Below are positions 1-64,000 of a DNA stretch of 64,000 nt, in pieces. The stretch's first letter is position 1. Every line of letters begins with the position of its first letter. Made by a program: the position numbers and the translations under genes. Where the stretch lies: assembly GCF_002214805.1 (NCBI RefSeq), contig NZ_CP019914.1, positions 620,001 to 684,000 on the forward strand. The letters are read 5' to 3'. The DNA comes from Brachyspira hampsonii. GTDB taxonomy: Bacteria > Spirochaetota > Brachyspiria > Brachyspirales > Brachyspiraceae. Below the pieces are notes generated by a model that saw only the letters and a program-made list of their open reading frames with translations, made no database searches and had not been told where the DNA came from.

Positions 1-2
1 AT

Positions 3-425
3 ATAAGATCTTTTAAATTAACAGCATCCGATATTCAAATGGAATATTGTTTTAATATCATAAATGAAAAATTTAATTCTAAATTGTATAATGAAGTAAT
101 TAATTTTATTTCATCTATCAATAATATCTTTTATATAGATGAAGATAAAAAGAATATTCTTAATTCATTTATATTAAAATCCTATTATGAGCTTGGAGAC
201 TATGATAAAATTATAAAAATGAATAATAATAATGCTTATTTATATTTATCATACATCAAACTTGAAAACCTCACTGAAGCATACAAAATTTCAAGAGATA
301 TTGATAAAGAAGCATTTAATGATGAATATTTTATAGAAAAATTAAAAGATATTTATAAAAGAGGACCATACGAACAAAAAAGCAGAGTAGAAAAATTCTG
401 CGGCAAGATAAATATAGAGCTTTAA
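3..425 (+). CDS. 3' part of a helical (TPR-like) protein, cut by the window edge
   Basis: The reading frame is open all the way to the left edge: in-frame codons run from base 3 with no stop before the first internal Met at 39, so the gene very probably begins outside the window. The visible 140 or so residues are alpha-helical, rich in Tyr, Asn, Lys and Ile, with a tetratricopeptide-like rhythm (a YYELGDYDKII segment followed by YLSYIKLENLTEAYKI). No catalytic motif is visible. It ends in TAA just before a strong inverted repeat at 435-473 that serves as terminator and separates it from the convergent recR. Function is unknown; a TPR scaffold is the best guess. Confidence 0.6.
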   Translation: MRSFKLTASDIQMEYCFNIINEKFNSKLYNEVINFISSINNIFYIDEDKKNILNSFILKSYYELGDYDKIIKMNNNNAYLYLSYIKLENLTEAYKISRDIDKEAFNDEYFIEKLKDIYKRGPYEQKSRVEKFCGKINIEL

Positions 426-434
426 ATTATTAAA

Positions 435-473
435 AAGCAGTTTATATATTGAAAAATTATATATAAACTGCTT
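435..473. terminator. Bidirectional intrinsic terminator
   Basis: A perfect 15-bp inverted repeat (AAGCAGTTTATATAT at 435-449 and its complement at 459-473) around a 9-base loop sits between two convergent genes. The flanks are A/T rich, so it can end transcription of the left-edge gene and of recR. Confidence 0.75.
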
Positions 474-493
474 ATTAACTATAAATATAAAAA

Positions 494-1099
494 TTAATTC
501 ATATCTACTCTGTCTAAAATACTTCTGGCTAAAGATCTGGAATCAGCATTTTCTATATCGCTTGCCAAAGATATTCCATAAGTAATACGAGTTATCCTGC
601 CGTTAAAATTATTATCTTTTAATGTTTTATAAATATACGATGCAGTTGTATCAGCTTCTAAAGATGCACTGAATGCTATCATTATTTCTTCTACACTATT
701 TTTATTAACTCTTTCTATAAGTTCTCTTATCCTTATATCGCTTATACCAATGCCTTTAAGCGGAGATATAAGCCCTCCTAATATATGATAAACTCCATTA
801 TATTCTTCTGTTTTTTCTATAGCAAGCATATCAGGATATGACTCTACAATACATATTTTATTATGCTCTCTTTTATCATTACTGCATATACCGCAAATAT
901 CATTATCACTCAAACTATAGCATACATTGCATAACTTAATATTTTCATGCAAAGAAGAAAGAACCTCAGAAAATTCTTTTAAATACTCATCATCGCAGTC
1001 AAATAAATATAAAGCAAGTCTCATAGCTGTTCTTGTACCTATTCCAGGAAGTCTTGCTATTATCTGTGTAAGTTTATCTAAGGATTGTATATTATTCAA
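494..1099 (-). CDS. recR: Recombination mediator protein RecR
   Basis: RecR acts with RecO (and RecF) to load RecA onto SSB-coated gaps during recombinational repair in the cytoplasm. The 201-residue length is typical. Near the N-terminus is the helix-hairpin-helix stretch LARLPGIG-like (IIARLPGIGTRTAMRLALYL). A four-cysteine zinc finger follows at about residues 57-73 (CNVC...CGIC). The Toprim domain comes next (CIVESYPDMLAIEKT; the later ILGGLISPL segment). It lies 5 bases downstream of ybaB, a pairing conserved in many bacteria; the dnaX often found upstream is missing here. Identity is secure. Confidence 0.96.
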   Translation of the reverse strand: MNNIQSLDKLTQIIARLPGIGTRTAMRLALYLFDCDDEYLKEFSEVLSSLHENIKLCNVCYSLSDNDICGICSNDKREHNKICIVESYPDMLAIEKTEEYNGVYHILGGLISPLKGIGISDIRIRELIERVNKNSVEEIMIAFSASLEADTTASYIYKTLKDNNFNGRITRITYGISLASDIENADSRSLARSILDRVDMN

Positions 1100-1104
1100 A
1101 ATAA

Positions 1105-1545
1105 TTATTCCTTATTATTATTGTCATCGTCATTATTTTTATTATTAATGTTATTCATCATATCATTCATCTTTGATATCATGTCAGGAGTTATAGAATC
1201 TAAAGAAATATTTATTTTGCCATCCTTATATTCTACAGAAGTCATTTTACTTATATCATTAAACATCTGATTCATATCTTTAAAATTCATATTAAACAAA
1301 TTAGGCTGCTGCTTAACCTGCTCTGAAGTATTATCAGAATCTTCTTCCTCTAATTTTTTTCTTAATTCATTTACTTTTAAAACAGCTTCATTAATGCTTG
1401 AACTTATCATTTCTTCTAATAATTCTTTCTGATCTTTTGCTAAAAGACTTTCATCTATAGTAAAACTAGTTATATTATATGATTTATTCATAGTTAAACA
1501 TACCAAATTTCCTGCAGAACTATATTTTATGCTGTTTTCACTCAT
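1105..1545 (-). CDS. YbaB/EbfC-family nucleoid-associated protein
   Basis: YbaB/EbfC proteins are small dimeric DNA-binding proteins that coat the nucleoid; the gene is classically next to recR, as here. At 146 residues this one is longer than the usual 100-110. The core (residues about 10-75) shows the family pattern: a short beta region (GNLVCLTMNKSYNITSFTIDESLL) followed by a long amphipathic helix with Leu-rich heptads. The C-terminal half is an added segment ending in a low-complexity Asn/Asp/Lys tail. The start is supported by AGGAG nine bases upstream of the ATG. The extension may be lineage specific. Confidence 0.85.
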   Translation of the reverse strand: MSENSIKYSSAGNLVCLTMNKSYNITSFTIDESLLAKDQKELLEEMISSSINEAVLKVNELRKKLEEEDSDNTSEQVKQQPNLFNMNFKDMNQMFNDISKMTSVEYKDGKINISLDSITPDMISKMNDMMNNINNKNNDDDNNNKE

Positions 1546-1696
1546 AATTTTATACTCCTTTTTATTAATACGATATAATATATATTCTTTTTAATAATTT
1601 ATCAATAAGAATAAAACTGTATAAATTTGACTTTTTTATTTTAAGAATATAACATATACTTTATTAGTTTAACAAAAATAAAACTGTATATTTAAG

Positions 1697-3166
1697 ATGT
1701 TTATAAAAAGAATTATATTATTAATACTTATACTTCCATCTATATTGCTATCCCAGCAAACGATAAAAGAAATAGGCGAAACTTATGAAAAAGAGAATAT
1801 AGCTGTATTTGAAATAGAAAGTACATCATCAGGATACGGAAAAAATTTAGGTACTAAAATGACATCTTTAATAGAAAATTCATTGACAAGAATGAATAGA
1901 TTTAACATAGTAGATAGAAAAAATTTAGATAAATATTTAAAAGAAATGGAGCTTCAATTAACAGGAATCACAGAAAAGCAAGTAATTGAAGTTGGTAAAA
2001 TATACGGTTATTCAAAGGCAGTAACCGGAAAAATAATATCTGCCAATGTTACTGCAGAATATAATGATGACGGAAGTTTTAGTTTATATTCTACAGTTGA
2101 AATGGTGCTTCAAATAGTGGATGTTGAAACTACTAAAATACTTTACTCTTCAAAATTAGAAGGCTCTTCATATTACAGCACTAGTACATACCCTTCTTAT
2201 TCTTTAAGAGAAAGTCTTATAGATGATGCCTGCAATAATTTAGCTTATAAAGTTGAAAGCAAAATGAGAAGCATATTTAAAATAACATTAACAATAGCCG
2301 ATGTAGACGGCGGAAATGTTATATTGCTTGCAGGTAAAAATCATGGAGTAAATTCAAAAACTAGATTTAAAGTTTATTCCAAAAAAGAAGATATAATACT
2401 TCCTTCCGGAAATATAATAAGCGGCGGATATAATTATAAAGGCACTTTAAGAATAAAAGAACTTAACAATGAATATTCTATAGCAAAAATATCAAGAGGA
2501 AATAATATACAGGTAGGAGATATTGCAAGGGAAACTGTTATAGGCGATTTCGGTATCGGAATATTCTTAAATTATGCTTCCTATAATATAAATAATACAG
2601 AAAGAATATATCAGAGCAGTTTAAAACCAAATGGCGGAAAGATAAAAATATCATTAAAAAAGAATGAATATGCTTTAGGACTGCATATAAAAATGGGATA
2701 TAATGGAGTATTATTTTCTCCAAATTTAAGTATAGGGATATTATTCGGAGACTTTTTAAAATCAAGTTATGCAGTAGATACTAGATTTAATTTTGATATT
2801 AATATAAATTTATATCAGGAAGTTTTAAGATTTGTAATTTCTCCGTATATAGGTATGGGAATATCTTTCACAACTATAGGAGAAGTATTCGGAGGAAATT
2901 ACTATACCGATAATTATAGCTATTTGAAAAACGGCTCTAAAATAGATTCAAGAGATATTATGTTTGGTATAGGGGCTATAGCTTCTTTACAGTATAATAT
3001 CACAGATACTATAGGATTAAATTTAGGAGTCGGATATAGATTTTACACTAATCCTATTAATTTAGGTGTTTTCAGTGATGGTAATGAAATTTCTTTACCA
3101 GAGAAAATTAAAACGGTTAATCTTACAGGATTAGAATTTACATTTGGAGCATTTTTTATATTATAA
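1697..3166 (+). CDS. CsgG/FlgT-like secreted protein with C-terminal barrel-like region
   Basis: A 489-residue exported protein. Residues 1-19 form a signal peptide ending near LLSQQ. Residues about 30-190 look like a CsgG-type domain (IAVFEIESTSSGYG, then many residues on, FNIVDRKNLDKYLKEMELQLTG, then a YGYSKAVTGKI strand), the fold found in curli export protein CsgG and in LpoB/FlgT. Residues 195-275 resemble the FlgT C-terminal domain. The rest has alternating hydrophobic strands (GVGYRFYTNP, FTFGAFFIL at the end) like an outer-membrane barrel. The stop codon overlaps the ATG of the next gene by one base, so the two are co-translated. Role is inferred: envelope or flagellar assembly, or surface display. 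Confidence 0.6.
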   Translation: MFIKRIILLILILPSILLSQQTIKEIGETYEKENIAVFEIESTSSGYGKNLGTKMTSLIENSLTRMNRFNIVDRKNLDKYLKEMELQLTGITEKQVIEVGKIYGYSKAVTGKIISANVTAEYNDDGSFSLYSTVEMVLQIVDVETTKILYSSKLEGSSYYSTSTYPSYSLRESLIDDACNNLAYKVESKMRSIFKITLTIADVDGGNVILLAGKNHGVNSKTRFKVYSKKEDIILPSGNIISGGYNYKGTLRIKELNNEYSIAKISRGNNIQVGDIARETVIGDFGIGIFLNYASYNINNTERIYQSSLKPNGGKIKISLKKNEYALGLHIKMGYNGVLFSPNLSIGILFGDFLKSSYAVDTRFNFDININLYQEVLRFVISPYIGMGISFTTIGEVFGGNYYTDNYSYLKNGSKIDSRDIMFGIGAIASLQYNITDTIGLNLGVGYRFYTNPINLGVFSDGNEISLPEKIKTVNLTGLEFTFGAFFIL

Positions 3167-3768
3167 TGAGTACAAAAATCATAGCAATATTATTTATCAT
3201 ATCAAACACATTCTTTGGAGCTTTCTACTTTTCGGATATAGCTAAAGAATACGGAACTAATGAAAGCAATAATACAGAAAAAAAACCCGTAATAGAAACA
3301 AATGAACAGTTAAAAACAGAATATAATATAAATACTAACAGTATTGAATCATTCTTTAATATGGAAGGTACAAATATTATAAAACAAAATGGTGTTATAA
3401 GCTCTCCTGTTTTAATAGAAGATACAAGCAAAAGTAATCCTTTCAGATATACAGAAGTAACCTTTATTTTAACGGCATTCTTTTCATATACTTATGCAAC
3501 TTATTTGACATTAGGTTTAACTTCTATAGAAAATTCAAATGTTGCTACTTCAACTACAGGAAGAAGCAGATATAAAACTTTATGGATATCAACTACATTA
3601 TTTGAAATAACAGCAGGATTATTCTGCGGAGCTGCGGTGGCTTATGACAGCTATCAAAGAGTCTTCGGCAACAAAAAAAATGACGGATTCACTTTCAGCT
3701 TTGTACCTTTTTATGAACCTATAAATAAAGATGCCGGATTTGTGTTTTCTTTAAATCATCCTCTTTAA
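3166..3768 (+). CDS. Small envelope protein, function unknown
   Basis: A 200-residue protein that begins in the TAATG overlap with the preceding CsgG-like gene, which implies translational coupling and a shared role. It has an N-terminal signal peptide (IIAILFIISNTFFGAFYF), a polar Asn/Thr/Glu-rich stretch to about residue 90, then two hydrophobic segments (about 100-122, and 145-163 with FEITAGLFCGAAVAYDSY). The C-terminus is short and beta-like (GFTFSFVPFYEP). This pattern recalls small proteins that accompany barrel or CsgG-like partners. I do not recognise a named family. Confidence 0.55.
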   Translation: MSTKIIAILFIISNTFFGAFYFSDIAKEYGTNESNNTEKKPVIETNEQLKTEYNINTNSIESFFNMEGTNIIKQNGVISSPVLIEDTSKSNPFRYTEVTFILTAFFSYTYATYLTLGLTSIENSNVATSTTGRSRYKTLWISTTLFEITAGLFCGAAVAYDSYQRVFGNKKNDGFTFSFVPFYEPINKDAGFVFSLNHPL

Positions 3769-3825
3769 TTTTAAAAAGTATTAATGATCTATATTCATAC
3801 TTTAAAATATAGCGGTAATTACCGG

Positions 3826-3858
3826 AAAACTAAAAAACATAAATATTTTTTTAGTTTT
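3826..3858. terminator. Convergent A/T-rich terminator hairpin
   Basis: A 12-bp inverted repeat, AAAACTAAAAAA (3826-3837) and TTTTTTAGTTTT (3847-3858), lies between two convergent genes. The T-rich arm is on both strands, as expected for a two-way terminator in an AT-rich genome. Confidence 0.6.
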
Positions 3859-3863
3859 ATAAG

Positions 3864-4358
3864 TTAACCTCTGGAAATAATTATTTTTTTCTTTTTTAAT
3901 TTTGGAAGTAAATTTTTATTTATAAGAAGTAAATATGTTATGAAACAAAGGGCTATCATCGATGCCAATATTAAAGCACCCCTGATATTAATATAATAAT
4001 TATCACTTTCTTTTATATCTGATTGCGATTGAAGTTCGGTATTTTTTGTCTCTTTATTATCATCTCTAATAATTTTTATAATCTTTTCATTTTTAGTATC
4101 ATCTAAATAGCCGAATGTTTTAGCATAAGATAATATATATTCTTTATCAGTTTTTAACCTTTCTATGTTATTTGATATTTGAATTTTCTTTCTGTTTAAT
4201 TCTTCAACTCTCTTTTTTTTACTTTCTATAATAATTTTTTTAGCATCTAATGTAAGAAATCCTTTAGAGCTAAACACAAATACATATACCATAAAAGCTA
4301 TTCCAACTAATATGATACTATAGAATATTTTAGAGCCGATTCTAACATTAAAATACAT
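3864..4358 (-). CDS. FtsB/DivIC-like membrane coiled-coil protein
   Basis: A 164-residue membrane protein. An N-terminal transmembrane helix (about 11-30) is followed by a coiled coil rich in Lys, Glu and Arg (about 38-75) and then the block YILSYAKTFGYLDDTKNEKII, which matches the post-coil region of septum formation initiators (FtsB/DivIC, a division protein partnering FtsL). A polar linker follows, then a second hydrophobic helix (about 127-148) and a Lys-rich tail. The second helix is unusual for FtsB, which has one. The family call rests on layout plus this one motif; its role in division is inferred. Confidence 0.6.
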   Translation of the reverse strand: MYFNVRIGSKIFYSIILVGIAFMVYVFVFSSKGFLTLDAKKIIIESKKKRVEELNRKKIQISNNIERLKTDKEYILSYAKTFGYLDDTKNEKIIKIIRDDNKETKNTELQSQSDIKESDNYYINIRGALILASMIALCFITYLLLINKNLLPKLKKKKIIISRG

Positions 4359-4499
4359 AAATTATTAACCTTATTAAATATACAACTTATTATCGGAAGT
4401 AATTTATTAAAGTTAATAGTCTTTATATATAAATATACCTACCGCAGTTCGATACATATATACAGTAATATTATTATACAATAATTTTTAATAATATTT

Positions 4500-4783
4500 A
4501 CAGTTTTAATAATTGGAGATTCACAGTCGTTCCACGCTCTGCATGCCTTCAGTAACCACCTTATTTTGACTACGCTATGTATGCCCTATTTGTCTCATCG
4601 CAAAGCATTCCTACGGCATGCGATAAACTATATACTCAACAAGCTCGTATACGCTTCGCAAAAGACCACATATTTATATACTAAATAACAAATTACACAA
4701 CATATAAAACATTATATTTGTAGTTTTACAATTAAATAATTTTCATAATTAATCTTGTTAAGTACTTTTGAAACAAGTATATT
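4500..4783. repeat. Degenerate intergenic repeat element
   Basis: This fills most of the 474-base gap between the FtsB-like gene and the MATE gene. Its right part (about 4668-4780) closely matches 26746-26860, including the block AAGTACTTTTGAAACAAGT, and its more G+C-rich left part starts with CGCTCTGC as does the copy at 26605. The minus strand holds short codon-like runs broken by stops, so no gene is called. See the finding on the 26.5-kb element. Confidence 0.55.
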
Positions 4784-4832
4784 TTTCTATGATAAATAAT
4801 TGCATTCTATTTCATCATTATAAAATATATAA

Positions 4833-6146
4833 TCATTTTGAAGTTCTATATTTTATAAAAAATACTGCTGTTACTATAAAAGTTAAAACTTCTGTAATAG
4901 GCATAACATACCATATACTATCTCTTACAAATATTAAAGGCATTACAAATATTAAAATACCGCTTATTATAAGTCCCCTTAATATTGCAATTATAAATGA
5001 AGAAGCTGGTTTCATTATAGCCTGAAAATAGTATGTGGCATATATATTAAAAGGAAGTATCAAAAATGATATAAAATAAGCTCTCATAATATTTTTTGAT
5101 ATGCTTAAAGCTTCATCTGAAGGCTTCATAAATACTTTCATTAAGAAATCTGTATTAAAGTATGTAAATAAAGTAGAAACTATAGCCAATATTAAAGCTG
5201 TAAATATACCGTATTTTACTGCAGATTTTATTCTATCCATATTTCCTGCTCCCAAATTAGAAGATATTATAGGCTGTGCAGCTTGTCCTATTGCATAAGC
5301 TGATGACTGAACTAATATATTAATATTTATTATTACAGAATACACCGCCAATGCAGAAGAATTAAAATATTTCATTATTTGATTATTAAACATTAAAGCA
5401 AGTATTCCCATTGCTATATCTATAAAAAATGTAGAAAAACCAATAGATACAATGTTTTTTGATAATGAAAATAATTTATTTACTTTTACAAATTTTAAAG
5501 TATTCTTTTTTGTAAATAGATGAGATATTAAAATTGAAGCAGTGATAACTTGTCCTATAGCAGTAGCAAGACCGGCACCAAATATACCCATGTCGCATAC
5601 AAATACAAAAAAGTAATCACCAAATATATTAAATATACCTCCAGCCATAACGGCAATAGTTGCTTTCATAGGGGCATTATCATTTCTAAGATATGCTGCA
5701 AAAAACTGACTGAATGAAAATAAAGGCAGAATTATCTTTATAGGAAGGAAATATATTTTAGCTAATCTTAAAAGTACATCATCAGCACCGAAAAAATAAA
5801 GTATATTATCTTCAAATATTATTGATAAAACCCAAATTATAAATATAACTATTGATAAAGCAATAAATGAAGAAGTAAAGAAAATATTTGATTTTTCATG
5901 CTCTCCAGATCCTCTTGCCTTACTAAAAAGTACAGAACCACCTATACCAAATAACATGCCTATGCTATATATTATATTCCATATAGGAGCAAATACAGCT
6001 AAAGCAGCGGCTCCATTATCACCCTCATACTGCCCTACCATAGCAACATCAACTATAGAATAAATTGCCGCTATTAAAGCACTGCCGAAACTAGCATATA
6101 GATACTTAAAAAATATTTTCTTCACATCAGTTTTAAGAATATCCAT
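4833..6146 (-). CDS. MATE family multidrug/toxin efflux transporter
   Basis: A 437-residue inner-membrane protein with twelve predicted hydrophobic helices in two repeated halves, the MATE fold. Family members export cationic drugs or metabolites using a proton or sodium gradient. Family-like stretches include SIVDVAMVGQYEG near the N-terminus and the repeated-half ...YSVIININILVQSSAYAIGQAAQPIISSNLGAGN (a typical A-Q-P-..-N-x-GA motif at about 290-305). The substrate cannot be read from sequence. The ATG has AGGGG eight bases upstream. The gene has a roughly 105-base leader with hairpins and its own promoter (see separate entries), so it may be switched by an RNA element. Confidence 0.9.
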   Translation of the reverse strand: MDILKTDVKKIFFKYLYASFGSALIAAIYSIVDVAMVGQYEGDNGAAALAVFAPIWNIIYSIGMLFGIGGSVLFSKARGSGEHEKSNIFFTSSFIALSIVIFIIWVLSIIFEDNILYFFGADDVLLRLAKIYFLPIKIILPLFSFSQFFAAYLRNDNAPMKATIAVMAGGIFNIFGDYFFVFVCDMGIFGAGLATAIGQVITASILISHLFTKKNTLKFVKVNKLFSLSKNIVSIGFSTFFIDIAMGILALMFNNQIMKYFNSSALAVYSVIININILVQSSAYAIGQAAQPIISSNLGAGNMDRIKSAVKYGIFTALILAIVSTLFTYFNTDFLMKVFMKPSDEALSISKNIMRAYFISFLILPFNIYATYYFQAIMKPASSFIIAILRGLIISGILIFVMPLIFVRDSIWYVMPITEVLTFIVTAVFFIKYRTSK

Positions 6147-6250
6147 AAAATAACCCCTAAAAAATAAAAAGCTGAAAAAGAAATCTAATAATTAGACATC
6201 TTATCCAACCTTTGGTATTTTTCTATCCAATAAGTCCTCCGATGAACTTG
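6147..6250 (-). ncRNA. Structured 5' leader of the MATE gene, possible riboswitch
   Basis: The inferred transcript starts just after the -10 box at 6257-6262. Its first hairpin pairs AAGUUC with GGACUU (near 6250-6233) around a loop AUCGGA. A second possible hairpin pairs CCAA with UUGG near 6214-6203. It is followed by UCUAA-UUA-UUAGA (6196-6184) and a U-rich run, which looks like a weak intrinsic terminator before the AGGGG site. MATE genes are known targets of guanidine riboswitches, among them the mepA/guanidine-IV class, but I could not match its consensus from memory. Structure claim is visual. Confidence 0.3.
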
Positions 6251-6256
6251 CCGGAT

Positions 6257-6284
6257 ATTATATCATATATAGATTATAAGTCAA
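6257..6284 (-). promoter_or_regulatory. Promoter of the MATE transcript
   Basis: On the minus strand, TTGACT (6284-6279) and TATAAT (6262-6257) are 16 bases apart, a near-consensus sigma-70-type promoter that places the start at the first leader hairpin. Confidence 0.65.
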
Positions 6285-6421
6285 ATTTTGGACTAATTTT
6301 TTTTATAAATACTCAATTTTATTGCAGTACTTATCATATTTATTTATTGATATTTTTTACATAATATATTATATTAGATAATATAAAGTGTATTACTATA
6401 GAAAATAAGAAGATATAATAT

Positions 6422-7168
6422 ATGAAAAAGTTTTTATTCACATTTGTTTTAATGTTAATATTATCAGCATTAGCTTATTCTTTTCCCTACAAGATGTATA
6501 CCGGTATGACAGGAGCACTTCGTCTTGGGGGAACTCTTTATCTTAATAATGACAGAATAGGTACAAAAAAATACACTTTATCGAGTCCTTTAATGATAAA
6601 TTTCGGAATACTTAGAAATTTAGATATATTTGCAAGAATAGTTCCTATAACTTATATTCCGGAAATAGGCGTAGGTGTGGAGGGACAGCCTCAATTTTCT
6701 ATAATGCCTAGATTCCAATTTTTCAACGGATTCATAGGAGCTGTTGAAGTATTATTTCCCGGATCATCTAAGCAGAAATTCGGACTTAATCCTCAGCTTC
6801 ACTATTTAATAGGTTTAGGAGACTTTTTTACAGCATTTTTTAATTTTGAGCTTCCTATGTATTTTGATGATCCTAGAGGAGTTGTTGAATCTATAAGATT
6901 AAAAACAGCTTTCGGAGTTTATCCGGGAGCATTATTCGGATTCTCTTTGGCAGGTATATATTTAGAATATCATTTTGCTTATGACTTTTATAATAATGCC
7001 TTATTGTATCTTAATCATTTAGGAGTAGGTCTCTATTTAGTATTAAACAGTGATGCAAGCTTGTCTATAAACTTTACACCGTATTTAGAGCAATTATCAA
7101 CAGGATTTTATTTCGGAATAGGGGCATCTATATCATATACATTTGATTTCAGTCAATTCCTTAGATAA
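6422..7168 (+). CDS. Outer-membrane beta-barrel-like protein
   Basis: A 248-residue exported protein with a signal peptide ending near AYSFP (residues 1-20). After that the sequence alternates hydrophobic and polar residues in short strands ending in Gly-, Asn- or Tyr-rich turns (RVGGTLYLNN-like, FNFELPMYFDDP, HLGVGLYLVLNSD) and finishes with an aromatic-rich strand (SISYTFDFSQFLR), the C-terminal signature of outer-membrane barrels. No catalytic motif. It precedes the type ISP enzyme by 62 bases and may be an unrelated gene. Confidence 0.5.
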   Translation: MKKFLFTFVLMLILSALAYSFPYKMYTGMTGALRLGGTLYLNNDRIGTKKYTLSSPLMINFGILRNLDIFARIVPITYIPEIGVGVEGQPQFSIMPRFQFFNGFIGAVEVLFPGSSKQKFGLNPQLHYLIGLGDFFTAFFNFELPMYFDDPRGVVESIRLKTAFGVYPGALFGFSLAGIYLEYHFAYDFYNNALLYLNHLGVGLYLVLNSDASLSINFTPYLEQLSTGFYFGIGASISYTFDFSQFLR

Positions 7169-7230
7169 TTATTTTAATATTACAATCTTTTTATTACAAA
7201 AAATTTTTATTGTTTTTTATGGAGATAACA

Positions 7231-10200
7231 ATGAGTCAAAATTTTGAAGATGTTATTAATAAATTAAGAAATTTAGATATTACAAATAGAAAAAAAGGAG
7301 AATTGTTTGAAAAAATATCAAAGCAATTACTTAATGAAAATAATACTTCAAATTCATACAAAAAAATATCCTTATGGAATGAATGGGAATATAGAGAAAA
7401 TGAAAATGATGATGGTATAGATATAGTTATAGAAACTCATGATAATAAATTCATTGCTGTACAGTGTAAGTTTTTTGAAAATAATACAATAGGATTTAAA
7501 AATTTATCTACATTTTTATCAAAGCTGCAAAGCGGTGTAAATAATATAGATTTTTCAAAAGGAATAATTATAACTACATCAGCTATTACAAAAACAGCCA
7601 AAGAAGAAATAGAACAGATTAGAAAGAAAATACCAATAGATTTAATAACTTCAGAAGATTTTATTAATTCAAATATAGATTGGGGAAAAATAGATATAAA
7701 TAACCAAAATCAAACCGAATTGCCTATACAAGAAAAGAAAAAACTTAGAGAACATCAAATAGAAGCAGTAAATAATGCAAAAAAATACTTTAAGAATCCT
7801 ACTAATACACGCGGAAAATTAATAATGGCATGCGGTACAGGGAAAACATTTACATCTTTAAAAATAGCAGAAAGTATAACAGATAAAAATGGAATAATAG
7901 TATTTTTAGCACCAAGTATAGCATTATTAGGGCAAACTTTTAGAGAATATTGTAAAGAAAAGATTGATCCTTTTTTAGCATCTATAGTATGCAGTGATAG
8001 TAAATCAGGACAAAGTGAAGATGATACAGACCCAATAGAATTACCGTATGCTCCGTCTACAAGGTATGAGGATATAATAGAAACTTATAATAAAGCTAAA
8101 AATAATTCACAAAGATTTATAATATTTTCTACTTATCAAAGTTCTTATAATATAAAAAAAGCACAAGAAAATGGACTTCCTGAAATAGATTTGATGATTT
8201 GCGATGAAGCACATAGAACAGTAGGTGCTATGGTTAATAATACAAATAAAGACAGCAAAGAATATTTATTTGGAGATGTAAAAGATGAAGAATTGAATGG
8301 ATTTGTTCTATGCCATAAAGATGAGAATATAAAAGCTAAAAAGCGTATATATATGACAGCTACTCCGAAAGTGTATACAGAAAAAAGTAAGGCTAAGGCA
8401 AAAGAAAGAGATAGCGAAATATTTTCTATGGACGATACAGAAATATACGGAGATGAAATATACAGCATAAATTTTGCAGAAGCAGTAAATAAACAGCTTT
8501 TAACAGACTATAAAGTTATTATATTAGTATTAAAATCTGAAAGTTTAGCAGAAATAGCTAATAATGCCATAGTAGAACTTAAAGCTGAAAATAAAGAACT
8601 TAATCATAAACTTATAGATCATAATTTTGTATGTAAGATAATAGGTACGCATAAAGGATTAAGCAAAAAAGATTTAGTTACTTTAGATATTCATAATAAA
8701 GAAGATAAAGATTTTATGAATGAAATGGATAAAAATCCGTCAAGAAGAGCTATAAGTTTTTGCAGAAATATAGCTACAAGTAAAAATATTAAAAACTCAT
8801 TCGGAACTATAATAAGATGCTATGATAAGAAATTAGAAAATGATTCTTTTAATAATCTTAATATATATATAGATCATATTGACGGTACTATGGATGCAAA
8901 AATAAGATTAGATAAACTCACAGAATTAGACAATCCGGCAGAAAATACATGCAATGTTTTATCTAATGCAAGATGTTTAAGCGAAGGTATTGATGTTCCT
9001 GCACTTGATACAGTAATATTTTTTGACGGCAGAAATGCTATGGTTGATATTATACAGGCAGTAGGAAGGGTAATGAGAAAGGCTCCTGACAAAGAAACAG
9101 GATATATAATACTTCCTATTGCATTAACTCAAGATGAAATTGATAATCTTGATAAAGCAGTACAAAATACAAATTTCCAAAATATATGGAATATCTTAAA
9201 AGCATTAAGAAGCCATGATCCTAGTTTGGTAGATGAAGCAGTATTTAGAGAAAAAATAAAAATAGCAATAAGCGATAACACATCAAAAGAAACAGACCCA
9301 AAGAAAAAAGATAAAAAAGACAGTAAAAATAAAGATGAGGAAGAAGGACAGTATATATTTGATTTGACTACATTGCAGGATATAGCAAATTCTGTATATA
9401 ATGTAATGCCTACAAAATTAGGAGATAAAGGATATTGGGAGAGTTTCTCTGCAAAAACGGCAAAAATAGCAGAAACTATAAATATAAGATTAAAAGACAT
9501 ATTTGATAAAAACCCTGAAATATTAAATGTATTTTGGGATTCATTAAAAGAAAATATACATTCAAATATAAAAGAAGATGAAGCTATAGATATGATATGT
9601 TCGCATATTATTACAAAGCCTATATTTGATGCACTTTTCGGAGATGATTCTAATAAAAACCCTATAAGCAATGCATTAGATAAAATAGTGGATGAACTTC
9701 AGAAATTAGGATTGGGCAGAGAAGAAACTACTGATTTGGATAAACTTTATAAAAATGTTAAAGAAAATGCCAAACTTGCAAAGAGTCAGAAAAGCAAACA
9801 GGAATTAATAAAAAATCTTTATGATACTTTTCTTAAAACTGCATTCAAAAAGCAAAGCGAAAGATTGGGAGTAGTTTATACTCCTATAGAAGCAGTTGAC
9901 TTTATACTTCATTCAATAAATGCATTGTTAGAAAAGCATTTTAATCAAAATTTCAGCAGTAGCAATGTAAAAATATTCGACCCATTTACAGGTACAGGAA
10001 GTTTTATAGCAAGACTTTTATCGAAAGATAATAATTTAATAGATGATGATTCTTTAGAAAATAAATATAAGAATGAATTATTTGCTCAGGATATAATACT
10101 GCTTGCATACTATATAGCTATGATAAATATTAGTAATGCCGCCAATGAAAGAAATAGTAATTTAGGCGGCTTCAAAAATATAGCTTTAGCGGACAGCTTG

Positions 10201-12075
10201 GACTATTTAGAGAAAAAAGACTATAAAAATGATGTATTTGACTTTGCCGAGCTTAAAGAGAATAAAGAAATAAGAAGACATATACTAAATGAAAAAATAA
10301 ATGTAATATTGGGCAATCCGCCTTATTTCGGAGGAGCAAAAAATCAAAATGATAATAATGCCAATATAAGACACCCAATACTTGAGGAAGAAATAAAAAA
10401 TAATTATGGGAAATACTCAAATGCGAAATTAGCAAAAAATACAAGAGATACATTGGTGCAGTCAATATATATAGCCTCAAAAAGATTAGAAGATAAAGGA
10501 ATAATAGGCTTTATAACTAATGGCTCATTCATAGATTCAGTAAGTGCTGATGGAATAAGAAAATCATTATATGAAGAATTCAGCAATATTTATATAATTA
10601 ATTTAAGAGGAAATCAGAGAACAAGCGGAGAATTGTCAAGAAAAGAAGGAGGTAAAATTTTTGATGCAGGTTCTAGGGCAAGTATAGCTATTATATTTTT
10701 AATCAAAGATAAAAGTAAAAAAGAAAGAAATATTTATTATTATGATATAGGTGATTATTTAAGCAGAGAAGATAAATTATATAAATTAAAAGAGTTTAAA
10801 AATATTAATAATATAAATTTTATAAATATAGTGCCTAATGAGAAAAATGACTGGATTAATAAAAGAATGAATTCTGAAGTCTGGGAAAAATATATAAAAT
10901 TAAGAAAAATAAATAATTCAGATAACTATGTAATTTTTAATATAAATGGATGCGGTTCTGTATCAGGCAGAGATCCTTGGGTATATAATTTTGCTAAATC
11001 AAAAATAAAAGAGTCAATGAGAAAATGTATTGATGCTTATAATAAAGATTTATCAAAATTTAATTTTAACAAATTTAAAGATAAATTAGTAAATGTAAAG
11101 AAAACAGATTATTATAGAATGCTTGATAATGATGATATCACTACAGATAAGACAAAAATATCTTGGACAGATGCATTAAAAAAGAGATTAATAAGTAAAA
11201 AGAATATAGAAAAATACAATGATATATATATAAGAGAAGTATTGTATAGACCATTTATGAAAGAGTATTTATATTACAGCAAAGAATGGAATGAAAGACC
11301 TTCTCAGTTTTTATCATTATTTCCAAAAAATAACAGTGAAAATATAAGTATTATTACAAGTGCTATGATAGGTAAAGAATTTTCTGTATTGATATCTAAT
11401 GATATTATAGATTATCAGTTTTTACCTAATTCACAGGTATATCCGCTTTATTTTTATGATGATACGGGTATAAGGAATTATGCTATTAACGATTATGCTT
11501 TGAGGATATTTAGGGAGCATTATAATGACAGCTCTATTAATGAGGAAGATATTTTCTACTACATATATGGTGTGCTTCATCATAAAGCTTATTTAAAAGA
11601 GTATGAAAATGAACTATCTAAAGAAGCACCTAGAATACCGTTAAGCAGAGATTTCAGGAAATTATCCGCTTTAGGAAAAGAGCTTGCAGATTTACATATT
11701 AATTATGAAAGTTATACTAAATGGGATAAATTTGAATATAAAGATGGTTTGCTTGCTGATATGGATGCAGAAGATTTTTATGATGTTGAAAAAATGAAAA
11801 TTAAAGATAATGGCAGAACTATAGAATACAATAAAAATATTGATATTATAGATATACCTCAGAATGCTTATGAATATAAAATCAACAGCAAGAGTGCTAT
11901 TGATTGGGTGATAGAAAGGTATCAGATATCAAAGGATAAAGACAGCGGTATTATTAATAACCCTAATCTTTATTCCGGAGGCAGGTATATTTTTGAGCTT
12001 ATGCTTAGCATTATTAATATGTCAATAAAAAGTACCAAATTAATAGAAGAAATTAGCAAACTAAACTTTGAATAA
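7231..12075 (+). CDS. Type ISP (single-chain) restriction-modification enzyme
   Basis: A 1,614-residue protein carrying nuclease, helicase/translocase, methyltransferase and target recognition in one chain, as in LlaGI and LlaBIII. Visible motifs, in order: a PD-(D/E)xK Mrr-like nuclease (Asp-Asp-Gly-Ile-Asp-Ile near residue 59 and VQCK near 76); superfamily 2 helicase Walker A (CGTGKT near 200), DEAH (near 325), MTATP (near 375) and QAVGRVMRK (near 609); an N6-adenine methyltransferase motif I (DPFTGTGSF near 917) and NPPY (near 1029); and a long target-recognition C-terminus. Such enzymes cut DNA between two sites after translocation collision and also protect the host. ATG 7231 is chosen because GGAG lies six bases upstream; TTG 7210 and ATG 7219 are in frame but poorly placed. 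Confidence 0.93.
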   Translation: MSQNFEDVINKLRNLDITNRKKGELFEKISKQLLNENNTSNSYKKISLWNEWEYRENENDDGIDIVIETHDNKFIAVQCKFFENNTIGFKNLSTFLSKLQSGVNNIDFSKGIIITTSAITKTAKEEIEQIRKKIPIDLITSEDFINSNIDWGKIDINNQNQTELPIQEKKKLREHQIEAVNNAKKYFKNPTNTRGKLIMACGTGKTFTSLKIAESITDKNGIIVFLAPSIALLGQTFREYCKEKIDPFLASIVCSDSKSGQSEDDTDPIELPYAPSTRYEDIIETYNKAKNNSQRFIIFSTYQSSYNIKKAQENGLPEIDLMICDEAHRTVGAMVNNTNKDSKEYLFGDVKDEELNGFVLCHKDENIKAKKRIYMTATPKVYTEKSKAKAKERDSEIFSMDDTEIYGDEIYSINFAEAVNKQLLTDYKVIILVLKSESLAEIANNAIVELKAENKELNHKLIDHNFVCKIIGTHKGLSKKDLVTLDIHNKEDKDFMNEMDKNPSRRAISFCRNIATSKNIKNSFGTIIRCYDKKLENDSFNNLNIYIDHIDGTMDAKIRLDKLTELDNPAENTCNVLSNARCLSEGIDVPALDTVIFFDGRNAMVDIIQAVGRVMRKAPDKETGYIILPIALTQDEIDNLDKAVQNTNFQNIWNILKALRSHDPSLVDEAVFREKIKIAISDNTSKETDPKKKDKKDSKNKDEEEGQYIFDLTTLQDIANSVYNVMPTKLGDKGYWESFSAKTAKIAETINIRLKDIFDKNPEILNVFWDSLKENIHSNIKEDEAIDMICSHIITKPIFDALFGDDSNKNPISNALDKIVDELQKLGLGREETTDLDKLYKNVKENAKLAKSQKSKQELIKNLYDTFLKTAFKKQSERLGVVYTPIEAVDFILHSINALLEKHFNQNFSSSNVKIFDPFTGTGSFIARLLSKDNNLIDDDSLENKYKNELFAQDIILLAYYIAMINISNAANERNSNLGGFKNIALADSLDYLEKKDYKNDVFDFAELKENKEIRRHILNEKINVILGNPPYFGGAKNQNDNNANIRHPILEEEIKNNYGKYSNAKLAKNTRDTLVQSIYIASKRLEDKGIIGFITNGSFIDSVSADGIRKSLYEEFSNIYIINLRGNQRTSGELSRKEGGKIFDAGSRASIAIIFLIKDKSKKERNIYYYDIGDYLSREDKLYKLKEFKNINNINFINIVPNEKNDWINKRMNSEVWEKYIKLRKINNSDNYVIFNINGCGSVSGRDPWVYNFAKSKIKESMRKCIDAYNKDLSKFNFNKFKDKLVNVKKTDYYRMLDNDDITTDKTKISWTDALKKRLISKKNIEKYNDIYIREVLYRPFMKEYLYYSKEWNERPSQFLSLFPKNNSENISIITSAMIGKEFSVLISNDIIDYQFLPNSQVYPLYFYDDTGIRNYAINDYALRIFREHYNDSSINEEDIFYYIYGVLHHKAYLKEYENELSKEAPRIPLSRDFRKLSALGKELADLHINYESYTKWDKFEYKDGLLADMDAEDFYDVEKMKIKDNGRTIEYNKNIDIIDIPQNAYEYKINSKSAIDWVIERYQISKDKDSGIINNPNLYSGGRYIFELMLSIINMSIKSTKLIEEISKLNFE

Positions 12076-12087
12076 ATATTTCATATA

Positions 12088-12114
12088 TTGACTTTTTTTA
12101 TATTTTTATATAAT
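12088..12114 (+). promoter_or_regulatory. Promoter before the BatD-like gene
   Basis: TTGACT (12088-12093) and TATAAT (12109-12114), 15 bases apart, just after the type ISP stop. The -10 ends nine bases before the ATG at 12123 and no Shine-Dalgarno is visible, so the mRNA may be leaderless. Confidence 0.45.
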
Positions 12115-12122
12115 CTACTTTA

Positions 12123-12656
12123 ATGATTAAATACTATATTTTATTAATGATGATAACAGTAAATGCACTATACCCTATAGTAATAGTAGAAGAAAAAGTG
12201 AGTAAGAAAAACATGTATCCATGGCAGAATTTAGAGTATACTCTCATATATACAGGAGATGCAGATAAATTTAAAGCAGAGGGTATAAATACGAATGCCA
12301 TAAGCGATTTTGAAGTTCTCAATGAAAGAGTAGAAATAGAAACTATACATAAAGATAATGAAATTCCAACTATGAATTATAAAATAATATATACTATGAA
12401 GCCTTTAAGAAATGGAAAATTAAAAATACCTGAGTTGGAAGCGAGATATTATAATGTAGAAAGAGGAAACAGTTTAGTACCAAAAGAGCAGATAATAGAT
12501 GAATATAATATAAGAGTATTCAGTTCATGGTTCCTATTAATAATGATAGGACAATGGATAGTAATAATTCTTATAGCACTTTTAATTTATAAGTTTATAA
12601 GAGATCAGTATAAATTAAATAAAAAAAACTTTGAAAATAAAAATAATCATAATTAA
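12123..12656 (+). CDS. Short BatD-like membrane protein
   Basis: A 177-residue protein with a signal peptide (about 1-17), one beta-sandwich-like domain (VVEEKVSKKNMYPWQNLEYTLIYTGDAD, and later PLRNGKLKIPELEARYY, typical of BatD/oxygen-tolerance proteins), a C-terminal transmembrane helix (about 138-161) and a basic tail. BatD proteins usually have two or more such domains and sit with MoxR, DUF58 and von Willebrand factor A genes. Here only MoxR follows, 30 bases on. Thus it looks like a minimal or reduced member, perhaps an envelope partner of the ATPase. Start is uncertain because no ribosome site is seen. Confidence 0.55.
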   Translation: MIKYYILLMMITVNALYPIVIVEEKVSKKNMYPWQNLEYTLIYTGDADKFKAEGINTNAISDFEVLNERVEIETIHKDNEIPTMNYKIIYTMKPLRNGKLKIPELEARYYNVERGNSLVPKEQIIDEYNIRVFSSWFLLIMIGQWIVIILIALLIYKFIRDQYKLNKKNFENKNNHN

Positions 12657-12686
12657 AATATATAATAGAACTATGAGGAATAATAT

Positions 12687-13730
12687 ATGACAGATAATTT
12701 GAATAACAGCGAAAATACGAATGAAATCAGTAATGAAATAGCCAGTGCGAGCAGGGATTTACAGGCTATATCAGAAGCCTCAAAAATGGCTCTTGATGTT
12801 GTAAATGCTATAAAAAATGAAATAAAAAAGGTAATAATTGGGCAAGAAAACATGCTCGATAAACTTCTATTAGGAATTATATGCGATGGGCATGTGTTAT
12901 TAGAAGGAGTACCGGGACTTGCAAAAACATTAACCGTAAAATCATTGGCAAGCACAATAGATGCAAGCTATAAAAGAATACAGTTCACACCGGATTTGCT
13001 TCCTGCTGATATAGTAGGTACTGAAATTTATGATATAAAAAATTCTGTATTTCTTCCTAAACAAGGACCTATATTTTCTAATATAATATTAGCAGATGAG
13101 ATAAACCGTTCGCCTGCTAAAGTACAGTCAGCACTTTTAGAGGCTATGGGAGAACATCAGGTTACTATAGGAGATAAAACATATAAACTTCCTGATGTAT
13201 TTTTGGTATTAGCCACTCAGAACCCTATAGAACAGGAGGGAACATATCCTCTTCCTGAAGCTCAGGTTGATAGATTTATGCTTAAAGTTATAGTAAAATA
13301 CCCTACTAAAAGTGAAGAAAAAACTATAATAAAAAACATGTCATCTTCCAAACCGGCAGAATTAAAACCTATAACAACTATAGAAACTATAGAAAAATTA
13401 AGAAAATTAGCCAATCAAATTCATATAGAAGAAAGACTGATCGATTATATAGTGAACATTATAGATGCGACAAGAAATCCTAAAGATTATAAACTTCAAA
13501 GCGAATACATAGAATACGGAGCTTCTCCAAGAGCAGGAATATATTTGACTAAAGCCGCAAAAGCAAATGCTATGATGCAGGGCAGAGGATTTGTAATGCC
13601 TGAAGATATAAGAGCTGTTGCCTATGAGATATTAAGACACAGAATAAGCGTAAGCTATGAAGCACAGGCTGAAAATGTAACAAGCGATATGATTATAGAA
13701 AATCTGCTAGCAAATATAAATGTGCCTTAA
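12687..13730 (+). CDS. MoxR-family AAA+ ATPase
   Basis: A 347-residue cytoplasmic AAA+ ATPase with chaperone-like roles in cofactor insertion or complex assembly. Visible are Walker A as GVPGLAKT (near residue 74), Walker B as ILADEINRSPAKVQSALLEAMGE (near 134), sensor 1 (LATQNPIEQEGTYPLPEAQVDRFMLK) and an arginine-finger-like region further on. The start has GAGGA eight bases upstream. Next to it is the BatD-like gene, but the usual DUF58/VWA genes are absent; instead the 3' end of this gene is the first unit of a tandem array (see repeat entries). Confidence 0.9.
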   Translation: MTDNLNNSENTNEISNEIASASRDLQAISEASKMALDVVNAIKNEIKKVIIGQENMLDKLLLGIICDGHVLLEGVPGLAKTLTVKSLASTIDASYKRIQFTPDLLPADIVGTEIYDIKNSVFLPKQGPIFSNIILADEINRSPAKVQSALLEAMGEHQVTIGDKTYKLPDVFLVLATQNPIEQEGTYPLPEAQVDRFMLKVIVKYPTKSEEKTIIKNMSSSKPAELKPITTIETIEKLRKLANQIHIEERLIDYIVNIIDATRNPKDYKLQSEYIEYGASPRAGIYLTKAAKANAMMQGRGFVMPEDIRAVAYEILRHRISVSYEAQAENVTSDMIIENLLANINVP

Positions 13731-13760
13731 AATATTAGTTTATAAAAATGATTGATTGTT

Positions 13761-13790
13761 AAAGCCTGATTATTAATTTAATCTGGCTTT
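13761..13790 (+). terminator. Intrinsic terminator of moxR (first unit)
   Basis: AAAGCC (13761-13766) pairs with GGCTTT (13785-13790) with an inner GATTA...TAATC stem, followed by T-run. Repeated in each later unit of the tandem array. Confidence 0.75.
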
Positions 13791-13815
13791 TTTATTATAT
13801 ATGATTAATTGTAAT

Positions 13816-13876
13816 ATAAAAATTGTGAGCGTCTGCTAAGTTTACTTGGCAGACATTTTCAGCGAACAATTTTTAT
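13816..13876. repeat. 61-bp palindromic element, copy 1
   Basis: Outer arms ATAAAAATTGT and ACAATTTTTAT bound a 61-base unit with an inner stem GTCTGC (13831-13836) / GCAGAC (13849-13854). Same length and outer arms as four other copies in this window. Confidence 0.8.
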
Positions 13877-14008
13877 TAGCAATAATAAAAAAATCTGCTT
13901 GCAAATATAAATGTCCCTTAAAATATTAGTTTATAAAAAAATGATTGATTATTAAAGCCTGATTATTAAGTTAATCTGGCTTTTTTATTATATATGATTA
14001 ATTGTAAT

Positions 14009-14069
14009 ATAAAAATTGTGAGCGTCTGCTAAGTTTACTTTGCAGACATTTTCAGTGAACAATTTTTAT
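14009..14069. repeat. 61-bp palindromic element, copy 2
   Basis: Second copy in the moxR array, same arms and length; one loop-flank base differs (TTGCAGAC for GGCAGAC). Confidence 0.8.
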
Positions 14070-14198
14070 TAGCAATAATAAAAAGCCTGCTTTCAAATAT
14101 AAATGTTCCTTAAAATATTAGTTTATAAAAATGATTGATTGTTAAAGCCTGATTATTAATTTAATCTGGCTTTTTTATTATATATGATTAATTGTAAT

Positions 14199-14259
14199 AT
14201 AAAAATTGTGAGCGTCTGCTAAGTTTACTTGGCAGACATTTTCAGTGAACAATTTTTAT
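14199..14259. repeat. 61-bp palindromic element, copy 3
   Basis: Third copy in the array with the same 61-base length and outer arms. Confidence 0.8.
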
Positions 14260-14548
14260 TAGCAATAATAAAAAAATCTGCTTGCAAATATAAATGTTCT
14301 TTAAAATATTAGTTTATAAAAATAATTGATTATTAAAGCCTGATTATTAACTTAATTGGGATTTTTTAATAACTTAAATATATATTCATTTTTTAATTAT
14401 ATTAAGATATAATGTTATCTTTAACATTTTACTATCAAAACAGATTAAACAACTTAACATAATATTTTTTATATAAATTCTATAAAGCAATTTTTGTAAT
14501 TACCGAATATATAATATAATAAATTTATAAGATAATGGAGTGTATTAT

Positions 14549-15343
14549 ATGGTACGTTCTTTATGGACAGCAGCAAGCGGTATGAACGGTATGCAATTTA
14601 AAACTGATACTATCGCAAATAACCTTGCCAATGTTAACACTATAGGATATAAAAAAGTAAGAGCTGATTTTGAAGATTTAATATATCAAAACTTAAAAAT
14701 ACAAGGCACACCAGCCACAGAAGATACAGTAAGACCTGTAGGACTTCAAACAGGACTAGGTGTAAAAAGTGCTTCTACACAAAAAATGTTTGATCAAGGC
14801 TCTCTACAGGCAACAGGAAATAAACTTGACTTGGCATTGGAAGGAGAAGGTTTCTTTCAAGTATTAATGCCAGACGGAAGCGTTTCATATACTAGAGACG
14901 GATCTTTCAAAATTGATGCTAACGGTCAAATGGTTACTTCAAACGGATACAGATTAGTCCCAGAAATAGTATTCCCTGAAAACTTTTTGGTAGAACAGAT
15001 AAGCATATCAAGAGAAGGTGTTGTATCTGTAAAAATAGGAGATGAAAATGACCCTGTAGAAATAGGACAAATTACACTTCATAGATTCATCAATCAGCCC
15101 GGACTTCTTTCTATAGGCGATAACTTGTATAAAGAAACCATAGCAAGCGGACCTGCTTTTGAAGGCGAACCTGGTGCTAACGGATTTCCTAGAATACATC
15201 AAGGCTTCGTTGAAATGTCAAATGTTAAAGTTGTTGATGAAATGGTTGATATGATAGTTGCACAAAGAGCTTATGAGATGAACTCAAAAGCAGTACAAAC
15301 TAGTGATAACTTACTCGCTACTGTTGTAAACTTAAAAAGATAA
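14549..15343 (+). CDS. flgG: Flagellar basal-body rod protein FlgG
   Basis: FlgG forms the distal rod that carries torque through the cell wall; in spirochaetes the flagella run in the periplasm. The 264-residue protein starts with the diagnostic MVRSLWTAASGMNGMQ and has the family N-terminal block (DTIANNLANVNTIGYKK), a central NPV-like DPVEIGQITLHRF region, and the C-terminal conserved helix EMVDMIVAQRAYEMNSKAVQTSDNLL. The start ATG at 14549 is preferred over an upstream in-frame GTG at 14540 because GGAG at 14537 is eight bases before it. No other flagellar gene is adjacent here. The neighbouring transglycosylase, reading the other way, might help the rod pass the wall. Confidence 0.96.
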   Translation: MVRSLWTAASGMNGMQFKTDTIANNLANVNTIGYKKVRADFEDLIYQNLKIQGTPATEDTVRPVGLQTGLGVKSASTQKMFDQGSLQATGNKLDLALEGEGFFQVLMPDGSVSYTRDGSFKIDANGQMVTSNGYRLVPEIVFPENFLVEQISISREGVVSVKIGDENDPVEIGQITLHRFINQPGLLSIGDNLYKETIASGPAFEGEPGANGFPRIHQGFVEMSNVKVVDEMVDMIVAQRAYEMNSKAVQTSDNLLATVVNLKR

Positions 15344-15369
15344 TTAAGAATATACATAACTAGTAATAG

Positions 15370-15395
15370 ATAAGGGGCTTTAAAAGGCCTCTTTT
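15370..15395. terminator. Terminator between flgG and the transglycosylase
   Basis: AGGGGC and GCCTCT pair around TTTAAAAG close to 15373-15391 with T-run after it. The transglycosylase stop codon lies inside, so it may serve both convergent genes. One G-T pair makes it imperfect. Confidence 0.45.
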
Positions 15396-15937
15396 CTGTA
15401 TATAGCACCATAAGAACTTTCATCTTTCACATAAAGACTAACCATAGTATTATATTCATATTTTATCTTCTCAGCATACGATTCTCCATATACATCATAT
15501 GCATTTCCGGCATTATAATATCTAAGAGACTTCACTATATCTCCGTCAAATTTATCTAAAATTTTATTTATAAACCTTACGCCAAGTACAATATTATCTC
15601 TTGGATTATATCTATTTAAACTAGGATCAACATCTTTATTTGCAATAGGAGTTATTTGGCAGTATCCATAAGCATTCTTTCTTGAAAGTGCTGTAGGTAT
15701 GAAACTGCTTTCCACTTTAATTAAAGCAACCATTAATAAAGGATCAACATCATAGTTACTGCAAACATCAAAAACATCTTTTATAAACCAAAAATCCTGA
15801 CTATAATGATTAGATACATCTTTAATCAATGTTACCCAATCATTGGAAGGAAAAGAATAATCATTGATATTGAAACTATGCGTCTCCAAATTGAGATTAC
15901 AAAGAAATAAGACTAATATTATAACTGCTCTTTTCAT
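15380..15937 (-). CDS. Secreted lytic transglycosylase (SLT domain)
   Basis: A 185-residue exported enzyme: signal peptide (1-19, ending about LETHS), then a small lysozyme-like domain. The catalytic glutamate is in VALIKVESSFIPTALSRKNAYGYCQITP, which matches the SLT/MltE/EtgA pattern (E-S-x-F ... GxxQ). It is expected to cleave peptidoglycan between MurNAc and GlcNAc in the periplasm. AGGAGG lies just before the ATG. It is convergent with flgG, 37 bases away, so a flagellar-rod role is possible but inferred only from position. Confidence 0.85.
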   Translation of the reverse strand: MKRAVIILVLFLCNLNLETHSFNINDYSFPSNDWVTLIKDVSNHYSQDFWFIKDVFDVCSNYDVDPLLMVALIKVESSFIPTALSRKNAYGYCQITPIANKDVDPSLNRYNPRDNIVLGVRFINKILDKFDGDIVKSLRYYNAGNAYDVYGESYAEKIKYEYNTMVSLYVKDESSYGAIYRKEAF

Positions 15938-16077
15938 AAACCTCCTGTTAGATTTAATATCCTATTAATTATCTAATATCAAAAAACACAAACTATATTT
16001 TAAATATTAACATTTTTTTAAAAAATGTCAGTTAAAAAATATATTTTTTTACATATATAATTACACTATATAAAAAA

Positions 16078-16917
16078 TCATAATATAACAATTCCTTCAA
16101 AAGAATATCTTGCCTCACCTTTCATAAATACTGTATTATTCTCATATCTTAATATTAAATCACCGCCTAAAAGATGATTAAGTATAATACTATCAGTTCT
16201 TTTGCTTATAAATCCGGCAGCACATACAGCTGAAGCACCTGTACCGCATGCTAAAGTTTCACCGCTTCCTCTCTCCCAAGTTCTCTGCTTCACCTCTCCC
16301 CTATTTATTATCTCTACAAATTCAACATTAGTTCTATTAGGGAATATACTATTATTTTCTATATAGCTTCCTATAGAATTTATATCCAAATTATCAATAT
16401 CATCTATAAATATCACAGCATGAGGATTTCCCATAGATACAGCAGTAAAATAGTATGTTTTACCATTAAATGTTATATGCTCATCAATAATAGGATTTTT
16501 ATCTATAGTTGTAGGTATTTTAAGCCCCTCAAATATAGGAGAACTCATATTAATTTCAACTTTATCAACTTCATCATTCTTTATAAATAATTCAGCATCC
16601 AATATTCCTCTTAATGTTTCTATTTTTAGAGGATTATTTTTACTTATGCCCTTATCATAAACATATTTAGCTACGCATCTTATACCATTACCGCACATCT
16701 CAGATTCGCTTCCGTCAGCATTAAACATTCTCATTTTAGCATCAGCTTTATCACTAGGCATTATAAGTATAATTCCATCTGCTCCTATAGAATAATGCCT
16801 ATTACTTAGTATTGGAGAATATTTAGAAGCATCTTCTGGAGTAAATTTCTCTTTAAAGCAATCCACATAAATATAATCATTTCCTATTCCATGCATTTTA
16901 GTAAAAGATAAAGTCAT
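16078..16917 (-). CDS. dapF: Diaminopimelate epimerase DapF
   Basis: DapF interconverts LL- and meso-diaminopimelate, the last-but-one step to lysine and the source of the peptidoglycan cross-linking residue. The 279-residue length fits the family. Both catalytic cysteines are visible in their conserved settings, SEMCGNGIRC near residue 75 and LACGTGASAV near 224; the N-terminal KMHGIGNDYIYVDC block is also typical. Its partner enzyme lysA is at 39.4 kb. Confidence 0.97.
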   Translation of the reverse strand: MTLSFTKMHGIGNDYIYVDCFKEKFTPEDASKYSPILSNRHYSIGADGIILIMPSDKADAKMRMFNADGSESEMCGNGIRCVAKYVYDKGISKNNPLKIETLRGILDAELFIKNDEVDKVEINMSSPIFEGLKIPTTIDKNPIIDEHITFNGKTYYFTAVSMGNPHAVIFIDDIDNLDINSIGSYIENNSIFPNRTNVEFVEIINRGEVKQRTWERGSGETLACGTGASAVCAAGFISKRTDSIILNHLLGGDLILRYENNTVFMKGEARYSFEGIVIL

Positions 16918-17092
16918 AATAAACCCTTAAAACATTTTTTATATTATTTTTATATTCTATAATATAATTTAAATTAAGTAAACATTTTATAAAAATACAG
17001 CTAATACCTTTATAATATAGATATTAGCTGCATGGATTAAAATTTGATAATTTATTTTATATTTATTTATATATGCAAAGTTTTATATTTAT

Positions 17093-18544
17093 TTATTTTA
17101 TGTTTTTCTCATCAAAGCCCAATGCCTTAGCAACCCCAAGTCCATAAGCCTTATCAACATTCATACAATTTTTTATATGTCTTAATTGTACTTCCTTAGT
17201 AACTCCGTTCATATCTCTTGCAGTATTTTCAAATAATACTTGTTTTTGAGCATCTGTCATAAGATTGAATAAAGCTCTTGCATCAGTGTAATAATCATCA
17301 TCATCTTCTCTGTGATCATATCTGTATGCATCACCGTAAATTTTTAGAGGAGGTTCAGCATATTCCCTCTGCTCCTTCCATTCTCCCTGAGAGTTTGGCT
17401 CATATTCCACTTTAGAACCATTAGACTCTACACGCATATATCCGTCTCTATGATAAGTGTTAGGTTTAAATTTTGGAGCATTTACAGGTATGCTTGAATA
17501 GTTAACTCCAAGCCTATATCTTTGTGTATCAGTATATGAAAATAATCTTCCTTGAAGCATTCTGTCTGGTGAGAATCCTATACCCGGAACTATTGTAGAA
17601 GGACTAAATGCTGATTGCTCTACCTCAGCAAAATAATTTTCAGGGTTTCTATTTAATTCTAAAACTCCAACATCAATTAAAGGATATTCTTTTTGAGACC
17701 AAGTTTTTGTTAAATCAAATGGATTTCTTTTGCTTGCATTAGCCTGCTCTTCAGTCATTATTTGAATTTTCATATTCCATCTAGGAAAATCTCCTCTTTC
17801 TATAGCTTCAAATAAATCTTTCTGAGAACTTTCTCTGTCTTTTGCTATTATCGCTTCGGCTTCAGCATCTGTTAAATTTTTAATACCCTGCTGAGTTTTG
17901 AAATGGAATTTTACCCAATATCTCTTACCTTCTTTGTTTATGAAACTATAAGCATGACTGCTGAAACCATGCATGTATCTGTAACTATAAGGTATGCCTC
18001 TGTCGCTCATATCTATAGTTATTTGGTGAATGGCTTCAGGTAAAGAAGTGAGAAAATCCCATTTATTCTGAGCACTTCTCATATTAGTTTTAGGATCTCT
18101 CTTTACAGCATGGTTTAGATCCGGAAATTTTAAAGGATCTCTGAAATAAAATACAGGAGTGTTATTTCCAACTAAATCCCAGTTTCCTTCTTCAGTATAA
18201 AATTTAATAGCAAAACCTCTTATATCTCTCTCAGCATCTGCCGCACCTCTCTCACCTGCCACTGTAGAAAATCTTACAAATAAATCAGTTTTCTTTCCAA
18301 CTTCAGAAAATATTTTTGCTTTGGTATATTGTGTAATATCATGAGTTACAGTGAATGTACCATAAGCACCTGAACCTTTAGCATGCATTCTTCTTTCAGG
18401 TATAACTTCTCTGTCAAAATGTGCCATCTTTTCCATAAACCATACATCTTGTAAAAGCATAGGTCCTCTAGCACCTGCTGTAATAGAATGCTGATTATTT
18501 TCAACCGGAGCACCGAATTCAGTTGTTAATTTTTTGTCTGACAT
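17093..18544 (-). CDS. katA: Monofunctional heme catalase
   Basis: A 483-residue small-subunit catalase that destroys hydrogen peroxide in the cytoplasm. The active-site His sits in [19 protein letters not shown] (near residue 54), the distal Asn in [11 protein letters not shown] (near 127) and the proximal heme-ligating Tyr in [14 protein letters not shown] (near 337). The N- and C-terminal domains lack the extension seen in large-subunit catalases. A promoter is visible upstream, and the gene is divergent from ferrochelatase, which makes the heme it needs. Confidence 0.97.
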
Positions 18545-18583
18545 ATTAAAAACTCCTTAATAGTATTTATTATCAATAAATAT

Positions 18584-18612
18584 ATTATATTAAATAATAT
18601 ATTTTATTTCAA
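18584..18612 (-). promoter_or_regulatory. katA promoter
   Basis: Minus-strand TTGAAA (18612-18607) and TATAAT (18589-18584), 17 bases apart, 40 bases before the katA ATG. A weak PerR-like palindrome was looked for but the region is too AT-rich to call. Confidence 0.6.
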
Positions 18613-18680
18613 GTCTATTTATGAAAATTATTATAAAATATTGATAAAAAATATTAAATAATAAAAAATTTTAACAAGTA

Positions 18681-18709
18681 TTGACTAATAATTAATAAAA
18701 ATATATACT
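18681..18709 (+). promoter_or_regulatory. hemH promoter with overlapping palindrome
   Basis: TTGACT (18681-18686) and TATACT (18704-18709) are 17 bases apart. Immediately after, TTAATAATAAATATTATTAA (18709-18728) is a near-palindrome that covers the likely start point and could be an operator, but AT-rich sequence makes chance palindromes common. Confidence 0.5.
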
Positions 18710-18743
18710 TAATAATAAATATTATTAATAAGGATTATATATT

Positions 18744-19736
18744 ATGAACAATGATAAAAAAGAAACAGTTATACTTTTTAATATGGGAGGAGCTAACAGC
18801 ATAAAAGATGTAGACACATTTTTAATCAATATGTTTAATGATTATCATATATTAAATATAAAAAATAGTTTTATGAGAAGCATTATAGCAAAAAAGATAG
18901 TAAATAAGATTAAGCCCAATGTAATAAAACACTATGAAGCAATAGGAGGAAAATCTCCAATAAATGAATATACAGAAAAACTAGTCAATAAACTTAATGA
19001 ATTGGACAGTTCAAAAGATTATAAATATGCTATGAATTATAGTAATCCTTTATCTTATGATGTATTAAAAGAACTAAAACATAATAATGTTACAGAAATC
19101 ACATTATTTAGTATGTATCCTCAGTATTCAGAAGTTACTGTAAAATCATCATTAGAAAGTATTTATAAGGCTATGAAAAAATTAAAATATAATCCCAAAA
19201 TAAATATAATAGACAGATACTATGACAATGAATATTATAATAATGCTATAGTAGAATTAATAAAAGACTCTATAAAAGATAAAAATAGTGAAGAATACAT
19301 ATTAATATTTTCTGCTCATTCTATACCTAAAATGTATATTGATAAAGGAGATCCTTATAAATATGAATGCAATTGTAATGCAGAAATACTAAAAGATAAA
19401 CTTTATAAAGAAGGATTACATTTTAAAGATATTGTACTTTCTTATCAGTCAAAAATAGGAAAACTAGAATGGCTTTCTCCCACTACAATAGACATGGTAA
19501 AAAAATACAGAGGTGAAAAATTAATAATATATCCTTTAGCATTTACTATAGATAATTCTGAAACTATTTATGAAATAGATATAGAATACAGAAAAGAGGC
19601 ATTAAATAAATATGATATTAAAGATTTTATACTATGCCCTTGTTTAAATGACAGCACATATTTTGCCAAAACTATTATTGAATTATCAAAAATGAATAAA
19701 GAACTTAATATTAGTTATAGTAAGAAAATTATTTAA
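18744..19736 (+). CDS. hemH: Ferrochelatase
   Basis: Inserts iron into porphyrin at the end of heme synthesis. The 330-residue protein shows the family landmarks: VILFNMGGANSIKDVDTFLINMF near the start, the catalytic His in FSAHSIPKMY (near residue 193), and the catalytic Glu in TIDNSETIYEID (near 272). Which route (protoporphyrin or coproporphyrin) cannot be told from motifs. Start is ATG with AAGGA 9 bases upstream. Placed opposite katA, so heme supply and catalase may be linked. Confidence 0.95.
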   Translation: MNNDKKETVILFNMGGANSIKDVDTFLINMFNDYHILNIKNSFMRSIIAKKIVNKIKPNVIKHYEAIGGKSPINEYTEKLVNKLNELDSSKDYKYAMNYSNPLSYDVLKELKHNNVTEITLFSMYPQYSEVTVKSSLESIYKAMKKLKYNPKINIIDRYYDNEYYNNAIVELIKDSIKDKNSEEYILIFSAHSIPKMYIDKGDPYKYECNCNAEILKDKLYKEGLHFKDIVLSYQSKIGKLEWLSPTTIDMVKKYRGEKLIIYPLAFTIDNSETIYEIDIEYRKEALNKYDIKDFILCPCLNDSTYFAKTIIELSKMNKELNISYSKKII

Positions 19737-19909
19737 TAAATAGCACTTTTTTATATTTTTTTAGTTTTATATACTGATATGTAATTTTATAGTAAATAAA
19801 AAATATTAGAGTATAATATGTATAAAATATTTTTACTTTTGTAGTTTACTTTTAATTTATATATGATATAACTTTATAAAATTAAAAATATAGTTTGTCG
19901 GAGAAGTTT

Positions 19910-22900
19910 ATGTTAAATATGTTAAAATTGAAAACTATTTATTATTCTGCTATTATGTTATTTATAATGGGGGTAAGTATGTTTGCAGCAGTTGCTATTG
20001 ATAGAACAAGTCCAATAGGAGAAAATACTAGCAGATATAACTATGAGGCAATAACTGTAACATTCAATCAGCAGATGGTTGCTTTGCAGTCTATAAAAGA
20101 AGTAACTAATGAATATTTCAGTTTTAATGTAGATGTTAAGGGAAGTTATAGATGGCTTTCTATTAATACTTTAGCATTTTATCCTAGCGAGCCTTTGCCG
20201 GATAATACAGCTATTGAAGTTACGCTTAAAAAAGGAATAAAAAGCGAACTTACGGGAGAAGTATTAGAAAATGATTATACTTGGACTTTTAATACTTTAA
20301 GACCTATAATGCAGAAAAGCTCTCCTTATGACAGACAGTCAGATTTGGCTACTGATGTTAATATAGTTGTTTATTATAATATGCCTATATATCTTGAAAG
20401 TGCCAAAGAAAATATAGAATTAATTTCAAGCAATACCTACAAGAATATAGATTTTGATGTTAGATATGCAAGATTAGAAGATTTAAGAGAATGGGAAACT
20501 AATGAATACAAACTTGAACAGGTATTAGTTATAAAGCCTAAAAGTGTTTTAGATAAGAACGATAAAATAACAGTGTATATAGAAGAGGGGCTTGCTGCAA
20601 TTAATGGAAATTTAGGAACTGCAGATAATGATAGTTTTACTTTTTCTACACATGATGAATTCTATTTCAATGGAGATAGTGAGCAGACAGTAACGGCATC
20701 ATATTCTCCAGAAGCTCCTAGAATTAATTTTTCTACAAGAGTTGAATGGGCTGACTTGATAAGAAATATTGAAATCACTCCAGCAATTCAGCTTCCTACA
20801 GAAGAGGATATTCAGCAAAACTCTTGGAGCTCTAAAAGTTTTTCACTTTATTCACTCAGATTTAATCCTAATATTACATACAATATAAAAATAAACGGAA
20901 GTCTTAAAGATGCTTACGGTCAAACTTTAGGAGAAGAACAAAACATTACATTAAATGTTACAGACTATAATCCAAGCCTTTCTATACCTTCTGGAATGGG
21001 AGTTGTAGAATCTTATGAAGGAATAAAACTTCCAGTACAGGTAATGAATCCTAATACTATTAATATACAAAGTAGATATGTTGATAAAGAAAATATTATA
21101 CCTTTCTTGTTTGTAAATAGAGAAGTATACAGATATGATGAAAGTGCAGAGTTTAGAAATTATACAAATCAATATAAAAACTTATTAGGATATAATAATA
21201 CTACACAATACACTCCAGATGTTGAAAGAAACAGATACATCACAACAGCACTTTATTTAACAAACTATATGAATAATAAACAGTACGGACTTTTATCAAT
21301 AGAGTTTAAAAGTAAGACTGGATATCAAAGTCAGTATGACTATTCATCATCTTCACAGATACAAATTACATCTATGGGAGTAACAGGAAAATTCTCAGGT
21401 GATTCAAATACAATATTCGTAACAGATTTAAAAACAGGAATGCCTATTGAAGGAGCTACTGTAGAAATAAGAGATGACTTTAACAGAGTATTAGAAAAAG
21501 CAATTACCGATGAAAACGGAATAGCCACTACTAAAGGATTTAGAACTTTAGGTATAAACAGAGTAAGCAGATGGTCATCACCAAGACAATGGGCTATAGT
21601 TACAAAAGGAGATGATGTATCTTTTATAAATAGTGATTGGGGTACTGGCGTTTCACCTTGGAGAATGGATATTAGCTATAATGATGCTCCTCCTACTAAA
21701 GATTATAACGGCTCTATGTTTACAGAAAGAGGTATTTATAAACCAGGAGAAGAGGTACATATAAAAGGTGTTATAAGGGAAAATAAAATAGGCAGTTGGC
21801 AGATACCTAATGATTTGAAAAACGGAACATTTACAATCAACAATTCAAGAGGTGAAGAGATACATAAAGGAACAATTACTTTAAATGAATATGGTTCTTA
21901 TTTGATAGATTTTACACTTCCAGCCGATGCTCCTACAGGTTATTATAATGTAAATGCCGAGTTTAAAAGCGATTCTAATAATGACAGAGAAGAAAATACT
22001 TCATACAGTTTATCACAAAGTTTTAGAGTAGAAGAGTTTAAACCTTTAGAATATGAAAGCAGATTATGGGTTGAAGATAAAAATTATTATTTAGGCGATA
22101 CTATGCCTATAAAAATGTCTGGCTGGTATTTATTCGGTGAGCCTATGATATCAAATCAGGTAGATTATAATATATCTATGAATGAAACTTTCTTTACTCC
22201 GCCTAATAATGCAGGATTCAGATTTACAAAATTAAGCTGGTTTGAAGATGAGTATTATAATAATTATTATTCTATGATAGCAAACGGCACAGCTTCATTA
22301 GATGAAAACGGAGAATATGCTTATGCTCCTACTGTAGATGCAAGCCGTTCAATACATGCAGCTTATGTTACTATAGAATCAACCGTATCAGGCGAGGATT
22401 CTCAAAGAGTAAGCACAACTAAAAGCGTATTGGTTCATGGAAGTGATTATTATATAGGTATAAAAAGACAAGGCTATTTCTTGGAAACTGACAAGCCTAC
22501 GCAATTAGAGTTTATAGCAGCAGACCCAGAAGGCAATAGACTTGAAGGCAAAAAAATAGAAGTACAGGTTATAAGAAGACATTGGGAATCTGTGAAAAAG
22601 GCTATAACAGGCGGAAGATTTGAATGGGAATCTAAACAAATTGATGATGTTGTTGAAACTACTACAGTTACAACATCTAAAGACCCTGTTGCTTTTAGTT
22701 TTACTCCTACAAACTCTGGACTTTATATAGTATTGGCAAGAGCAAAAGATTCTAAAAACAGAGAAGTTGCTTCTGATGAGTATATGTATGTTATAGGTAA
22801 AGATTATGCTCCTTGGGCTATGTTTGATGATGATTTGCTAGAGCTTATCACAGAAAAAGAAGAATATAAACCTTATGAAACAGCTAGAATAATGGTAAAA

Positions 22901-25660
22901 TCTCCTTATGAATCTGCTACTGCTTTGGTAACAGTTGAAAGAGAATATGTAATAGATTCTTTTGTAACAAATATAGAAGGCTCTACTGCTTTAATAGAAG
23001 TACCTATAAAACCAGAATATTTACCTAATGTTTATGTAGGTGTTTCACTTGTTAAAGGAAGAGTTGAAAATGAGGCTTATACTAATTATGCCACTGATGA
23101 AGGTAAGCCGTCATTTAAAATAGGTTATGCAGGACTTTCAGTTTCTCCGCGTGAAAAAGAGCTTAATGTAAAAATAACAAAATCTGCTGACAGCTTAGAG
23201 CCTCGCGATGAGATGACAGTTGATTTGTATGTTGAAACAAAAGAAAGCAAACCTATGGAAACAGAAATAATGTTAAGCGTTGTTGATGTGGGAGTATTAA
23301 ATTTAATAGGATACAAAACTCCTAATTGGTTTAATACATTCTACGGAAAAAGACCTTTGAGTGTTGCAAGTGCCGATACAAGAATACATTTAATAGGTCA
23401 GCGTAACTACGGAGAGAAAGGAGATACACCGGGCGGAGATGGTATGAGAGCTAATGCTTCACTTATGGCTAAAGCTGAAGCTATGGGTATGGACGTATTC
23501 AGCATAAGAAAAAATTTCCTTACTACTGCATTCTATCAAGGAAGAGTAAAAACTGATGCTGAGGGTAAAGCTACAGTTACATTTAATTTACCAGATAATA
23601 TTACATCATTTAGAATAATGGCTTCTGCTATAAATAAAGACGGTTATTTCGGTGCTTCTGATGATGTTGTTGTAGTTAAGAAAAATATTATGCTTATGCC
23701 TACACTTCCAGAGTTTGCTTATGTTGAAGATAAATTAAAAGCTGGTACTTTGGTTTATAACTATTCTGATAAAGATTTGGAAATAGAAGTTCAGGCTGCT
23801 GCTTCTAATGCTATGATAGAAAATGATGTTCAAAAAATAACAGTTCCTAAAGGCGGAAATGCTGATGTAAGATTTGATATTATAGCTACAAACAGAGGAG
23901 AAGCTAAAGTTACAATACTTGCTAAAGGCGGAGAATATACTGATGCTGTAGAGAAATCATTTGAAGTTAATGTACCTATGACTACAGAATCAGTTGCAGT
24001 ATTTTCAAGCACTACAAACAATAATACCGACTTGATGATAAGAGTACCTAATATTACAGAAGCGTATAAAGGTGCTGGAAGTTTGGAAGTTTATATGTCG
24101 CCTAGTGCATTTAGTGAGCTTTCTGGAGGAATTAATTATCTTATTAATTATCCATATCTTTGTTTAGAGCAGCAGTTGTCAAGAGTTTATCCTATAATAA
24201 CAAGTAAAAGATTATTAGTAGACATGAAACTTACTGATATATCAGAGGCAGAATTAGATAAGACAGTAACTGATTTCTTGAAAACTATGCCGACATATCA
24301 AAGTCTTAACGGAGGATTCTCATACTGGCCTAGCAAAACTTGGATATCTCCATGGCTTACTGCTTATGCTGCTGATGCTATGATTAAGGCTAAAAAAGAA
24401 GGATACGCTGTTGATGAAAACTCTTTGCAGTTGGCATTGGAATATATAAACAATTATGCTAAAAGCGGAAATGCTGAAAAACCTAGCTTCTGGAATGATG
24501 AATACATTAATTTATCTTCTATAGCTTATATTGCTGCAGTTCTTGCTGAGGGCGGATACAATACTAATGATGTAAAAGCTATAATAGATAGAATATACCC
24601 AGAAGTTAATAATATTCCTTTCTATGGACAGGTTCAGTTAATGAGGGCTATGTATTATAACAAATACGACAATAATGCATTTACTAATGTAAGGCAGTAT
24701 ATACTTAATACTATTAAAGAAGACCCTACTACTGCACATTATGAGCTTGAGGAAAGATATTCCAATCTTTATTGGATACACTCTTCATCAGTGAGAGATA
24801 CTTCTGTTGCTTTATATGCATTAATAGAAACAGGATATGATAATGCTATTAATGAAAAAGTGGTTCGCTGGCTTGTTCAGTCAAGAAAAAACGGCAGATA
24901 TTTAAATACTCAGGATAATGTTTCAGTATTTGCTGCTATGAATATGTATTATAAAAAATACGAAAATGTTAGTCCTAATTTCAAAGCAGAGTTTATATAT
25001 CAGGGACAAACTATACTTGCAGAAACATTCAGTTCAAGAACTCAGCCTAGCCTAACAAAAAATTATGCATTAGATGAGTTTATAAATGACAGATTAAGCA
25101 ATTCAAACACTAGAAGTGCTTTAGCAAATATTAAAAGAAACGGAGAGGGAAGACTTTATTACGGAGTAAGACTTACTTATGCACCTCGTGATTTAGCAGT
25201 TAATAGAGATGCCGGAATAAAAGTTGTAAGAGAGTATCAAACTAAAGACGGTAAAGTATTAGACCTTACAAAAGATAGATTCAAACAAGGCGAAGAATAT
25301 GTTGTTGTGGTGAAACTTACAGTTCCTTATGAGAGACATTTTGTTGTAGTTGACACTCCTATTGCTTCAGGTATGAGAATATTAAACTCTTCATTTGCTA
25401 CAGAAAGCAGCGAAGTGAAAAACATTACAGGCAATCAAGGTACAAGCTGGTGGGGCGGATTCAATCATACAGAAAACTATAATGACAAAATATTATTATT
25501 TGCTGATATACTTGATAAGGGAGAGTATGTATACAAATATGTAGTTAGAGCAGCTACACCGGGTGAATATTTGCTTCCTGCTACTAAAGCTGAAGAGATG
25601 TACAATCCAGAAGTATTTGGTTATGACGGACAGCATAAAGTTGTTATAGAGGCTAAATAA
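19910..25660 (+). CDS. Bacterial alpha-2-macroglobulin (thioester protease trap)
   Basis: A 1,916-residue exported protein. After a signal peptide (about 1-28) come many beta macroglobulin domains including a bait-like region, then a thioester domain with CLEQ at 1418-1421 in the context YPYLCLEQQLSRVYP. Cys and Gln form the reactive thioester that traps attacking proteases, as in E. coli YfhM. There is no lipobox, so it may be periplasmic or surface-tethered by another part. The usual neighbour pbpC (PBP1c) is absent. ATG 19910 is used because GGAG lies six bases upstream; an in-frame TTG at 19895 sits before that site and is unlikely. Confidence 0.93.
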   Translation: MLNMLKLKTIYYSAIMLFIMGVSMFAAVAIDRTSPIGENTSRYNYEAITVTFNQQMVALQSIKEVTNEYFSFNVDVKGSYRWLSINTLAFYPSEPLPDNTAIEVTLKKGIKSELTGEVLENDYTWTFNTLRPIMQKSSPYDRQSDLATDVNIVVYYNMPIYLESAKENIELISSNTYKNIDFDVRYARLEDLREWETNEYKLEQVLVIKPKSVLDKNDKITVYIEEGLAAINGNLGTADNDSFTFSTHDEFYFNGDSEQTVTASYSPEAPRINFSTRVEWADLIRNIEITPAIQLPTEEDIQQNSWSSKSFSLYSLRFNPNITYNIKINGSLKDAYGQTLGEEQNITLNVTDYNPSLSIPSGMGVVESYEGIKLPVQVMNPNTINIQSRYVDKENIIPFLFVNREVYRYDESAEFRNYTNQYKNLLGYNNTTQYTPDVERNRYITTALYLTNYMNNKQYGLLSIEFKSKTGYQSQYDYSSSSQIQITSMGVTGKFSGDSNTIFVTDLKTGMPIEGATVEIRDDFNRVLEKAITDENGIATTKGFRTLGINRVSRWSSPRQWAIVTKGDDVSFINSDWGTGVSPWRMDISYNDAPPTKDYNGSMFTERGIYKPGEEVHIKGVIRENKIGSWQIPNDLKNGTFTINNSRGEEIHKGTITLNEYGSYLIDFTLPADAPTGYYNVNAEFKSDSNNDREENTSYSLSQSFRVEEFKPLEYESRLWVEDKNYYLGDTMPIKMSGWYLFGEPMISNQVDYNISMNETFFTPPNNAGFRFTKLSWFEDEYYNNYYSMIANGTASLDENGEYAYAPTVDASRSIHAAYVTIESTVSGEDSQRVSTTKSVLVHGSDYYIGIKRQGYFLETDKPTQLEFIAADPEGNRLEGKKIEVQVIRRHWESVKKAITGGRFEWESKQIDDVVETTTVTTSKDPVAFSFTPTNSGLYIVLARAKDSKNREVASDEYMYVIGKDYAPWAMFDDDLLELITEKEEYKPYETARIMVKSPYESATALVTVEREYVIDSFVTNIEGSTALIEVPIKPEYLPNVYVGVSLVKGRVENEAYTNYATDEGKPSFKIGYAGLSVSPREKELNVKITKSADSLEPRDEMTVDLYVETKESKPMETEIMLSVVDVGVLNLIGYKTPNWFNTFYGKRPLSVASADTRIHLIGQRNYGEKGDTPGGDGMRANASLMAKAEAMGMDVFSIRKNFLTTAFYQGRVKTDAEGKATVTFNLPDNITSFRIMASAINKDGYFGASDDVVVVKKNIMLMPTLPEFAYVEDKLKAGTLVYNYSDKDLEIEVQAAASNAMIENDVQKITVPKGGNADVRFDIIATNRGEAKVTILAKGGEYTDAVEKSFEVNVPMTTESVAVFSSTTNNNTDLMIRVPNITEAYKGAGSLEVYMSPSAFSELSGGINYLINYPYLCLEQQLSRVYPIITSKRLLVDMKLTDISEAELDKTVTDFLKTMPTYQSLNGGFSYWPSKTWISPWLTAYAADAMIKAKKEGYAVDENSLQLALEYINNYAKSGNAEKPSFWNDEYINLSSIAYIAAVLAEGGYNTNDVKAIIDRIYPEVNNIPFYGQVQLMRAMYYNKYDNNAFTNVRQYILNTIKEDPTTAHYELEERYSNLYWIHSSSVRDTSVALYALIETGYDNAINEKVVRWLVQSRKNGRYLNTQDNVSVFAAMNMYYKKYENVSPNFKAEFIYQGQTILAETFSSRTQPSLTKNYALDEFINDRLSNSNTRSALANIKRNGEGRLYYGVRLTYAPRDLAVNRDAGIKVVREYQTKDGKVLDLTKDRFKQGEEYVVVVKLTVPYERHFVVVDTPIASGMRILNSSFATESSEVKNITGNQGTSWWGGFNHTENYNDKILLFADILDKGEYVYKYVVRAATPGEYLLPATKAEEMYNPEVFGYDGQHKVVIEAK

Positions 25661-25841
25661 TTTAATATTTTAACTTATTATAATAAAATTTTAAGGGCGG
25701 TATCTTTTAAGGTATCACCTTTTACTATTTAAAAGAAATTATAATACATTAAAATTGGAAATTTAGTATATTATATGATATTTATTTATTTCTATTATTA
25801 CTTATTATAACTAAATAAAAATATAAATAAGGAGAATGTAT

Positions 25842-26465
25842 ATGACTGAAATAAGAGATTTTATAAATAAGTTTTCAGGACAAGAGGAGGCGAAGAAGAA
25901 AGCTGAGGAAGAAGTTACTCAATTAGTAACTTTAGCAAATTTAAAGCTTGATACCTTGGAAAACAAATTAAAAGATTTATTTAAAAATAAGCAATTAGAT
26001 GGACAGATACAAATAATTGCCGATCATATGGGAGATTTTTCTAGAGAATATAGAGTTAATTATCAAGATGGAAATATATCTAAGGCAGTTAATGATTTGG
26101 TTGAGCAGATATTGTTTATTGGAGATAAAAGTTCAAAAGATATTATAAGTAAATGTATAACAAATACTTTAACTGATATGTTTACATCTATAGCAGTAAC
26201 TGAAGAAGAGAAGAGACTATTTGTAATTATGTTAGAAGGTACAGCTTTAGTACGTTATGATTTTTATGTTTGGAGAAGTGCTGAATGTGATAAGTCTATA
26301 TTTAAGTATGCCACTGGTATAGCTGCAATTACATATGCAAGATCAGTAATTGATCATACTAGGGTTAGTAAAGATGAACTAAATGATGCTATTTACAAAT
26401 TTTTAGGCGGTAATGTACCTTTAGATGATGTCATTAAATATAAAAAAGAACTTATTAATTACTAA
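25842..26465 (+). CDS. Unknown helical cytoplasmic protein
   Basis: A 207-residue, mostly alpha-helical protein with no signal peptide or membrane helix. The N-terminal third is strongly charged (QEEAKKKAEEEVTQ) and probably forms a coiled coil. The middle holds AVNDLVEQILFIGDKSSKDII. The C-terminus has an odd Trp/Tyr-rich patch (RYDFYVWRSAECDK). I do not recognise the family. The start ATG 25842 is preferred over 25836 because GGAG ends eight bases before it. Just downstream a second frame stays open for 29 codons (see findings). Confidence 0.5.
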   Translation: MTEIRDFINKFSGQEEAKKKAEEEVTQLVTLANLKLDTLENKLKDLFKNKQLDGQIQIIADHMGDFSREYRVNYQDGNISKAVNDLVEQILFIGDKSSKDIISKCITNTLTDMFTSIAVTEEEKRLFVIMLEGTALVRYDFYVWRSAECDKSIFKYATGIAAITYARSVIDHTRVSKDELNDAIYKFLGGNVPLDDVIKYKKELINY

Positions 26466-26520
26466 TATAAATGTTAATAGCGTGGATAGTTTAGTAGCAG
26501 ATAGAATAGTAAATTCTAAT

Positions 26521-26863
26521 AATAGACTTGTTTCAAAACTAAATTAAGAAATATTTATACTATTTCGATTTTTAGTATTTTTATTTTTATAACTATGGAT
26601 TTGTCCCCGCTCTGCGTGTCCCTACTCGGTGATGACCCATACGAAGTACGCATCAATCTGTGTGCCGTAAGCAGGCGAGAAGCAGGCAAAACCCGCCGCT
26701 TTACGTGTCGACGAAGTCCACCTGTGGTGTCGGCAGCGAAGAACTGTATATTTATATACTAAAATAATAAGTTATACAACATGTAAAACATTGTTTTTAT
26801 TATATATAAAATTATAAAAATTTCATATATAATATTGTCAAGTACTTTTGAAACAAGTCTATT
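26521..26863. mobile_element. Putative miniature element with 18-bp perfect terminal inverted repeats and a G+C-rich core
   Basis: AATAGACTTGTTTCAAAA (26521-26538) is the exact reverse complement of TTTTGAAACAAGTCTATT (26846-26863). Inside is a 140-base core (26605-26744) of 59% G+C by hand count, sharply unlike the AT-rich flanks. The minus strand of the core is open for about 44 codons but has no start codon. No transposase is visible, so if mobile it would be non-autonomous. Similar but decayed copies are at 4500-4783 and near 33324. Confidence 0.55.
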
Positions 26864-26938
26864 GATTATGAATTCTAATTTTTATTATATTATAAATTTG
26901 ATTAACCGTGCGTGCAGAGATTTTTTAAATTAAAAAAG

Positions 26939-27150
26939 ACTTGGGTGGGTGCTGTAAATTACTGAATCAATCATAAATATGTTAAACACTATAATATCAA
27001 GGTAAAATTATAGAAAATAAAGGGTGGGATATGTAAATAATTTTTTTAACTTAATTACATTTCCCGCCCTCTATATTTAAAACTTTTATTAGTTATTTTT
27101 ACTTTTTATTTCTTTAAAATATTTACTGTAATTATAAAGCCCTACCAAGT
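26939..27150. repeat. Fold-back unit 1
   Basis: Outer arms ACTTGGGTGGG (26939-26949) and CCCTACCAAGT (27140-27150) frame 212 bases. Inside, AGGGTGGGATATGTAA (27021-27036) pairs with TTACATTTCCCGCCCT (27055-27070), 14 of 16 positions. Confidence 0.7.
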
Positions 27151-27282
27151 GCTATTTAAGTTTATAGTTTATTAAACGCACGCAGAGTAAAATTATAAAT
27201 ATATATTAATTATGAATTCTAATTTTTATTATATTATAAATTCCATTAACCGTGCGTGCAGAGATTTTTTAAATTAAAAAAG

Positions 27283-27495
27283 ACTTGGGTGGGTGCTGTA
27301 AATTACTAAATCAATCCTAAATATGTTAAATACTATAATATCAAGGTAAAATTATAGAAAATAAAGGGTGGGATATGTAAATAATCTTTTAAACTTAATT
27401 ACATTTCCCGCCCTCTATATTTAAAACTTTTATTAGTTATTTTTACTTTTTATTTCTTTAAAATATTTACTGTAAATTATAAAGCCCTCCCAAAT
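27283..27495. repeat. Fold-back unit 2
   Basis: Same structure as unit 1, 213 bases, in the next tandem unit; the right arm reads CCCTCCCAAAT. The inner G-rich/C-rich hairpin is again present. Confidence 0.7.
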
Positions 27496-27728
27496 TTATT
27501 TTTACTTTATAATCTGTTAAACGCACGCAGAGAAAAACTATAAATATATATTAATTATGAATTCTAATTTTTATTATATTATAAATTCCATTAACCGTGC
27601 GTGCAGAGATTTTTTTAATTCAAAAAATTGTATCATAATTTATAAAAAATTCCTTGATTAATATATAATTAGCTATATAATATTTGCATCTAAAAATTAA
27701 TATTGAGTATTTTCCAAGAGGTTATAGT

Positions 27729-28436
27729 ATGATAGCAGAGAATAACATTTCATTAAATAATCAAAATAAACATATTATAGTAAGCGGAGAACTAGCTTTA
27801 ATTTTAGTTGTCATTATGAATAGTTTCGGTGTGGTTTTGATGCTTTACTCAGGTTCCGGTATATCTGCTATATCAAGTGTTCCTTATGCATTTTCTGAAG
27901 TTATAAAAAATATATCGCTTGGCACTTTTACTTATATTTTCCAAACTTTACTTGTATTAGTACTTATGATCTTAAGAAAAAAATTTGTAGGAGAATATTT
28001 ATTTAGTTTTGCAGTAGGATTCTTTTTCGGTAAATTTATAGATATACATAGTTTATGGATAAATCATTTGCCTTTGAGTTTAACATACAGAATTATATAT
28101 TTTATAATAAGCTATATCATACTTAGTTTTGGCATAGCTCTATCTAATAGATGCGGACTTCCTATAATACCCACAGATCTATTTCCAAGAGAATTATCAA
28201 ATATAATAAAAGTACCTTATTCTAAAATAAAAATAATATTTGATGTAAGTTCTCTTCTAACAACAGCATTAATAACATTCATTTTTCTAGGTCATATAAA
28301 AGGACTTGGAATAGGTACTGTGCTTGCAGCTTTTACAATGGGTAAATCTATCTCTTTTATAGGAAGCCTTATTGACAAAAAAATAGAATTTATACCGTAT
28401 ATAAAAAAATTAGTACATAAAGAAAATAAGGCATAA
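27729..28436 (+). CDS. YczE/YitT-like membrane protein
   Basis: A 235-residue integral membrane protein with about five to six hydrophobic helices (LALILVVIMNSFGVVLM at the start, then four others, ending in GIGTVLAAFTMGKSISFIG). The layout and the C-terminal GxGTxxxAFxxG-like motif match YczE/YyaS-type proteins of unknown transport role. The ATG at 27729 has AGAGG eight bases upstream; an in-frame TTG 45 bases earlier is less likely. It follows the intergenic repeat block. Confidence 0.7.
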   Translation: MIAENNISLNNQNKHIIVSGELALILVVIMNSFGVVLMLYSGSGISAISSVPYAFSEVIKNISLGTFTYIFQTLLVLVLMILRKKFVGEYLFSFAVGFFFGKFIDIHSLWINHLPLSLTYRIIYFIISYIILSFGIALSNRCGLPIIPTDLFPRELSNIIKVPYSKIKIIFDVSSLLTTALITFIFLGHIKGLGIGTVLAAFTMGKSISFIGSLIDKKIEFIPYIKKLVHKENKA

Positions 28437-28450
28437 TTTTATATTAACTT

Positions 28451-29356
28451 TTAAAATTTTTCATTTTCATCATTAGATATGATTTTAACTTCAGCATTTA
28501 AAGTAATACCTTTATGATTATAAACTTCTTCTCTTACCTTTCTCATAAGATTTAAAATATCTCTTCCTGTAGCATTATTGTAATTAATTATAAAATTGGC
28601 ATGATAAGGTGAAACCATAGCTCCGCCTACCCTAACATTTCTCATATTAATAGAATCTATAACCTTACCCGCTATCATATTAGTTTCATAATCATTTAAA
28701 AATGTACTTCCGGCAGAAGGATATTTAAATTGATTCTTATTTTTTCTGTCTTTATAAAATTTTTTCATTTCAGGCTTAATTAATTTTTTTGAGCCCTTAT
28801 TCAATTTAAATCTCACATCAACAATTATATAGTTTTTATCCTGAAAAACACTTTTTTTATAAGCATACTTACAATCATCAATACCAATATGCATATATTC
28901 TATATTATCATCTATTATTCCCACACTATCTATAAACTCAGATACAGAATGCTCATAACATCTGGCATTCATATAAGTAGCACCGCCTATAGTACCCGGA
29001 AGTCCGTATAAAAACTCTAAACCTGTAAAGGCATTTTTATAAGCATATTTAACAACATCAAAAACTTTAGCTCCTGAATATGCTAAAATATTATGAGATG
29101 TATGCTCTATGCGAGAGAAAAATCCGGTATAAATAATAGGAAACTCTATAACCTTGTCCAAAAATAGTATATTGCTTCCGCCTCCTAAAATCATATACCT
29201 TTTATTATTATCATTAAGATATTTAATCAAATCTATAAAACCATCAATAGTTTCAGGTATATAAAATTCCAAAGCCTTAGCATTGACTCTGAAAGTATTA
29301 AATTTTTTTAAAGAAACATTTTTTTTACTTAAAACACCATTAAAAGATTTAGCCAT
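28451..29356 (-). CDS. murB: UDP-N-acetylenolpyruvoylglucosamine reductase MurB
   Basis: MurB uses NADPH and FAD to reduce UDP-GlcNAc enolpyruvate to UDP-MurNAc in peptidoglycan synthesis. The 301-residue size fits type II MurB without the extra insertion. FAD-domain signs include YMILGGGSNILFLD (about 58-71) and GLPGTIGGATYMNARCY (about 118-134). The catalytic Ser is in YPSAGSTFLN (near 215), followed by the RVGGAMVSPYHANFIIN substrate-binding block (near 243-259). Confidence 0.95.
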   Translation of the reverse strand: MAKSFNGVLSKKNVSLKKFNTFRVNAKALEFYIPETIDGFIDLIKYLNDNNKRYMILGGGSNILFLDKVIEFPIIYTGFFSRIEHTSHNILAYSGAKVFDVVKYAYKNAFTGLEFLYGLPGTIGGATYMNARCYEHSVSEFIDSVGIIDDNIEYMHIGIDDCKYAYKKSVFQDKNYIIVDVRFKLNKGSKKLIKPEMKKFYKDRKNKNQFKYPSAGSTFLNDYETNMIAGKVIDSINMRNVRVGGAMVSPYHANFIINYNNATGRDILNLMRKVREEVYNHKGITLNAEVKIISNDENEKF

Positions 29357-29411
29357 TAAATCAACCTCTAATATAATTATAACATATTAATAAAAATATA
29401 AAAAATAATTT

Positions 29412-29915
29412 TTATAAAATATACCAAATAGGTTTTGAATCAATTTTTGTATTAAAAAACATATCTTTGATATCCGTATCCTTATTTATATTCCAAGCAT
29501 TAAAATCCTGATTAAAATTCAAAGCATTTTTAAACATACAAGTCATATATTTGGCATTAGAAACATTCCATTTATTTAAAGGCTGATTAAAATTTTCTGC
29601 ACCATAAAACATATAAGATAAATCAATAACTTTAGAAACATTCCAATCATTAATATTTATATTGAAATTTTTTATATTATGAAACATAGATCTCATATTA
29701 ACAACATTAGAAGTATCCCACTTTTCTATTCCTGTAAAATCAGACCTTATATTATAACTTTCATATTCACTATAAGAACCTTCAAAACATGCATAATTAG
29801 GCTTATCAAAAAGCATAGACATATCAGTTATTAATGAAGTGTCTATATCTCCTAAATAAATATTATTATTTTCTATTAAACTTCTTAATTCTATTTTATT
29901 ATTTGGTTTATACAC
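29412..29915 (-). CDS. BspA/DUF285 leucine-rich-repeat protein, short
   Basis: A 167-residue protein of DUF285 repeats (units like WDTSNVVNMRSMFHN, WNVSKVIDLSYMFYGAENFNQPLNKW). The repeat, an LRR variant common in BspA-type proteins of host-associated bacteria, is a curved beta-helix thought to bind proteins. No signal peptide is visible. The likely start is GTG with AGGA eight bases upstream. Its first 34 residues from YKPNN are nearly identical to those of the larger next gene, which points to a recent local duplication. Confidence 0.8.
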   Translation of the reverse strand: MYKPNNKIELRSLIENNNIYLGDIDTSLITDMSMLFDKPNYACFEGSYSEYESYNIRSDFTGIEKWDTSNVVNMRSMFHNIKNFNININDWNVSKVIDLSYMFYGAENFNQPLNKWNVSNAKYMTCMFKNALNFNQDFNAWNINKDTDIKDMFFNTKIDSKPIWYIL

Positions 29916-29932
29916 AATTAAAATCCTAATAT

Positions 29933-32296
29933 TTAATAAAAAAGTTTTTCTTTTTTAAAATCTGTTATCATCAAAACAAGCCAATAATATATGAATCTAT
30001 TTTCAACTGTTTTATTTTCACTATTAGTAAATGATATATTAATTTTAACAATATCTCCATTACTAATATATTCATCAAATTTAATTTGAATAGTAAATTT
30101 ATCTTTTTTAAAATCTTCAAAATAAAATATACTCTCTGAAAATTCATAAATAACATTCATAGAATATCTACTTGCAAATGCTTTCAAACTGGAATAAACT
30201 ATTTCTATGTTTTGAAGCTTTTCTATTACTTTATTGAAATCTGAAGTATCTATATTGATAAGTGGAAACTTATTTATAGGCTGAAATATCTCATAATCAT
30301 TTAAATGCATTTTCCATTTTGAAATATCTTCTTTAGTTAATTCAAATACGCTGGATAAATTAATATAACAATTTTCATCTATAACAACATTATTATCATT
30401 GCAATCAGTATAACTGCTGTCGCCTAAATATCTAAAAGAATTTTTAAAATTCATATTTTTATCATATAAATTCCATATCAAACTAACAGCATATTTATTC
30501 ATTATAGGATTATCAATAAAAATATCTTTCCAAAATTTATAATTATATTTCTTACCGCTTATTAAAATTTTTATTAAATTGTAATTCTGACTTTTCAATA
30601 TATTTGGAATCTCTTTTCTAATATGCTTTATTTCTTCTTTTATATTTTCAGGAAAGTATTTCGGTATTGATTTTAATTCTTTTTTATTATTAATATCAAA
30701 CAATTCTACTGAATTATTATTTTTAAGAGAGATTTTATATTTATTATCATTTACTTCTATGATTTTCTCTCCCCTTTTATCAAATCCGAAATCATATACT
30801 ACTTTAAAACCTAATTCATATAATTCTAAATTCATTTTTTCAGAAATAGAATTTAATAAACTAATAGCCTCTTTTTTAATTGAAGCCTTTTTATTCCTAG
30901 CAAAAACATTATATAATAAACTTAAAGCGAATTTACTGTCTGTATGCAATGCTAAAATCCTCATAAACAATAAAGAACTATTTTCTCTATTGTACATCTC
31001 AATTAACATATTATCATCAGCATATACACCGCAAACTAAAACAGAAACATCTTTTTGAGAATTAATATATATTTCTCTTATACAATTTTTAAAACTATCT
31101 TCATCAAGAAAATTAATTATATTATCAAGTGTTTGTATTTTATAAATATATTTTTTTAAATTATAATACTCTAAACAAATATACTTTATTATTTTCATGT
31201 CTATAATTTTTGACTTATCTTTACTAAAAACTTTTATTTCTTTTTCTTTTATTATATCATCAATGAATTTTAATTTTTTATTATTCTTTTTATCATAATT
31301 TACCCAATTCTCTATATCTTCTATACTGCTCAAATTTAATACTTCATCATTATTAGCTTTTAATTCTGATAATTCTGTATAAAATTCATTTTCAAGCATT
31401 ATTCTAAAATCAGCATATATTTTATTGTTATAATTAATAATGCTTTTATATGCTTCTTTCACGTTATTTTTTATTATCTCAAACTGTGTAATTTTTGATG
31501 ATTTATTCTTTGCTGTTACATATTCAGCAACTATAAATTGTATAGGTATTTTATTATTATTTTTTAGTGAAGTTTCTTCAAATGCAAAATCTAAATCTGA
31601 TACATTATCTAAATTCCAATTGGATAAATCCTGATTAAACATTAATGCCTTATAAAATATATAAGACATACTTTCTAATTTTACAGTATTCCATTTATTT
31701 AAAGGCTTGTTAAAACTTCCTGCCCCATTAAACATAGAAAACATATATTTTACATTAGAAGTATCCCAATCATTTAAAGACTTATTAAAATTATAAGCAC
31801 CAGCAAACATAGAAATCATATTTTCAACTTTAGAAACATTCCATTTATCTAAAGGCTGATTAAACTTTTCACATAAACAAAACATATTAGCCATATTTGT
31901 AACATTGGATGTGTTCCAGCTTTTAATATCCTGATTAAATTCTCTACAAGCAAAAAACATGCCTTCCATATTATTTACTTTTGAAGTATCCCATTTATCT
32001 AAAGGCTGATTAAACTGACTGAAGCCTGAAAACATTCTTTTCATACTTTCAACTTTTGAAACATTCCAATTATTTATATTACTGTTAAAATTTTTCAATA
32101 TTTGAAACATAGACTCAGTATTAATAACATTTTCTGTATTCCAATTCTCTATGCCTGAATAATCTTTTCTATTAGTTTTTGAAAATAAATGAGACATATC
32201 AGTTATTAAAGAAGTATCAATATCACCTAAATAAATATTATTGTTTTCTATTAAACTTCTTAATTCTATTTTATTATTTGGTTTATATTTACTCAT
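29933..32296 (-). CDS. DUF285 LRR protein fused to a DUF4132 (MolR-like) region
   Basis: A 787-residue protein without a visible signal peptide. Residues about 1-250 are eight or so DUF285 repeats (WNVSKVESMKRMF..., NQPLDKWDTSKVNNMEGMF...). After a Lys-rich linker, the C-terminal half resembles DUF4132/MolR proteins, with LGFKVVYDFGFDKRGEKIIEV (about 516-536), the Trp block KFWKDIFIDNPIMNKYAVSLIW (about 606-627) and NDYEIFQPINKFPL (near 688). Function of DUF4132 is not settled. No ribosome site is obvious. It is separated from the shorter homologue by 17 bases, so they may be an operon. Confidence 0.7.
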   Translation of the reverse strand: MSKYKPNNKIELRSLIENNNIYLGDIDTSLITDMSHLFSKTNRKDYSGIENWNTENVINTESMFQILKNFNSNINNWNVSKVESMKRMFSGFSQFNQPLDKWDTSKVNNMEGMFFACREFNQDIKSWNTSNVTNMANMFCLCEKFNQPLDKWNVSKVENMISMFAGAYNFNKSLNDWDTSNVKYMFSMFNGAGSFNKPLNKWNTVKLESMSYIFYKALMFNQDLSNWNLDNVSDLDFAFEETSLKNNNKIPIQFIVAEYVTAKNKSSKITQFEIIKNNVKEAYKSIINYNNKIYADFRIMLENEFYTELSELKANNDEVLNLSSIEDIENWVNYDKKNNKKLKFIDDIIKEKEIKVFSKDKSKIIDMKIIKYICLEYYNLKKYIYKIQTLDNIINFLDEDSFKNCIREIYINSQKDVSVLVCGVYADDNMLIEMYNRENSSLLFMRILALHTDSKFALSLLYNVFARNKKASIKKEAISLLNSISEKMNLELYELGFKVVYDFGFDKRGEKIIEVNDNKYKISLKNNNSVELFDINNKKELKSIPKYFPENIKEEIKHIRKEIPNILKSQNYNLIKILISGKKYNYKFWKDIFIDNPIMNKYAVSLIWNLYDKNMNFKNSFRYLGDSSYTDCNDNNVVIDENCYINLSSVFELTKEDISKWKMHLNDYEIFQPINKFPLINIDTSDFNKVIEKLQNIEIVYSSLKAFASRYSMNVIYEFSESIFYFEDFKKDKFTIQIKFDEYISNGDIVKINISFTNSENKTVENRFIYYWLVLMITDFKKEKLFY

Positions 32297-32320
32297 AACT
32301 TAATTATTATCATCATTTCC

Positions 32321-33268
32321 TTAAGAATTATTTTCAGTATTTCCAGTAACTTCTTTTGCACTTTCTTTATTATTAGGGGCTTCTTTGGAATTATTATTTT
32401 CTTCTTCACTATCGCTATTTTCTTTAGATATAAAACGCTCATCTCTTTTAAATACATAAATCTCTCTGAACTTCATCTCTTGCTTAAGAAGAATTTCTTT
32501 TTCTTTAACAAGTTCAAGCATAGCCAAAAAGAATGTAACAAGCTGCCTTTTAGTAACTCCGTCTTTAAATAAAGTAATGAAAGGAAAAAATGCCGTTTCA
32601 GATAATTTTATTCTTATCATATCAATAGCATTATCTATATGGAAATTAGACATACCGGAAAGAACAGCTAAATCTGTTTCCGGTACAAACTGCACCTTTG
32701 TGAATGCATAAACTAAATCATAAAGTGTAATATCCTTCCAAGCTATTTCATTGTCATCAGCATTCACAGTTTTAAAGAATTTCACTCTTTCAGTATCTTT
32801 CCTTTCAAATAAAGAATCCGATGTATCTTGCATTTTATCAAGTTCTTCTGAAACCATTTTATATCTTTGAAATTCCAGCATCTGCTCAACTATTTCAAAT
32901 TTAAGTCTGTCTGTAAACTTATCATCGTCCATATCATGAGGAAGAAGCATTTTTGATTTATAAAGATGAAACTCTGAAGCAACAACCAAAAAGTCCCCCG
33001 TAGAATCCAAATTTAAAGCAGCCTGAGCTTTCAAATATTCTACAAACTGATCTATAATTTCAAGTATAGACACCTCATATATACTTTTCTCGCTTCTTTT
33101 AAGCATATCAAAAAGTATAGATAAAGGTCCTTCATAATCTATACTAGATAATGAAACTGTAAACTCTTTATAATCCGGCTTACTGCTTTCTGTTTCTTCT
33201 TTGGCTGAAGCATTTGTGTTTATATTATTATTATTTTCTTGCTTTGTTTCGTTTATATTCTCTTCCAT
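32321..33268 (-). CDS. scpA: Segregation and condensation protein A
   Basis: ScpA is the kleisin that links SMC heads and compacts the chromosome. The 315-residue protein has the N-terminal kleisin motif YEGPLSILFDMLKRSEKSIYEVSILEIIDQFVEYL (about 49-83) and a C-terminal winged-helix part (RQLVTFFLAMLELVKEKEI, near 245). It is longer than many homologues because of low-complexity Asn/Glu-rich ends (starting MEENINETKQENNNN and ending NKESAKEVTGN). scpB is not adjacent. Confidence 0.9.
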   Translation of the reverse strand: MEENINETKQENNNNINTNASAKEETESSKPDYKEFTVSLSSIDYEGPLSILFDMLKRSEKSIYEVSILEIIDQFVEYLKAQAALNLDSTGDFLVVASEFHLYKSKMLLPHDMDDDKFTDRLKFEIVEQMLEFQRYKMVSEELDKMQDTSDSLFERKDTERVKFFKTVNADDNEIAWKDITLYDLVYAFTKVQFVPETDLAVLSGMSNFHIDNAIDMIRIKLSETAFFPFITLFKDGVTKRQLVTFFLAMLELVKEKEILLKQEMKFREIYVFKRDERFISKENSDSEEENNNSKEAPNNKESAKEVTGNTENNS

Positions 33269-33323
33269 AATGGATTATAATATATTATAAAAATATAAAA
33301 ATTCAAGTATATAATTTTCAATT

Positions 33324-33405
33324 AATAGACTTATTTCAAAAGTAAAGGCGAGTTTGTATGCAAAATAAGCTGTGGTACGGAGTTCAGAGGATAGTCCTCT
33401 CAATT
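33324..33405 (+). repeat. Solo end of the 26.5-kb-type repeat
   Basis: AATAGACTTATTTCAAAAGTA at 33324-33344 matches the left terminal repeat at 26521 with one change. The next bases, including CAAAATAAGCTGTGG, resemble the core of the element at 4.5 kb read in reverse. It lies in the 231-base scpA/oxidoreductase gap and looks like a decayed fragment. Confidence 0.4.
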
Positions 33406-33435
33406 ATAAATAAAATTAGTTTTTTAACAACTCTA

Positions 33436-33463
33436 TTGACAATAAATGAAATTCTAATATTAT
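33436..33463 (+). promoter_or_regulatory. Promoter of the Gfo/Idh/MocA gene
   Basis: TTGACA (33436-33441) and TATTAT (33458-33463), 16 bases apart, 36 bases before the ATG. Confidence 0.6.
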
Positions 33464-33499
33464 TTAAATATATTAAAATAATTTATAAGGGGTAACATA

Positions 33500-34480
33500 A
33501 TGAAAAAAATCAATATAGGTTTTGTAGGAGCAGGACATATTGCTGAAAAAATGGCTCAAACTATTTCAAAAATTAAAGAAGCACAATCTTATGCGGTAAG
33601 TGCAAGAGATATAAAAAGAAGCAAGGCTTTTGCCAAAAAATACGGATTTAAGAAATTTTACGGATCTTATGAGGAAATGCTAAAAGATGAAAATGTAGAT
33701 TTGGTATATATAGCTACTCCGCATTCTCATCATTATGAACATATAAAATTATGCTTGGAAAATAATAAACATGTTATATGCGAAAAGGCTTTTACTGTTA
33801 ATGTGAAACAGGCAAGAGAAGTTTTAATACTTGCTAAAAAGAAAAAACTTTTACTTGCTGAAGCTATTTGGACTAGATATATGCCTAGCAGACAAATAAT
33901 CAATGATACTATAAAAAGCGGAATTATAGGGAAAGTAACTTCATTAACTGCGAATCTAGGTTATGTTATAAATAAAGTACCTAGATTAATAGAGCCTGAA
34001 CTTGCAGGAGGTGCTTTGCTTGATGTAGGTGTTTATACTATCAATTTTGCTTTGATGGTATTTGGCAATAAAATAAAAAAAATAGATTCTTCATGCATAA
34101 AAACTAAAAAAGGAGTAGATGAGCAAAACGCTATTACATTAACTTTTGAAGATGATAAAATGGCTATACTAAACTCTACAATGTCAGCATTAACTAACAG
34201 AGAAGGTGTTATTAATGGAGATAAAGGATATATCGTTGTAAAAAATATAAATAATCCTGAAAGCATAACAGTTTATTCTCTTGATAGAAAAGCTGTAAAA
34301 ACTATTAAAGTTCCTAAACAAATAACAGGCTATGAATACCAAATAATTTCCTGTATCAATGCTATTAATAATAAAAAATTAGAATGCCCGGAAATGCCTC
34401 ATGAAGATATTTTAAGAGTAATGAATATAATGGATACTTTGAGAAGAAGCTGGAAAATAAAATACCCTTTTGAAAAATAA
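33500..34480 (+). CDS. Gfo/Idh/MocA-family oxidoreductase
   Basis: A 326-residue NAD(P)-dependent sugar or alcohol dehydrogenase. The Rossmann start GFVGAGHIAEKMA is at about 6-18, then the family blocks DLVYIATPHSHHYEHIKLCLE (about 70-90) and VICEKAFTVNVKQARE (about 94-109, with the conserved EK-A motif), and the GGALLDVGVYTINFAL block (about 169-184). Members reduce or oxidise many substrates, so the substrate is unknown. Ends before a terminator-like hairpin at 34493-34522. Confidence 0.9.
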   Translation: MKKINIGFVGAGHIAEKMAQTISKIKEAQSYAVSARDIKRSKAFAKKYGFKKFYGSYEEMLKDENVDLVYIATPHSHHYEHIKLCLENNKHVICEKAFTVNVKQAREVLILAKKKKLLLAEAIWTRYMPSRQIINDTIKSGIIGKVTSLTANLGYVINKVPRLIEPELAGGALLDVGVYTINFALMVFGNKIKKIDSSCIKTKKGVDEQNAITLTFEDDKMAILNSTMSALTNREGVINGDKGYIVVKNINNPESITVYSLDRKAVKTIKVPKQITGYEYQIISCINAINNKKLECPEMPHEDILRVMNIMDTLRRSWKIKYPFEK

Positions 34481-34492
34481 ATTATAAAATAA

Positions 34493-34522
34493 AAGCCGCT
34501 AATATTTATATATTAACGGCTT
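34493..34522. terminator. Convergent terminator
   Basis: AAGCCG (34493-34498) and CGGCTT (34517-34522) with an AATATT/AATATA-type inner pairing and T-run after it, between convergent genes. Confidence 0.6.
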
Positions 34523-34535
34523 ATATATATTTTTT

Positions 34536-35042
34536 TTAATTAATATCATAAACATATACGCTTTCTTCTATATCTTCATCATCTATTTTTAAAGTATTTT
34601 TTGTACCGGAATCTTTAAATCCGTTTTTCTCATAAAATTTTTTAGCTTCTTCATTTTTATCAAAAACGCAAAGACATATATTAGTATATCCGGAATCTTT
34701 CATATATTTTACCGCCTGCTCTAATAATAATTTCCCTATTCCAGAGCCTTGATATATAGGGTGAACATATAATGATATTATTTCTCCATATCCTTCCATA
34801 CTGCATCTGCTTTTCCCATGAGATATAACCGCTATAGGCTTTCCATCAATATATGCTAAATGTGCCTCTCTTGTCTTATTATTAATACCGTCCTCAAACT
34901 CCTCGCACCAATCATCTAAATATATTCTTTTAAGATATGATGCAGGTATGATATTTTTATAAGTATCTTTCCAGCATATAGCATGAAGTTTGCTTATATC
35001 AAAAACATCTTCTAATCCTGCTTTTTTTATAGTTATATCCAT
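34536..35042 (-). CDS. GNAT-family N-acetyltransferase
   Basis: A 168-residue single-domain enzyme that moves an acetyl group from acetyl-CoA to an amine. Acetyl-CoA motif A is seen as ISLYVHPIYQGSGIGKLLLEQAVKYM (about 89-114), and the downstream FDKNEEAKKFYEKNGFKDSG (about 126-145) is a typical motif B. The acceptor substrate cannot be inferred. It stands alone between the oxidoreductase and ruvA, about 100 bases from the latter. Confidence 0.9.
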   Translation of the reverse strand: MDITIKKAGLEDVFDISKLHAICWKDTYKNIIPASYLKRIYLDDWCEEFEDGINNKTREAHLAYIDGKPIAVISHGKSRCSMEGYGEIISLYVHPIYQGSGIGKLLLEQAVKYMKDSGYTNICLCVFDKNEEAKKFYEKNGFKDSGTKNTLKIDDEDIEESVYVYDIN

Positions 35043-35144
35043 TTAATTATGCCTCTGCATTTTAATAATAATTATTACTATTAAATAAATTATATATCTA
35101 TAATAAGTTATTTTCAATTATTTATTTTTATTTTTAATAAAAAA

Positions 35145-35723
35145 TTATAAAGTGCTGAGATTCCTTAAAGCATTGCTTATCAAATCTTCTGTAGTCATAT
35201 TATCTTTATTTTCTATTGCAGACAAAGCCTTAACAGCTTCATTATTTGAAAAACCTAATGATATCAAAGCCTTTATAACATCGCTTTCATTATCATTACT
35301 AATAACAGATGATGAAATATTTATATCTATTTTTTCTATTTTATCCCTAAGCTCAAATAAAAGTTTTTCAGCCTTCTTAACTCCCATACCTGATACTTTT
35401 TTAAGTAAATTTATATCCTTATTAAAAAGTATATGCATCAAATCATTTATGGAATAAGTAGAAAGAACTTCCATAGCCAATTTGGGACCTACTCCTGAAG
35501 CAGACATAAGAGTAGTGAACATATTTTTTTCTTCTCTAGTCAAAAAACCATAAAGTATCATAGCATCTTCTCTGTGTATGAGTTTGGTATAAAGCCTTAT
35601 ATTATCATCATTTTTTACATCTAATTTTTTTGATACTATAATCTCATAGCCCACACCATTACAAAGAAGAGCAATGACACCTTCAGATATTATTTGAACT
35701 TTACCTTCTATAAAAGCAAACAT
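35145..35723 (-). CDS. ruvA: Holliday junction protein RuvA
   Basis: RuvA binds four-way junctions and loads the RuvB motor for branch migration. The 192-residue protein has the N-terminal OB domain (MFAFIEGKVQIISEGVIALL), two helix-hairpin-helix motifs (LMSASGVGPKLAMEVLS near 73, KKVSGMGVKKAEKLLFEL near 108) and a C-terminal flexible link plus UBA-like domain III. ruvB and ruvC are not nearby. Its ATG overlaps the stop of the small HMA gene by one base, so the two are co-translated. Confidence 0.95.
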   Translation of the reverse strand: MFAFIEGKVQIISEGVIALLCNGVGYEIIVSKKLDVKNDDNIRLYTKLIHREDAMILYGFLTREEKNMFTTLMSASGVGPKLAMEVLSTYSINDLMHILFNKDINLLKKVSGMGVKKAEKLLFELRDKIEKIDINISSSVISNDNESDVIKALISLGFSNNEAVKALSAIENKDNMTTEDLISNALRNLSTL

Positions 35724-35932
35724 TATAAACTAGGTTCGTATTCCAATTCTTTTATAGCTTCAAACATTTTATCAGTGCTTACTTTAGCCTCATCATATTC
35801 CACCTCAGCACAAGCATTTTCTAAACTTACATTAACTTTGCTTATACCGTCTAAAGCACTTAATTCTTCTGTAACTGCCTTAACACAATTTTGGCATCCC
35901 ATACCTTTTATTTTTATAGTAATATTTTTCAT
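35723..35932 (-). CDS. Small heavy-metal-binding (HMA) protein, CopZ-like
   Basis: A 69-residue HMA domain with the copper-binding motif GMGCQNCVKAV (CxxC at residues 14-17 or so) and the ferredoxin-like fold of CopZ/Atx1. It likely binds Cu(I) or a related metal in the cytoplasm and may deliver it to a partner. No P-type ATPase is adjacent. AGGAG sits before the ATG. The gene is translationally coupled to ruvA, an odd pairing whose meaning is unclear. Confidence 0.85.
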   Translation of the reverse strand: MKNITIKIKGMGCQNCVKAVTEELSALDGISKVNVSLENACAEVEYDEAKVSTDKMFEAIKELEYEPSL

Positions 35933-35999
35933 TTACTACTCCTTTGTTATAATTATCTAACAATTATATACTACACAAGGGTATTTTTCAATTATTTTT

Positions 36000-37763
36000 T
36001 CATTTTTTTTCAATTTTTTTAACATATTCTTCTTTGTATAAATTAAATACAACCGTCATCTCTGTACCTACATTCTCTTCACTTTTAATATGTATGTCAG
36101 CATTGTAATAATTGCATATATTTTTTACTATTGTAAGTCCAAGACCTGTACCATGAACTTTCAAATATTTATTGTTTTTAACTCTGAAAAACCTCTCAAA
36201 AACTCTATTTAAATATTGCGGAGCTATACCGCAGCCTGTATCCTTCACTGAAAATATAGCTTTATCAGAATTCTTCTTTAGATATATCTTTACTTTACCG
36301 TCATCATCAGTATATTTTATAGCATTATCAACTAAATTATTAACAACTTCAGTAATTTTTTCTTTATTAGCCATTATAACAGCTGATTCCACATCTAATT
36401 GTACATCTATATTTCTCTGTTCAGCTTTTATTCTATTGCTTTCAAACACATCAAGAACAATATCTTTAATATCTATTTCTTCATCAATAGTTTCTTTCCA
36501 ATTAGCTTCTATCCTGCTTAATGTAAGCATATCAATAACAAGGTCTTTCATTCTTAAAGCTTCATTATTAATCCTTTTAATAAAATCAGCCTGATTCTTT
36601 CCTCCGCCTGTAGCAATAAGAAGTTCAGAATATCCTATTATAGAAGTAAGCGGTGTTTTTAATTCATGAGAAGCATTGATAAAGAAATCCTGCTTTTCTA
36701 TCTCAACCTTTCTTATATCCGTAACATCTTCAAATTTTATTAACGCCGATATATTTTCATTATTTCTTATAGGGATAATACTTATTTCTATATCCATAGT
36801 ATGTTCTTTGACATCAAATTTTGAAAATCTGCTGAACTCTATGGCATTGTCTATTTTTTCTATTACATAATCATCTTTTATAATCTCATTAAGTTTTTTT
36901 ATATTACTATCAGAAATTTCAAGCAAATCTAAAGCATATTGATTAATGAAAAATATTTCTTTATTTTTATTAACGGCGATAATACCCTGTGCTATATTCT
37001 CAAGTACATAATTAAGTTTTTCTCTCTCTGTCTGATACCCTGTAATATTTTCATTCAAACTCACAGCTAATTCATTTATATCATAAAGAATAGCATTTAT
37101 ATCATTATATCCCGTTAAATTCTTGGGTGTTGTTGATTTATTATTGTAGATATTATCCAGTGTTTCTTTTATCATATAGAAAGGAATCATAATATTACGG
37201 CTCATTAAAGGAAGCACCAAAGCCATAACTATAATAACTACCCCTATAACCATAACCGCTGTAAATAAAAAGCTTATTAAATATTTATTGACTGACTCTA
37301 TAGGAATAGAAACCCTAAGTATATAATCTCTTTTGTCATCAGCTTTAATTTTTTTGGATACATACATATAAGGAGTTTTCTGACTAATAGAAGTATTAAT
37401 AGAAAAAGCCGGCTTATTTTCTATACTGTGCAATGCTGCTATAACATCGCTTCTATTAGTATGATTACCCATAGGATTCTTAGAGGTATCAGTCATAGTA
37501 TCAGCTATTACAACCCCATTTGTAGATATTATGCTGATCCTTAACTCTTCTTTATCTGACTGCAGTACAAATTTTCTAAAAGCATCTTCAGTTTGTACAT
37601 CATATAAATCAATTTCTTTTTCAAGCATCTCAATAATATTTACTATCATAACCTGACTGTATACAATATTATTATACTGCACAGTAAACAGTATACCTAT
37701 AAACATTAAAGCACTTGACAATATCAAAATGAGTAATGATTTATAAAATATATTCTTAATCAT
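36000..37763 (-). CDS. PhoR-like sensor histidine kinase
   Basis: A 587-residue membrane kinase. It has a first membrane helix (about 8-27), an extracytoplasmic sensor loop (about 28-165), a second helix (about 166-190), a short HAMP-like region, a PAS-like segment (about 250-340), the phospho-acceptor box FFINASHELKTPLTSIIGYSELL with His near 365, then N-box NLVDNAIKYT and the G-boxes VKDTGCGI and GTGLGLTIV in the ATPase domain. It ends in a Lys-rich tail. Twelve bases from its response regulator. The signal is not predicted. Confidence 0.9.
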   Translation of the reverse strand: MIKNIFYKSLLILILSSALMFIGILFTVQYNNIVYSQVMIVNIIEMLEKEIDLYDVQTEDAFRKFVLQSDKEELRISIISTNGVVIADTMTDTSKNPMGNHTNRSDVIAALHSIENKPAFSINTSISQKTPYMYVSKKIKADDKRDYILRVSIPIESVNKYLISFLFTAVMVIGVVIIVMALVLPLMSRNIMIPFYMIKETLDNIYNNKSTTPKNLTGYNDINAILYDINELAVSLNENITGYQTEREKLNYVLENIAQGIIAVNKNKEIFFINQYALDLLEISDSNIKKLNEIIKDDYVIEKIDNAIEFSRFSKFDVKEHTMDIEISIIPIRNNENISALIKFEDVTDIRKVEIEKQDFFINASHELKTPLTSIIGYSELLIATGGGKNQADFIKRINNEALRMKDLVIDMLTLSRIEANWKETIDEEIDIKDIVLDVFESNRIKAEQRNIDVQLDVESAVIMANKEKITEVVNNLVDNAIKYTDDDGKVKIYLKKNSDKAIFSVKDTGCGIAPQYLNRVFERFFRVKNNKYLKVHGTGLGLTIVKNICNYYNADIHIKSEENVGTEMTVVFNLYKEEYVKKIEKK

Positions 37764-37775
37764 CTTTTATTAAAA

Positions 37776-38462
37776 TTATTGTACATCTGTTAATTTATAT
37801 CCCATACCTCTAATGGTTATAATGTTTTCTTTAGTTAAATCAAGTTTTTGCCTTATTGATTTTATATGCATATCAATAGTCCTTGTTTCCATAGTGTGAT
37901 CAACGCCCCATACTTCTTCAAGCATAGTTTCTCTATCAACTACATTATTAGCATTTTCCATTAATAGCTTAAGTAAATCAAATTCTTTCTGTGTTAAAAT
38001 AACCTGCCTCTCTCCTACAAAAACATTTCTCTTCTTAACAATAAGTTTTATACCACCAAAAGTAAGTTCTTCGGCATCTAATCTTACATCTTTTTTTCTT
38101 AAATTTGCCTTAATTCTTGCAAGAAGCTCAAGTACAGAAAAAGGTTTAGGCATATAATCATCAGCACCCAAATTTAAACCTGTAACAATGTTTATTTCGC
38201 TAGTTTTAGCGGTAAGCATTATTACTTTAATAGGGAGATGGGCATAATCCGTTCTAATAATTTTTAATATTTCTGTACCCTCTATGTCAGGAAGCATTAT
38301 ATCAAGCAATACCAAATTAGGAGTTTGTTTTTTTAATGCCTCAAGCATATCATTACCGTTAGAAAAGCATTCTATAGTATATCCTGCTTCTTCAACAGTA
38401 TACTTAATAAGATCTCTGATATTATCATCATCTTCTACTGAGTAAATAAGTTCTTTATTCAT
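37776..38462 (-). CDS. PhoB/OmpR-type response regulator
   Basis: A 228-residue regulator with an N-terminal receiver (acidic pocket EDDDN, phospho-Asp 54 in LVLLDIMLPDIEGTE, Lys in MPKPFSVLEL) and a C-terminal winged helix (LTQKEFDLLKLLMENANNVVDRETMLEEVWG, TRTIDMHIKSIRQKLD). It is expected to be phosphorylated by the adjacent kinase and to activate or repress genes, but the target genes are not in this window as far as I can see. The phosphate pst genes are not here, so PhoBR naming is tentative. Confidence 0.92.
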   Translation of the reverse strand: MNKELIYSVEDDDNIRDLIKYTVEEAGYTIECFSNGNDMLEALKKQTPNLVLLDIMLPDIEGTEILKIIRTDYAHLPIKVIMLTAKTSEINIVTGLNLGADDYMPKPFSVLELLARIKANLRKKDVRLDAEELTFGGIKLIVKKRNVFVGERQVILTQKEFDLLKLLMENANNVVDRETMLEEVWGVDHTMETRTIDMHIKSIRQKLDLTKENIITIRGMGYKLTDVQ

Positions 38463-38521
38463 AAAATACTACCAAAATTAAAATATTTATTGTCAAATAA
38501 AACACTTTTTATATCATAAAT

Positions 38522-38551
38522 ATAATATAATAAAAAAATATTTTTTGTCAA
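38522..38551 (-). promoter_or_regulatory. Probable promoter of the response regulator
   Basis: Minus-strand TTGACA (38551-38546) is 16-18 bases from TATATT/TATTAT (38529-38522). A second TTGACA lies nearer the gene at about 38495-38490. Placement is therefore not certain. Confidence 0.4.
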
Positions 38552-38640
38552 AATATTTTATTCATACTAAAATAAATAATCTATTATGAAATATAAAACT
38601 TCTATATTTTACATTATGTAAAAAAATAGGAATTTAAATA

Positions 38641-38668
38641 TTGACTTATAATATTTTTATATTAAAAT
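38641..38668 (+). promoter_or_regulatory. Promoter of the DtxR-like gene
   Basis: TTGACT (38641-38646) and TAAAAT (38663-38668), 16 bases apart. The -10 ends only nine bases before the ATG at 38678, so the mRNA is probably leaderless. Confidence 0.6.
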
Positions 38669-38677
38669 CATTTATAT

Positions 38678-39091
38678 ATGAAACAAGAAATAACACCTAT
38701 ATTAGAAAATTATTTAGAAACTATCTACAATCTTGAAGTAGAAAAAAATTTTAAGGAAGCAATCAGAATAACAGATATAGCTGATTTAGTAGGACGCTCT
38801 AAAGCTAGTGTTAATACTGCTATTAAAACTTTGTCAAAATTAGGACATATAAAACATGAGCATTACGGAGATATAGAACTTACAGAAAGCGGCAGAGCTA
38901 TAGGAAAAGATATTGCTGAAAGACATGCCATATTCTACTACTTCCTTACAAAAGTATTAAATGTAGATGAAAAAATAGCTGATGAAGAAGCATGCTTAAT
39001 AGAACATGCTATGAGCAAAGATACTGTACATAAGTTTAAAGAGTTTCTTTGCGGATACTGCAAAAAAGAGAATATCTTTAATAAAAATTAA
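38678..39091 (+). CDS. DtxR/MntR-family metal-dependent repressor
   Basis: A 137-residue repressor. An N-terminal winged helix (LENYLETIYNLE, then ITDIADLVGRSKASVNTAIKTLSKLGHIKHEHYGDIELTESG) is followed by a dimer domain with the metal-ligand block RHAIFYYFL and EEACLIEHAMS, which has the Cys-x-x-Glu-His set of DtxR (C102/E105/H106) rather than the Glu-x-x-Glu-His of MntR. No SH3 domain, so it is short like MntR. An iron- or manganese-sensing role is inferred. It is divergent from the two-component genes; a Fe/Mn target is not visible here. Confidence 0.8.
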   Translation: MKQEITPILENYLETIYNLEVEKNFKEAIRITDIADLVGRSKASVNTAIKTLSKLGHIKHEHYGDIELTESGRAIGKDIAERHAIFYYFLTKVLNVDEKIADEEACLIEHAMSKDTVHKFKEFLCGYCKKENIFNKN

Positions 39092-39390
39092 TATACTTAT
39101 AATTTCATCTAAATATTTTAATACTATTTTTATAGTAATTATGATTTTTCTTTGCTTACAAGAAAATTAATTATTATTACAGTATTTTTAATACAGTCTG
39201 CAATTAATATTTAAATAAATCAAAATAAATATTAAGTGCAATTAAAAAATATTATAAAATGTATTATAATTTAATAAAACAAATGAAAATAAAACTATTT
39301 CTTACTAATATATAAAAAGATATTATAATGTTAAAAATGATTATTAATATGTCAAAACTATTTTTATATAATTCTGACATATTAAATAAA
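39092..39390. other. Gene-free AT-rich spacer
   Basis: Almost 300 bases between convergent genes. It holds scattered A/T runs and no ORF with a start, hairpin or tRNA that I can support. Confidence 0.5.
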
Positions 39391-40629
39391 TTATATTATT
39401 TCATCTTTTATCATATCATCAAAAGTCTGTCTTTTTCTTATGATATAATGTTTTTTATCATCAATCATAACCTGAGGTACAAGAAGTCTTGAATTATAAT
39501 TGCTTGACATACTAAACCCATAAGCTCCGGCATCAAGTAAAGCCACATAATCACCCTGCTCTAAAACACTGCATTTCCTATCATAAGCAAAAAAATCTGA
39601 ACTTTCGCATATAGGACCTACGAAGTCATAATTTGAAATATTATCTTTTTTAACTAAAGGATATATTTCATTATAAGCATCATACATAGCTGCCCTTACA
39701 TAATCATTCATACCGCCGTTTAATATAACATATTTTCTTCCAAGTTCTTCTTTAATATATTCAACTTTCATTATTAAAGCACCTGATTCTGCCACAAAAT
39801 ACCTTCCCGGCTCTGTTGTAACTCTTAAATTCATTTCTTTCAATAAACTAATGCTTTTAGATTTAAATTTATCAAAATCAAATCCTGAATTAGCCCTATT
39901 ATATCTTACTCCGTATCCTCCGCCTATATCAACATCTGTAATATTAAATCCTATACTATTAACTTCGCCTATTAAATCTTTCATTACTGAAATTGCTTTG
40001 TAAAAAGGATCGGAATCTATCATTTGTGAGCCTATATGCATTGATAATGATTCTATTTCTATATTATCCAAAGATTTTAATAATTCAGAATTCTCTTTTA
40101 TAGTTTTTATACTTATGCCAAATTTATTTCCGGTAACTCCTGTAGTAATCTTCTCATGAGTATGAGCATCAACATTAGGATTAACTCTTATAGAACATTT
40201 CACTCTTTTTTTAAGCTCCTTAGCTATATTATTAATTCTTACAGCTTCAGGAATGGATTCTATATTAAAACGTTTTATATTAAGCTCTATTGATTTTCTT
40301 ATCTCTTCCTCTGTTTTGGCAACTCCAGAAAATACTATATTCTCAGCCTTTCCTCCAGCCTTTATATATTTCAAAGTCTCTCCTATAGATACAACATCAG
40401 CACCTATACCCTCTTCAGCCATAATTTTTAATATAGATAAATTATTTTCTGCCTTAACAGCATAAACTATCAAAGCATCATTTAAAGGTAAAAATACTTC
40501 CTTTAAAAACCTTATTTTACTTAAAATATCATTCTTTGAATAAATATAAAAAGGAGTACCATAAACTTCAGCAATATCCCTAATATCAATATTTTCGCAC
40601 ATCAATATATTATTTTTATACGCAATCAT
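39391..40629 (-). CDS. lysA: Diaminopimelate decarboxylase
   Basis: LysA removes CO2 from meso-diaminopimelate to give L-lysine, using PLP. The 412-residue enzyme has the barrel start with the PLP lysine in LIVYAVKAENN (near residue 54) and typical blocks GFNITDVDIGGGYGVRY and MNLRVTTEPGRYFVAESG, with the Cys of the second active site in VGPICESSDFF (near 341). It is the downstream partner of dapF at 16 kb. No lysine riboswitch was seen in the 32-base upstream gap. Confidence 0.95.
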   Translation of the reverse strand: MIAYKNNILMCENIDIRDIAEVYGTPFYIYSKNDILSKIRFLKEVFLPLNDALIVYAVKAENNLSILKIMAEEGIGADVVSIGETLKYIKAGGKAENIVFSGVAKTEEEIRKSIELNIKRFNIESIPEAVRINNIAKELKKRVKCSIRVNPNVDAHTHEKITTGVTGNKFGISIKTIKENSELLKSLDNIEIESLSMHIGSQMIDSDPFYKAISVMKDLIGEVNSIGFNITDVDIGGGYGVRYNRANSGFDFDKFKSKSISLLKEMNLRVTTEPGRYFVAESGALIMKVEYIKEELGRKYVILNGGMNDYVRAAMYDAYNEIYPLVKKDNISNYDFVGPICESSDFFAYDRKCSVLEQGDYVALLDAGAYGFSMSSNYNSRLLVPQVMIDDKKHYIIRKRQTFDDMIKDEII

Positions 40630-40661
40630 TATTCATTTCCCCTAATTTTTATTTAATTTTT

Positions 40662-41570
40662 TTAATTCAATATATCTGCTATATTCACAGATATAATTCC
40701 GTCATATTCTAAAAGCGGTAAATTATCTTCTAAAATTTTTAATGTTTCTTCGCTTTGATAATGCCCTATTCCAATCGCTATGCCGTACTCTTTAGACATT
40801 TTTATTAACTCCCTCCATTGCTTCATTATATAAGAATAATCTCTTTCATTATCCAAAAATACAGATCTCCTAGCTGTCTTTAGTCCATATTTTAAAGCCA
40901 TATCATATATCAAACTGCCGGACACCGTATAAGAATCTATAAAATATTTATCATTATTCTTAGCATAATTAAGCATATAAGAAACTATGCTCTCATCACA
41001 GCTTGCAAGCGAACCTGTATGATTATTCATTCCCTTTGCATAAGGCACCTTTGAAAATGAATAATCTAATAGTTTAAATACTTCATCTTCATTCATTGCC
41101 TTTCTTATTAAAGTCTTTTCTCCAAAATAATCGCTGCCTTCCATGGGTATATGCAAAATAACATTAACATTATTACTATATGCCGCATAAGAAAAATCTG
41201 TACTATGATAAGAATCAGGAAGAACAGCAAAAGTTATATTATATTCATTGGCTAAAGAAAAATATCTTTCAGAATTATCTAAAGTATTTCCGCTGTCATC
41301 TATAATAATACTTATACAATTACTATGTTCATTTATTTTATTTAAAATAGGTTTTGCAATATCAGGAGAGTTTATATCGGCTAAATGAAATATATCATTT
41401 GAAGGCTTTTCTGTTATATTTTTTTGCAAAATCGTATTGTCATTTGAGATGTTATAAACATTATCTGCATATTCAAAACTAATATTATAATTCTCTTTAA
41501 CCTTTATAAAAGTAAAGGCAAATATAAAAAGTATAATAATTGATAGTGCAAATATAAATATATTTTTCAT
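40662..41570 (-). CDS. Divergent polysaccharide deacetylase (YibQ-like)
   Basis: A 302-residue membrane-anchored protein. An N-terminal hydrophobic segment (about 4-22) is followed by a deacetylase-like barrel: SIIIDDSGNTLDNSERYF (about 90-107), the metal-site-like HIPMEGSDYFGEKTLI (about 150-165) and FIDSYTVSGSLIYDMALK. It matches the family of divergent polysaccharide deacetylases (E. coli YibQ), whose activity is not well defined. It likely acts in the periplasm, maybe on glycans. Thirty-two bases lie between it and lysA. Confidence 0.8.
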   Translation of the reverse strand: MKNIFIFALSIIILFIFAFTFIKVKENYNISFEYADNVYNISNDNTILQKNITEKPSNDIFHLADINSPDIAKPILNKINEHSNCISIIIDDSGNTLDNSERYFSLANEYNITFAVLPDSYHSTDFSYAAYSNNVNVILHIPMEGSDYFGEKTLIRKAMNEDEVFKLLDYSFSKVPYAKGMNNHTGSLASCDESIVSYMLNYAKNNDKYFIDSYTVSGSLIYDMALKYGLKTARRSVFLDNERDYSYIMKQWRELIKMSKEYGIAIGIGHYQSEETLKILEDNLPLLEYDGIISVNIADILN

Positions 41571-41630
41571 AAAAATATTAATATAAAAAAATAATATGTT
41601 AATAATATCTTATATAGTAATAAAAGTCAA

Positions 41631-41915
41631 TTACTTATGCAGCATATAATCAATACTTACAATAGCATGTTCATGGCATTTTGGACATTTTGGACACTTG
41701 GGAGAAAGTTTTTTAAAAAGTTTTTGTATGAAAGATTCTTTTTTGGATTCTGAATCAATTTTAACTATTTTCTCTCCATTTTCATCTTTTTCTATATCTT
41801 TAAAATCAAGTGATATAAGAGAAAGCTCTGAAGGTGCATTCAATTTTTCATCTAAAGTAAAAAAATATCCGCAGTTTCTGCATCTATAATGAAAAGGCGG
41901 CTTATCAGGAAACAT
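41631..41915 (-). CDS. Small zinc-ribbon protein
   Basis: A 94-residue protein with two Cys pairs: CRNCGYFF near residue 12 and CPKCPKCHEH near 75, together able to form a zinc ribbon. A charged middle section (IEKDENGEKIVKIDSESKKE) separates them. Known zinc ribbons of this type bind nucleic acid or act as adaptors, but no specific function can be assigned. It sits 26 bases downstream of the phosphatase gene and on the same strand. Confidence 0.6.
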   Translation of the reverse strand: MFPDKPPFHYRCRNCGYFFTLDEKLNAPSELSLISLDFKDIEKDENGEKIVKIDSESKKESFIQKLFKKLSPKCPKCPKCHEHAIVSIDYMLHK

Positions 41916-41941
41916 AAATTAACTCCTCTTATATAACAAAA

Positions 41942-42637
41942 TTATATATCTAATACCAATAATTTATCCTGCTCAGTATCAAAATGATCTGACATATAAA
42001 CAACATAATTATCTTTTTTTATGACACTTCCCGCTTTTACTCTATTATGTCCTACAACCTGATTATATCCTATCCATGCATCCTCATATAAATCTCCTGT
42101 ATCAGCCCATAATATTCCCGCAAATTTACTGCCTCCTCCCCTCCTGAAAGAAGCTATATTGCAGTCATCTTTATCATTTTTATAAACTATATTCACTATA
42201 TCATAAACATTATCAATATTAATATCTTTTATATCATATTTATGCTTTATATATTCAATCCATCCATTTGTAATTCCTGCATGAGTAAATATATAATTAT
42301 TTTCTATATGTATAGGACTAAAAATATCTGAATTATTATTAAATATTTCATGCATTTCTTCAGCATAACTCTTTCTATATCTGCTAGCTGTAGGATATCC
42401 CACTATATACTGAAAGTCATGATTTCCTATAAGAAGAACAATTTTATCATTATGATTCTTTTTAAACTCTATTACATCTTTTAAATTATTAACTATTTCC
42501 TCATCTGTAAAAGTAACCCAACTGTCATCGCTGTAATCTCCCATAAAAACTATCTTATCAAACTTATCAAATCTTCCTTCAATAAGTTTTTTCCAGCAAT
42601 TTTTTCCATGCAAATCTCCTATAACAGCAAACTTCAT
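41942..42637 (-). CDS. Calcineurin-like metallophosphoesterase
   Basis: A 231-residue phosphoesterase with all five family metal blocks: VIGDLHG (about 5-11), VFMGDYSDD (about 31-39), LIGNHDFQY (about 69-77), THAGIT (near 119) and VVGHNR (near 194). Such enzymes hydrolyse phosphoproteins, nucleotides or Ap4A. The start is placed at ATG 42637, with GGAGG 11 bases upstream; a TTG at 42646 is two bases from that site and overlaps the preceding gene. It is coupled to the HPr-like gene, so a phosphoprotein substrate is a possibility. Confidence 0.85.
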   Translation of the reverse strand: MKFAVIGDLHGKNCWKKLIEGRFDKFDKIVFMGDYSDDSWVTFTDEEIVNNLKDVIEFKKNHNDKIVLLIGNHDFQYIVGYPTASRYRKSYAEEMHEIFNNNSDIFSPIHIENNYIFTHAGITNGWIEYIKHKYDIKDINIDNVYDIVNIVYKNDKDDCNIASFRRGGGSKFAGILWADTGDLYEDAWIGYNQVVGHNRVKAGSVIKKDNYVVYMSDHFDTEQDKLLVLDI

Positions 42638-42642
42638 TTTTA

Positions 42643-43848
42643 TCAAATCCTCCTTGCAAGTCTAACTATATTCTGATAATCTATACTAGAATCATCATTA
42701 TTTTTTCCTGAAACTACAGCAACATAAATGCTCTCAAATTCTTTTTGCAAATAATCTTTAAACTCTTTTAGATTATCACTATATTCTTCTATATTAGATT
42801 TATTATTAATACATAAAGAAGGTTCATAATCGCCTCTTATCCTCTCAATAATATTATCTATAATACTTTCTTTTATTCCATAAATCTTTCCTATAGTCTG
42901 TACTATATTTATTACTCTATACATATTACTATTTGAATTAATATTTGCCATTGCTATATTATCTATCATATAAATATTAATAGAATAATCTGCTGATTTC
43001 CTTTTATCTTCAAGAACATAATCTAAAGTCTTTATAGCTTCATCAACAAAATTATTAATGATTATAGTATCATATTCTTCATGCAAATCTTCTATACCTA
43101 TAAGTTTTTCTTCTATAAATAATTTATAAAACTGATTAGCTAAATATTTTTTTATGTCATTAAAAAACATATATATATCAAAAAATTTCATATCTTTTCC
43201 TTTTACTACACTTACTAGATATGAAATAAAATTCTTTGTTCTGCTTTCCTTTATGGGTATTTCATAATGCGATGATAAACACTTTATTATATCGTATATA
43301 TTATTATTAATAACATCAACAATTTCAGTTTTATCATTATCTTTAATATACAAAATATTATTATCCGAATTTAGACTTTCCAAATGCAGAGAATCCCTTT
43401 TTTCTTTTAGGAGTTTTATTTTTTCTTCTATATTAATTTTTACTATTTCTTTTTTGTCATCAGGTGTTAAAGATAATATTTCTTTTTCTATATATCTATT
43501 ATGTTCAGCTTCTTCTTCCTTTCTTAATCTTTCTTTTTCTTTTTCTAATTCTTCTATTTTTTCTAAAGTATAAAATTTATTTTTGCACAAAAACTCCTCT
43601 ATATTTTTAATATTATTTTCTCTCTCATCTCCGTAAACATACAGTATAAATCTATCTCCATATTTTATATTAATAGCAGATATTCTCACAAAAGACTTAG
43701 CATTGACTCTTTTTCCATTCTGATTTTCTATTTCAATCTTATCATCTATAGTCTTAAAATAATCTACAATAGGATAAATCTCTTTGACATCTTTCACCAT
43801 ATCATTTCTACATTCAAATTCTTTAGATATAAAATCATTATTCTCCAT
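42643..43848 (-). CDS. Unknown protein with a Crh-like HPr domain lacking the active His
   Basis: A 401-residue cytoplasmic protein. Residues about 10-90 align with HPr, the PTS phosphocarrier: NGKRVNAKSFVRISAINIKYGDRFILYVYGDERENNIKNIEEFL matches HPr in strand order. The region that carries His15 in HPr (GIHARPA) reads DMVKDVK, so there is no phospho-His, while the serine that corresponds to HPr Ser46 is kept (Ser52). That pairing is what defines Crh. After a charged coiled coil (about 97-200) comes an unknown helical region. ATG has AGGA six bases upstream. Ends 5 bases before the phosphatase start. Confidence 0.5.
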   Translation of the reverse strand: MENNDFISKEFECRNDMVKDVKEIYPIVDYFKTIDDKIEIENQNGKRVNAKSFVRISAINIKYGDRFILYVYGDERENNIKNIEEFLCKNKFYTLEKIEELEKEKERLRKEEEAEHNRYIEKEILSLTPDDKKEIVKINIEEKIKLLKEKRDSLHLESLNSDNNILYIKDNDKTEIVDVINNNIYDIIKCLSSHYEIPIKESRTKNFISYLVSVVKGKDMKFFDIYMFFNDIKKYLANQFYKLFIEEKLIGIEDLHEEYDTIIINNFVDEAIKTLDYVLEDKRKSADYSINIYMIDNIAMANINSNSNMYRVINIVQTIGKIYGIKESIIDNIIERIRGDYEPSLCINNKSNIEEYSDNLKEFKDYLQKEFESIYVAVVSGKNNDDSSIDYQNIVRLARRI

Positions 43849-44225
43849 ATAGTATCCTATATAATTTTATTTAATTATCTAAATACAATTATATACAAAT
43901 ATAGAAACAAATCAATTAGTTATGTATAAAAACATATTAAAAACTATATGAAATAGTTATGTATATACCTATATAGGATATATAAAATATCTATATTAAA
44001 TTAGAATAATTTAATTAATTATCAATGACATAAATAAAATAACTTTAAACAATTAGATTTTTTAACTTTTTTAAACTTAAAAATTTCATTAAAAATGCTA
44101 TATTTATTTTAAATACATACATAAGAATACATATCGTACAAATCATACATAAAAACCCTTGAAATTCTAAATGATATTGTTTATAATAATAAAAAATAAA
44201 AATAACAGAGAAAAACAGAAAAAAT
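43849..44225. other. Divergent intergenic region with possible repeated operator
   Basis: 377 bases between the divergent HPr-like and HTH-GTPase genes. AGTTATGTATA occurs twice (43918-43928 and 43955-43965), and ATACAT recurs several times at 44113-44150. These could be binding sites for the HTH domain, but the region is AT-rich, so this is a guess. Confidence 0.3.
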
Positions 44226-45809
44226 ATGATTGATTTTAATTTAAAAGATATTAGAGAAAAAATTTTGAAGCTAACACAAAGCCAATTCGCTAAAATGTTA
44301 GGTGTGCGTCAGGATTATATTTCAAGATTAGAAAGAAATGCAAATAATATAACTCTTGACCTTTTGGATAAGCTTGCAGAAAATACAGGACTTACTATTG
44401 ATGAGCTTACAAAGTATAAGAAGAATTCTTTTGAAAGTGAAAATCCATATCTTTACGAGAATCTTATTAATATACAAGTCATCATAGATAAGTTAAATGA
44501 AGAAATAAGTGCGACGGATAAAAAGAATAATGATAAAATATCTGAACTGACTTCTGATATTTATAATAAAATCAGCGAAACTTTTGATATTGTTGTTTAT
44601 GGGAGATACAGTTCCGGAAAAACTTCATTTATAAATGCAATATTTGACAAAAATATTGACACGAATCCTTATTCTGAAGAAACGAATAATGATGAATATT
44701 ATTTGAATGATGATTCCAAACTGTTTAGAATTATTGAGTATAAGGAAAATCTTCTTAATACAAGAATATACAATAATCAAAACATGTTTATATATCTATG
44801 CGATATAAATGCATTTTCTCAGGAAGATATTACAAATATAAATGCCTTAGCAAATTTCATAGATGATTTCAGCAATATATCTGTAATATTCTCCAAAGCG
44901 AATATATTTGATGAAAATGAATTAGACAGTGTTATTGATAAAAAATTTAAAGCATTAAAAGATTTCATAGAGTCTTCTAATAATATAAAGAAAATAGATT
45001 TTTCTTTACTAAGAAAAAGATTTTTCCCATTTTCAATTAACAACACTAATTTAGTTAAGCAGATTAAAGATGACTTTGCTGAAAATGTAAAATATGCTTA
45101 CTATAACAAAATATTAACAAATATTAATTTCATTACAGAAATAATAGACAACAAAAATGATTTCCAAGAAAATGATAAATTAGAAGTTAATTTAAATAAA
45201 ATAAAAATATCAGTTAAAGAATCATTTAATGAAATATATAAAAATACCCTCAATATAGACAGAATAATTCAATCTATTGATGATAATAATGTATATAGAA
45301 AAAAAGATGATATAAAAGTATTATGCAACAGTATAAACTTAAATCTTGATACACAATTATATAATATGCTCGCTCTTACAAAAGAAGATTTTAATAGTAA
45401 AGAGCCAAATAAAATAAAAACTAATTTAGTAAATGCGGCTATTGGTATTTTACCTTCATTTGAGTTATTAAAAAACAGCTCAATGAAAATAATAAATATT
45501 ATAGGGGTATCTTTATCATTTCTTCCTAGTGTTGTATTTATATTATCAGGTTTTATGTCTTTCTCAGGAAATTGGAAAAAAACACTTTCTAAAAAAGTTA
45601 TTAAAGCTTATGAGGAAGAAAATGTGGTATCTAAATACAATAAAACTATAGATGAATATTTTAATAATTATTTAGCAAATCTAAAAGAAATAGATGCTAA
45701 AACAAAAGAAACTCTAAAATATCAAGAAGATGCTAAAATGTATAAAAATATAAAATCTATATTGAATAATTTTGCTTCTTATATAGAAACAGAAAAAAAT
45801 AAAAAGTAA
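44226..45809 (+). CDS. XRE-type HTH fused to a dynamin-like GTPase with a membrane segment
   Basis: A 527-residue protein. Residues 1-60 form a canonical XRE helix-turn-helix (TQSQFAKMLGVRQDYISRLERN). A coiled-coil-like linker follows, then a P-loop GTPase-like domain: G1 VYGRYSSGKTSF (about 123-133), a degenerate G3 (IIEYKENLL where DTPG is normal) and a G4-like SKAN (near 223). A strongly hydrophobic part at about 403-448 looks like a membrane hairpin, as in dynamin-like proteins. I do not know a named family with this order. No strong ribosome site is seen before ATG. It may control its own upstream region; membrane plus DNA binding in one chain is unusual. Confidence 0.6.
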   Translation: MIDFNLKDIREKILKLTQSQFAKMLGVRQDYISRLERNANNITLDLLDKLAENTGLTIDELTKYKKNSFESENPYLYENLINIQVIIDKLNEEISATDKKNNDKISELTSDIYNKISETFDIVVYGRYSSGKTSFINAIFDKNIDTNPYSEETNNDEYYLNDDSKLFRIIEYKENLLNTRIYNNQNMFIYLCDINAFSQEDITNINALANFIDDFSNISVIFSKANIFDENELDSVIDKKFKALKDFIESSNNIKKIDFSLLRKRFFPFSINNTNLVKQIKDDFAENVKYAYYNKILTNINFITEIIDNKNDFQENDKLEVNLNKIKISVKESFNEIYKNTLNIDRIIQSIDDNNVYRKKDDIKVLCNSINLNLDTQLYNMLALTKEDFNSKEPNKIKTNLVNAAIGILPSFELLKNSSMKIINIIGVSLSFLPSVVFILSGFMSFSGNWKKTLSKKVIKAYEEENVVSKYNKTIDEYFNNYLANLKEIDAKTKETLKYQEDAKMYKNIKSILNNFASYIETEKNKK

Positions 45810-45830
45810 ATAAAAAACAATATGAAATAA

Positions 45831-45865
45831 AAAAGAGCAGGTATTATCTTTATGCCTGCTCTTTT
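45831..45865. terminator. Bidirectional terminator
   Basis: AAAAGAGCAGG (45831-45841) pairs with CCTGCTCTTTT (45855-45865) around a 13-base loop with T-run after it, between the convergent GTPase and lipoprotein genes. Confidence 0.85.
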
Positions 45866-45886
45866 ATTATATTAAACTATAATATT

Positions 45887-46501
45887 TTAGCTATTAGTAT
45901 TCTCATTGCTGTAAACAGTCCAGCTGCTGTCTGGAAGCTGATAATATGAGTTCTCTATAAGTTTCTGTACATTTCTTCTATATAAAGCAGTTTCAACTTC
46001 TTTGATATTAGCCATACTTAGTTTAGGATCTGATAATATTAAATATTCTGCTATAGTTCTTCTGTCGGTATTTTCTTTTTCCATTATTTCTTTTATATAT
46101 TTTATTCTCTCATCACTGTATGCAGTTTTTGGTTTTGAAACATCAAATGCTATATAAGATAAATATCCGCCGTTATTTTCACCTATATAATAATTAGTTT
46201 TATACAAGTTTATTTCATCTTGATTGAACATGCTTCTTATTAAAGCTTCTTTATATCCCTGAGCTAATTCATCAGAAACATTTGTACTTACCATTATAAG
46301 ATTTAAATCTTCATCGCTTGAAAGAGTAGATATTTGGTATGCACTTTCATCTATCTGTCTGTATCTTCCCAAAACCTGAGCTTCTATTAAAGTTTTTCCT
46401 CCAAGCACTCTCATCTCAGGCTCCTGCACCACTATAAGTTTTGAACAGCTTGCAATAAATACCGCAATAAGTAAAACAAATATCATATTATACAATCTCA
46501 T
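45887..46501 (-). CDS. Lipoprotein, DUF1318/YdbL-like
   Basis: A 204-residue lipoprotein: signal peptide ends in lipobox IASCS (Cys19). The body contains VLGGKTLIEAQVLGRYRQIDE, which resembles the DUF1318 lipoproteins (YdbL-like) that go with AsmA/YdbH proteins, but the match is from memory. It sits 33 bases after the AsmA-like gene on the same strand, the expected partner. Likely in the periplasm, perhaps helping lipid or envelope protein transport. Confidence 0.5.
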   Translation of the reverse strand: MRLYNMIFVLLIAVFIASCSKLIVVQEPEMRVLGGKTLIEAQVLGRYRQIDESAYQISTLSSDEDLNLIMVSTNVSDELAQGYKEALIRSMFNQDEINLYKTNYYIGENNGGYLSYIAFDVSKPKTAYSDERIKYIKEIMEKENTDRRTIAEYLILSDPKLSMANIKEVETALYRRNVQKLIENSYYQLPDSSWTVYSNENTNS

Positions 46502-46534
46502 AAAACAAATATCTCCTCTCTATTTTCTATATTA

Positions 46535-49500
46535 TTAATTTCCGCCCTCTAAATATGAAATAACATCAGAGAAAGGCATAGGCTCAAGTCCGAATTTATC
46601 GCCTTCAAATGCTATAAGCTGCTGCTTCTGCTGATTAGGCTTATCTAAGTTTTGATCTCTAAAATAGAATGTAGTAAACACTTTATTTGCAGATATACTA
46701 AACTCCACTGAATTAGGATCATAACCGAATTGTACTATGTTTTCGACTGTAGATATACCGGGGTTAATAGGTCTTATCATCTCTATCAAGAATTTAGAAA
46801 ACTCTGTAGACATTTTGCTTATACCTACAAAAAATGTAGTAGGTTTTATATTATTTAAAGGACTTACACCAACTCCGGCTATATCCGCTGTAAGATTAAC
46901 CAATAATTTTTCATCATTAATTTTTTCTCTATTTTCAGGAGCAAGCAGGTATTTAAAGTTTATATCACTAGCTAAAACACGCATATCATATTTAATAGTG
47001 CTTGTATTGAAGCTTCCCAAATCTACATTAAGCCAAGGCAAATGTATAGCTCCCCTTCTTGGTGCTGTATTATTTGATATTGAAGTTAAAAATAAATTAT
47101 CATCAAATTTTTCACCGCCTATATATAAAGATGATTTCAAATCCTGTATAGTAAGTCCATGTCCCTGAACTTTAACAGAAGAAGAAAAATCTCTTATTCT
47201 AATACTGTCATCTATAAACGGAGGTATTTTTAAATATACTCTTAATTGCTCAAAAAATACATTTGGAATTTGCTCTATAAGAGGCGTATATCTGGTGGCT
47301 GTAGCAACTACCTCATTATCTGTAGGAGTCAAATCAAAATGATAGTCTATATTTGAAGTTAATCCTCTCAATACTATTGACATTTTATCAGGAGAATCCA
47401 TATTAGCAAAGAATTTATCTGTTTTAAAAATACCATCTGCTATATTATTTCTCAAATTACCATTAACATTGAATAATCCGCCTATTTCTATTCCAAAAGG
47501 AAGATAAAGGGCATCAGTGTCTAAACCTAATTCATAATTTAAATTAGCATTTTTTATAATTGGAGTAAAGTATCCATCAACATACACTAATAATTTATTA
47601 GCAGGACTTTGCAAATTAAACTGTCTAATATTAGCATATAAATTATCTCCGAAACTAACATCGGTGTCTATTTTCATAGTAACATCTTGAAGTTTATATT
47701 GCTTTTCTGTTACATAAAATGTACTGAAATTTGTAACTGTTGCAAATTTATCCTCTAATGACAAATCATATCCCAAAGCACTAGTCATTTTTATATCATC
47801 TTCAAAAGGCAGACTGTCAAGAATCTCAGCAAATTTAGTAGACAGCCAATTTTTCATAGCATAAGGAGCTATTCTAAAAGTTGATATATTAACAAAACCT
47901 CTTTTTAATCCTAAACCTTCTAAATCAAGATTGGATCTAAAATTAAGAAAATTATCCAAATCTAAATTAAGCTCTGAAACCTTAACATCCTGACTAATCA
48001 GATCTGCATTGGCAAGAACATTAAGTTTAGCTGTAGCTGTAGAAGAAACTTCCCCGCTTAAATTATAAGAGAAATTTCTTATGATGCCGTTTACTGTAGT
48101 ATTTATATCATTTATCATCTCTCCAAAAACATGAACATCTAAATTAAGCGAACCTCTTGCAAGCCCTCCTGAAAAATTAGCAATAGGCAATGATGTTACA
48201 CTTATATTCAAATCTGTAGGATCATCGAATTTTACAGCTCCATTAACCTTTATATCAGAATTAATATATTTTGAAGATACATTATCAATATAAAGAACTG
48301 TATCGCTTTTTTTATTAGGATCATTAATAGCCGGAACAACTCCTAATGCTCCATTCAAAGATGATAAAAGTCTTAATGATATATCTGTATTATTTAATCT
48401 ATACAATTTTAATGCAGTTACTCTATCAATAGTAGTGTTATGCTCCAATTTTATATCTTCATTTGAAATGTTATTAGGATTAAAAGTAAAATTCAATTTT
48501 GTTTTTGAATTAAGATTATTAACTGCTATAGTGTCTCCCATAGAGAAATTTATTTTATCCAATACAAAATTTATTGTATTAGTTAAATTATTTATATTAC
48601 CGCTGCTTTTATCAGCATCAACATTAACCATACCGCTCATACTAATACCTAAAGAAGGTACAAACATAGATGCTAAACTATTTATTTTATCTAAATTAAG
48701 TCTTGCATATAAAGTATCTAAATTAACACCTATATTTCCGCTGAATATTTGATTGGCAGATGCTATAACTTTTAATATCTCATCATTTAAAAGCTCTGAA
48801 GATAAATTCTCTATAGATACACTCTGATTTCTTATATTGTATCTAGCAAGAAAATGTGCCGCAAACTGCATATCATCTCGTTTTTTGCCGTTATAGCTGA
48901 AATTAGGATCATCTATTTCAAAATCGAATGTTATTATTATTTCATCTTTATTTTCTGTACCATCTTCATTCTTAGGATAGGAAACATCTAAATTAAATAA
49001 AGGATTATCATTAAAGAAAATACTGCTGTCATTATAAGCCAAACTATTGCTTATGAAACTTTTTAAATAAATATCTTTTAAAGCCTCCGGTGCAGATATT
49101 CCCATTACTTGAGACAATGAGAATCTTTTTGTATGCAAATCTAAATGAAGATTATAATTACTTAAACTCGCTATAAGTCCATTATTAGGTACATTAGTTA
49201 AAAATGATTTACTGTCTGCTTTAAATGCTAAATTATTTATTCTGATATTTTCTACATCAGCTTTTAATTTTAAAAAATCAAGTTTGCTGAAATCGAAAGG
49301 CTCTTTATTAGTATCTTCTACTTTAGGCTCAGACGGAGGCATATCCGGCAAATTCCAATTTCCGCTTTCATCTGTAAACATATAAACATATAAATTATCT
49401 ATAGTTAAATCCTGAACATGAAGCTTCAAAAAGAATAAAGAAAAAAGAGAAAATTTTAATCTAAAATTATCTATCTTTATATTTTCCTCATTATTAAAAT

Positions 49501-49789
49501 TAGCTGAATTATAAAGAATGACATTGCTCATCTCTATTTTTGGAAATAATAATCCGTATTTGAAATCACCTATTTCCAATTTTCTATCAGTAGCAGAATA
49601 CACTATATTTTCAATAAGATTTTTCATTCTTTCATTATTAAAATATATTCTAGCTCCTGCAATACCTATAACAATCAAAAAAAGAAGTATTAGAGGTATA
49701 TATCTCTTTTTAAATCTTCTTTTTTTCTGATTATTTTCTTGTTCTGATGATGTTTCAGTTTTTTCTTTTTTCTTAAAAAAATTCTTCAT
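46535..49789 (-). CDS. AsmA/YdbH-like inner-membrane transport scaffold
   Basis: A 1,084-residue protein with a basic start (MKNFFKKKEK) and a single membrane helix (about 29-49), then a very long periplasmic part. The first section (KLEIGDFKYGLLFPKIEMSNVILYNSANF...) is the AsmA-type N-terminal domain; the rest is repeated beta strands like the YdbH/TamB/AsmA bridges that carry phospholipid between membranes. Residues such as DLSLRLLSSLNGALGVV and FPFIEIGGLFNVNG fit. There is no catalytic site. Forms a unit with the lipoprotein downstream. Confidence 0.75.
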   Translation of the reverse strand: MKNFFKKKEKTETSSEQENNQKKRRFKKRYIPLILLFLIVIGIAGARIYFNNERMKNLIENIVYSATDRKLEIGDFKYGLLFPKIEMSNVILYNSANFNNEENIKIDNFRLKFSLFSLFFLKLHVQDLTIDNLYVYMFTDESGNWNLPDMPPSEPKVEDTNKEPFDFSKLDFLKLKADVENIRINNLAFKADSKSFLTNVPNNGLIASLSNYNLHLDLHTKRFSLSQVMGISAPEALKDIYLKSFISNSLAYNDSSIFFNDNPLFNLDVSYPKNEDGTENKDEIIITFDFEIDDPNFSYNGKKRDDMQFAAHFLARYNIRNQSVSIENLSSELLNDEILKVIASANQIFSGNIGVNLDTLYARLNLDKINSLASMFVPSLGISMSGMVNVDADKSSGNINNLTNTINFVLDKINFSMGDTIAVNNLNSKTKLNFTFNPNNISNEDIKLEHNTTIDRVTALKLYRLNNTDISLRLLSSLNGALGVVPAINDPNKKSDTVLYIDNVSSKYINSDIKVNGAVKFDDPTDLNISVTSLPIANFSGGLARGSLNLDVHVFGEMINDINTTVNGIIRNFSYNLSGEVSSTATAKLNVLANADLISQDVKVSELNLDLDNFLNFRSNLDLEGLGLKRGFVNISTFRIAPYAMKNWLSTKFAEILDSLPFEDDIKMTSALGYDLSLEDKFATVTNFSTFYVTEKQYKLQDVTMKIDTDVSFGDNLYANIRQFNLQSPANKLLVYVDGYFTPIIKNANLNYELGLDTDALYLPFGIEIGGLFNVNGNLRNNIADGIFKTDKFFANMDSPDKMSIVLRGLTSNIDYHFDLTPTDNEVVATATRYTPLIEQIPNVFFEQLRVYLKIPPFIDDSIRIRDFSSSVKVQGHGLTIQDLKSSLYIGGEKFDDNLFLTSISNNTAPRRGAIHLPWLNVDLGSFNTSTIKYDMRVLASDINFKYLLAPENREKINDEKLLVNLTADIAGVGVSPLNNIKPTTFFVGISKMSTEFSKFLIEMIRPINPGISTVENIVQFGYDPNSVEFSISANKVFTTFYFRDQNLDKPNQQKQQLIAFEGDKFGLEPMPFSDVISYLEGGN

Positions 49790-49893
49790 AATAAATCTTC
49801 TATAACAATATATTTTACATGTTTATAAAACAATTTTACACTTAAAAGGTAGTATATTATAAAACATATTCTTTATCAATAGCAAATGAATAT

Positions 49894-51591
49894 TTAAAAG
49901 CCATTATTATTATAATATGTACTATCTTCATAATATGTGTTATCTTCATAATAATATGTATTATCCTGACTATTATCATAATAATAATCATCATTATACC
50001 TGTATATATTTTCATTAGTATTTTCAGCATTGTTGGTTTCTTCTTCATTACTGTAATAATAATATTCAGAATTATAATCTTCCGGTCTTATAATTATAAC
50101 ATTATTAGTATTATTGAAATTACTTTCCAAATTCTCTTCAAACTGTTCTTCAGGAATATTATTATCATTTAAATAATTATTACTATAATTATAATAATCT
50201 GTTTCATAAGTATTTGTATTATTATAGAAATCATATCCGTAATTATAATCACCGCTTATCTCATTTGATATGCTCATATTAAATTCATAGTTTCTAGCCT
50301 TTGAAATTCCTTTCTTCCAGCCTTCTTTAGTCAAATCTCTTTCAAATATAAGATAATACCTTCCCTGAGATAAACTTATCTCATACTCATCATCTGTCTG
50401 CGGCATAGTAACAATTTTACCCAATATATCATTAGAAATACTTATATTAATAGCCTGAGAATCTATCAGAAAATAAGAAAGTTTAACACTTGACTTAATA
50501 GGTATGCTGAAACTGTAATAATCTCTGTCATAAGAATAATCTATAGCTCCTTTGTATGTTTGATTAAACTCTATAGTTTGAGCCTCTGAATATTTATTAT
50601 TAGGTTCATGTTCTGTATATTTATCATAAGGCTTAGCTATAATGCTTACTCTGTATGGTATATTATTAACATCATTAGTAGAAGCCAATATAAAATAATA
50701 TGACATATAAGGATAAAGTATAAGTTTATCAACTATTTCCCCATCTCCTGTATTGTTAATATCTTTCATGGTTATCCAATTTCCTTTCTGATCATATAAT
50801 CTTATGCTTGCATCTATGGCAGGAACTCCTGAAAGTTCTATGGAAATTGAATATGTATTAAAAGAACTATTAGTTATTTTATAGGCATCTACTTCCATAT
50901 TTTTCAAATCACCTGTTTTTAAGGTAGGATTATAAATTTGGCTATAGTATCCTTCTATTGTATATAGTCTGTTTTCACTATTAACATCTATAATCTGAGA
51001 TGCAGAAATTTTATCATTAGGCTCTTTCTCATCGCTTTCTTTATAATCTCTTTTTTTAATTATAAACATGTAATCAAGATTTTCTTTTACAGTGTCTTTA
51101 GGAGATATTGATATGTAATACTTATTTTCTTCAGTATTATTTTGAGAAGTTTCAAAATATATATTTTTCATAACTTGAGTAGTATATATCATTTCTTCTT
51201 CTTTTTTATTTTGATTATTATTGCTTATTACTGTTTCATTAGTATCAATATCATTTTTAATAGAATTTGTATCAGTATATGGTATTTCATCAGGTTCATT
51301 TATTACTTTTATAATATTAGTATTATAATCATATATAGTCATTATAACAGGAGAATATGTAGAATTTGAAACATAAAAATCTATAATGCTTGCCTTTCCG
51401 TCAAAAGTAAAATAATAATAATCCGTATTATCGCCTTCCAGCTGTCCTATTATACCATCTTTATTAATTTTCTGAGCGGTTTCAAAAGTATTATTGCCGC
51501 CTGATTTCTTTTCCAATTTATATTGAGAAGAACTGCAGGATAATAAAATCATCATTATATTAATAATTAATACAAAACCAATTTTCTTCAT
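49894..51591 (-). CDS. Lipoprotein with PPC-like repeats
   Basis: A 565-residue lipoprotein. The lipobox is LLSCS near residue 19, in MKKIGFVLIINIMMILLSCS. The mature part has three pre-peptidase C-terminal (PPC)-like beta modules, each starting with an NxxETA or EPNxxxxxA turn (GGNNTFETAQKI, EPNDKISASQII, EPNNKYSEAQTI) and a Tyr-rich strand (DRDYYSFSIP). The C-terminus is low complexity, rich in Asn, Tyr, Asp and Glu. No peptidase domain. ATG 51591 is chosen because GGAG lies 6 bases upstream, and not the non-ATG start 30 bases earlier. Probably surface or periplasmic. Confidence 0.7.
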   Translation of the reverse strand: MKKIGFVLIINIMMILLSCSSSQYKLEKKSGGNNTFETAQKINKDGIIGQLEGDNTDYYYFTFDGKASIIDFYVSNSTYSPVIMTIYDYNTNIIKVINEPDEIPYTDTNSIKNDIDTNETVISNNNQNKKEEEMIYTTQVMKNIYFETSQNNTEENKYYISISPKDTVKENLDYMFIIKKRDYKESDEKEPNDKISASQIIDVNSENRLYTIEGYYSQIYNPTLKTGDLKNMEVDAYKITNSSFNTYSISIELSGVPAIDASIRLYDQKGNWITMKDINNTGDGEIVDKLILYPYMSYYFILASTNDVNNIPYRVSIIAKPYDKYTEHEPNNKYSEAQTIEFNQTYKGAIDYSYDRDYYSFSIPIKSSVKLSYFLIDSQAINISISNDILGKIVTMPQTDDEYEISLSQGRYYLIFERDLTKEGWKKGISKARNYEFNMSISNEISGDYNYGYDFYNNTNTYETDYYNYSNNYLNDNNIPEEQFEENLESNFNNTNNVIIIRPEDYNSEYYYYSNEEETNNAENTNENIYRYNDDYYYDNSQDNTYYYEDNTYYEDSTYYNNNGF

Positions 51592-51694
51592 TTTATCTCC
51601 ATTTATAGAAACGATATACAAAAATTATACATCATTCTATAATAAAAAGATACTTAATATTTTTATATATTGAAAAAAATATTAATATCAGCTA

Positions 51695-51723
51695 TTGACA
51701 TTTTTATTTATATATGCTATTAT
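51695..51723 (+). promoter_or_regulatory. Promoter of tRNA-Tyr
   Basis: TTGACA (51695-51700) and TATTAT (51718-51723), 17 bases apart, 24 bases before the tRNA start. Confidence 0.7.
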
Positions 51724-51747
51724 GTTTTTACGTTTTCAAATTAATAT

Positions 51748-51830
51748 GGGTAGGTGGCCGAGCAGTCAATGGCAGCAGACTGTAAATCTGCCGACGTGAG
51801 TCTACGGGGGTGCGAATCCCTCCCTGCCCA
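51748..51830 (+). tRNA. tRNA-Tyr (GTA)
   Basis: 83 bases with the long variable arm typical of tRNA-Tyr. The acceptor GGGTAGG pairs with CCTGCCC, the discriminator is A, and anticodon GTA sits at 51782-51784 inside a paired AGA/TCT stem. The T arm reads GGTGCGAATCCC. No CCA is encoded. Confidence 0.92.
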
Positions 51831-51871
51831 CATTCTTTTTACGAATATTTATCTTAAAATGAGGTATTGCT

Positions 51872-52195
51872 TTGGCTATAGAATTTAATAATGAATACAT
51901 ATCTATAGTTATGGAAGCTAACCTATCTGCTCCCGAAGAAATAAAATCTTTTACAGAAGATTCTAATGAAGCATGCAATATAAGAATGCCTGTAGTAGTA
52001 TTAGATATGAAAAATGTTAAAGAAATTAACAGTGCGGGAATAGCTAAAATACTTAAGCTTTATAAAAATCTTCAATCTCTAAAAGTAAAATTATTTATGA
52101 CAAATTTAGATGAATCTATTAAACCTACCATGAAAAGTTTAATGATGTTTAGTTTAATAAAATATTTTGATGATCCTAAAGATTTCACTATATAA
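51872..52195 (+). CDS. STAS-domain protein (anti-anti-sigma-like)
   Basis: A 107-residue single STAS domain. The beta strand VVLDMKNVKEINSAGIAKILKLYKN carries the conserved phospho-Ser position (NSAGIA) of anti-sigma-factor antagonists such as SpoIIAA. Start is a TTG (GAGG 7 bases upstream) rather than the internal ATG at 51912. It begins 41 bases after tRNA-Tyr without its own visible promoter, so it is probably read through from the tRNA. A partner kinase or phosphatase is not visible here. Confidence 0.75.
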   Translation: MAIEFNNEYISIVMEANLSAPEEIKSFTEDSNEACNIRMPVVVLDMKNVKEINSAGIAKILKLYKNLQSLKVKLFMTNLDESIKPTMKSLMMFSLIKYFDDPKDFTI

Positions 52196-52245
52196 TATTA
52201 CGAATAATAATACTATTCTTAAAATAATTATTTTATAATAATTTA

Positions 52246-52274
52246 TTGAATTTTGCTGATCATTTTATTATACT
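52246..52274 (+). promoter_or_regulatory. Promoter of mtnA-mtnK
   Basis: TTGAAT (52246-52251) and TATACT (52269-52274), 17 bases apart. No SAM-type riboswitch fold or consensus is visible in the 29-base leader. Confidence 0.55.
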
Positions 52275-52303
52275 TATTTTAGTAAAATAATCGGAGAAGT
52301 TTT

Positions 52304-53347
52304 ATGCATAATAATATACCAACTGTAAGATGGACAGGAGATGAACTGTATATATTAGATCAAACATTAATACCTGTAACGGTTAAAGAAATAAAATTAT
52401 CTAATGAAGAGGAAGCTTATAATGCTATAAAAGAATTAAAAGTAAGAGGTGCCCCTGCTATAGGAGTGGCGGCTGCTTATTCTTTACTCATAGATTTAAA
52501 AAATAAAACTAATTTACAAGCTAATGATTTTATAAACTTTGTTCAAAAAAGAGCAGAATATTTGAACTCATCAAGACCTACCGCTGTCAATTTAAGCTAT
52601 GCTTTAAATAGAATGCTAAATACAATAAAAGATAAAAATAATAAAACATCATTAGAGTTGTACAATATACTAGAAACAGAAGCTAAAAAAATAAATTCTG
52701 AAGATGTAGATATATGCCAGAAAATAGGAGAATATGGAAATGAGCTTTTAAAAGAAAATTCCGGAATACTTACTCACTGTAATGCCGGAAGATTAGCTGT
52801 AAGCGGAATAGGTACCGCCCTTGCCCCTATGTATATAGCTCATCAAAAAGGTAAAAAAATAAGAGTATATGCTGATGAAACAAGACCATTGCTTCAAGGG
52901 GCTAGATTAACGAGTTTTGAATTGCAAGAAGCTGGAATAGATGTTACTTTGATATGCGATAATATGGCGGCTTTTATAATGTCTAAAGGTCTTATTGATT
53001 TAGTAATAGTAGGATGCGACAGAGTAGCTGAAAATGGAGATGCTGCAAATAAAATAGGCACTATGGGAGTAGCAATATTAGCAAAACACTTTAATATACC
53101 TTTTTATATAGCTTGTCCTTCCACTACTTTTGATTTGAATACAAAAACAGGCGACGACATAGTCATAGAAGAAAGAGATGCAAAAGAAATTATAAATTTT
53201 GCCGGTATTCAAACAGCACCTTTAAATATAAAAGTAAGAAATCCTGCTTTCGATGTTACACCTCATGAACTTATAACAGGCTTTATCACGGAAAAAGGTA
53301 TAATTAAAGCTCCTTATATAGAAAATTTAAAAAATGCTTTTAATTAA
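52304..53347 (+). CDS. mtnA: Methylthioribose-1-phosphate isomerase
   Basis: MtnA turns 5-methylthioribose 1-phosphate into the ribulose form in methionine salvage. The 347-residue length is typical; the catalytic Cys is in ILTHCNAGRLAVSGIGTALAP (near residue 160), and the catalytic Asp in VIVGCDRVAENGDAANKIG (near 239). It is 14 bases before mtnK, which makes its substrate, and GGAG precedes its ATG. Confidence 0.95.
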   Translation: MHNNIPTVRWTGDELYILDQTLIPVTVKEIKLSNEEEAYNAIKELKVRGAPAIGVAAAYSLLIDLKNKTNLQANDFINFVQKRAEYLNSSRPTAVNLSYALNRMLNTIKDKNNKTSLELYNILETEAKKINSEDVDICQKIGEYGNELLKENSGILTHCNAGRLAVSGIGTALAPMYIAHQKGKKIRVYADETRPLLQGARLTSFELQEAGIDVTLICDNMAAFIMSKGLIDLVIVGCDRVAENGDAANKIGTMGVAILAKHFNIPFYIACPSTTFDLNTKTGDDIVIEERDAKEIINFAGIQTAPLNIKVRNPAFDVTPHELITGFITEKGIIKAPYIENLKNAFN

Positions 53348-53361
53348 TTGGAGGCAGCAAT

Positions 53362-54624
53362 ATGGCTTATGAACAATTAAATATTAATACAATAATAGAT
53401 TATGTAAAAACTATAGACGAATTAAAAAATATATTTTCAAGTTTTGATGATTTAGAAATAAAAGAAATTGGAGACGGTAATTTAAATTATGTTTACAGCA
53501 TAACAAATAAAAAAAATGATAAGGAAACCGTAATATTAAAACAGTCAGTTCCTTTTTTAAGATGTGTTGGTGAAAGCTATCCTTTGGAAAAAGATAGAAT
53601 GAAAATAGAAATTAAAGCACTCAAAGAACAGCATAAATTATGTCCTAATTTAGTGCCTAAAGTACATTATTTTTCTGAAGATATGTGCGTTGTAATAATG
53701 CAGAACTTAAATAAACATAAAGTTCTTAGAGGAGAAATAATAAATGGAAAAAAATTTCCAAAAGCAGCCGAACATTTAACAGATTTTCTTTCAAAAACTC
53801 TATTTTATACTTCAGACTATTATTTGGATACTAAAACAAAAAAGAATCTTGTTGCTGAATATATGAACCCTGAATTATGCAGCTTAACTGAAGATTTTGT
53901 TTTTACTCATCCTTTTGAAGAAAATGAAACTAATATTTATCATGAAAAATTGAATTTAGATGAAGTCAAAAAATTTCAAAGAGATTCCAAATTAAAAATA
54001 GCTGCTGCTGAGATGAAATATGCATTTATGACTAGAGCGGAGGCTTTGCTTCATGGTGATTTTCACTTAGGAAGTTTTATGGGTAATGAAGAAGAAACTT
54101 ATGTTATAGATCCTGAGTTTGCATTTTACGGACCTATTGGTTTTGATATAGGAAAGGCTATGGCTAATTTCTTTATAGCATATATATCTCAGGAATATCA
54201 TCAAAAAAGATTGGGAACAAAGTCAAAAGAATTTAGAAAATGGCTTTTTGATACCGCCAAATATATGCTTACAGGAACTTTAGACAAATTTGAAATATTA
54301 TGGAAAAAACATTTAAAAGAAACAAAGCCTCTATATTGGAATTATCCTGAAGGAGAAAAACATTCTGAAGAATATATAAAAACTGTATTAAATAAAATAT
54401 TTAAAGACTCCATAGGTTTTGCAGGATGCGTATTTATAAGAAGAACTTTGGGACTTGCTAAAAATAAAGATATTTCAGGTATTGAAGATTTAAATGAAAG
54501 AGCAAGACTAGATTGGATATGCTTAAATATAGGGCGGGAATTCTTAATAAATAAAGATAGTATAGATAATATAGAAAAAGCTGCTGATATAGTAAATAAA
54601 TATTCTGATATAGAAAAAATTTAA
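53362..54624 (+). CDS. mtnK: Methylthioribose kinase
   Basis: MtnK phosphorylates 5-methylthioribose with ATP. The 420-residue protein has the kinase fold marks: a glycine-rich turn IGDGNLNYVYSI (near residue 37), the catalytic HGDFHLG (near 230) and the metal-binding VIDPEFAFYGPIGFDIG (near 250). ATG has GGAGG 7 to 8 bases upstream. With mtnA it forms an operon; mtnB, mtnC and mtnD are not nearby. Ends before the terminator at 54635. Confidence 0.95.
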   Translation: MAYEQLNINTIIDYVKTIDELKNIFSSFDDLEIKEIGDGNLNYVYSITNKKNDKETVILKQSVPFLRCVGESYPLEKDRMKIEIKALKEQHKLCPNLVPKVHYFSEDMCVVIMQNLNKHKVLRGEIINGKKFPKAAEHLTDFLSKTLFYTSDYYLDTKTKKNLVAEYMNPELCSLTEDFVFTHPFEENETNIYHEKLNLDEVKKFQRDSKLKIAAAEMKYAFMTRAEALLHGDFHLGSFMGNEEETYVIDPEFAFYGPIGFDIGKAMANFFIAYISQEYHQKRLGTKSKEFRKWLFDTAKYMLTGTLDKFEILWKKHLKETKPLYWNYPEGEKHSEEYIKTVLNKIFKDSIGFAGCVFIRRTLGLAKNKDISGIEDLNERARLDWICLNIGREFLINKDSIDNIEKAADIVNKYSDIEKI

Positions 54625-54634
54625 TAATTATAAA

Positions 54635-54664
54635 GATGGGCTATAAAATTAATTACAGCCCATC
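54635..54664. terminator. Terminator between mtnK and the first aminotransferase
   Basis: GATGGGCT (54635-54642) and AGCCCATC (54657-54664) pair perfectly around a 14-base AT-rich loop, with an A/T run on both sides, so it may serve both convergent genes. Confidence 0.85.
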
Positions 54665-54687
54665 ATTTTTAATAATAAAATAATTAT

Positions 54688-55887
54688 TTACTTTTCTACT
54701 TCTCTTTTATATTTAATCAAACCTTCTTTTAGAATCTTCATAGCCTTTTTTAAATCTTTTGAATCAAGCACATAACACATTCTTACCTCACTCTTTCCCA
54801 ATCCAGCAGTAGCATAAAAACCTTCTGCCGGAGCAAACATAACAGTTTCATTATCAATATTGAAATCTTTAAGAAGCCAAATAGCAAAATCCTCAGCATC
54901 TTTAACAGGAAGTTTAGCAAGAACATAAAAAGCCCCTTCAGGCTCTCTCATAAACACACCGTCCATTTTTGTAAGCTCCTCAAAAAGAATCTTTCTTCTG
55001 TTATCATATTCTTTTCTTGAAGATTCAAAATAATCAGCAGGCAAATCATATAAAGCAGATGCCCCTATCATTTCAAGCGTAGGTACTGATAATCTAGCCT
55101 GACATTCTTTAAAAATAGCCTCCATAAACTCCTTATTCTTACTAATTATACACCCTATCCTAGCCCCGCATGCAGAAAATCTTTTTGATATAGAATCTAT
55201 TATAATAACATTCTCAGCTATATCATTATAACTGCCGAAACTTATAGCCTTTTTATCCCCATAAACAAATTCTCTATATACTTCATCACTTATAACAAAA
55301 AAATCATGTTTTTTAGCCAAATATGCTATATCATCTAATTCTCTTTTTGTAGATACAACCCCAGTAGGATTTGAAGGATTTGAAAATAAATACCCCTTAG
55401 TTTTTTTTGTAATACTTTTTTCTATTATCTCTCGGCTAGGCAAATGAAATCCATCTTCAGCATAAGTTCTAATAATATTTCTTTTTATATTAAGTATATC
55501 ATAAAAGCTATTGTAATTAGCATAATAAGGTTCTGATACCAACATTTCATCGCCTTCATCAAATATGGCAATCAAACTAAGAAGTATCGCCTCACTTCCG
55601 CCATTAGTTATTATTATTTCATCTTCTTCATAATGAAGTCCCAATCTTTCATAATATGCTTGAATTTTTCTGATTAACTCTTTTGTTCCTCTTGAATGTT
55701 CATATTTAACCGTTTTCATATTGCAGTTAGCGATGGCATCAAAAAATACCTTGGGAGTCTCTATATCAGGCTGCCCTATATTAAGATGATGTATTTTTAT
55801 TCCTCTTTTAGCAGCTTCCTCAGCATAAACATTTAACCTTCTTATAGGAGAAGCTTTAAGCTGCTGTACTCTTTTAGATAGATACAT
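54688..55887 (-). CDS. Class I aminotransferase, copy 1
   Basis: A 399-residue PLP-dependent fold-type I aminotransferase of the aspartate-aminotransferase group. The PLP lysine is in VIIIDSISKRFSACGARIGC (near 232-251) and the conserved Asn and Asp in FSNPSNPTGVV and FFVISDEVYRE. Start ATG 55887 with GGAG 8 bases upstream is preferred to an in-frame TTG at 55899. It is a tandem copy of the next gene. Convergent with mtnK, so it could give the last transamination to methionine, but this is inferred only from location. Confidence 0.9.
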   Translation of the reverse strand: MYLSKRVQQLKASPIRRLNVYAEEAAKRGIKIHHLNIGQPDIETPKVFFDAIANCNMKTVKYEHSRGTKELIRKIQAYYERLGLHYEEDEIIITNGGSEAILLSLIAIFDEGDEMLVSEPYYANYNSFYDILNIKRNIIRTYAEDGFHLPSREIIEKSITKKTKGYLFSNPSNPTGVVSTKRELDDIAYLAKKHDFFVISDEVYREFVYGDKKAISFGSYNDIAENVIIIDSISKRFSACGARIGCIISKNKEFMEAIFKECQARLSVPTLEMIGASALYDLPADYFESSRKEYDNRRKILFEELTKMDGVFMREPEGAFYVLAKLPVKDAEDFAIWLLKDFNIDNETVMFAPAEGFYATAGLGKSEVRMCYVLDSKDLKKAMKILKEGLIKYKREVEK

Positions 55888-55995
55888 GATAAACTCCAAT
55901 TTGTTATATACATAGTAAATAAATTTTAATGATATAAAAAATTATTTACTAACAATAAGTAATATTTTAATATATGCTATATAAAAAAATAAAGG

Positions 55996-56022
55996 AGCCA
56001 TAAGATAAATTACAGCCCCTTT
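55996..56022 (-). terminator. Terminator after aminotransferase copy 2
   Basis: On the minus strand AAAGGGGC pairs with GCTCCTTT with one mismatch around an AT-rich loop near 56020-55994, then a T-run. The loop is similar in sequence to the one after copy 1. Confidence 0.6.
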
Positions 56023-56048
56023 TAATTCTCTTAATATTTATAAGACTA

Positions 56049-57245
56049 TTATTTATCTATTTCCCTATATTTAATCAACGCTTCTCTAAGTATATGCATT
56101 GATTTCTTTAAATCTTGAGAATCTAAAGCATAGGAAATTCTAACCTCATTTTTTCCTAATCCTTCAGTAACATAAAAGCCTTCCGCGGGTGCAAACATTA
56201 CAGTCTCATTATTTATATTAAAATCTTTTAAAAGCCATATAATAAAGTTTTCAGCATTTTTTACAGGAAGTTTGGCAAGAACATAAAAAGCCCCCTCAGG
56301 CTCATGAGTAACAACGCCCTCCATAGTAGCAAGCTCTTCAAATATAATTTTTCTTCTATAATCGTATTCTTTTAAAGCTTCATCAAAATAATCATCAGGC
56401 AAATCATATAAAGCTGCAGCACCTATCATATCCAATGTAGGAAGACATAATCTAGCCTGACATTCTCTAAATATAGCAGTCATTAACTTTTTATTTTTAC
56501 TTATAAGACAGCCTACCCTAGCTCCGCATGCTGAGAATCTTTTTGATATAGAGTCAATTATAATAACATGATCTTCTAAATCTTTATAAGTACTGAAACT
56601 TATTGCTTTTCTATCTCCATAAACAAATTCTCTATATACTTCATCGCTTATAATATATAAATCATATTTCTTAGCAATATAAGCAATATCATCTAATTCT
56701 CTTTTAGTATATACAACCCCTGTAGGGTTAGAAGGATTGGCAAGCATAAATGCTTTAGTTTTAGGAGTAATATGTTTTTCTATCTCTTCACGGCTAGGAA
56801 GATGGAAACCGTCTTCAGCATAAGTTCTTACAGCATTATATTTTATATCATAAATATCATAAAAGCTTTTATAATTAGCATATAAAGGTTCAGATACTAA
56901 TATTTCATCACCCTCATCAAATATAGCAAGCATAGCAAAAGATATAGCCTCAGAACCTCCGCTAGTAATTACTATATCTTCTTCTTCATAATGAACACCT
57001 AATTTATCATAGTATGCTTGAATTTTATTTATAAGAGGCTTCATACCTCTTGAATGTTCATATTTAAGAGTTTTTTCACGAAATTTAGAAACCGCTTCAA
57101 AAAATATTTTTGGTGTTTCAATATCAGGCTGACCTACATTAAGATGATATATTTTTATACCTCTTTTCACAGCATCTTCAGCATAAGGGTTCAATTTTCT
57201 AACAGGGGAAACCTTTAATCTCTGAATTCTTTTAGATATATCCAT
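56049..57245 (-). CDS. Class I aminotransferase, copy 2
   Basis: A 398-residue paralogue of the preceding gene, similar throughout (most residues identical by eye): the same SISKRFSACGARVGC PLP site and LANPSNPTGVV. It lies about 160 bases upstream. A terminator-like repeat follows each copy (see the finding). Substrate is unknown. GGAG-type ribosome site before its ATG is weak (ACGGAGCGTC, 6 to 7 bases). Confidence 0.9.
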   Translation of the reverse strand: MDISKRIQRLKVSPVRKLNPYAEDAVKRGIKIYHLNVGQPDIETPKIFFEAVSKFREKTLKYEHSRGMKPLINKIQAYYDKLGVHYEEEDIVITSGGSEAISFAMLAIFDEGDEILVSEPLYANYKSFYDIYDIKYNAVRTYAEDGFHLPSREEIEKHITPKTKAFMLANPSNPTGVVYTKRELDDIAYIAKKYDLYIISDEVYREFVYGDRKAISFSTYKDLEDHVIIIDSISKRFSACGARVGCLISKNKKLMTAIFRECQARLCLPTLDMIGAAALYDLPDDYFDEALKEYDYRRKIIFEELATMEGVVTHEPEGAFYVLAKLPVKNAENFIIWLLKDFNINNETVMFAPAEGFYVTEGLGKNEVRISYALDSQDLKKSMHILREALIKYREIDK

Positions 57246-57565
57246 AATGACGCTCCGTAATTATTGTAAATAGTAATTTTTTAACTAATTAAATATATAC
57301 GAAACAATAAAAATTGTCAAGATATTTTATTTAATTATTAATAAATAAATAAAAAAAAATCATCAAATATAACATTATATATAAATAAAAATTACATTAC
57401 AAAACATATAAATTACACTATAAAGTGAAAACTAGTATTATAATAATTATAATTACAATAGCTATTAATTATTTTTTATTATCAGTTAATAAAAAAATAA
57501 AAAATATTGATAAAAGATGTTTTTTGATATAAAATGACCGATAAAATAAAAAATGAATTTTAGGT
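57246..57565. other. AT-rich divergent spacer
   Basis: 320 bases between the divergent aminotransferase and PEGA genes. A weak promoter (TTGATA 57507-57512, TATAAA 57528-57533) faces the PEGA gene. Nothing else could be supported. Confidence 0.4.
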
Positions 57566-59164
57566 ATGCATATAAAAAAAATTATAACATTAATAATCGC
57601 AGCTATTTTACTATATATTCCACTATATCCTTTCGGCGGAAAACCCATTACAATAGAAAAAGTGAAACCTTACTATACTACTAAAGAAAATGTAAAAATA
57701 GATGTATTTATATATACTAATTTAGGGGATAATACAAATTATAACTATTTATGTTTTGCAGTAGCTGATGCAGTTGCAAATCAAATAGAATACAATAAAA
57801 CATTAAGACTTCAGTCAGAAACTAATTATACAATTACACCTGTAGATTTTGAAAGAGCCTACGATTACAAAGTATTTCAATTTACAAACATAACTTATAC
57901 CAGCCGAAATGAAGGAAGCAATATAGCTATTATTACAAATTATGAAACTACAACTTATACTAATTGGGGAGATGTCAGAAGCAATGTTCAATTAATCACA
58001 CCTGAAACTGAAGGCTTTTTCCTAGAAACTAATGAAATGATATTTGAACATAATGGAAGCAATGTAATATTAAAAGGCACCAATGATTTTATTCAAAAAG
58101 TAGATATAGGTAAAACTTATTATGAATATTTCGGAGATGATATAAAAAAATATATATTTACAAGAGATTCTGATATAGCTGTATTCGGATCGGTAAAATA
58201 CGATAGACCAAATATAAATATTGTAACATACATAGCATATATTAAGGATAGAAAAATAACATCCTATTCTATAACAATACCGGAGGCAAAAATTGATGAG
58301 CAAATACCTAATTATGCCTTAGATATAGCCAATAGAATAAGTTATATTGATAAAACAGGAGTTATAGCAATAGATGTAAGTCCGGAAGATGCTTTTGTAT
58401 ATGTTGATGATGTATTGATAGGAAAAAGCGGACAAACATTATATGTGCCGGCATTAACAACTAATAATCATAGATTCACAATAAAAAAAGAATATTATGA
58501 AACTATAGATACTATGCTTTCATTTGAAAAACCTAATGAAAACATACTTCTTAATTTCAAATTAAAAGAATTAAGTAAAAGAGCAAGGGTACAGATAAAT
58601 ATACCCGGAGAAGAAGAAAGTTCTGTAATTATTAATGGAATAAAAGAAACACCTACTAATGTAATAAATAGATATTTCGGTTTCGGAACATATTCTATAA
58701 AAATAACAAACACAAATTACATAGATTATTATGGAACATTTACGGTAAATAGTACTAATTCTCTAGTTCTTACACCTAATATGAAAAAATATCATGAGCC
58801 TACTTTGGCGGATAGAATATTTAAAAATTATGAAAGAAATACAAAAATATTTTTAGGACTGACTATAGCAAGTGCAATATTCACCGTTGGAACATATATA
58901 TATGCCGGAGAAGTATTAGATTCTACTATGGTTAATTATTATAATCAATATAAAAACGAAGTTAATAGACCGCCTGTAAATTTAAATAATTATAATACTG
59001 CTATGAATATATATATAGCCGGAATGGTAATAACAGGGGCTTTTGCTTTAACTGCCGGAGTATATTATATGCTTTGGATAAATGAGAGTAATTTTGCCGT
59101 TGAGGAACTTTCATTTAATGCTGATTACAGCGGAGTTAATTTTATGTATGCATGGCGGTGGTAG
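57566..59164 (+). CDS. PEGA-domain envelope protein
   Basis: A 532-residue protein with a signal peptide (about 1-21) and an unrecognised N-terminal half. It then has PEGA modules at about 273-335 (VIAIDVSPEDAFVYVDDVLIGKSGQTL... typical VYVDGxxxG) and 342-410 (RVQINIPGEEESSVIINGIKETP), beta units found in surface proteins. Two hydrophobic helices near the C-terminus (about 430-450 and 475-500) suggest membrane association. An AGG is only one base from ATG, so the ribosome site is poor. Confidence 0.7.
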   Translation: MHIKKIITLIIAAILLYIPLYPFGGKPITIEKVKPYYTTKENVKIDVFIYTNLGDNTNYNYLCFAVADAVANQIEYNKTLRLQSETNYTITPVDFERAYDYKVFQFTNITYTSRNEGSNIAIITNYETTTYTNWGDVRSNVQLITPETEGFFLETNEMIFEHNGSNVILKGTNDFIQKVDIGKTYYEYFGDDIKKYIFTRDSDIAVFGSVKYDRPNINIVTYIAYIKDRKITSYSITIPEAKIDEQIPNYALDIANRISYIDKTGVIAIDVSPEDAFVYVDDVLIGKSGQTLYVPALTTNNHRFTIKKEYYETIDTMLSFEKPNENILLNFKLKELSKRARVQINIPGEEESSVIINGIKETPTNVINRYFGFGTYSIKITNTNYIDYYGTFTVNSTNSLVLTPNMKKYHEPTLADRIFKNYERNTKIFLGLTIASAIFTVGTYIYAGEVLDSTMVNYYNQYKNEVNRPPVNLNNYNTAMNIYIAGMVITGAFALTAGVYYMLWINESNFAVEELSFNADYSGVNFMYAWRW

Positions 59165-59203
59165 CAGCAAATATATAAAAATTAATAAAATTTTCAATTA
59201 CAT

Positions 59204-59231
59204 TTGACAAAACATTATTATTTACTATACT
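59204..59231 (+). promoter_or_regulatory. adk promoter
   Basis: TTGACA (59204-59209) and TATACT (59226-59231), 16 bases apart, 31 bases before the ATG; AGGAG at 59251 is the ribosome site. Confidence 0.7.
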
Positions 59232-59262
59232 ACTAATAATATATAATTTTAGGAGTTATAAT

Positions 59263-59820
59263 ATGCTTAATATAATTTTTATAGGAGCTCCCGGAGTTGG
59301 AAAGGGAACTCAATCTGCCTTAATAGAAAAAGAATATCATATATCACATATTGCCACAGGGGATATGTTAAGAGATAATATTGCAAATGGTACTGAATTA
59401 GGAAAAACAGCTAAATCATATATGGATAAAGGGGAATTGGTACCTGATAGTTTAGTAATTGATATGCTTAAAGACAGAATAAAAAAAGATGACTGTAAAA
59501 ACGGATTTATGCTTGACGGATTCCCTAGAACTATAGAACAAGCTAAAGAATTGTCAAATATATTAGAAAGTCTTAACTATAAAATATCTGCTGTAATAGA
59601 TATATATGTTTCAGAAGAAGTAATCATAGACAGACTATTGAAAAGAGGCCGTGCTGATGATAATGAAGAAACAATTAAAAATAGGTTAAAAGTGTTTGAA
59701 AATCAGAGCAAGCCTGTATTAGAGTATTATAAAGATAAAGCAAAAATAATAAAAATAGAAAGTATAGGCACTCCTGAAGAAGTGTATGCTAAAATAAAAA
59801 AAGAATTAGATGTATTATAA
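59263..59820 (+). CDS. adk: Adenylate kinase, short form
   Basis: Balances ATP, ADP and AMP in the cytoplasm. The 185-residue protein has P-loop [10 protein letters not shown] (7-16), AMP-binding [11 protein letters not shown] and the DGFPRT block (near 85). The LID is the short form ([18 protein letters not shown]), without the zinc-binding Cys insert of long bacterial forms. Ribosome site AGGAG is clear. Confidence 0.96.
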
Positions 59821-59840
59821 TTTATAATTATTATATTTTT

Positions 59841-59865
59841 AGGCTATGATTATAAATCATAGCCT
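59841..59865 (+). terminator. adk terminator
   Basis: AGGCTATGATT and AATCATAGCCT form a perfect 11-bp stem with ATA loop, then TTTTTT. Confidence 0.9.
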
Positions 59866-59939
59866 TTTTTATATGCAAATTATTTTTATGATATATATTC
59901 CGAAAATATAAAAAAGAAATATTATCAACAGGTTTGTGT

Positions 59940-60485
59940 ATGTCTGAAGAAAAAGATATAAATAATAACAATGATACTGAAAATACTGAAGCTCTCCCTA
60001 GAAAAGCTGTTAAGAAAAAAATGATAATAAAATCTAAAAATAAAGAAAATATCAAAGATTTGGATTTATCATCTTACGGAGCAAGAAGACAGGCTAGAAT
60101 ATATGCTGTTATGTCTTTATATTCCTATGAAATTAATGATAGAAAAGAAAATATAGATGAAATTCTTAATTTTGATTATGATAAAAAAATACCTGAAAAT
60201 ATATTCGCATTCACTAAAACTTTGGTAGAAGGAACTATAAATAATCTAGAAAGAATAGATAATTTAATAGAAAAATATTCTAATAATTGGGATATAAAAA
60301 GAATACAATATGTAGATAAATCAATTATTAGAATGTCAATATACTCACTAATATTTTTGAAAGATATACCTAAATCTGTAGTAATAGATGAGGCTGTAGA
60401 AATTTCTAAAATTTTTAGTGATAAAGATTCTTATAAATTTGTAAATGGGATTTTAGATGGTATACAAGAAAAAGACATACAATAA
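59940..60485 (+). CDS. nusB: Transcription antitermination factor NusB
   Basis: NusB works with NusE/S10 at boxA in rRNA transcription. The 181-residue protein has a charged 45-residue N-terminal extension (AVKKKMIIKSKNKENIKD) before the NusB core GARRQARIYAVMSLYSYEI (near 51), the block VEGTINNLERIDNLIEKYSNNWDIKRI and the end block VVIDEAVEISKIFSDKDSYKFVNGILD. ATG 59940 is preferred over a TTG six bases earlier because AGG is 8 bases before it. Its 3' end overlaps the following TPR gene by 29 bases. Confidence 0.92.
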   Translation: MSEEKDINNNNDTENTEALPRKAVKKKMIIKSKNKENIKDLDLSSYGARRQARIYAVMSLYSYEINDRKENIDEILNFDYDKKIPENIFAFTKTLVEGTINNLERIDNLIEKYSNNWDIKRIQYVDKSIIRMSIYSLIFLKDIPKSVVIDEAVEISKIFSDKDSYKFVNGILDGIQEKDIQ

Positions 60486-62352
60486 AAGATTGGCCAAATA
60501 TAAAAACATTCAAATGATAGTTTTTATATTATCTATAGGGGCATTAGGTTTAATAGCTATAATATCTTTAAATGTAGCAATAATACAGGGAAAAGTAAGA
60601 TTAAATTCTCAAATCGTAGATGATTATACTTTGGCTAAAGAATATTATAATAATAAAGATTATAATAAAGCCAAATCTATATTGAAAAAAGAAATAAGAA
60701 ACACAATAGATCCTAAAAAAGAATATGAAGCTAATATACTTCTAGGAAAAATATATAATGAAACAAAAGATTATGATAATGCTATAAAAATATTTAATAC
60801 TATGACAAATTCATTATATTTAGATGAGCAGTTAAAACATAATTTAGGAATATCATATCTTAAAAAAGAAATGTATGATGAAGCTTTAGTATCTTTAGAA
60901 ACTTCATTATCAATAAACAGCAATTACATACCTAGTCTTCTCACATTGGGAAGATTTTATATGGAAAGAGATCTCCCTCGTTTGGCTAAAGGATATTATG
61001 AGAGAGTTTTAAATTTAGAAGAAAATGATGAGGCTTTATTTTATGTAGGATTAATAGCACTTAATGAAGGTTTCCAAAGTGTTGCTTATGATACTTTAAC
61101 TAAATTAGTTAGAAGAAGCAAAGGCGAATATGCTGATAAAGCGGCTACAATATTAGGAGACATATATGTAATATCAGGAGATACTGACAGTGCTATAGAA
61201 ATGTATTTGAAAAGTTTAGTTAATTCAGATACAAAGCCTGATTCTATAAAAAGACTTGTAAAAATATATGAGCAGGTTGAAGATTATGATGGTATAAAAA
61301 AAGTATATGAGCAGATATTAGAACAGAATCCTAATGATGTGGATACGATACTTGCATTGGGTGAATTATATGAAAAAGAAAATGCTTATGACAGGGCTAT
61401 AAAATATTATTTAAAATTGGTAAAAATGAAAGATTATACCAATACTTATGAAGCTATAGGGCTGCTTGCTAATGCCTACTACAAAGGAAGCATGTTAAAA
61501 GAAGCAGAATCAAATTATAAAAAAATCATAATGGCTAACAATGAAGATGATTTATATAAAACTGCATTGGAAAGACTTGGAGATATAACATACAGACAAA
61601 AAGATTTTATGTCATCTTTAAAATACTATCAGGAAATATACAAGATAGAAACTAATAATGCAATATTTATGCCTAGACTCGGAGAATTGGAATTATATTA
61701 TGGAAACTCCGATAAAGGAATAAGATTATTAAAAGAATCTATAGCTGAAGATGTAGGAAATGCCTTCCCTAGCAGAACATTAGCTATTTATTATGAAAGC
61801 ATAGGTAATAATAATGAGGCACTAAATTATTATAATTATACTCTTTCTAAATACCCTAAAGACAGAGAAAGTATATACAGAGCAGGAATGCTTTATTATA
61901 AAACAAAAAATTATGAAAAATCAAAAGAATCATTACTCATAGCTGCTAATGATGAAAACAATACTACATTAGTAAGAGAAAATGCTTGGATAACATTGGC
62001 AACAATGATGGAAGAAATACGATCTTATAATGATGCTTCAGCCTATTACAGACAATTAGTAGAGATGTCTCCTGGTGTTGAAAATTACATGCTTTACGGA
62101 GCATTTTCTTATAGAAGACTTCAATATAATGAAGCTATATACGCCTATAATGAAGCTTTAAACTTGGCGGAATCAAAAAGGGATATGTTTGACATTAACT
62201 TAGTTTTAGGTAAATGTTATTACAGAATGAATGAACTTGATAATGCCGAAGAAAGTTATAGAAATGCTTTAAGCTATGACGGCGGTAATTCTCAGGCTAA
62301 AGATGGTTTAAGGCAGGTGCTTACTAAAAAAGAGCTTATGTATAATAATTAA
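60457..62352 (+). CDS. Membrane-anchored TPR-repeat protein
   Basis: A 631-residue protein with a basic start, one membrane helix (about 20-42), then about 14 tetratricopeptide-like repeats (for example ANILLGKIYNETKDYDNAIKIFN, IKYYLKLVKMKDYTN, VLGKCYYRMNELDNAEESYRNALSY). TPRs are protein-binding scaffolds. Its ATG lies inside the nusB frame, 29 bases before the nusB stop, with GGGA 8 to 9 bases upstream, so the two are co-translated. The exact partner is not seen. Confidence 0.8.
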   Translation: MVYKKKTYNKRLAKYKNIQMIVFILSIGALGLIAIISLNVAIIQGKVRLNSQIVDDYTLAKEYYNNKDYNKAKSILKKEIRNTIDPKKEYEANILLGKIYNETKDYDNAIKIFNTMTNSLYLDEQLKHNLGISYLKKEMYDEALVSLETSLSINSNYIPSLLTLGRFYMERDLPRLAKGYYERVLNLEENDEALFYVGLIALNEGFQSVAYDTLTKLVRRSKGEYADKAATILGDIYVISGDTDSAIEMYLKSLVNSDTKPDSIKRLVKIYEQVEDYDGIKKVYEQILEQNPNDVDTILALGELYEKENAYDRAIKYYLKLVKMKDYTNTYEAIGLLANAYYKGSMLKEAESNYKKIIMANNEDDLYKTALERLGDITYRQKDFMSSLKYYQEIYKIETNNAIFMPRLGELELYYGNSDKGIRLLKESIAEDVGNAFPSRTLAIYYESIGNNNEALNYYNYTLSKYPKDRESIYRAGMLYYKTKNYEKSKESLLIAANDENNTTLVRENAWITLATMMEEIRSYNDASAYYRQLVEMSPGVENYMLYGAFSYRRLQYNEAIYAYNEALNLAESKRDMFDINLVLGKCYYRMNELDNAEESYRNALSYDGGNSQAKDGLRQVLTKKELMYNN

Positions 62353-62370
62353 TACTAAGTAATATAAAAT

Positions 62371-62399
62371 AAAGCAGAATATTTAAAATATTCTGCTTT
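62371..62399 (+). terminator. Terminator after the TPR gene
   Basis: AAAGCAGAATATT and AATATTCTGCTTT pair (62371-62399), with T-rich sequence on both sides. Confidence 0.85.
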
Positions 62400-62433
62400 A
62401 TTATTTTAAAATTATTATTTATTATTATTGCTA

Positions 62434-62494
62434 ATAAAAATTGTTCGCTAAAAATGTATAGCAAATGAATTTGCTATATGCTCACAATTTTTAT
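62434..62494. repeat. 61-bp palindromic element, copy 4 (inverted)
   Basis: The arms match those at 13816-13876 read on the opposite strand, and the length is again 61 bases. Here the inner stem is TATAGCAAAT/ATTTGCTATA instead of GTCTGC/GCAGAC. Contained in the 340-base gap after the TPR gene. Confidence 0.8.
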
Positions 62495-62540
62495 ATTAGG
62501 CTTTCTAGTATTTTAAAATTATTATTTATTATTATTGCTA

Positions 62541-62601
62541 ATAAAAATTGTTCGTTAAAAATCTATAGCAAATGAATTTACTATACGCTTATAATTTTTA
62601 T
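62541..62601. repeat. 61-bp palindromic element, copy 5 (inverted)
   Basis: Second copy in tandem, 107 bases downstream of copy 4, same length; arms have one change (ATAATTTTTAT). Confidence 0.8.
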
Positions 62602-62663
62602 ATTAGGTTTTCTAGTATTTTAGAATTATTATTTTCTTATTATTGCTAATAAAAAACAAAAAA

Positions 62664-62686
62664 GCCGTACTAATTATCAGTACGGC
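62664..62686 (-). terminator. Terminator of the tRNA-Lys-tRNA-Glu unit
   Basis: GCCGTAC (62664-62670) and GTACGGC (62680-62686) pair; on the minus strand T-rich sequence follows. Confidence 0.8.
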
Positions 62687-62693
62687 AACAATG

Positions 62694-62767
62694 AACCGGT
62701 GACGGGTTTCGAACCCGCGAGTGCAGGAATGAAAATCCTGTGTGTTAAACCTCTTCACCACACCGGC
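62694..62767 (-). tRNA. tRNA-Glu (TTC)
   Basis: Acceptor GCCGGTG pairs with CACCGGT (one G-T pair); anticodon loop TTTTCAT carries TTC between CAGGA and TCCTG. D- and T-arm motifs (GGTTTAA; GGTTCGAAACC) present. The discriminator appears as T, which is unusual. Confidence 0.85.
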
Positions 62768-62794
62768 ATATATTTAAAGAACTTCAGCTTAATA

Positions 62795-62867
62795 TGAGCC
62801 AAGAAGGGTTCGAACCTTCGACAACCGCCTTAAAAGGGCGATGCTCTACCGACTGAGCTATTGGCCC
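62795..62867 (-). tRNA. tRNA-Lys (TTT)
   Basis: 73 bases. Acceptor GGGCCAA pairs with TTGGCTC, discriminator A; anticodon TTT in the loop CTTTTAA; T-arm GGTTCGAACCC. Followed by tRNA-Glu 27 bases downstream on the same strand. Confidence 0.92.
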
Positions 62868-62899
62868 GATTATTTTCACATTCTTTCAAATGTTTGTAT

Positions 62900-62928
62900 A
62901 TAATACTATATTATTAATTTTTTGTCAA
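62900..62928 (-). promoter_or_regulatory. Promoter of tRNA-Lys-tRNA-Glu
   Basis: Minus-strand TTGACA (62928-62923) and TATTAT (62905-62900), 17 bases apart, 33 bases before tRNA-Lys. Confidence 0.7.
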
Positions 62929-62951
62929 GTAGAAAATATATTTTTTTTTCA

Positions 62952-63677
62952 TTAATTAAATATATTCCAAGGATTATATAATGGTAAATCCGCTTCAACA
63001 TATATTTCTTCATCTTTCGTTGGATGAGGAAATTTAAGACTTTTAGCAAATAAAGCCAAAGGTACATCATTTCTATCATACTTTATATAACTTCTGTACT
63101 TCCTATCGCCGTATATAGCATGACCTATATTAGCAAGCTGAACTCTTATCTGATGGAATCTGCCTGTTTCTAATTCTATTTTTAACAAACTTAAATTTTT
63201 TATTATATCCTCTTTTACAACATTATATCTTAATTTGGCTATTTTGGCATTTTTTGTATTTTCAAAAACAACCTGAGCTATATTACCCAATTTATTCGTT
63301 TTCTTAATGAGATAATTTTCAAGCTTACCTTCTTTTTCCAATAGTATACCATTAACAACGGCATAATAAGTCTTTTCAAATTTTCTATCTCTTATAGCTT
63401 CGCTTAATCTTGAAGCAGCCTTTGAAGTTTTGGCAAATACTATTACTCCTGACACAGGTCTGTCCAATCTATGCACAAGTCCTAAAAATACATTTCCTTT
63501 TTTATTGTACTTTATTTTTATATAATCTTTAACATTCTCAAAAAAAGAAACATCACCTGTTATATCGCCTTGTGTAGGTATATTAGGGGGCTTTACTGCT
63601 GCTATTATATGATTATCCTCATAAAGCGGATTAATATAATTACTCATTTCTTTTTCTATATTCATATTATTTGCCAT
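62952..63677 (-). CDS. RluA/RluD-family pseudouridine synthase
   Basis: A 241-residue enzyme that converts uridine to pseudouridine in RNA. The catalytic Asp is in LVHRLDRPVSGVIVFAK (near residue 70), with ETGRFHQIRVQLA (near 174) and GDRKY (near 193) that also belong to the family. There is no S4 domain at the N-terminus, so it is a short RluA-type member; its target (rRNA or tRNA) cannot be told. ATG 63677 has no strong ribosome site. Confidence 0.88.
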   Translation of the reverse strand: MANNMNIEKEMSNYINPLYEDNHIIAAVKPPNIPTQGDITGDVSFFENVKDYIKIKYNKKGNVFLGLVHRLDRPVSGVIVFAKTSKAASRLSEAIRDRKFEKTYYAVVNGILLEKEGKLENYLIKKTNKLGNIAQVVFENTKNAKIAKLRYNVVKEDIIKNLSLLKIELETGRFHQIRVQLANIGHAIYGDRKYRSYIKYDRNDVPLALFAKSLKFPHPTKDEEIYVEADLPLYNPWNIFN

Positions 63678-63736
63678 TATTATTTATTAAGAAGTTAAAT
63701 AGTATTTTAATAGATTTATTATATTTGGGGGGGATG

Positions 63737-63809
63737 TGCCTAGTCAGGGAATCGAACCCTAGACACAAGGATTTTCAGTCCTTTGCTCTACCAACTGAGC
63801 TAACTAGGC
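63737..63809 (-). tRNA. tRNA-Phe (GAA)
   Basis: 73 bases. Acceptor GCCTAGT pairs with ACTAGGC, discriminator A; anticodon GAA lies in loop CTGAAAA between AAGGA and TCCTT; GGTTCGATTCC T-arm. Confidence 0.92.
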
Positions 63810-63820
63810 AAGTGAAAATT

Positions 63821-63848
63821 ATTATAGCATACAAATAAAAAATGTCAA
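63821..63848 (-). promoter_or_regulatory. Promoter of tRNA-Phe
   Basis: Minus-strand TTGACA (63848-63843) and TATAAT (63826-63821), 16 bases apart, consensus. Confidence 0.8.
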
Positions 63849-63905
63849 GCGGTGATTTAAAAATTATTACGAAAAATATTTTTTTTGGTTTATAAGTTAT
63901 ATATT

Positions 63906-63934
63906 TTGACAAATAGCATTATTAAATATATAAT
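63906..63934 (+). promoter_or_regulatory. Rightward promoter at the window edge
   Basis: TTGACA (63906-63911) and TATAAT (63929-63934), 17 bases apart. It faces the right edge, so it likely drives a gene outside the window. Confidence 0.65.
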
Positions 63935-64000
63935 GTACAGAAAATTTTCATTATTTCTGATTTATAAATGCAGTCAGAATATTATAATTTTATCATTTTT

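Follow-up and report, generated by a model that had tools for sequence, protein, structure and literature searches.

We describe a family of dispersed hairpin repeats, here called element E, whose copies have a fold in common and not a sequence. A covariance model search found ~107 copies at ~50 places in a 3.19-Mb Brachyspira genome; with the same model, 24 of the 25 Brachyspira genomes searched had the element (0 to ~105 copies each), against none of the 16 genomes from other genera. Rfam gave no match up to E = 1 for five loci with copies of the element, and a known RNA family was therefore rejected; no earlier description was found in the open-access literature. The family is real, genus-specific and apparently undescribed. 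We consider it rather probable that element E is a dispersed repeat, non-autonomous and confined to the genus, with a one-strand structure, acting as transcript RNA or as single-stranded DNA (ssDNA). The analysis was made of genome searches and of selected genome stretches; the window, the whole stretch of 64,000 nt with which it began, holds five copies in two arrays.

Window copies and the common fold

A sequence-only reading of the window had listed five palindromic elements, three on the plus strand and two on the minus strand, with outer arms in common. All five are real, and each is exactly 61 nt long (Table 1). In RNA folding four of them share one structure (z from -4.5 to -6.5), whereas the copy at 62541 has decayed, its left arm being damaged and the family fold lost. 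The paired inner-stem change between loci, GTCTGC/GCAGAC at locus 1 versus TATAGC/GCTATA at locus 2, is present as had been noted. The complement strand of the element likewise folds well. An intrinsic terminator was rejected, as there is no T run after the complete hairpin; in a loose terminator scan one of the three array 1 copies reached the threshold, with its inner stem only.

Table 1. Features of the window (nucleotide positions of the window) and Cas13-type arrays (kb of the genome)
Feature	Position	Strand	Remarks
Element E, array 1 copy 1	13816..13876	+	Complete fold, GAGC/GCGA core; z -6.5
Element E, array 1 copy 2	14009..14069	+	One inner mismatch CTTTGCAG; GTGA replaces GCGA; z -4.9
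Element E, array 1 copy 3	14199..14259	+	z -5.8
Element E, array 2 copy 2 in reading order	62434..62494	-	z -4.5
Element E, array 2 copy 1	62541..62601	-	Decayed left arm AAAAATTATAAGC; z -1.3
F: 3′ end of MoxR-like gene (12687-13730) and terminator	13697..13795 (ends approximate)	+	Flank repeated with E
Right end TAGCAATAATA(AAA) of element E	13877..13890	+	Next F starts after it; likewise for the other two copies
F′: final element-free copy of F	14273..14371 (approximate)	+	Runs on into native downstream DNA
Remnant of a further right end TTTTTATTAGCAATAATAAGAAA (family D2)	62633..62655	-	Directly after tRNA terminator
Three Cas13-type arrays	22.7, 61.6, 1269.5-1271.0 kb		~30-nt spacers; minimal direct repeat GTCTCGATACCCTACTCAATGTAGGAAAGCGGGAT

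The true repeat unit of locus 1 (190-193 nt) consists of the 3′ end of the upstream gene, the terminator of that gene and the element; that of locus 2 has 107 nt. Array 1 reads F-E-F-E-F-E-F′, with 99 nt of flank F matched again past the last element, and an empty site is seen in L060. The copy at 62434 lies downstream of tRNA-Lys/tRNA-Glu on the minus strand. Downstream of the MoxR-like gene, relatives (L056, L061, L062, L064 and L066) carry another motif, ~TTAGACGTATAAA..AAAAAAGTTCCC, up to three times per locus.

The fold has an 11-bp outer stem, GA opposite GA, GC paired with GC, a 10-bp inner stem and a 4-nt loop; a one-sided bulge of 7 nt, near-constant in length, is located on the 3′ side. 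In the seed alignment (16 rows) 96.2% of cells were paired, versus 38-46% with the partner slid, and two-sided changes were seen in 16 of the 23 pairs. The covariation score was 0.534 (shuffles, 0.181; slid, at most 0.104), a value inflated in the outer stem since the seed rows were chosen partly by pairing. Inner-stem pairing was taken from a search pattern that specified only the outer arms, which matched 25 copies in the genome and is free of this selection bias. The inner stems of this set are mostly paired and have several sequences (GTATAGC/GCTATAC, GTCTGC/GCAGAC, ACCTGCT/AGCAGGT and GTCTAGT/ACTAGAC are examples), while some copies have decayed. Furthermore, a structural scan showed the same core within unrelated outer arms GCTATAAAC, AGTGATAAAC, ATTAAAAAATC and ATCAAAATAGT. 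Thus further copies exist and both stems covary across many of them; selection for a hairpin (or inheritance as a hairpin), which the sequence-only reading had put forward, is supported far past the two window loci.

Some copies (genome positions 1174408, 1219692, 2932291 and 3041465) have small GC-rich hairpins, such as CGCCAAAGGCGG or GCCAAAGGCACGCAAAGCG, nested in the loop or the bulge. One copy with exact arms was also seen in an 11.2-kb viral contig of IMG/VR (L348:4404-4463); the second arm type matched no viral contig.

Strand signals and turnover

Among 90 distinct copies, G-U pairs outnumber A-C pairs on the element strand by 95 to 31 (p 1e-8 if cells are taken as independent, which they are not fully). 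A palindrome working solely as duplex DNA is expected to have no such asymmetry. Orientation was counted relative to open reading frames (90 aa or longer) rather than to annotation: the upstream gene is on the element strand in 41 of 50 clusters, and the 30 clusters located in co-directional gene gaps divide into 29 sense and 1 antisense (p 6e-8). Many copies lie directly 3′ of a stop codon or just 5′ of a ribosome-binding site. No half-genome split fitted the strand of the element to replichores (p 0.55). Taken together, wobble asymmetry and sense orientation indicate a hairpin that is important on one strand; they point to a single-strand role, as RNA or ssDNA. One could argue, for the orientation, that the sense bias possibly arose by selection following insertion and not from function.

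Site comparison with B. hampsonii (G003), G009 and G013 showed both gain or loss and changes in copy number. Sites are empty at 877321 and 251065 in G009 and G013, and at 1174408 in all three genomes. Copy number is 7 versus 1, 1 and 1 at 1147206; 7, 6 and 1 at 2655282; 3, 2 and 1 at 2155885; and 1 versus 4 in G009 at 1502661. Array units stop at the right end TAGCAATAATA and start in upstream DNA, often in the 3′ end of a gene.

Direct repeats of 36-123 nt flank the element in 8 of the 50 clusters (0.5 expected), starting 0-15 nt past the element and ending 0-22 nt ahead of it; in one of the eight, cluster 682434 (the window's array 2), what is repeated is the left part of the element itself and not a gene end. 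In this AT-rich DNA neither a precise insertion boundary nor a target duplication of constant length could be drawn, and outside the eight clusters flanking duplications are not definable. The solo orthologue of 2155885 in G009 has no duplication, so arrays can arise after insertion; the same case weakens the candidate explanation of the long flanking repeats as plain target-site duplications.

With these patterns in mind, we suggest that element E would spread into transcribed gaps as a hairpin, in REPIN-like manner. At its right flank, a strand end may prime synthesis at a nearby upstream AT-rich microhomology; such priming, with template switching or repair of a break at that end, would duplicate flank F and lead to arrays. 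Within a transcript the element could persist as a hairpin of a 3′-UTR, of an intercistronic region or of a CRISPR repeat loop, while antisense copies would not be retained or would never be made.

Cas13-type arrays, Rpn genes and rival explanations

The direct repeats of the three Cas13-type arrays (L214:2988-4540, which is the array at 1269.5-1271.0 kb, L216 and L220) vary from 35 to ~126 nt, many of them having ~117-126 nt, and the types are mixed along one array. The long repeats are long because element E and a small GC-rich second hairpin are situated in the repeat loop; the outer hairpin predicted for the repeat is retained. The 1270-kb array adjoins genes for Cas1, Cas2 and Cas13 (PADLOC Cas13gr13, E 2e-200) and belongs to a type VI locus, with its cas genes at L342:4847-7861 and L214:1429-2675. 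The gene next to the Cas13 gene codes for an 889-aa protein (L342:2172-4841) with no PADLOC or NCBIfam match. Relatives L245 and L056 likewise have the element within array repeats, and in the last repeat of L056 one element is apparently nested in another. Presence of element E in Cas13-type direct repeats of up to ~125 nt raises the question of how repeats of this kind are duplicated and processed.

The genome has ~22 Rpn (TIGR01784) genes. In six intact ones the stop codon TGA is the T-GA of the element core; one more has the element right after its stop, and three have a decayed element. By chance, ~0.4 clusters would be expected on Rpn genes. The genes bearing the element fall into three separate clades of the Rpn tree, which does not favour descent from one ancestral insertion into an rpn gene, and near-identical elements are present on genes from clades far apart in the tree (270841 and 2684242). 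The association might mean that Rpn nucleases, of the PD-(D/E)XK type, recognise the hairpin and cut at its right end, thus moving and amplifying it. Counts of TIGR01784 genes and of the element correlate (rho 0.87, n = 16 genomes), and E. coli RpnA is a nuclease promoting RecA-independent recombination (PMC5350276). Genome size and descent, however, confound the counts, which have outliers (15 Rpn hits and 2 elements in G006; 1 and 17 in G012), the majority of copies are far from any rpn gene, and E. coli rpn genes, with a toxin-antitoxin/anti-phage role, are reported to lack terminal repeats or target duplications (PMC10327210). Also, the element's left arm is similar to the 3′ end of rpn, and homology-directed landing could account for the link between the two. 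On balance we regard action of Rpn on the hairpin as unlikely. The same doubt attaches to an extended version, with element E as the nucleic-acid partner of Rpn at rpn 3′ ends and a right-flank cut leading to RecA-independent insertion, flank duplication, arrays and insertion into Cas13 repeat loops. By association only, Rpn is the leading candidate for a mobiliser: a lead, not the agent. Elements on Rpn stops offer a concrete candidate substrate for this widespread family of nucleases, which has long been labelled putative transposase.

The strand signals would also be accounted for if element E were a cis-acting RNA, affecting mRNA stability, processing or protein binding, that spread through ordinary duplications and was retained by selection in the genes under its regulation, without being mobile. 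Sense bias, strand-specific wobble and the positions after stop codons and ahead of ribosome-binding sites all agree with this; but neighbour genes have no common function evident, close relatives have empty sites, copy number changes fast and the element occurs inside CRISPR repeats, which together make an immobile RNA improbable. Yet another source of paired changes is correction of quasi-palindromes by template switching at replication, with the structure unselected. One orthologue (L325 in G013, corresponding to genome position 531313) has indeed turned into a perfect palindrome. Such correction, however, would remove both the GA/GA mismatches and the bulge, while the left GA is kept in 79 of the 90 distinct copies; it predicts neither an excess of G-U over A-C nor an orientation bias. 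As the whole explanation it is thus very unlikely, though part of the pairing may come from it.

Comparison with known systems

MITEs are, like element E, small, dispersed, palindromic, noncoding and insertion-polymorphic between species. They differ in that the outer arms of element E are not one fixed terminal inverted repeat and its flanking repeats vary in length. No full-length element or parent transposon with ends of element E was found among genome matches. Recognition by a transposase in its usual form, the other half of what the sequence-only reading had proposed, is therefore not upheld: the arms are not a fixed terminal repeat, the Y1 enzyme is absent (see below) and no full-length element was found. 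As for Rpn itself (YhgA-like; putative transposase in TIGR01784), several gene stops overlap the element, yet most copies are unlinked to rpn.

Closer are REP sequences and REPINs, also short extragenic hairpins, non-autonomous and present in about a hundred copies; element E, too, folds as a single strand. The Y1 enzyme is held to move REPINs. Y1_Tnp (PF01797, RAYT) was absent from the genome and from 15 other Brachyspira genomes, with positive controls detected, and RAYT/Y1 transposition was rejected. RNA-mediated (retro) insertion, attractive for the sense bias and the flanking repeats, was rejected as well, since reverse transcriptase (PF00078) is absent from the genome. With both enzymes missing, element E fits neither the definition of a REP/REPIN nor any known retroelement. 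In P. fluorescens, REPINs form tandem clusters that include flanking sequence, and some are located beside a linked enzyme gene (PMC3116915); element E is similar on both counts. On the other hand, it consists of a single hairpin whose core is GA/GA and whose outer arms are exchangeable, where a REPIN has two conserved REPs, and its strong sense bias sets it apart.

BOX, RUP, ERIC and Correia repeats are intergenic, ~60-110 nt long and predicted to fold on transcription, as is element E; its modular copy-number variation is like that of boxB (PMC3049150). No relation to repeats of this type, in sequence or through an IS, was found, and element E differs by its conserved internal non-Watson-Crick core and by its 29:1 sense orientation in co-directional gaps. 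What matters here is that a large bacterial repeat family inherits a fold and not a sequence, bears single-strand and transcription-sense signals, and does so without a Y1 enzyme. In our best reading, element E works like the structure-defined repeats of REPIN/BOX type and differs from them by its conserved non-Watson-Crick core and its exchangeable arms.
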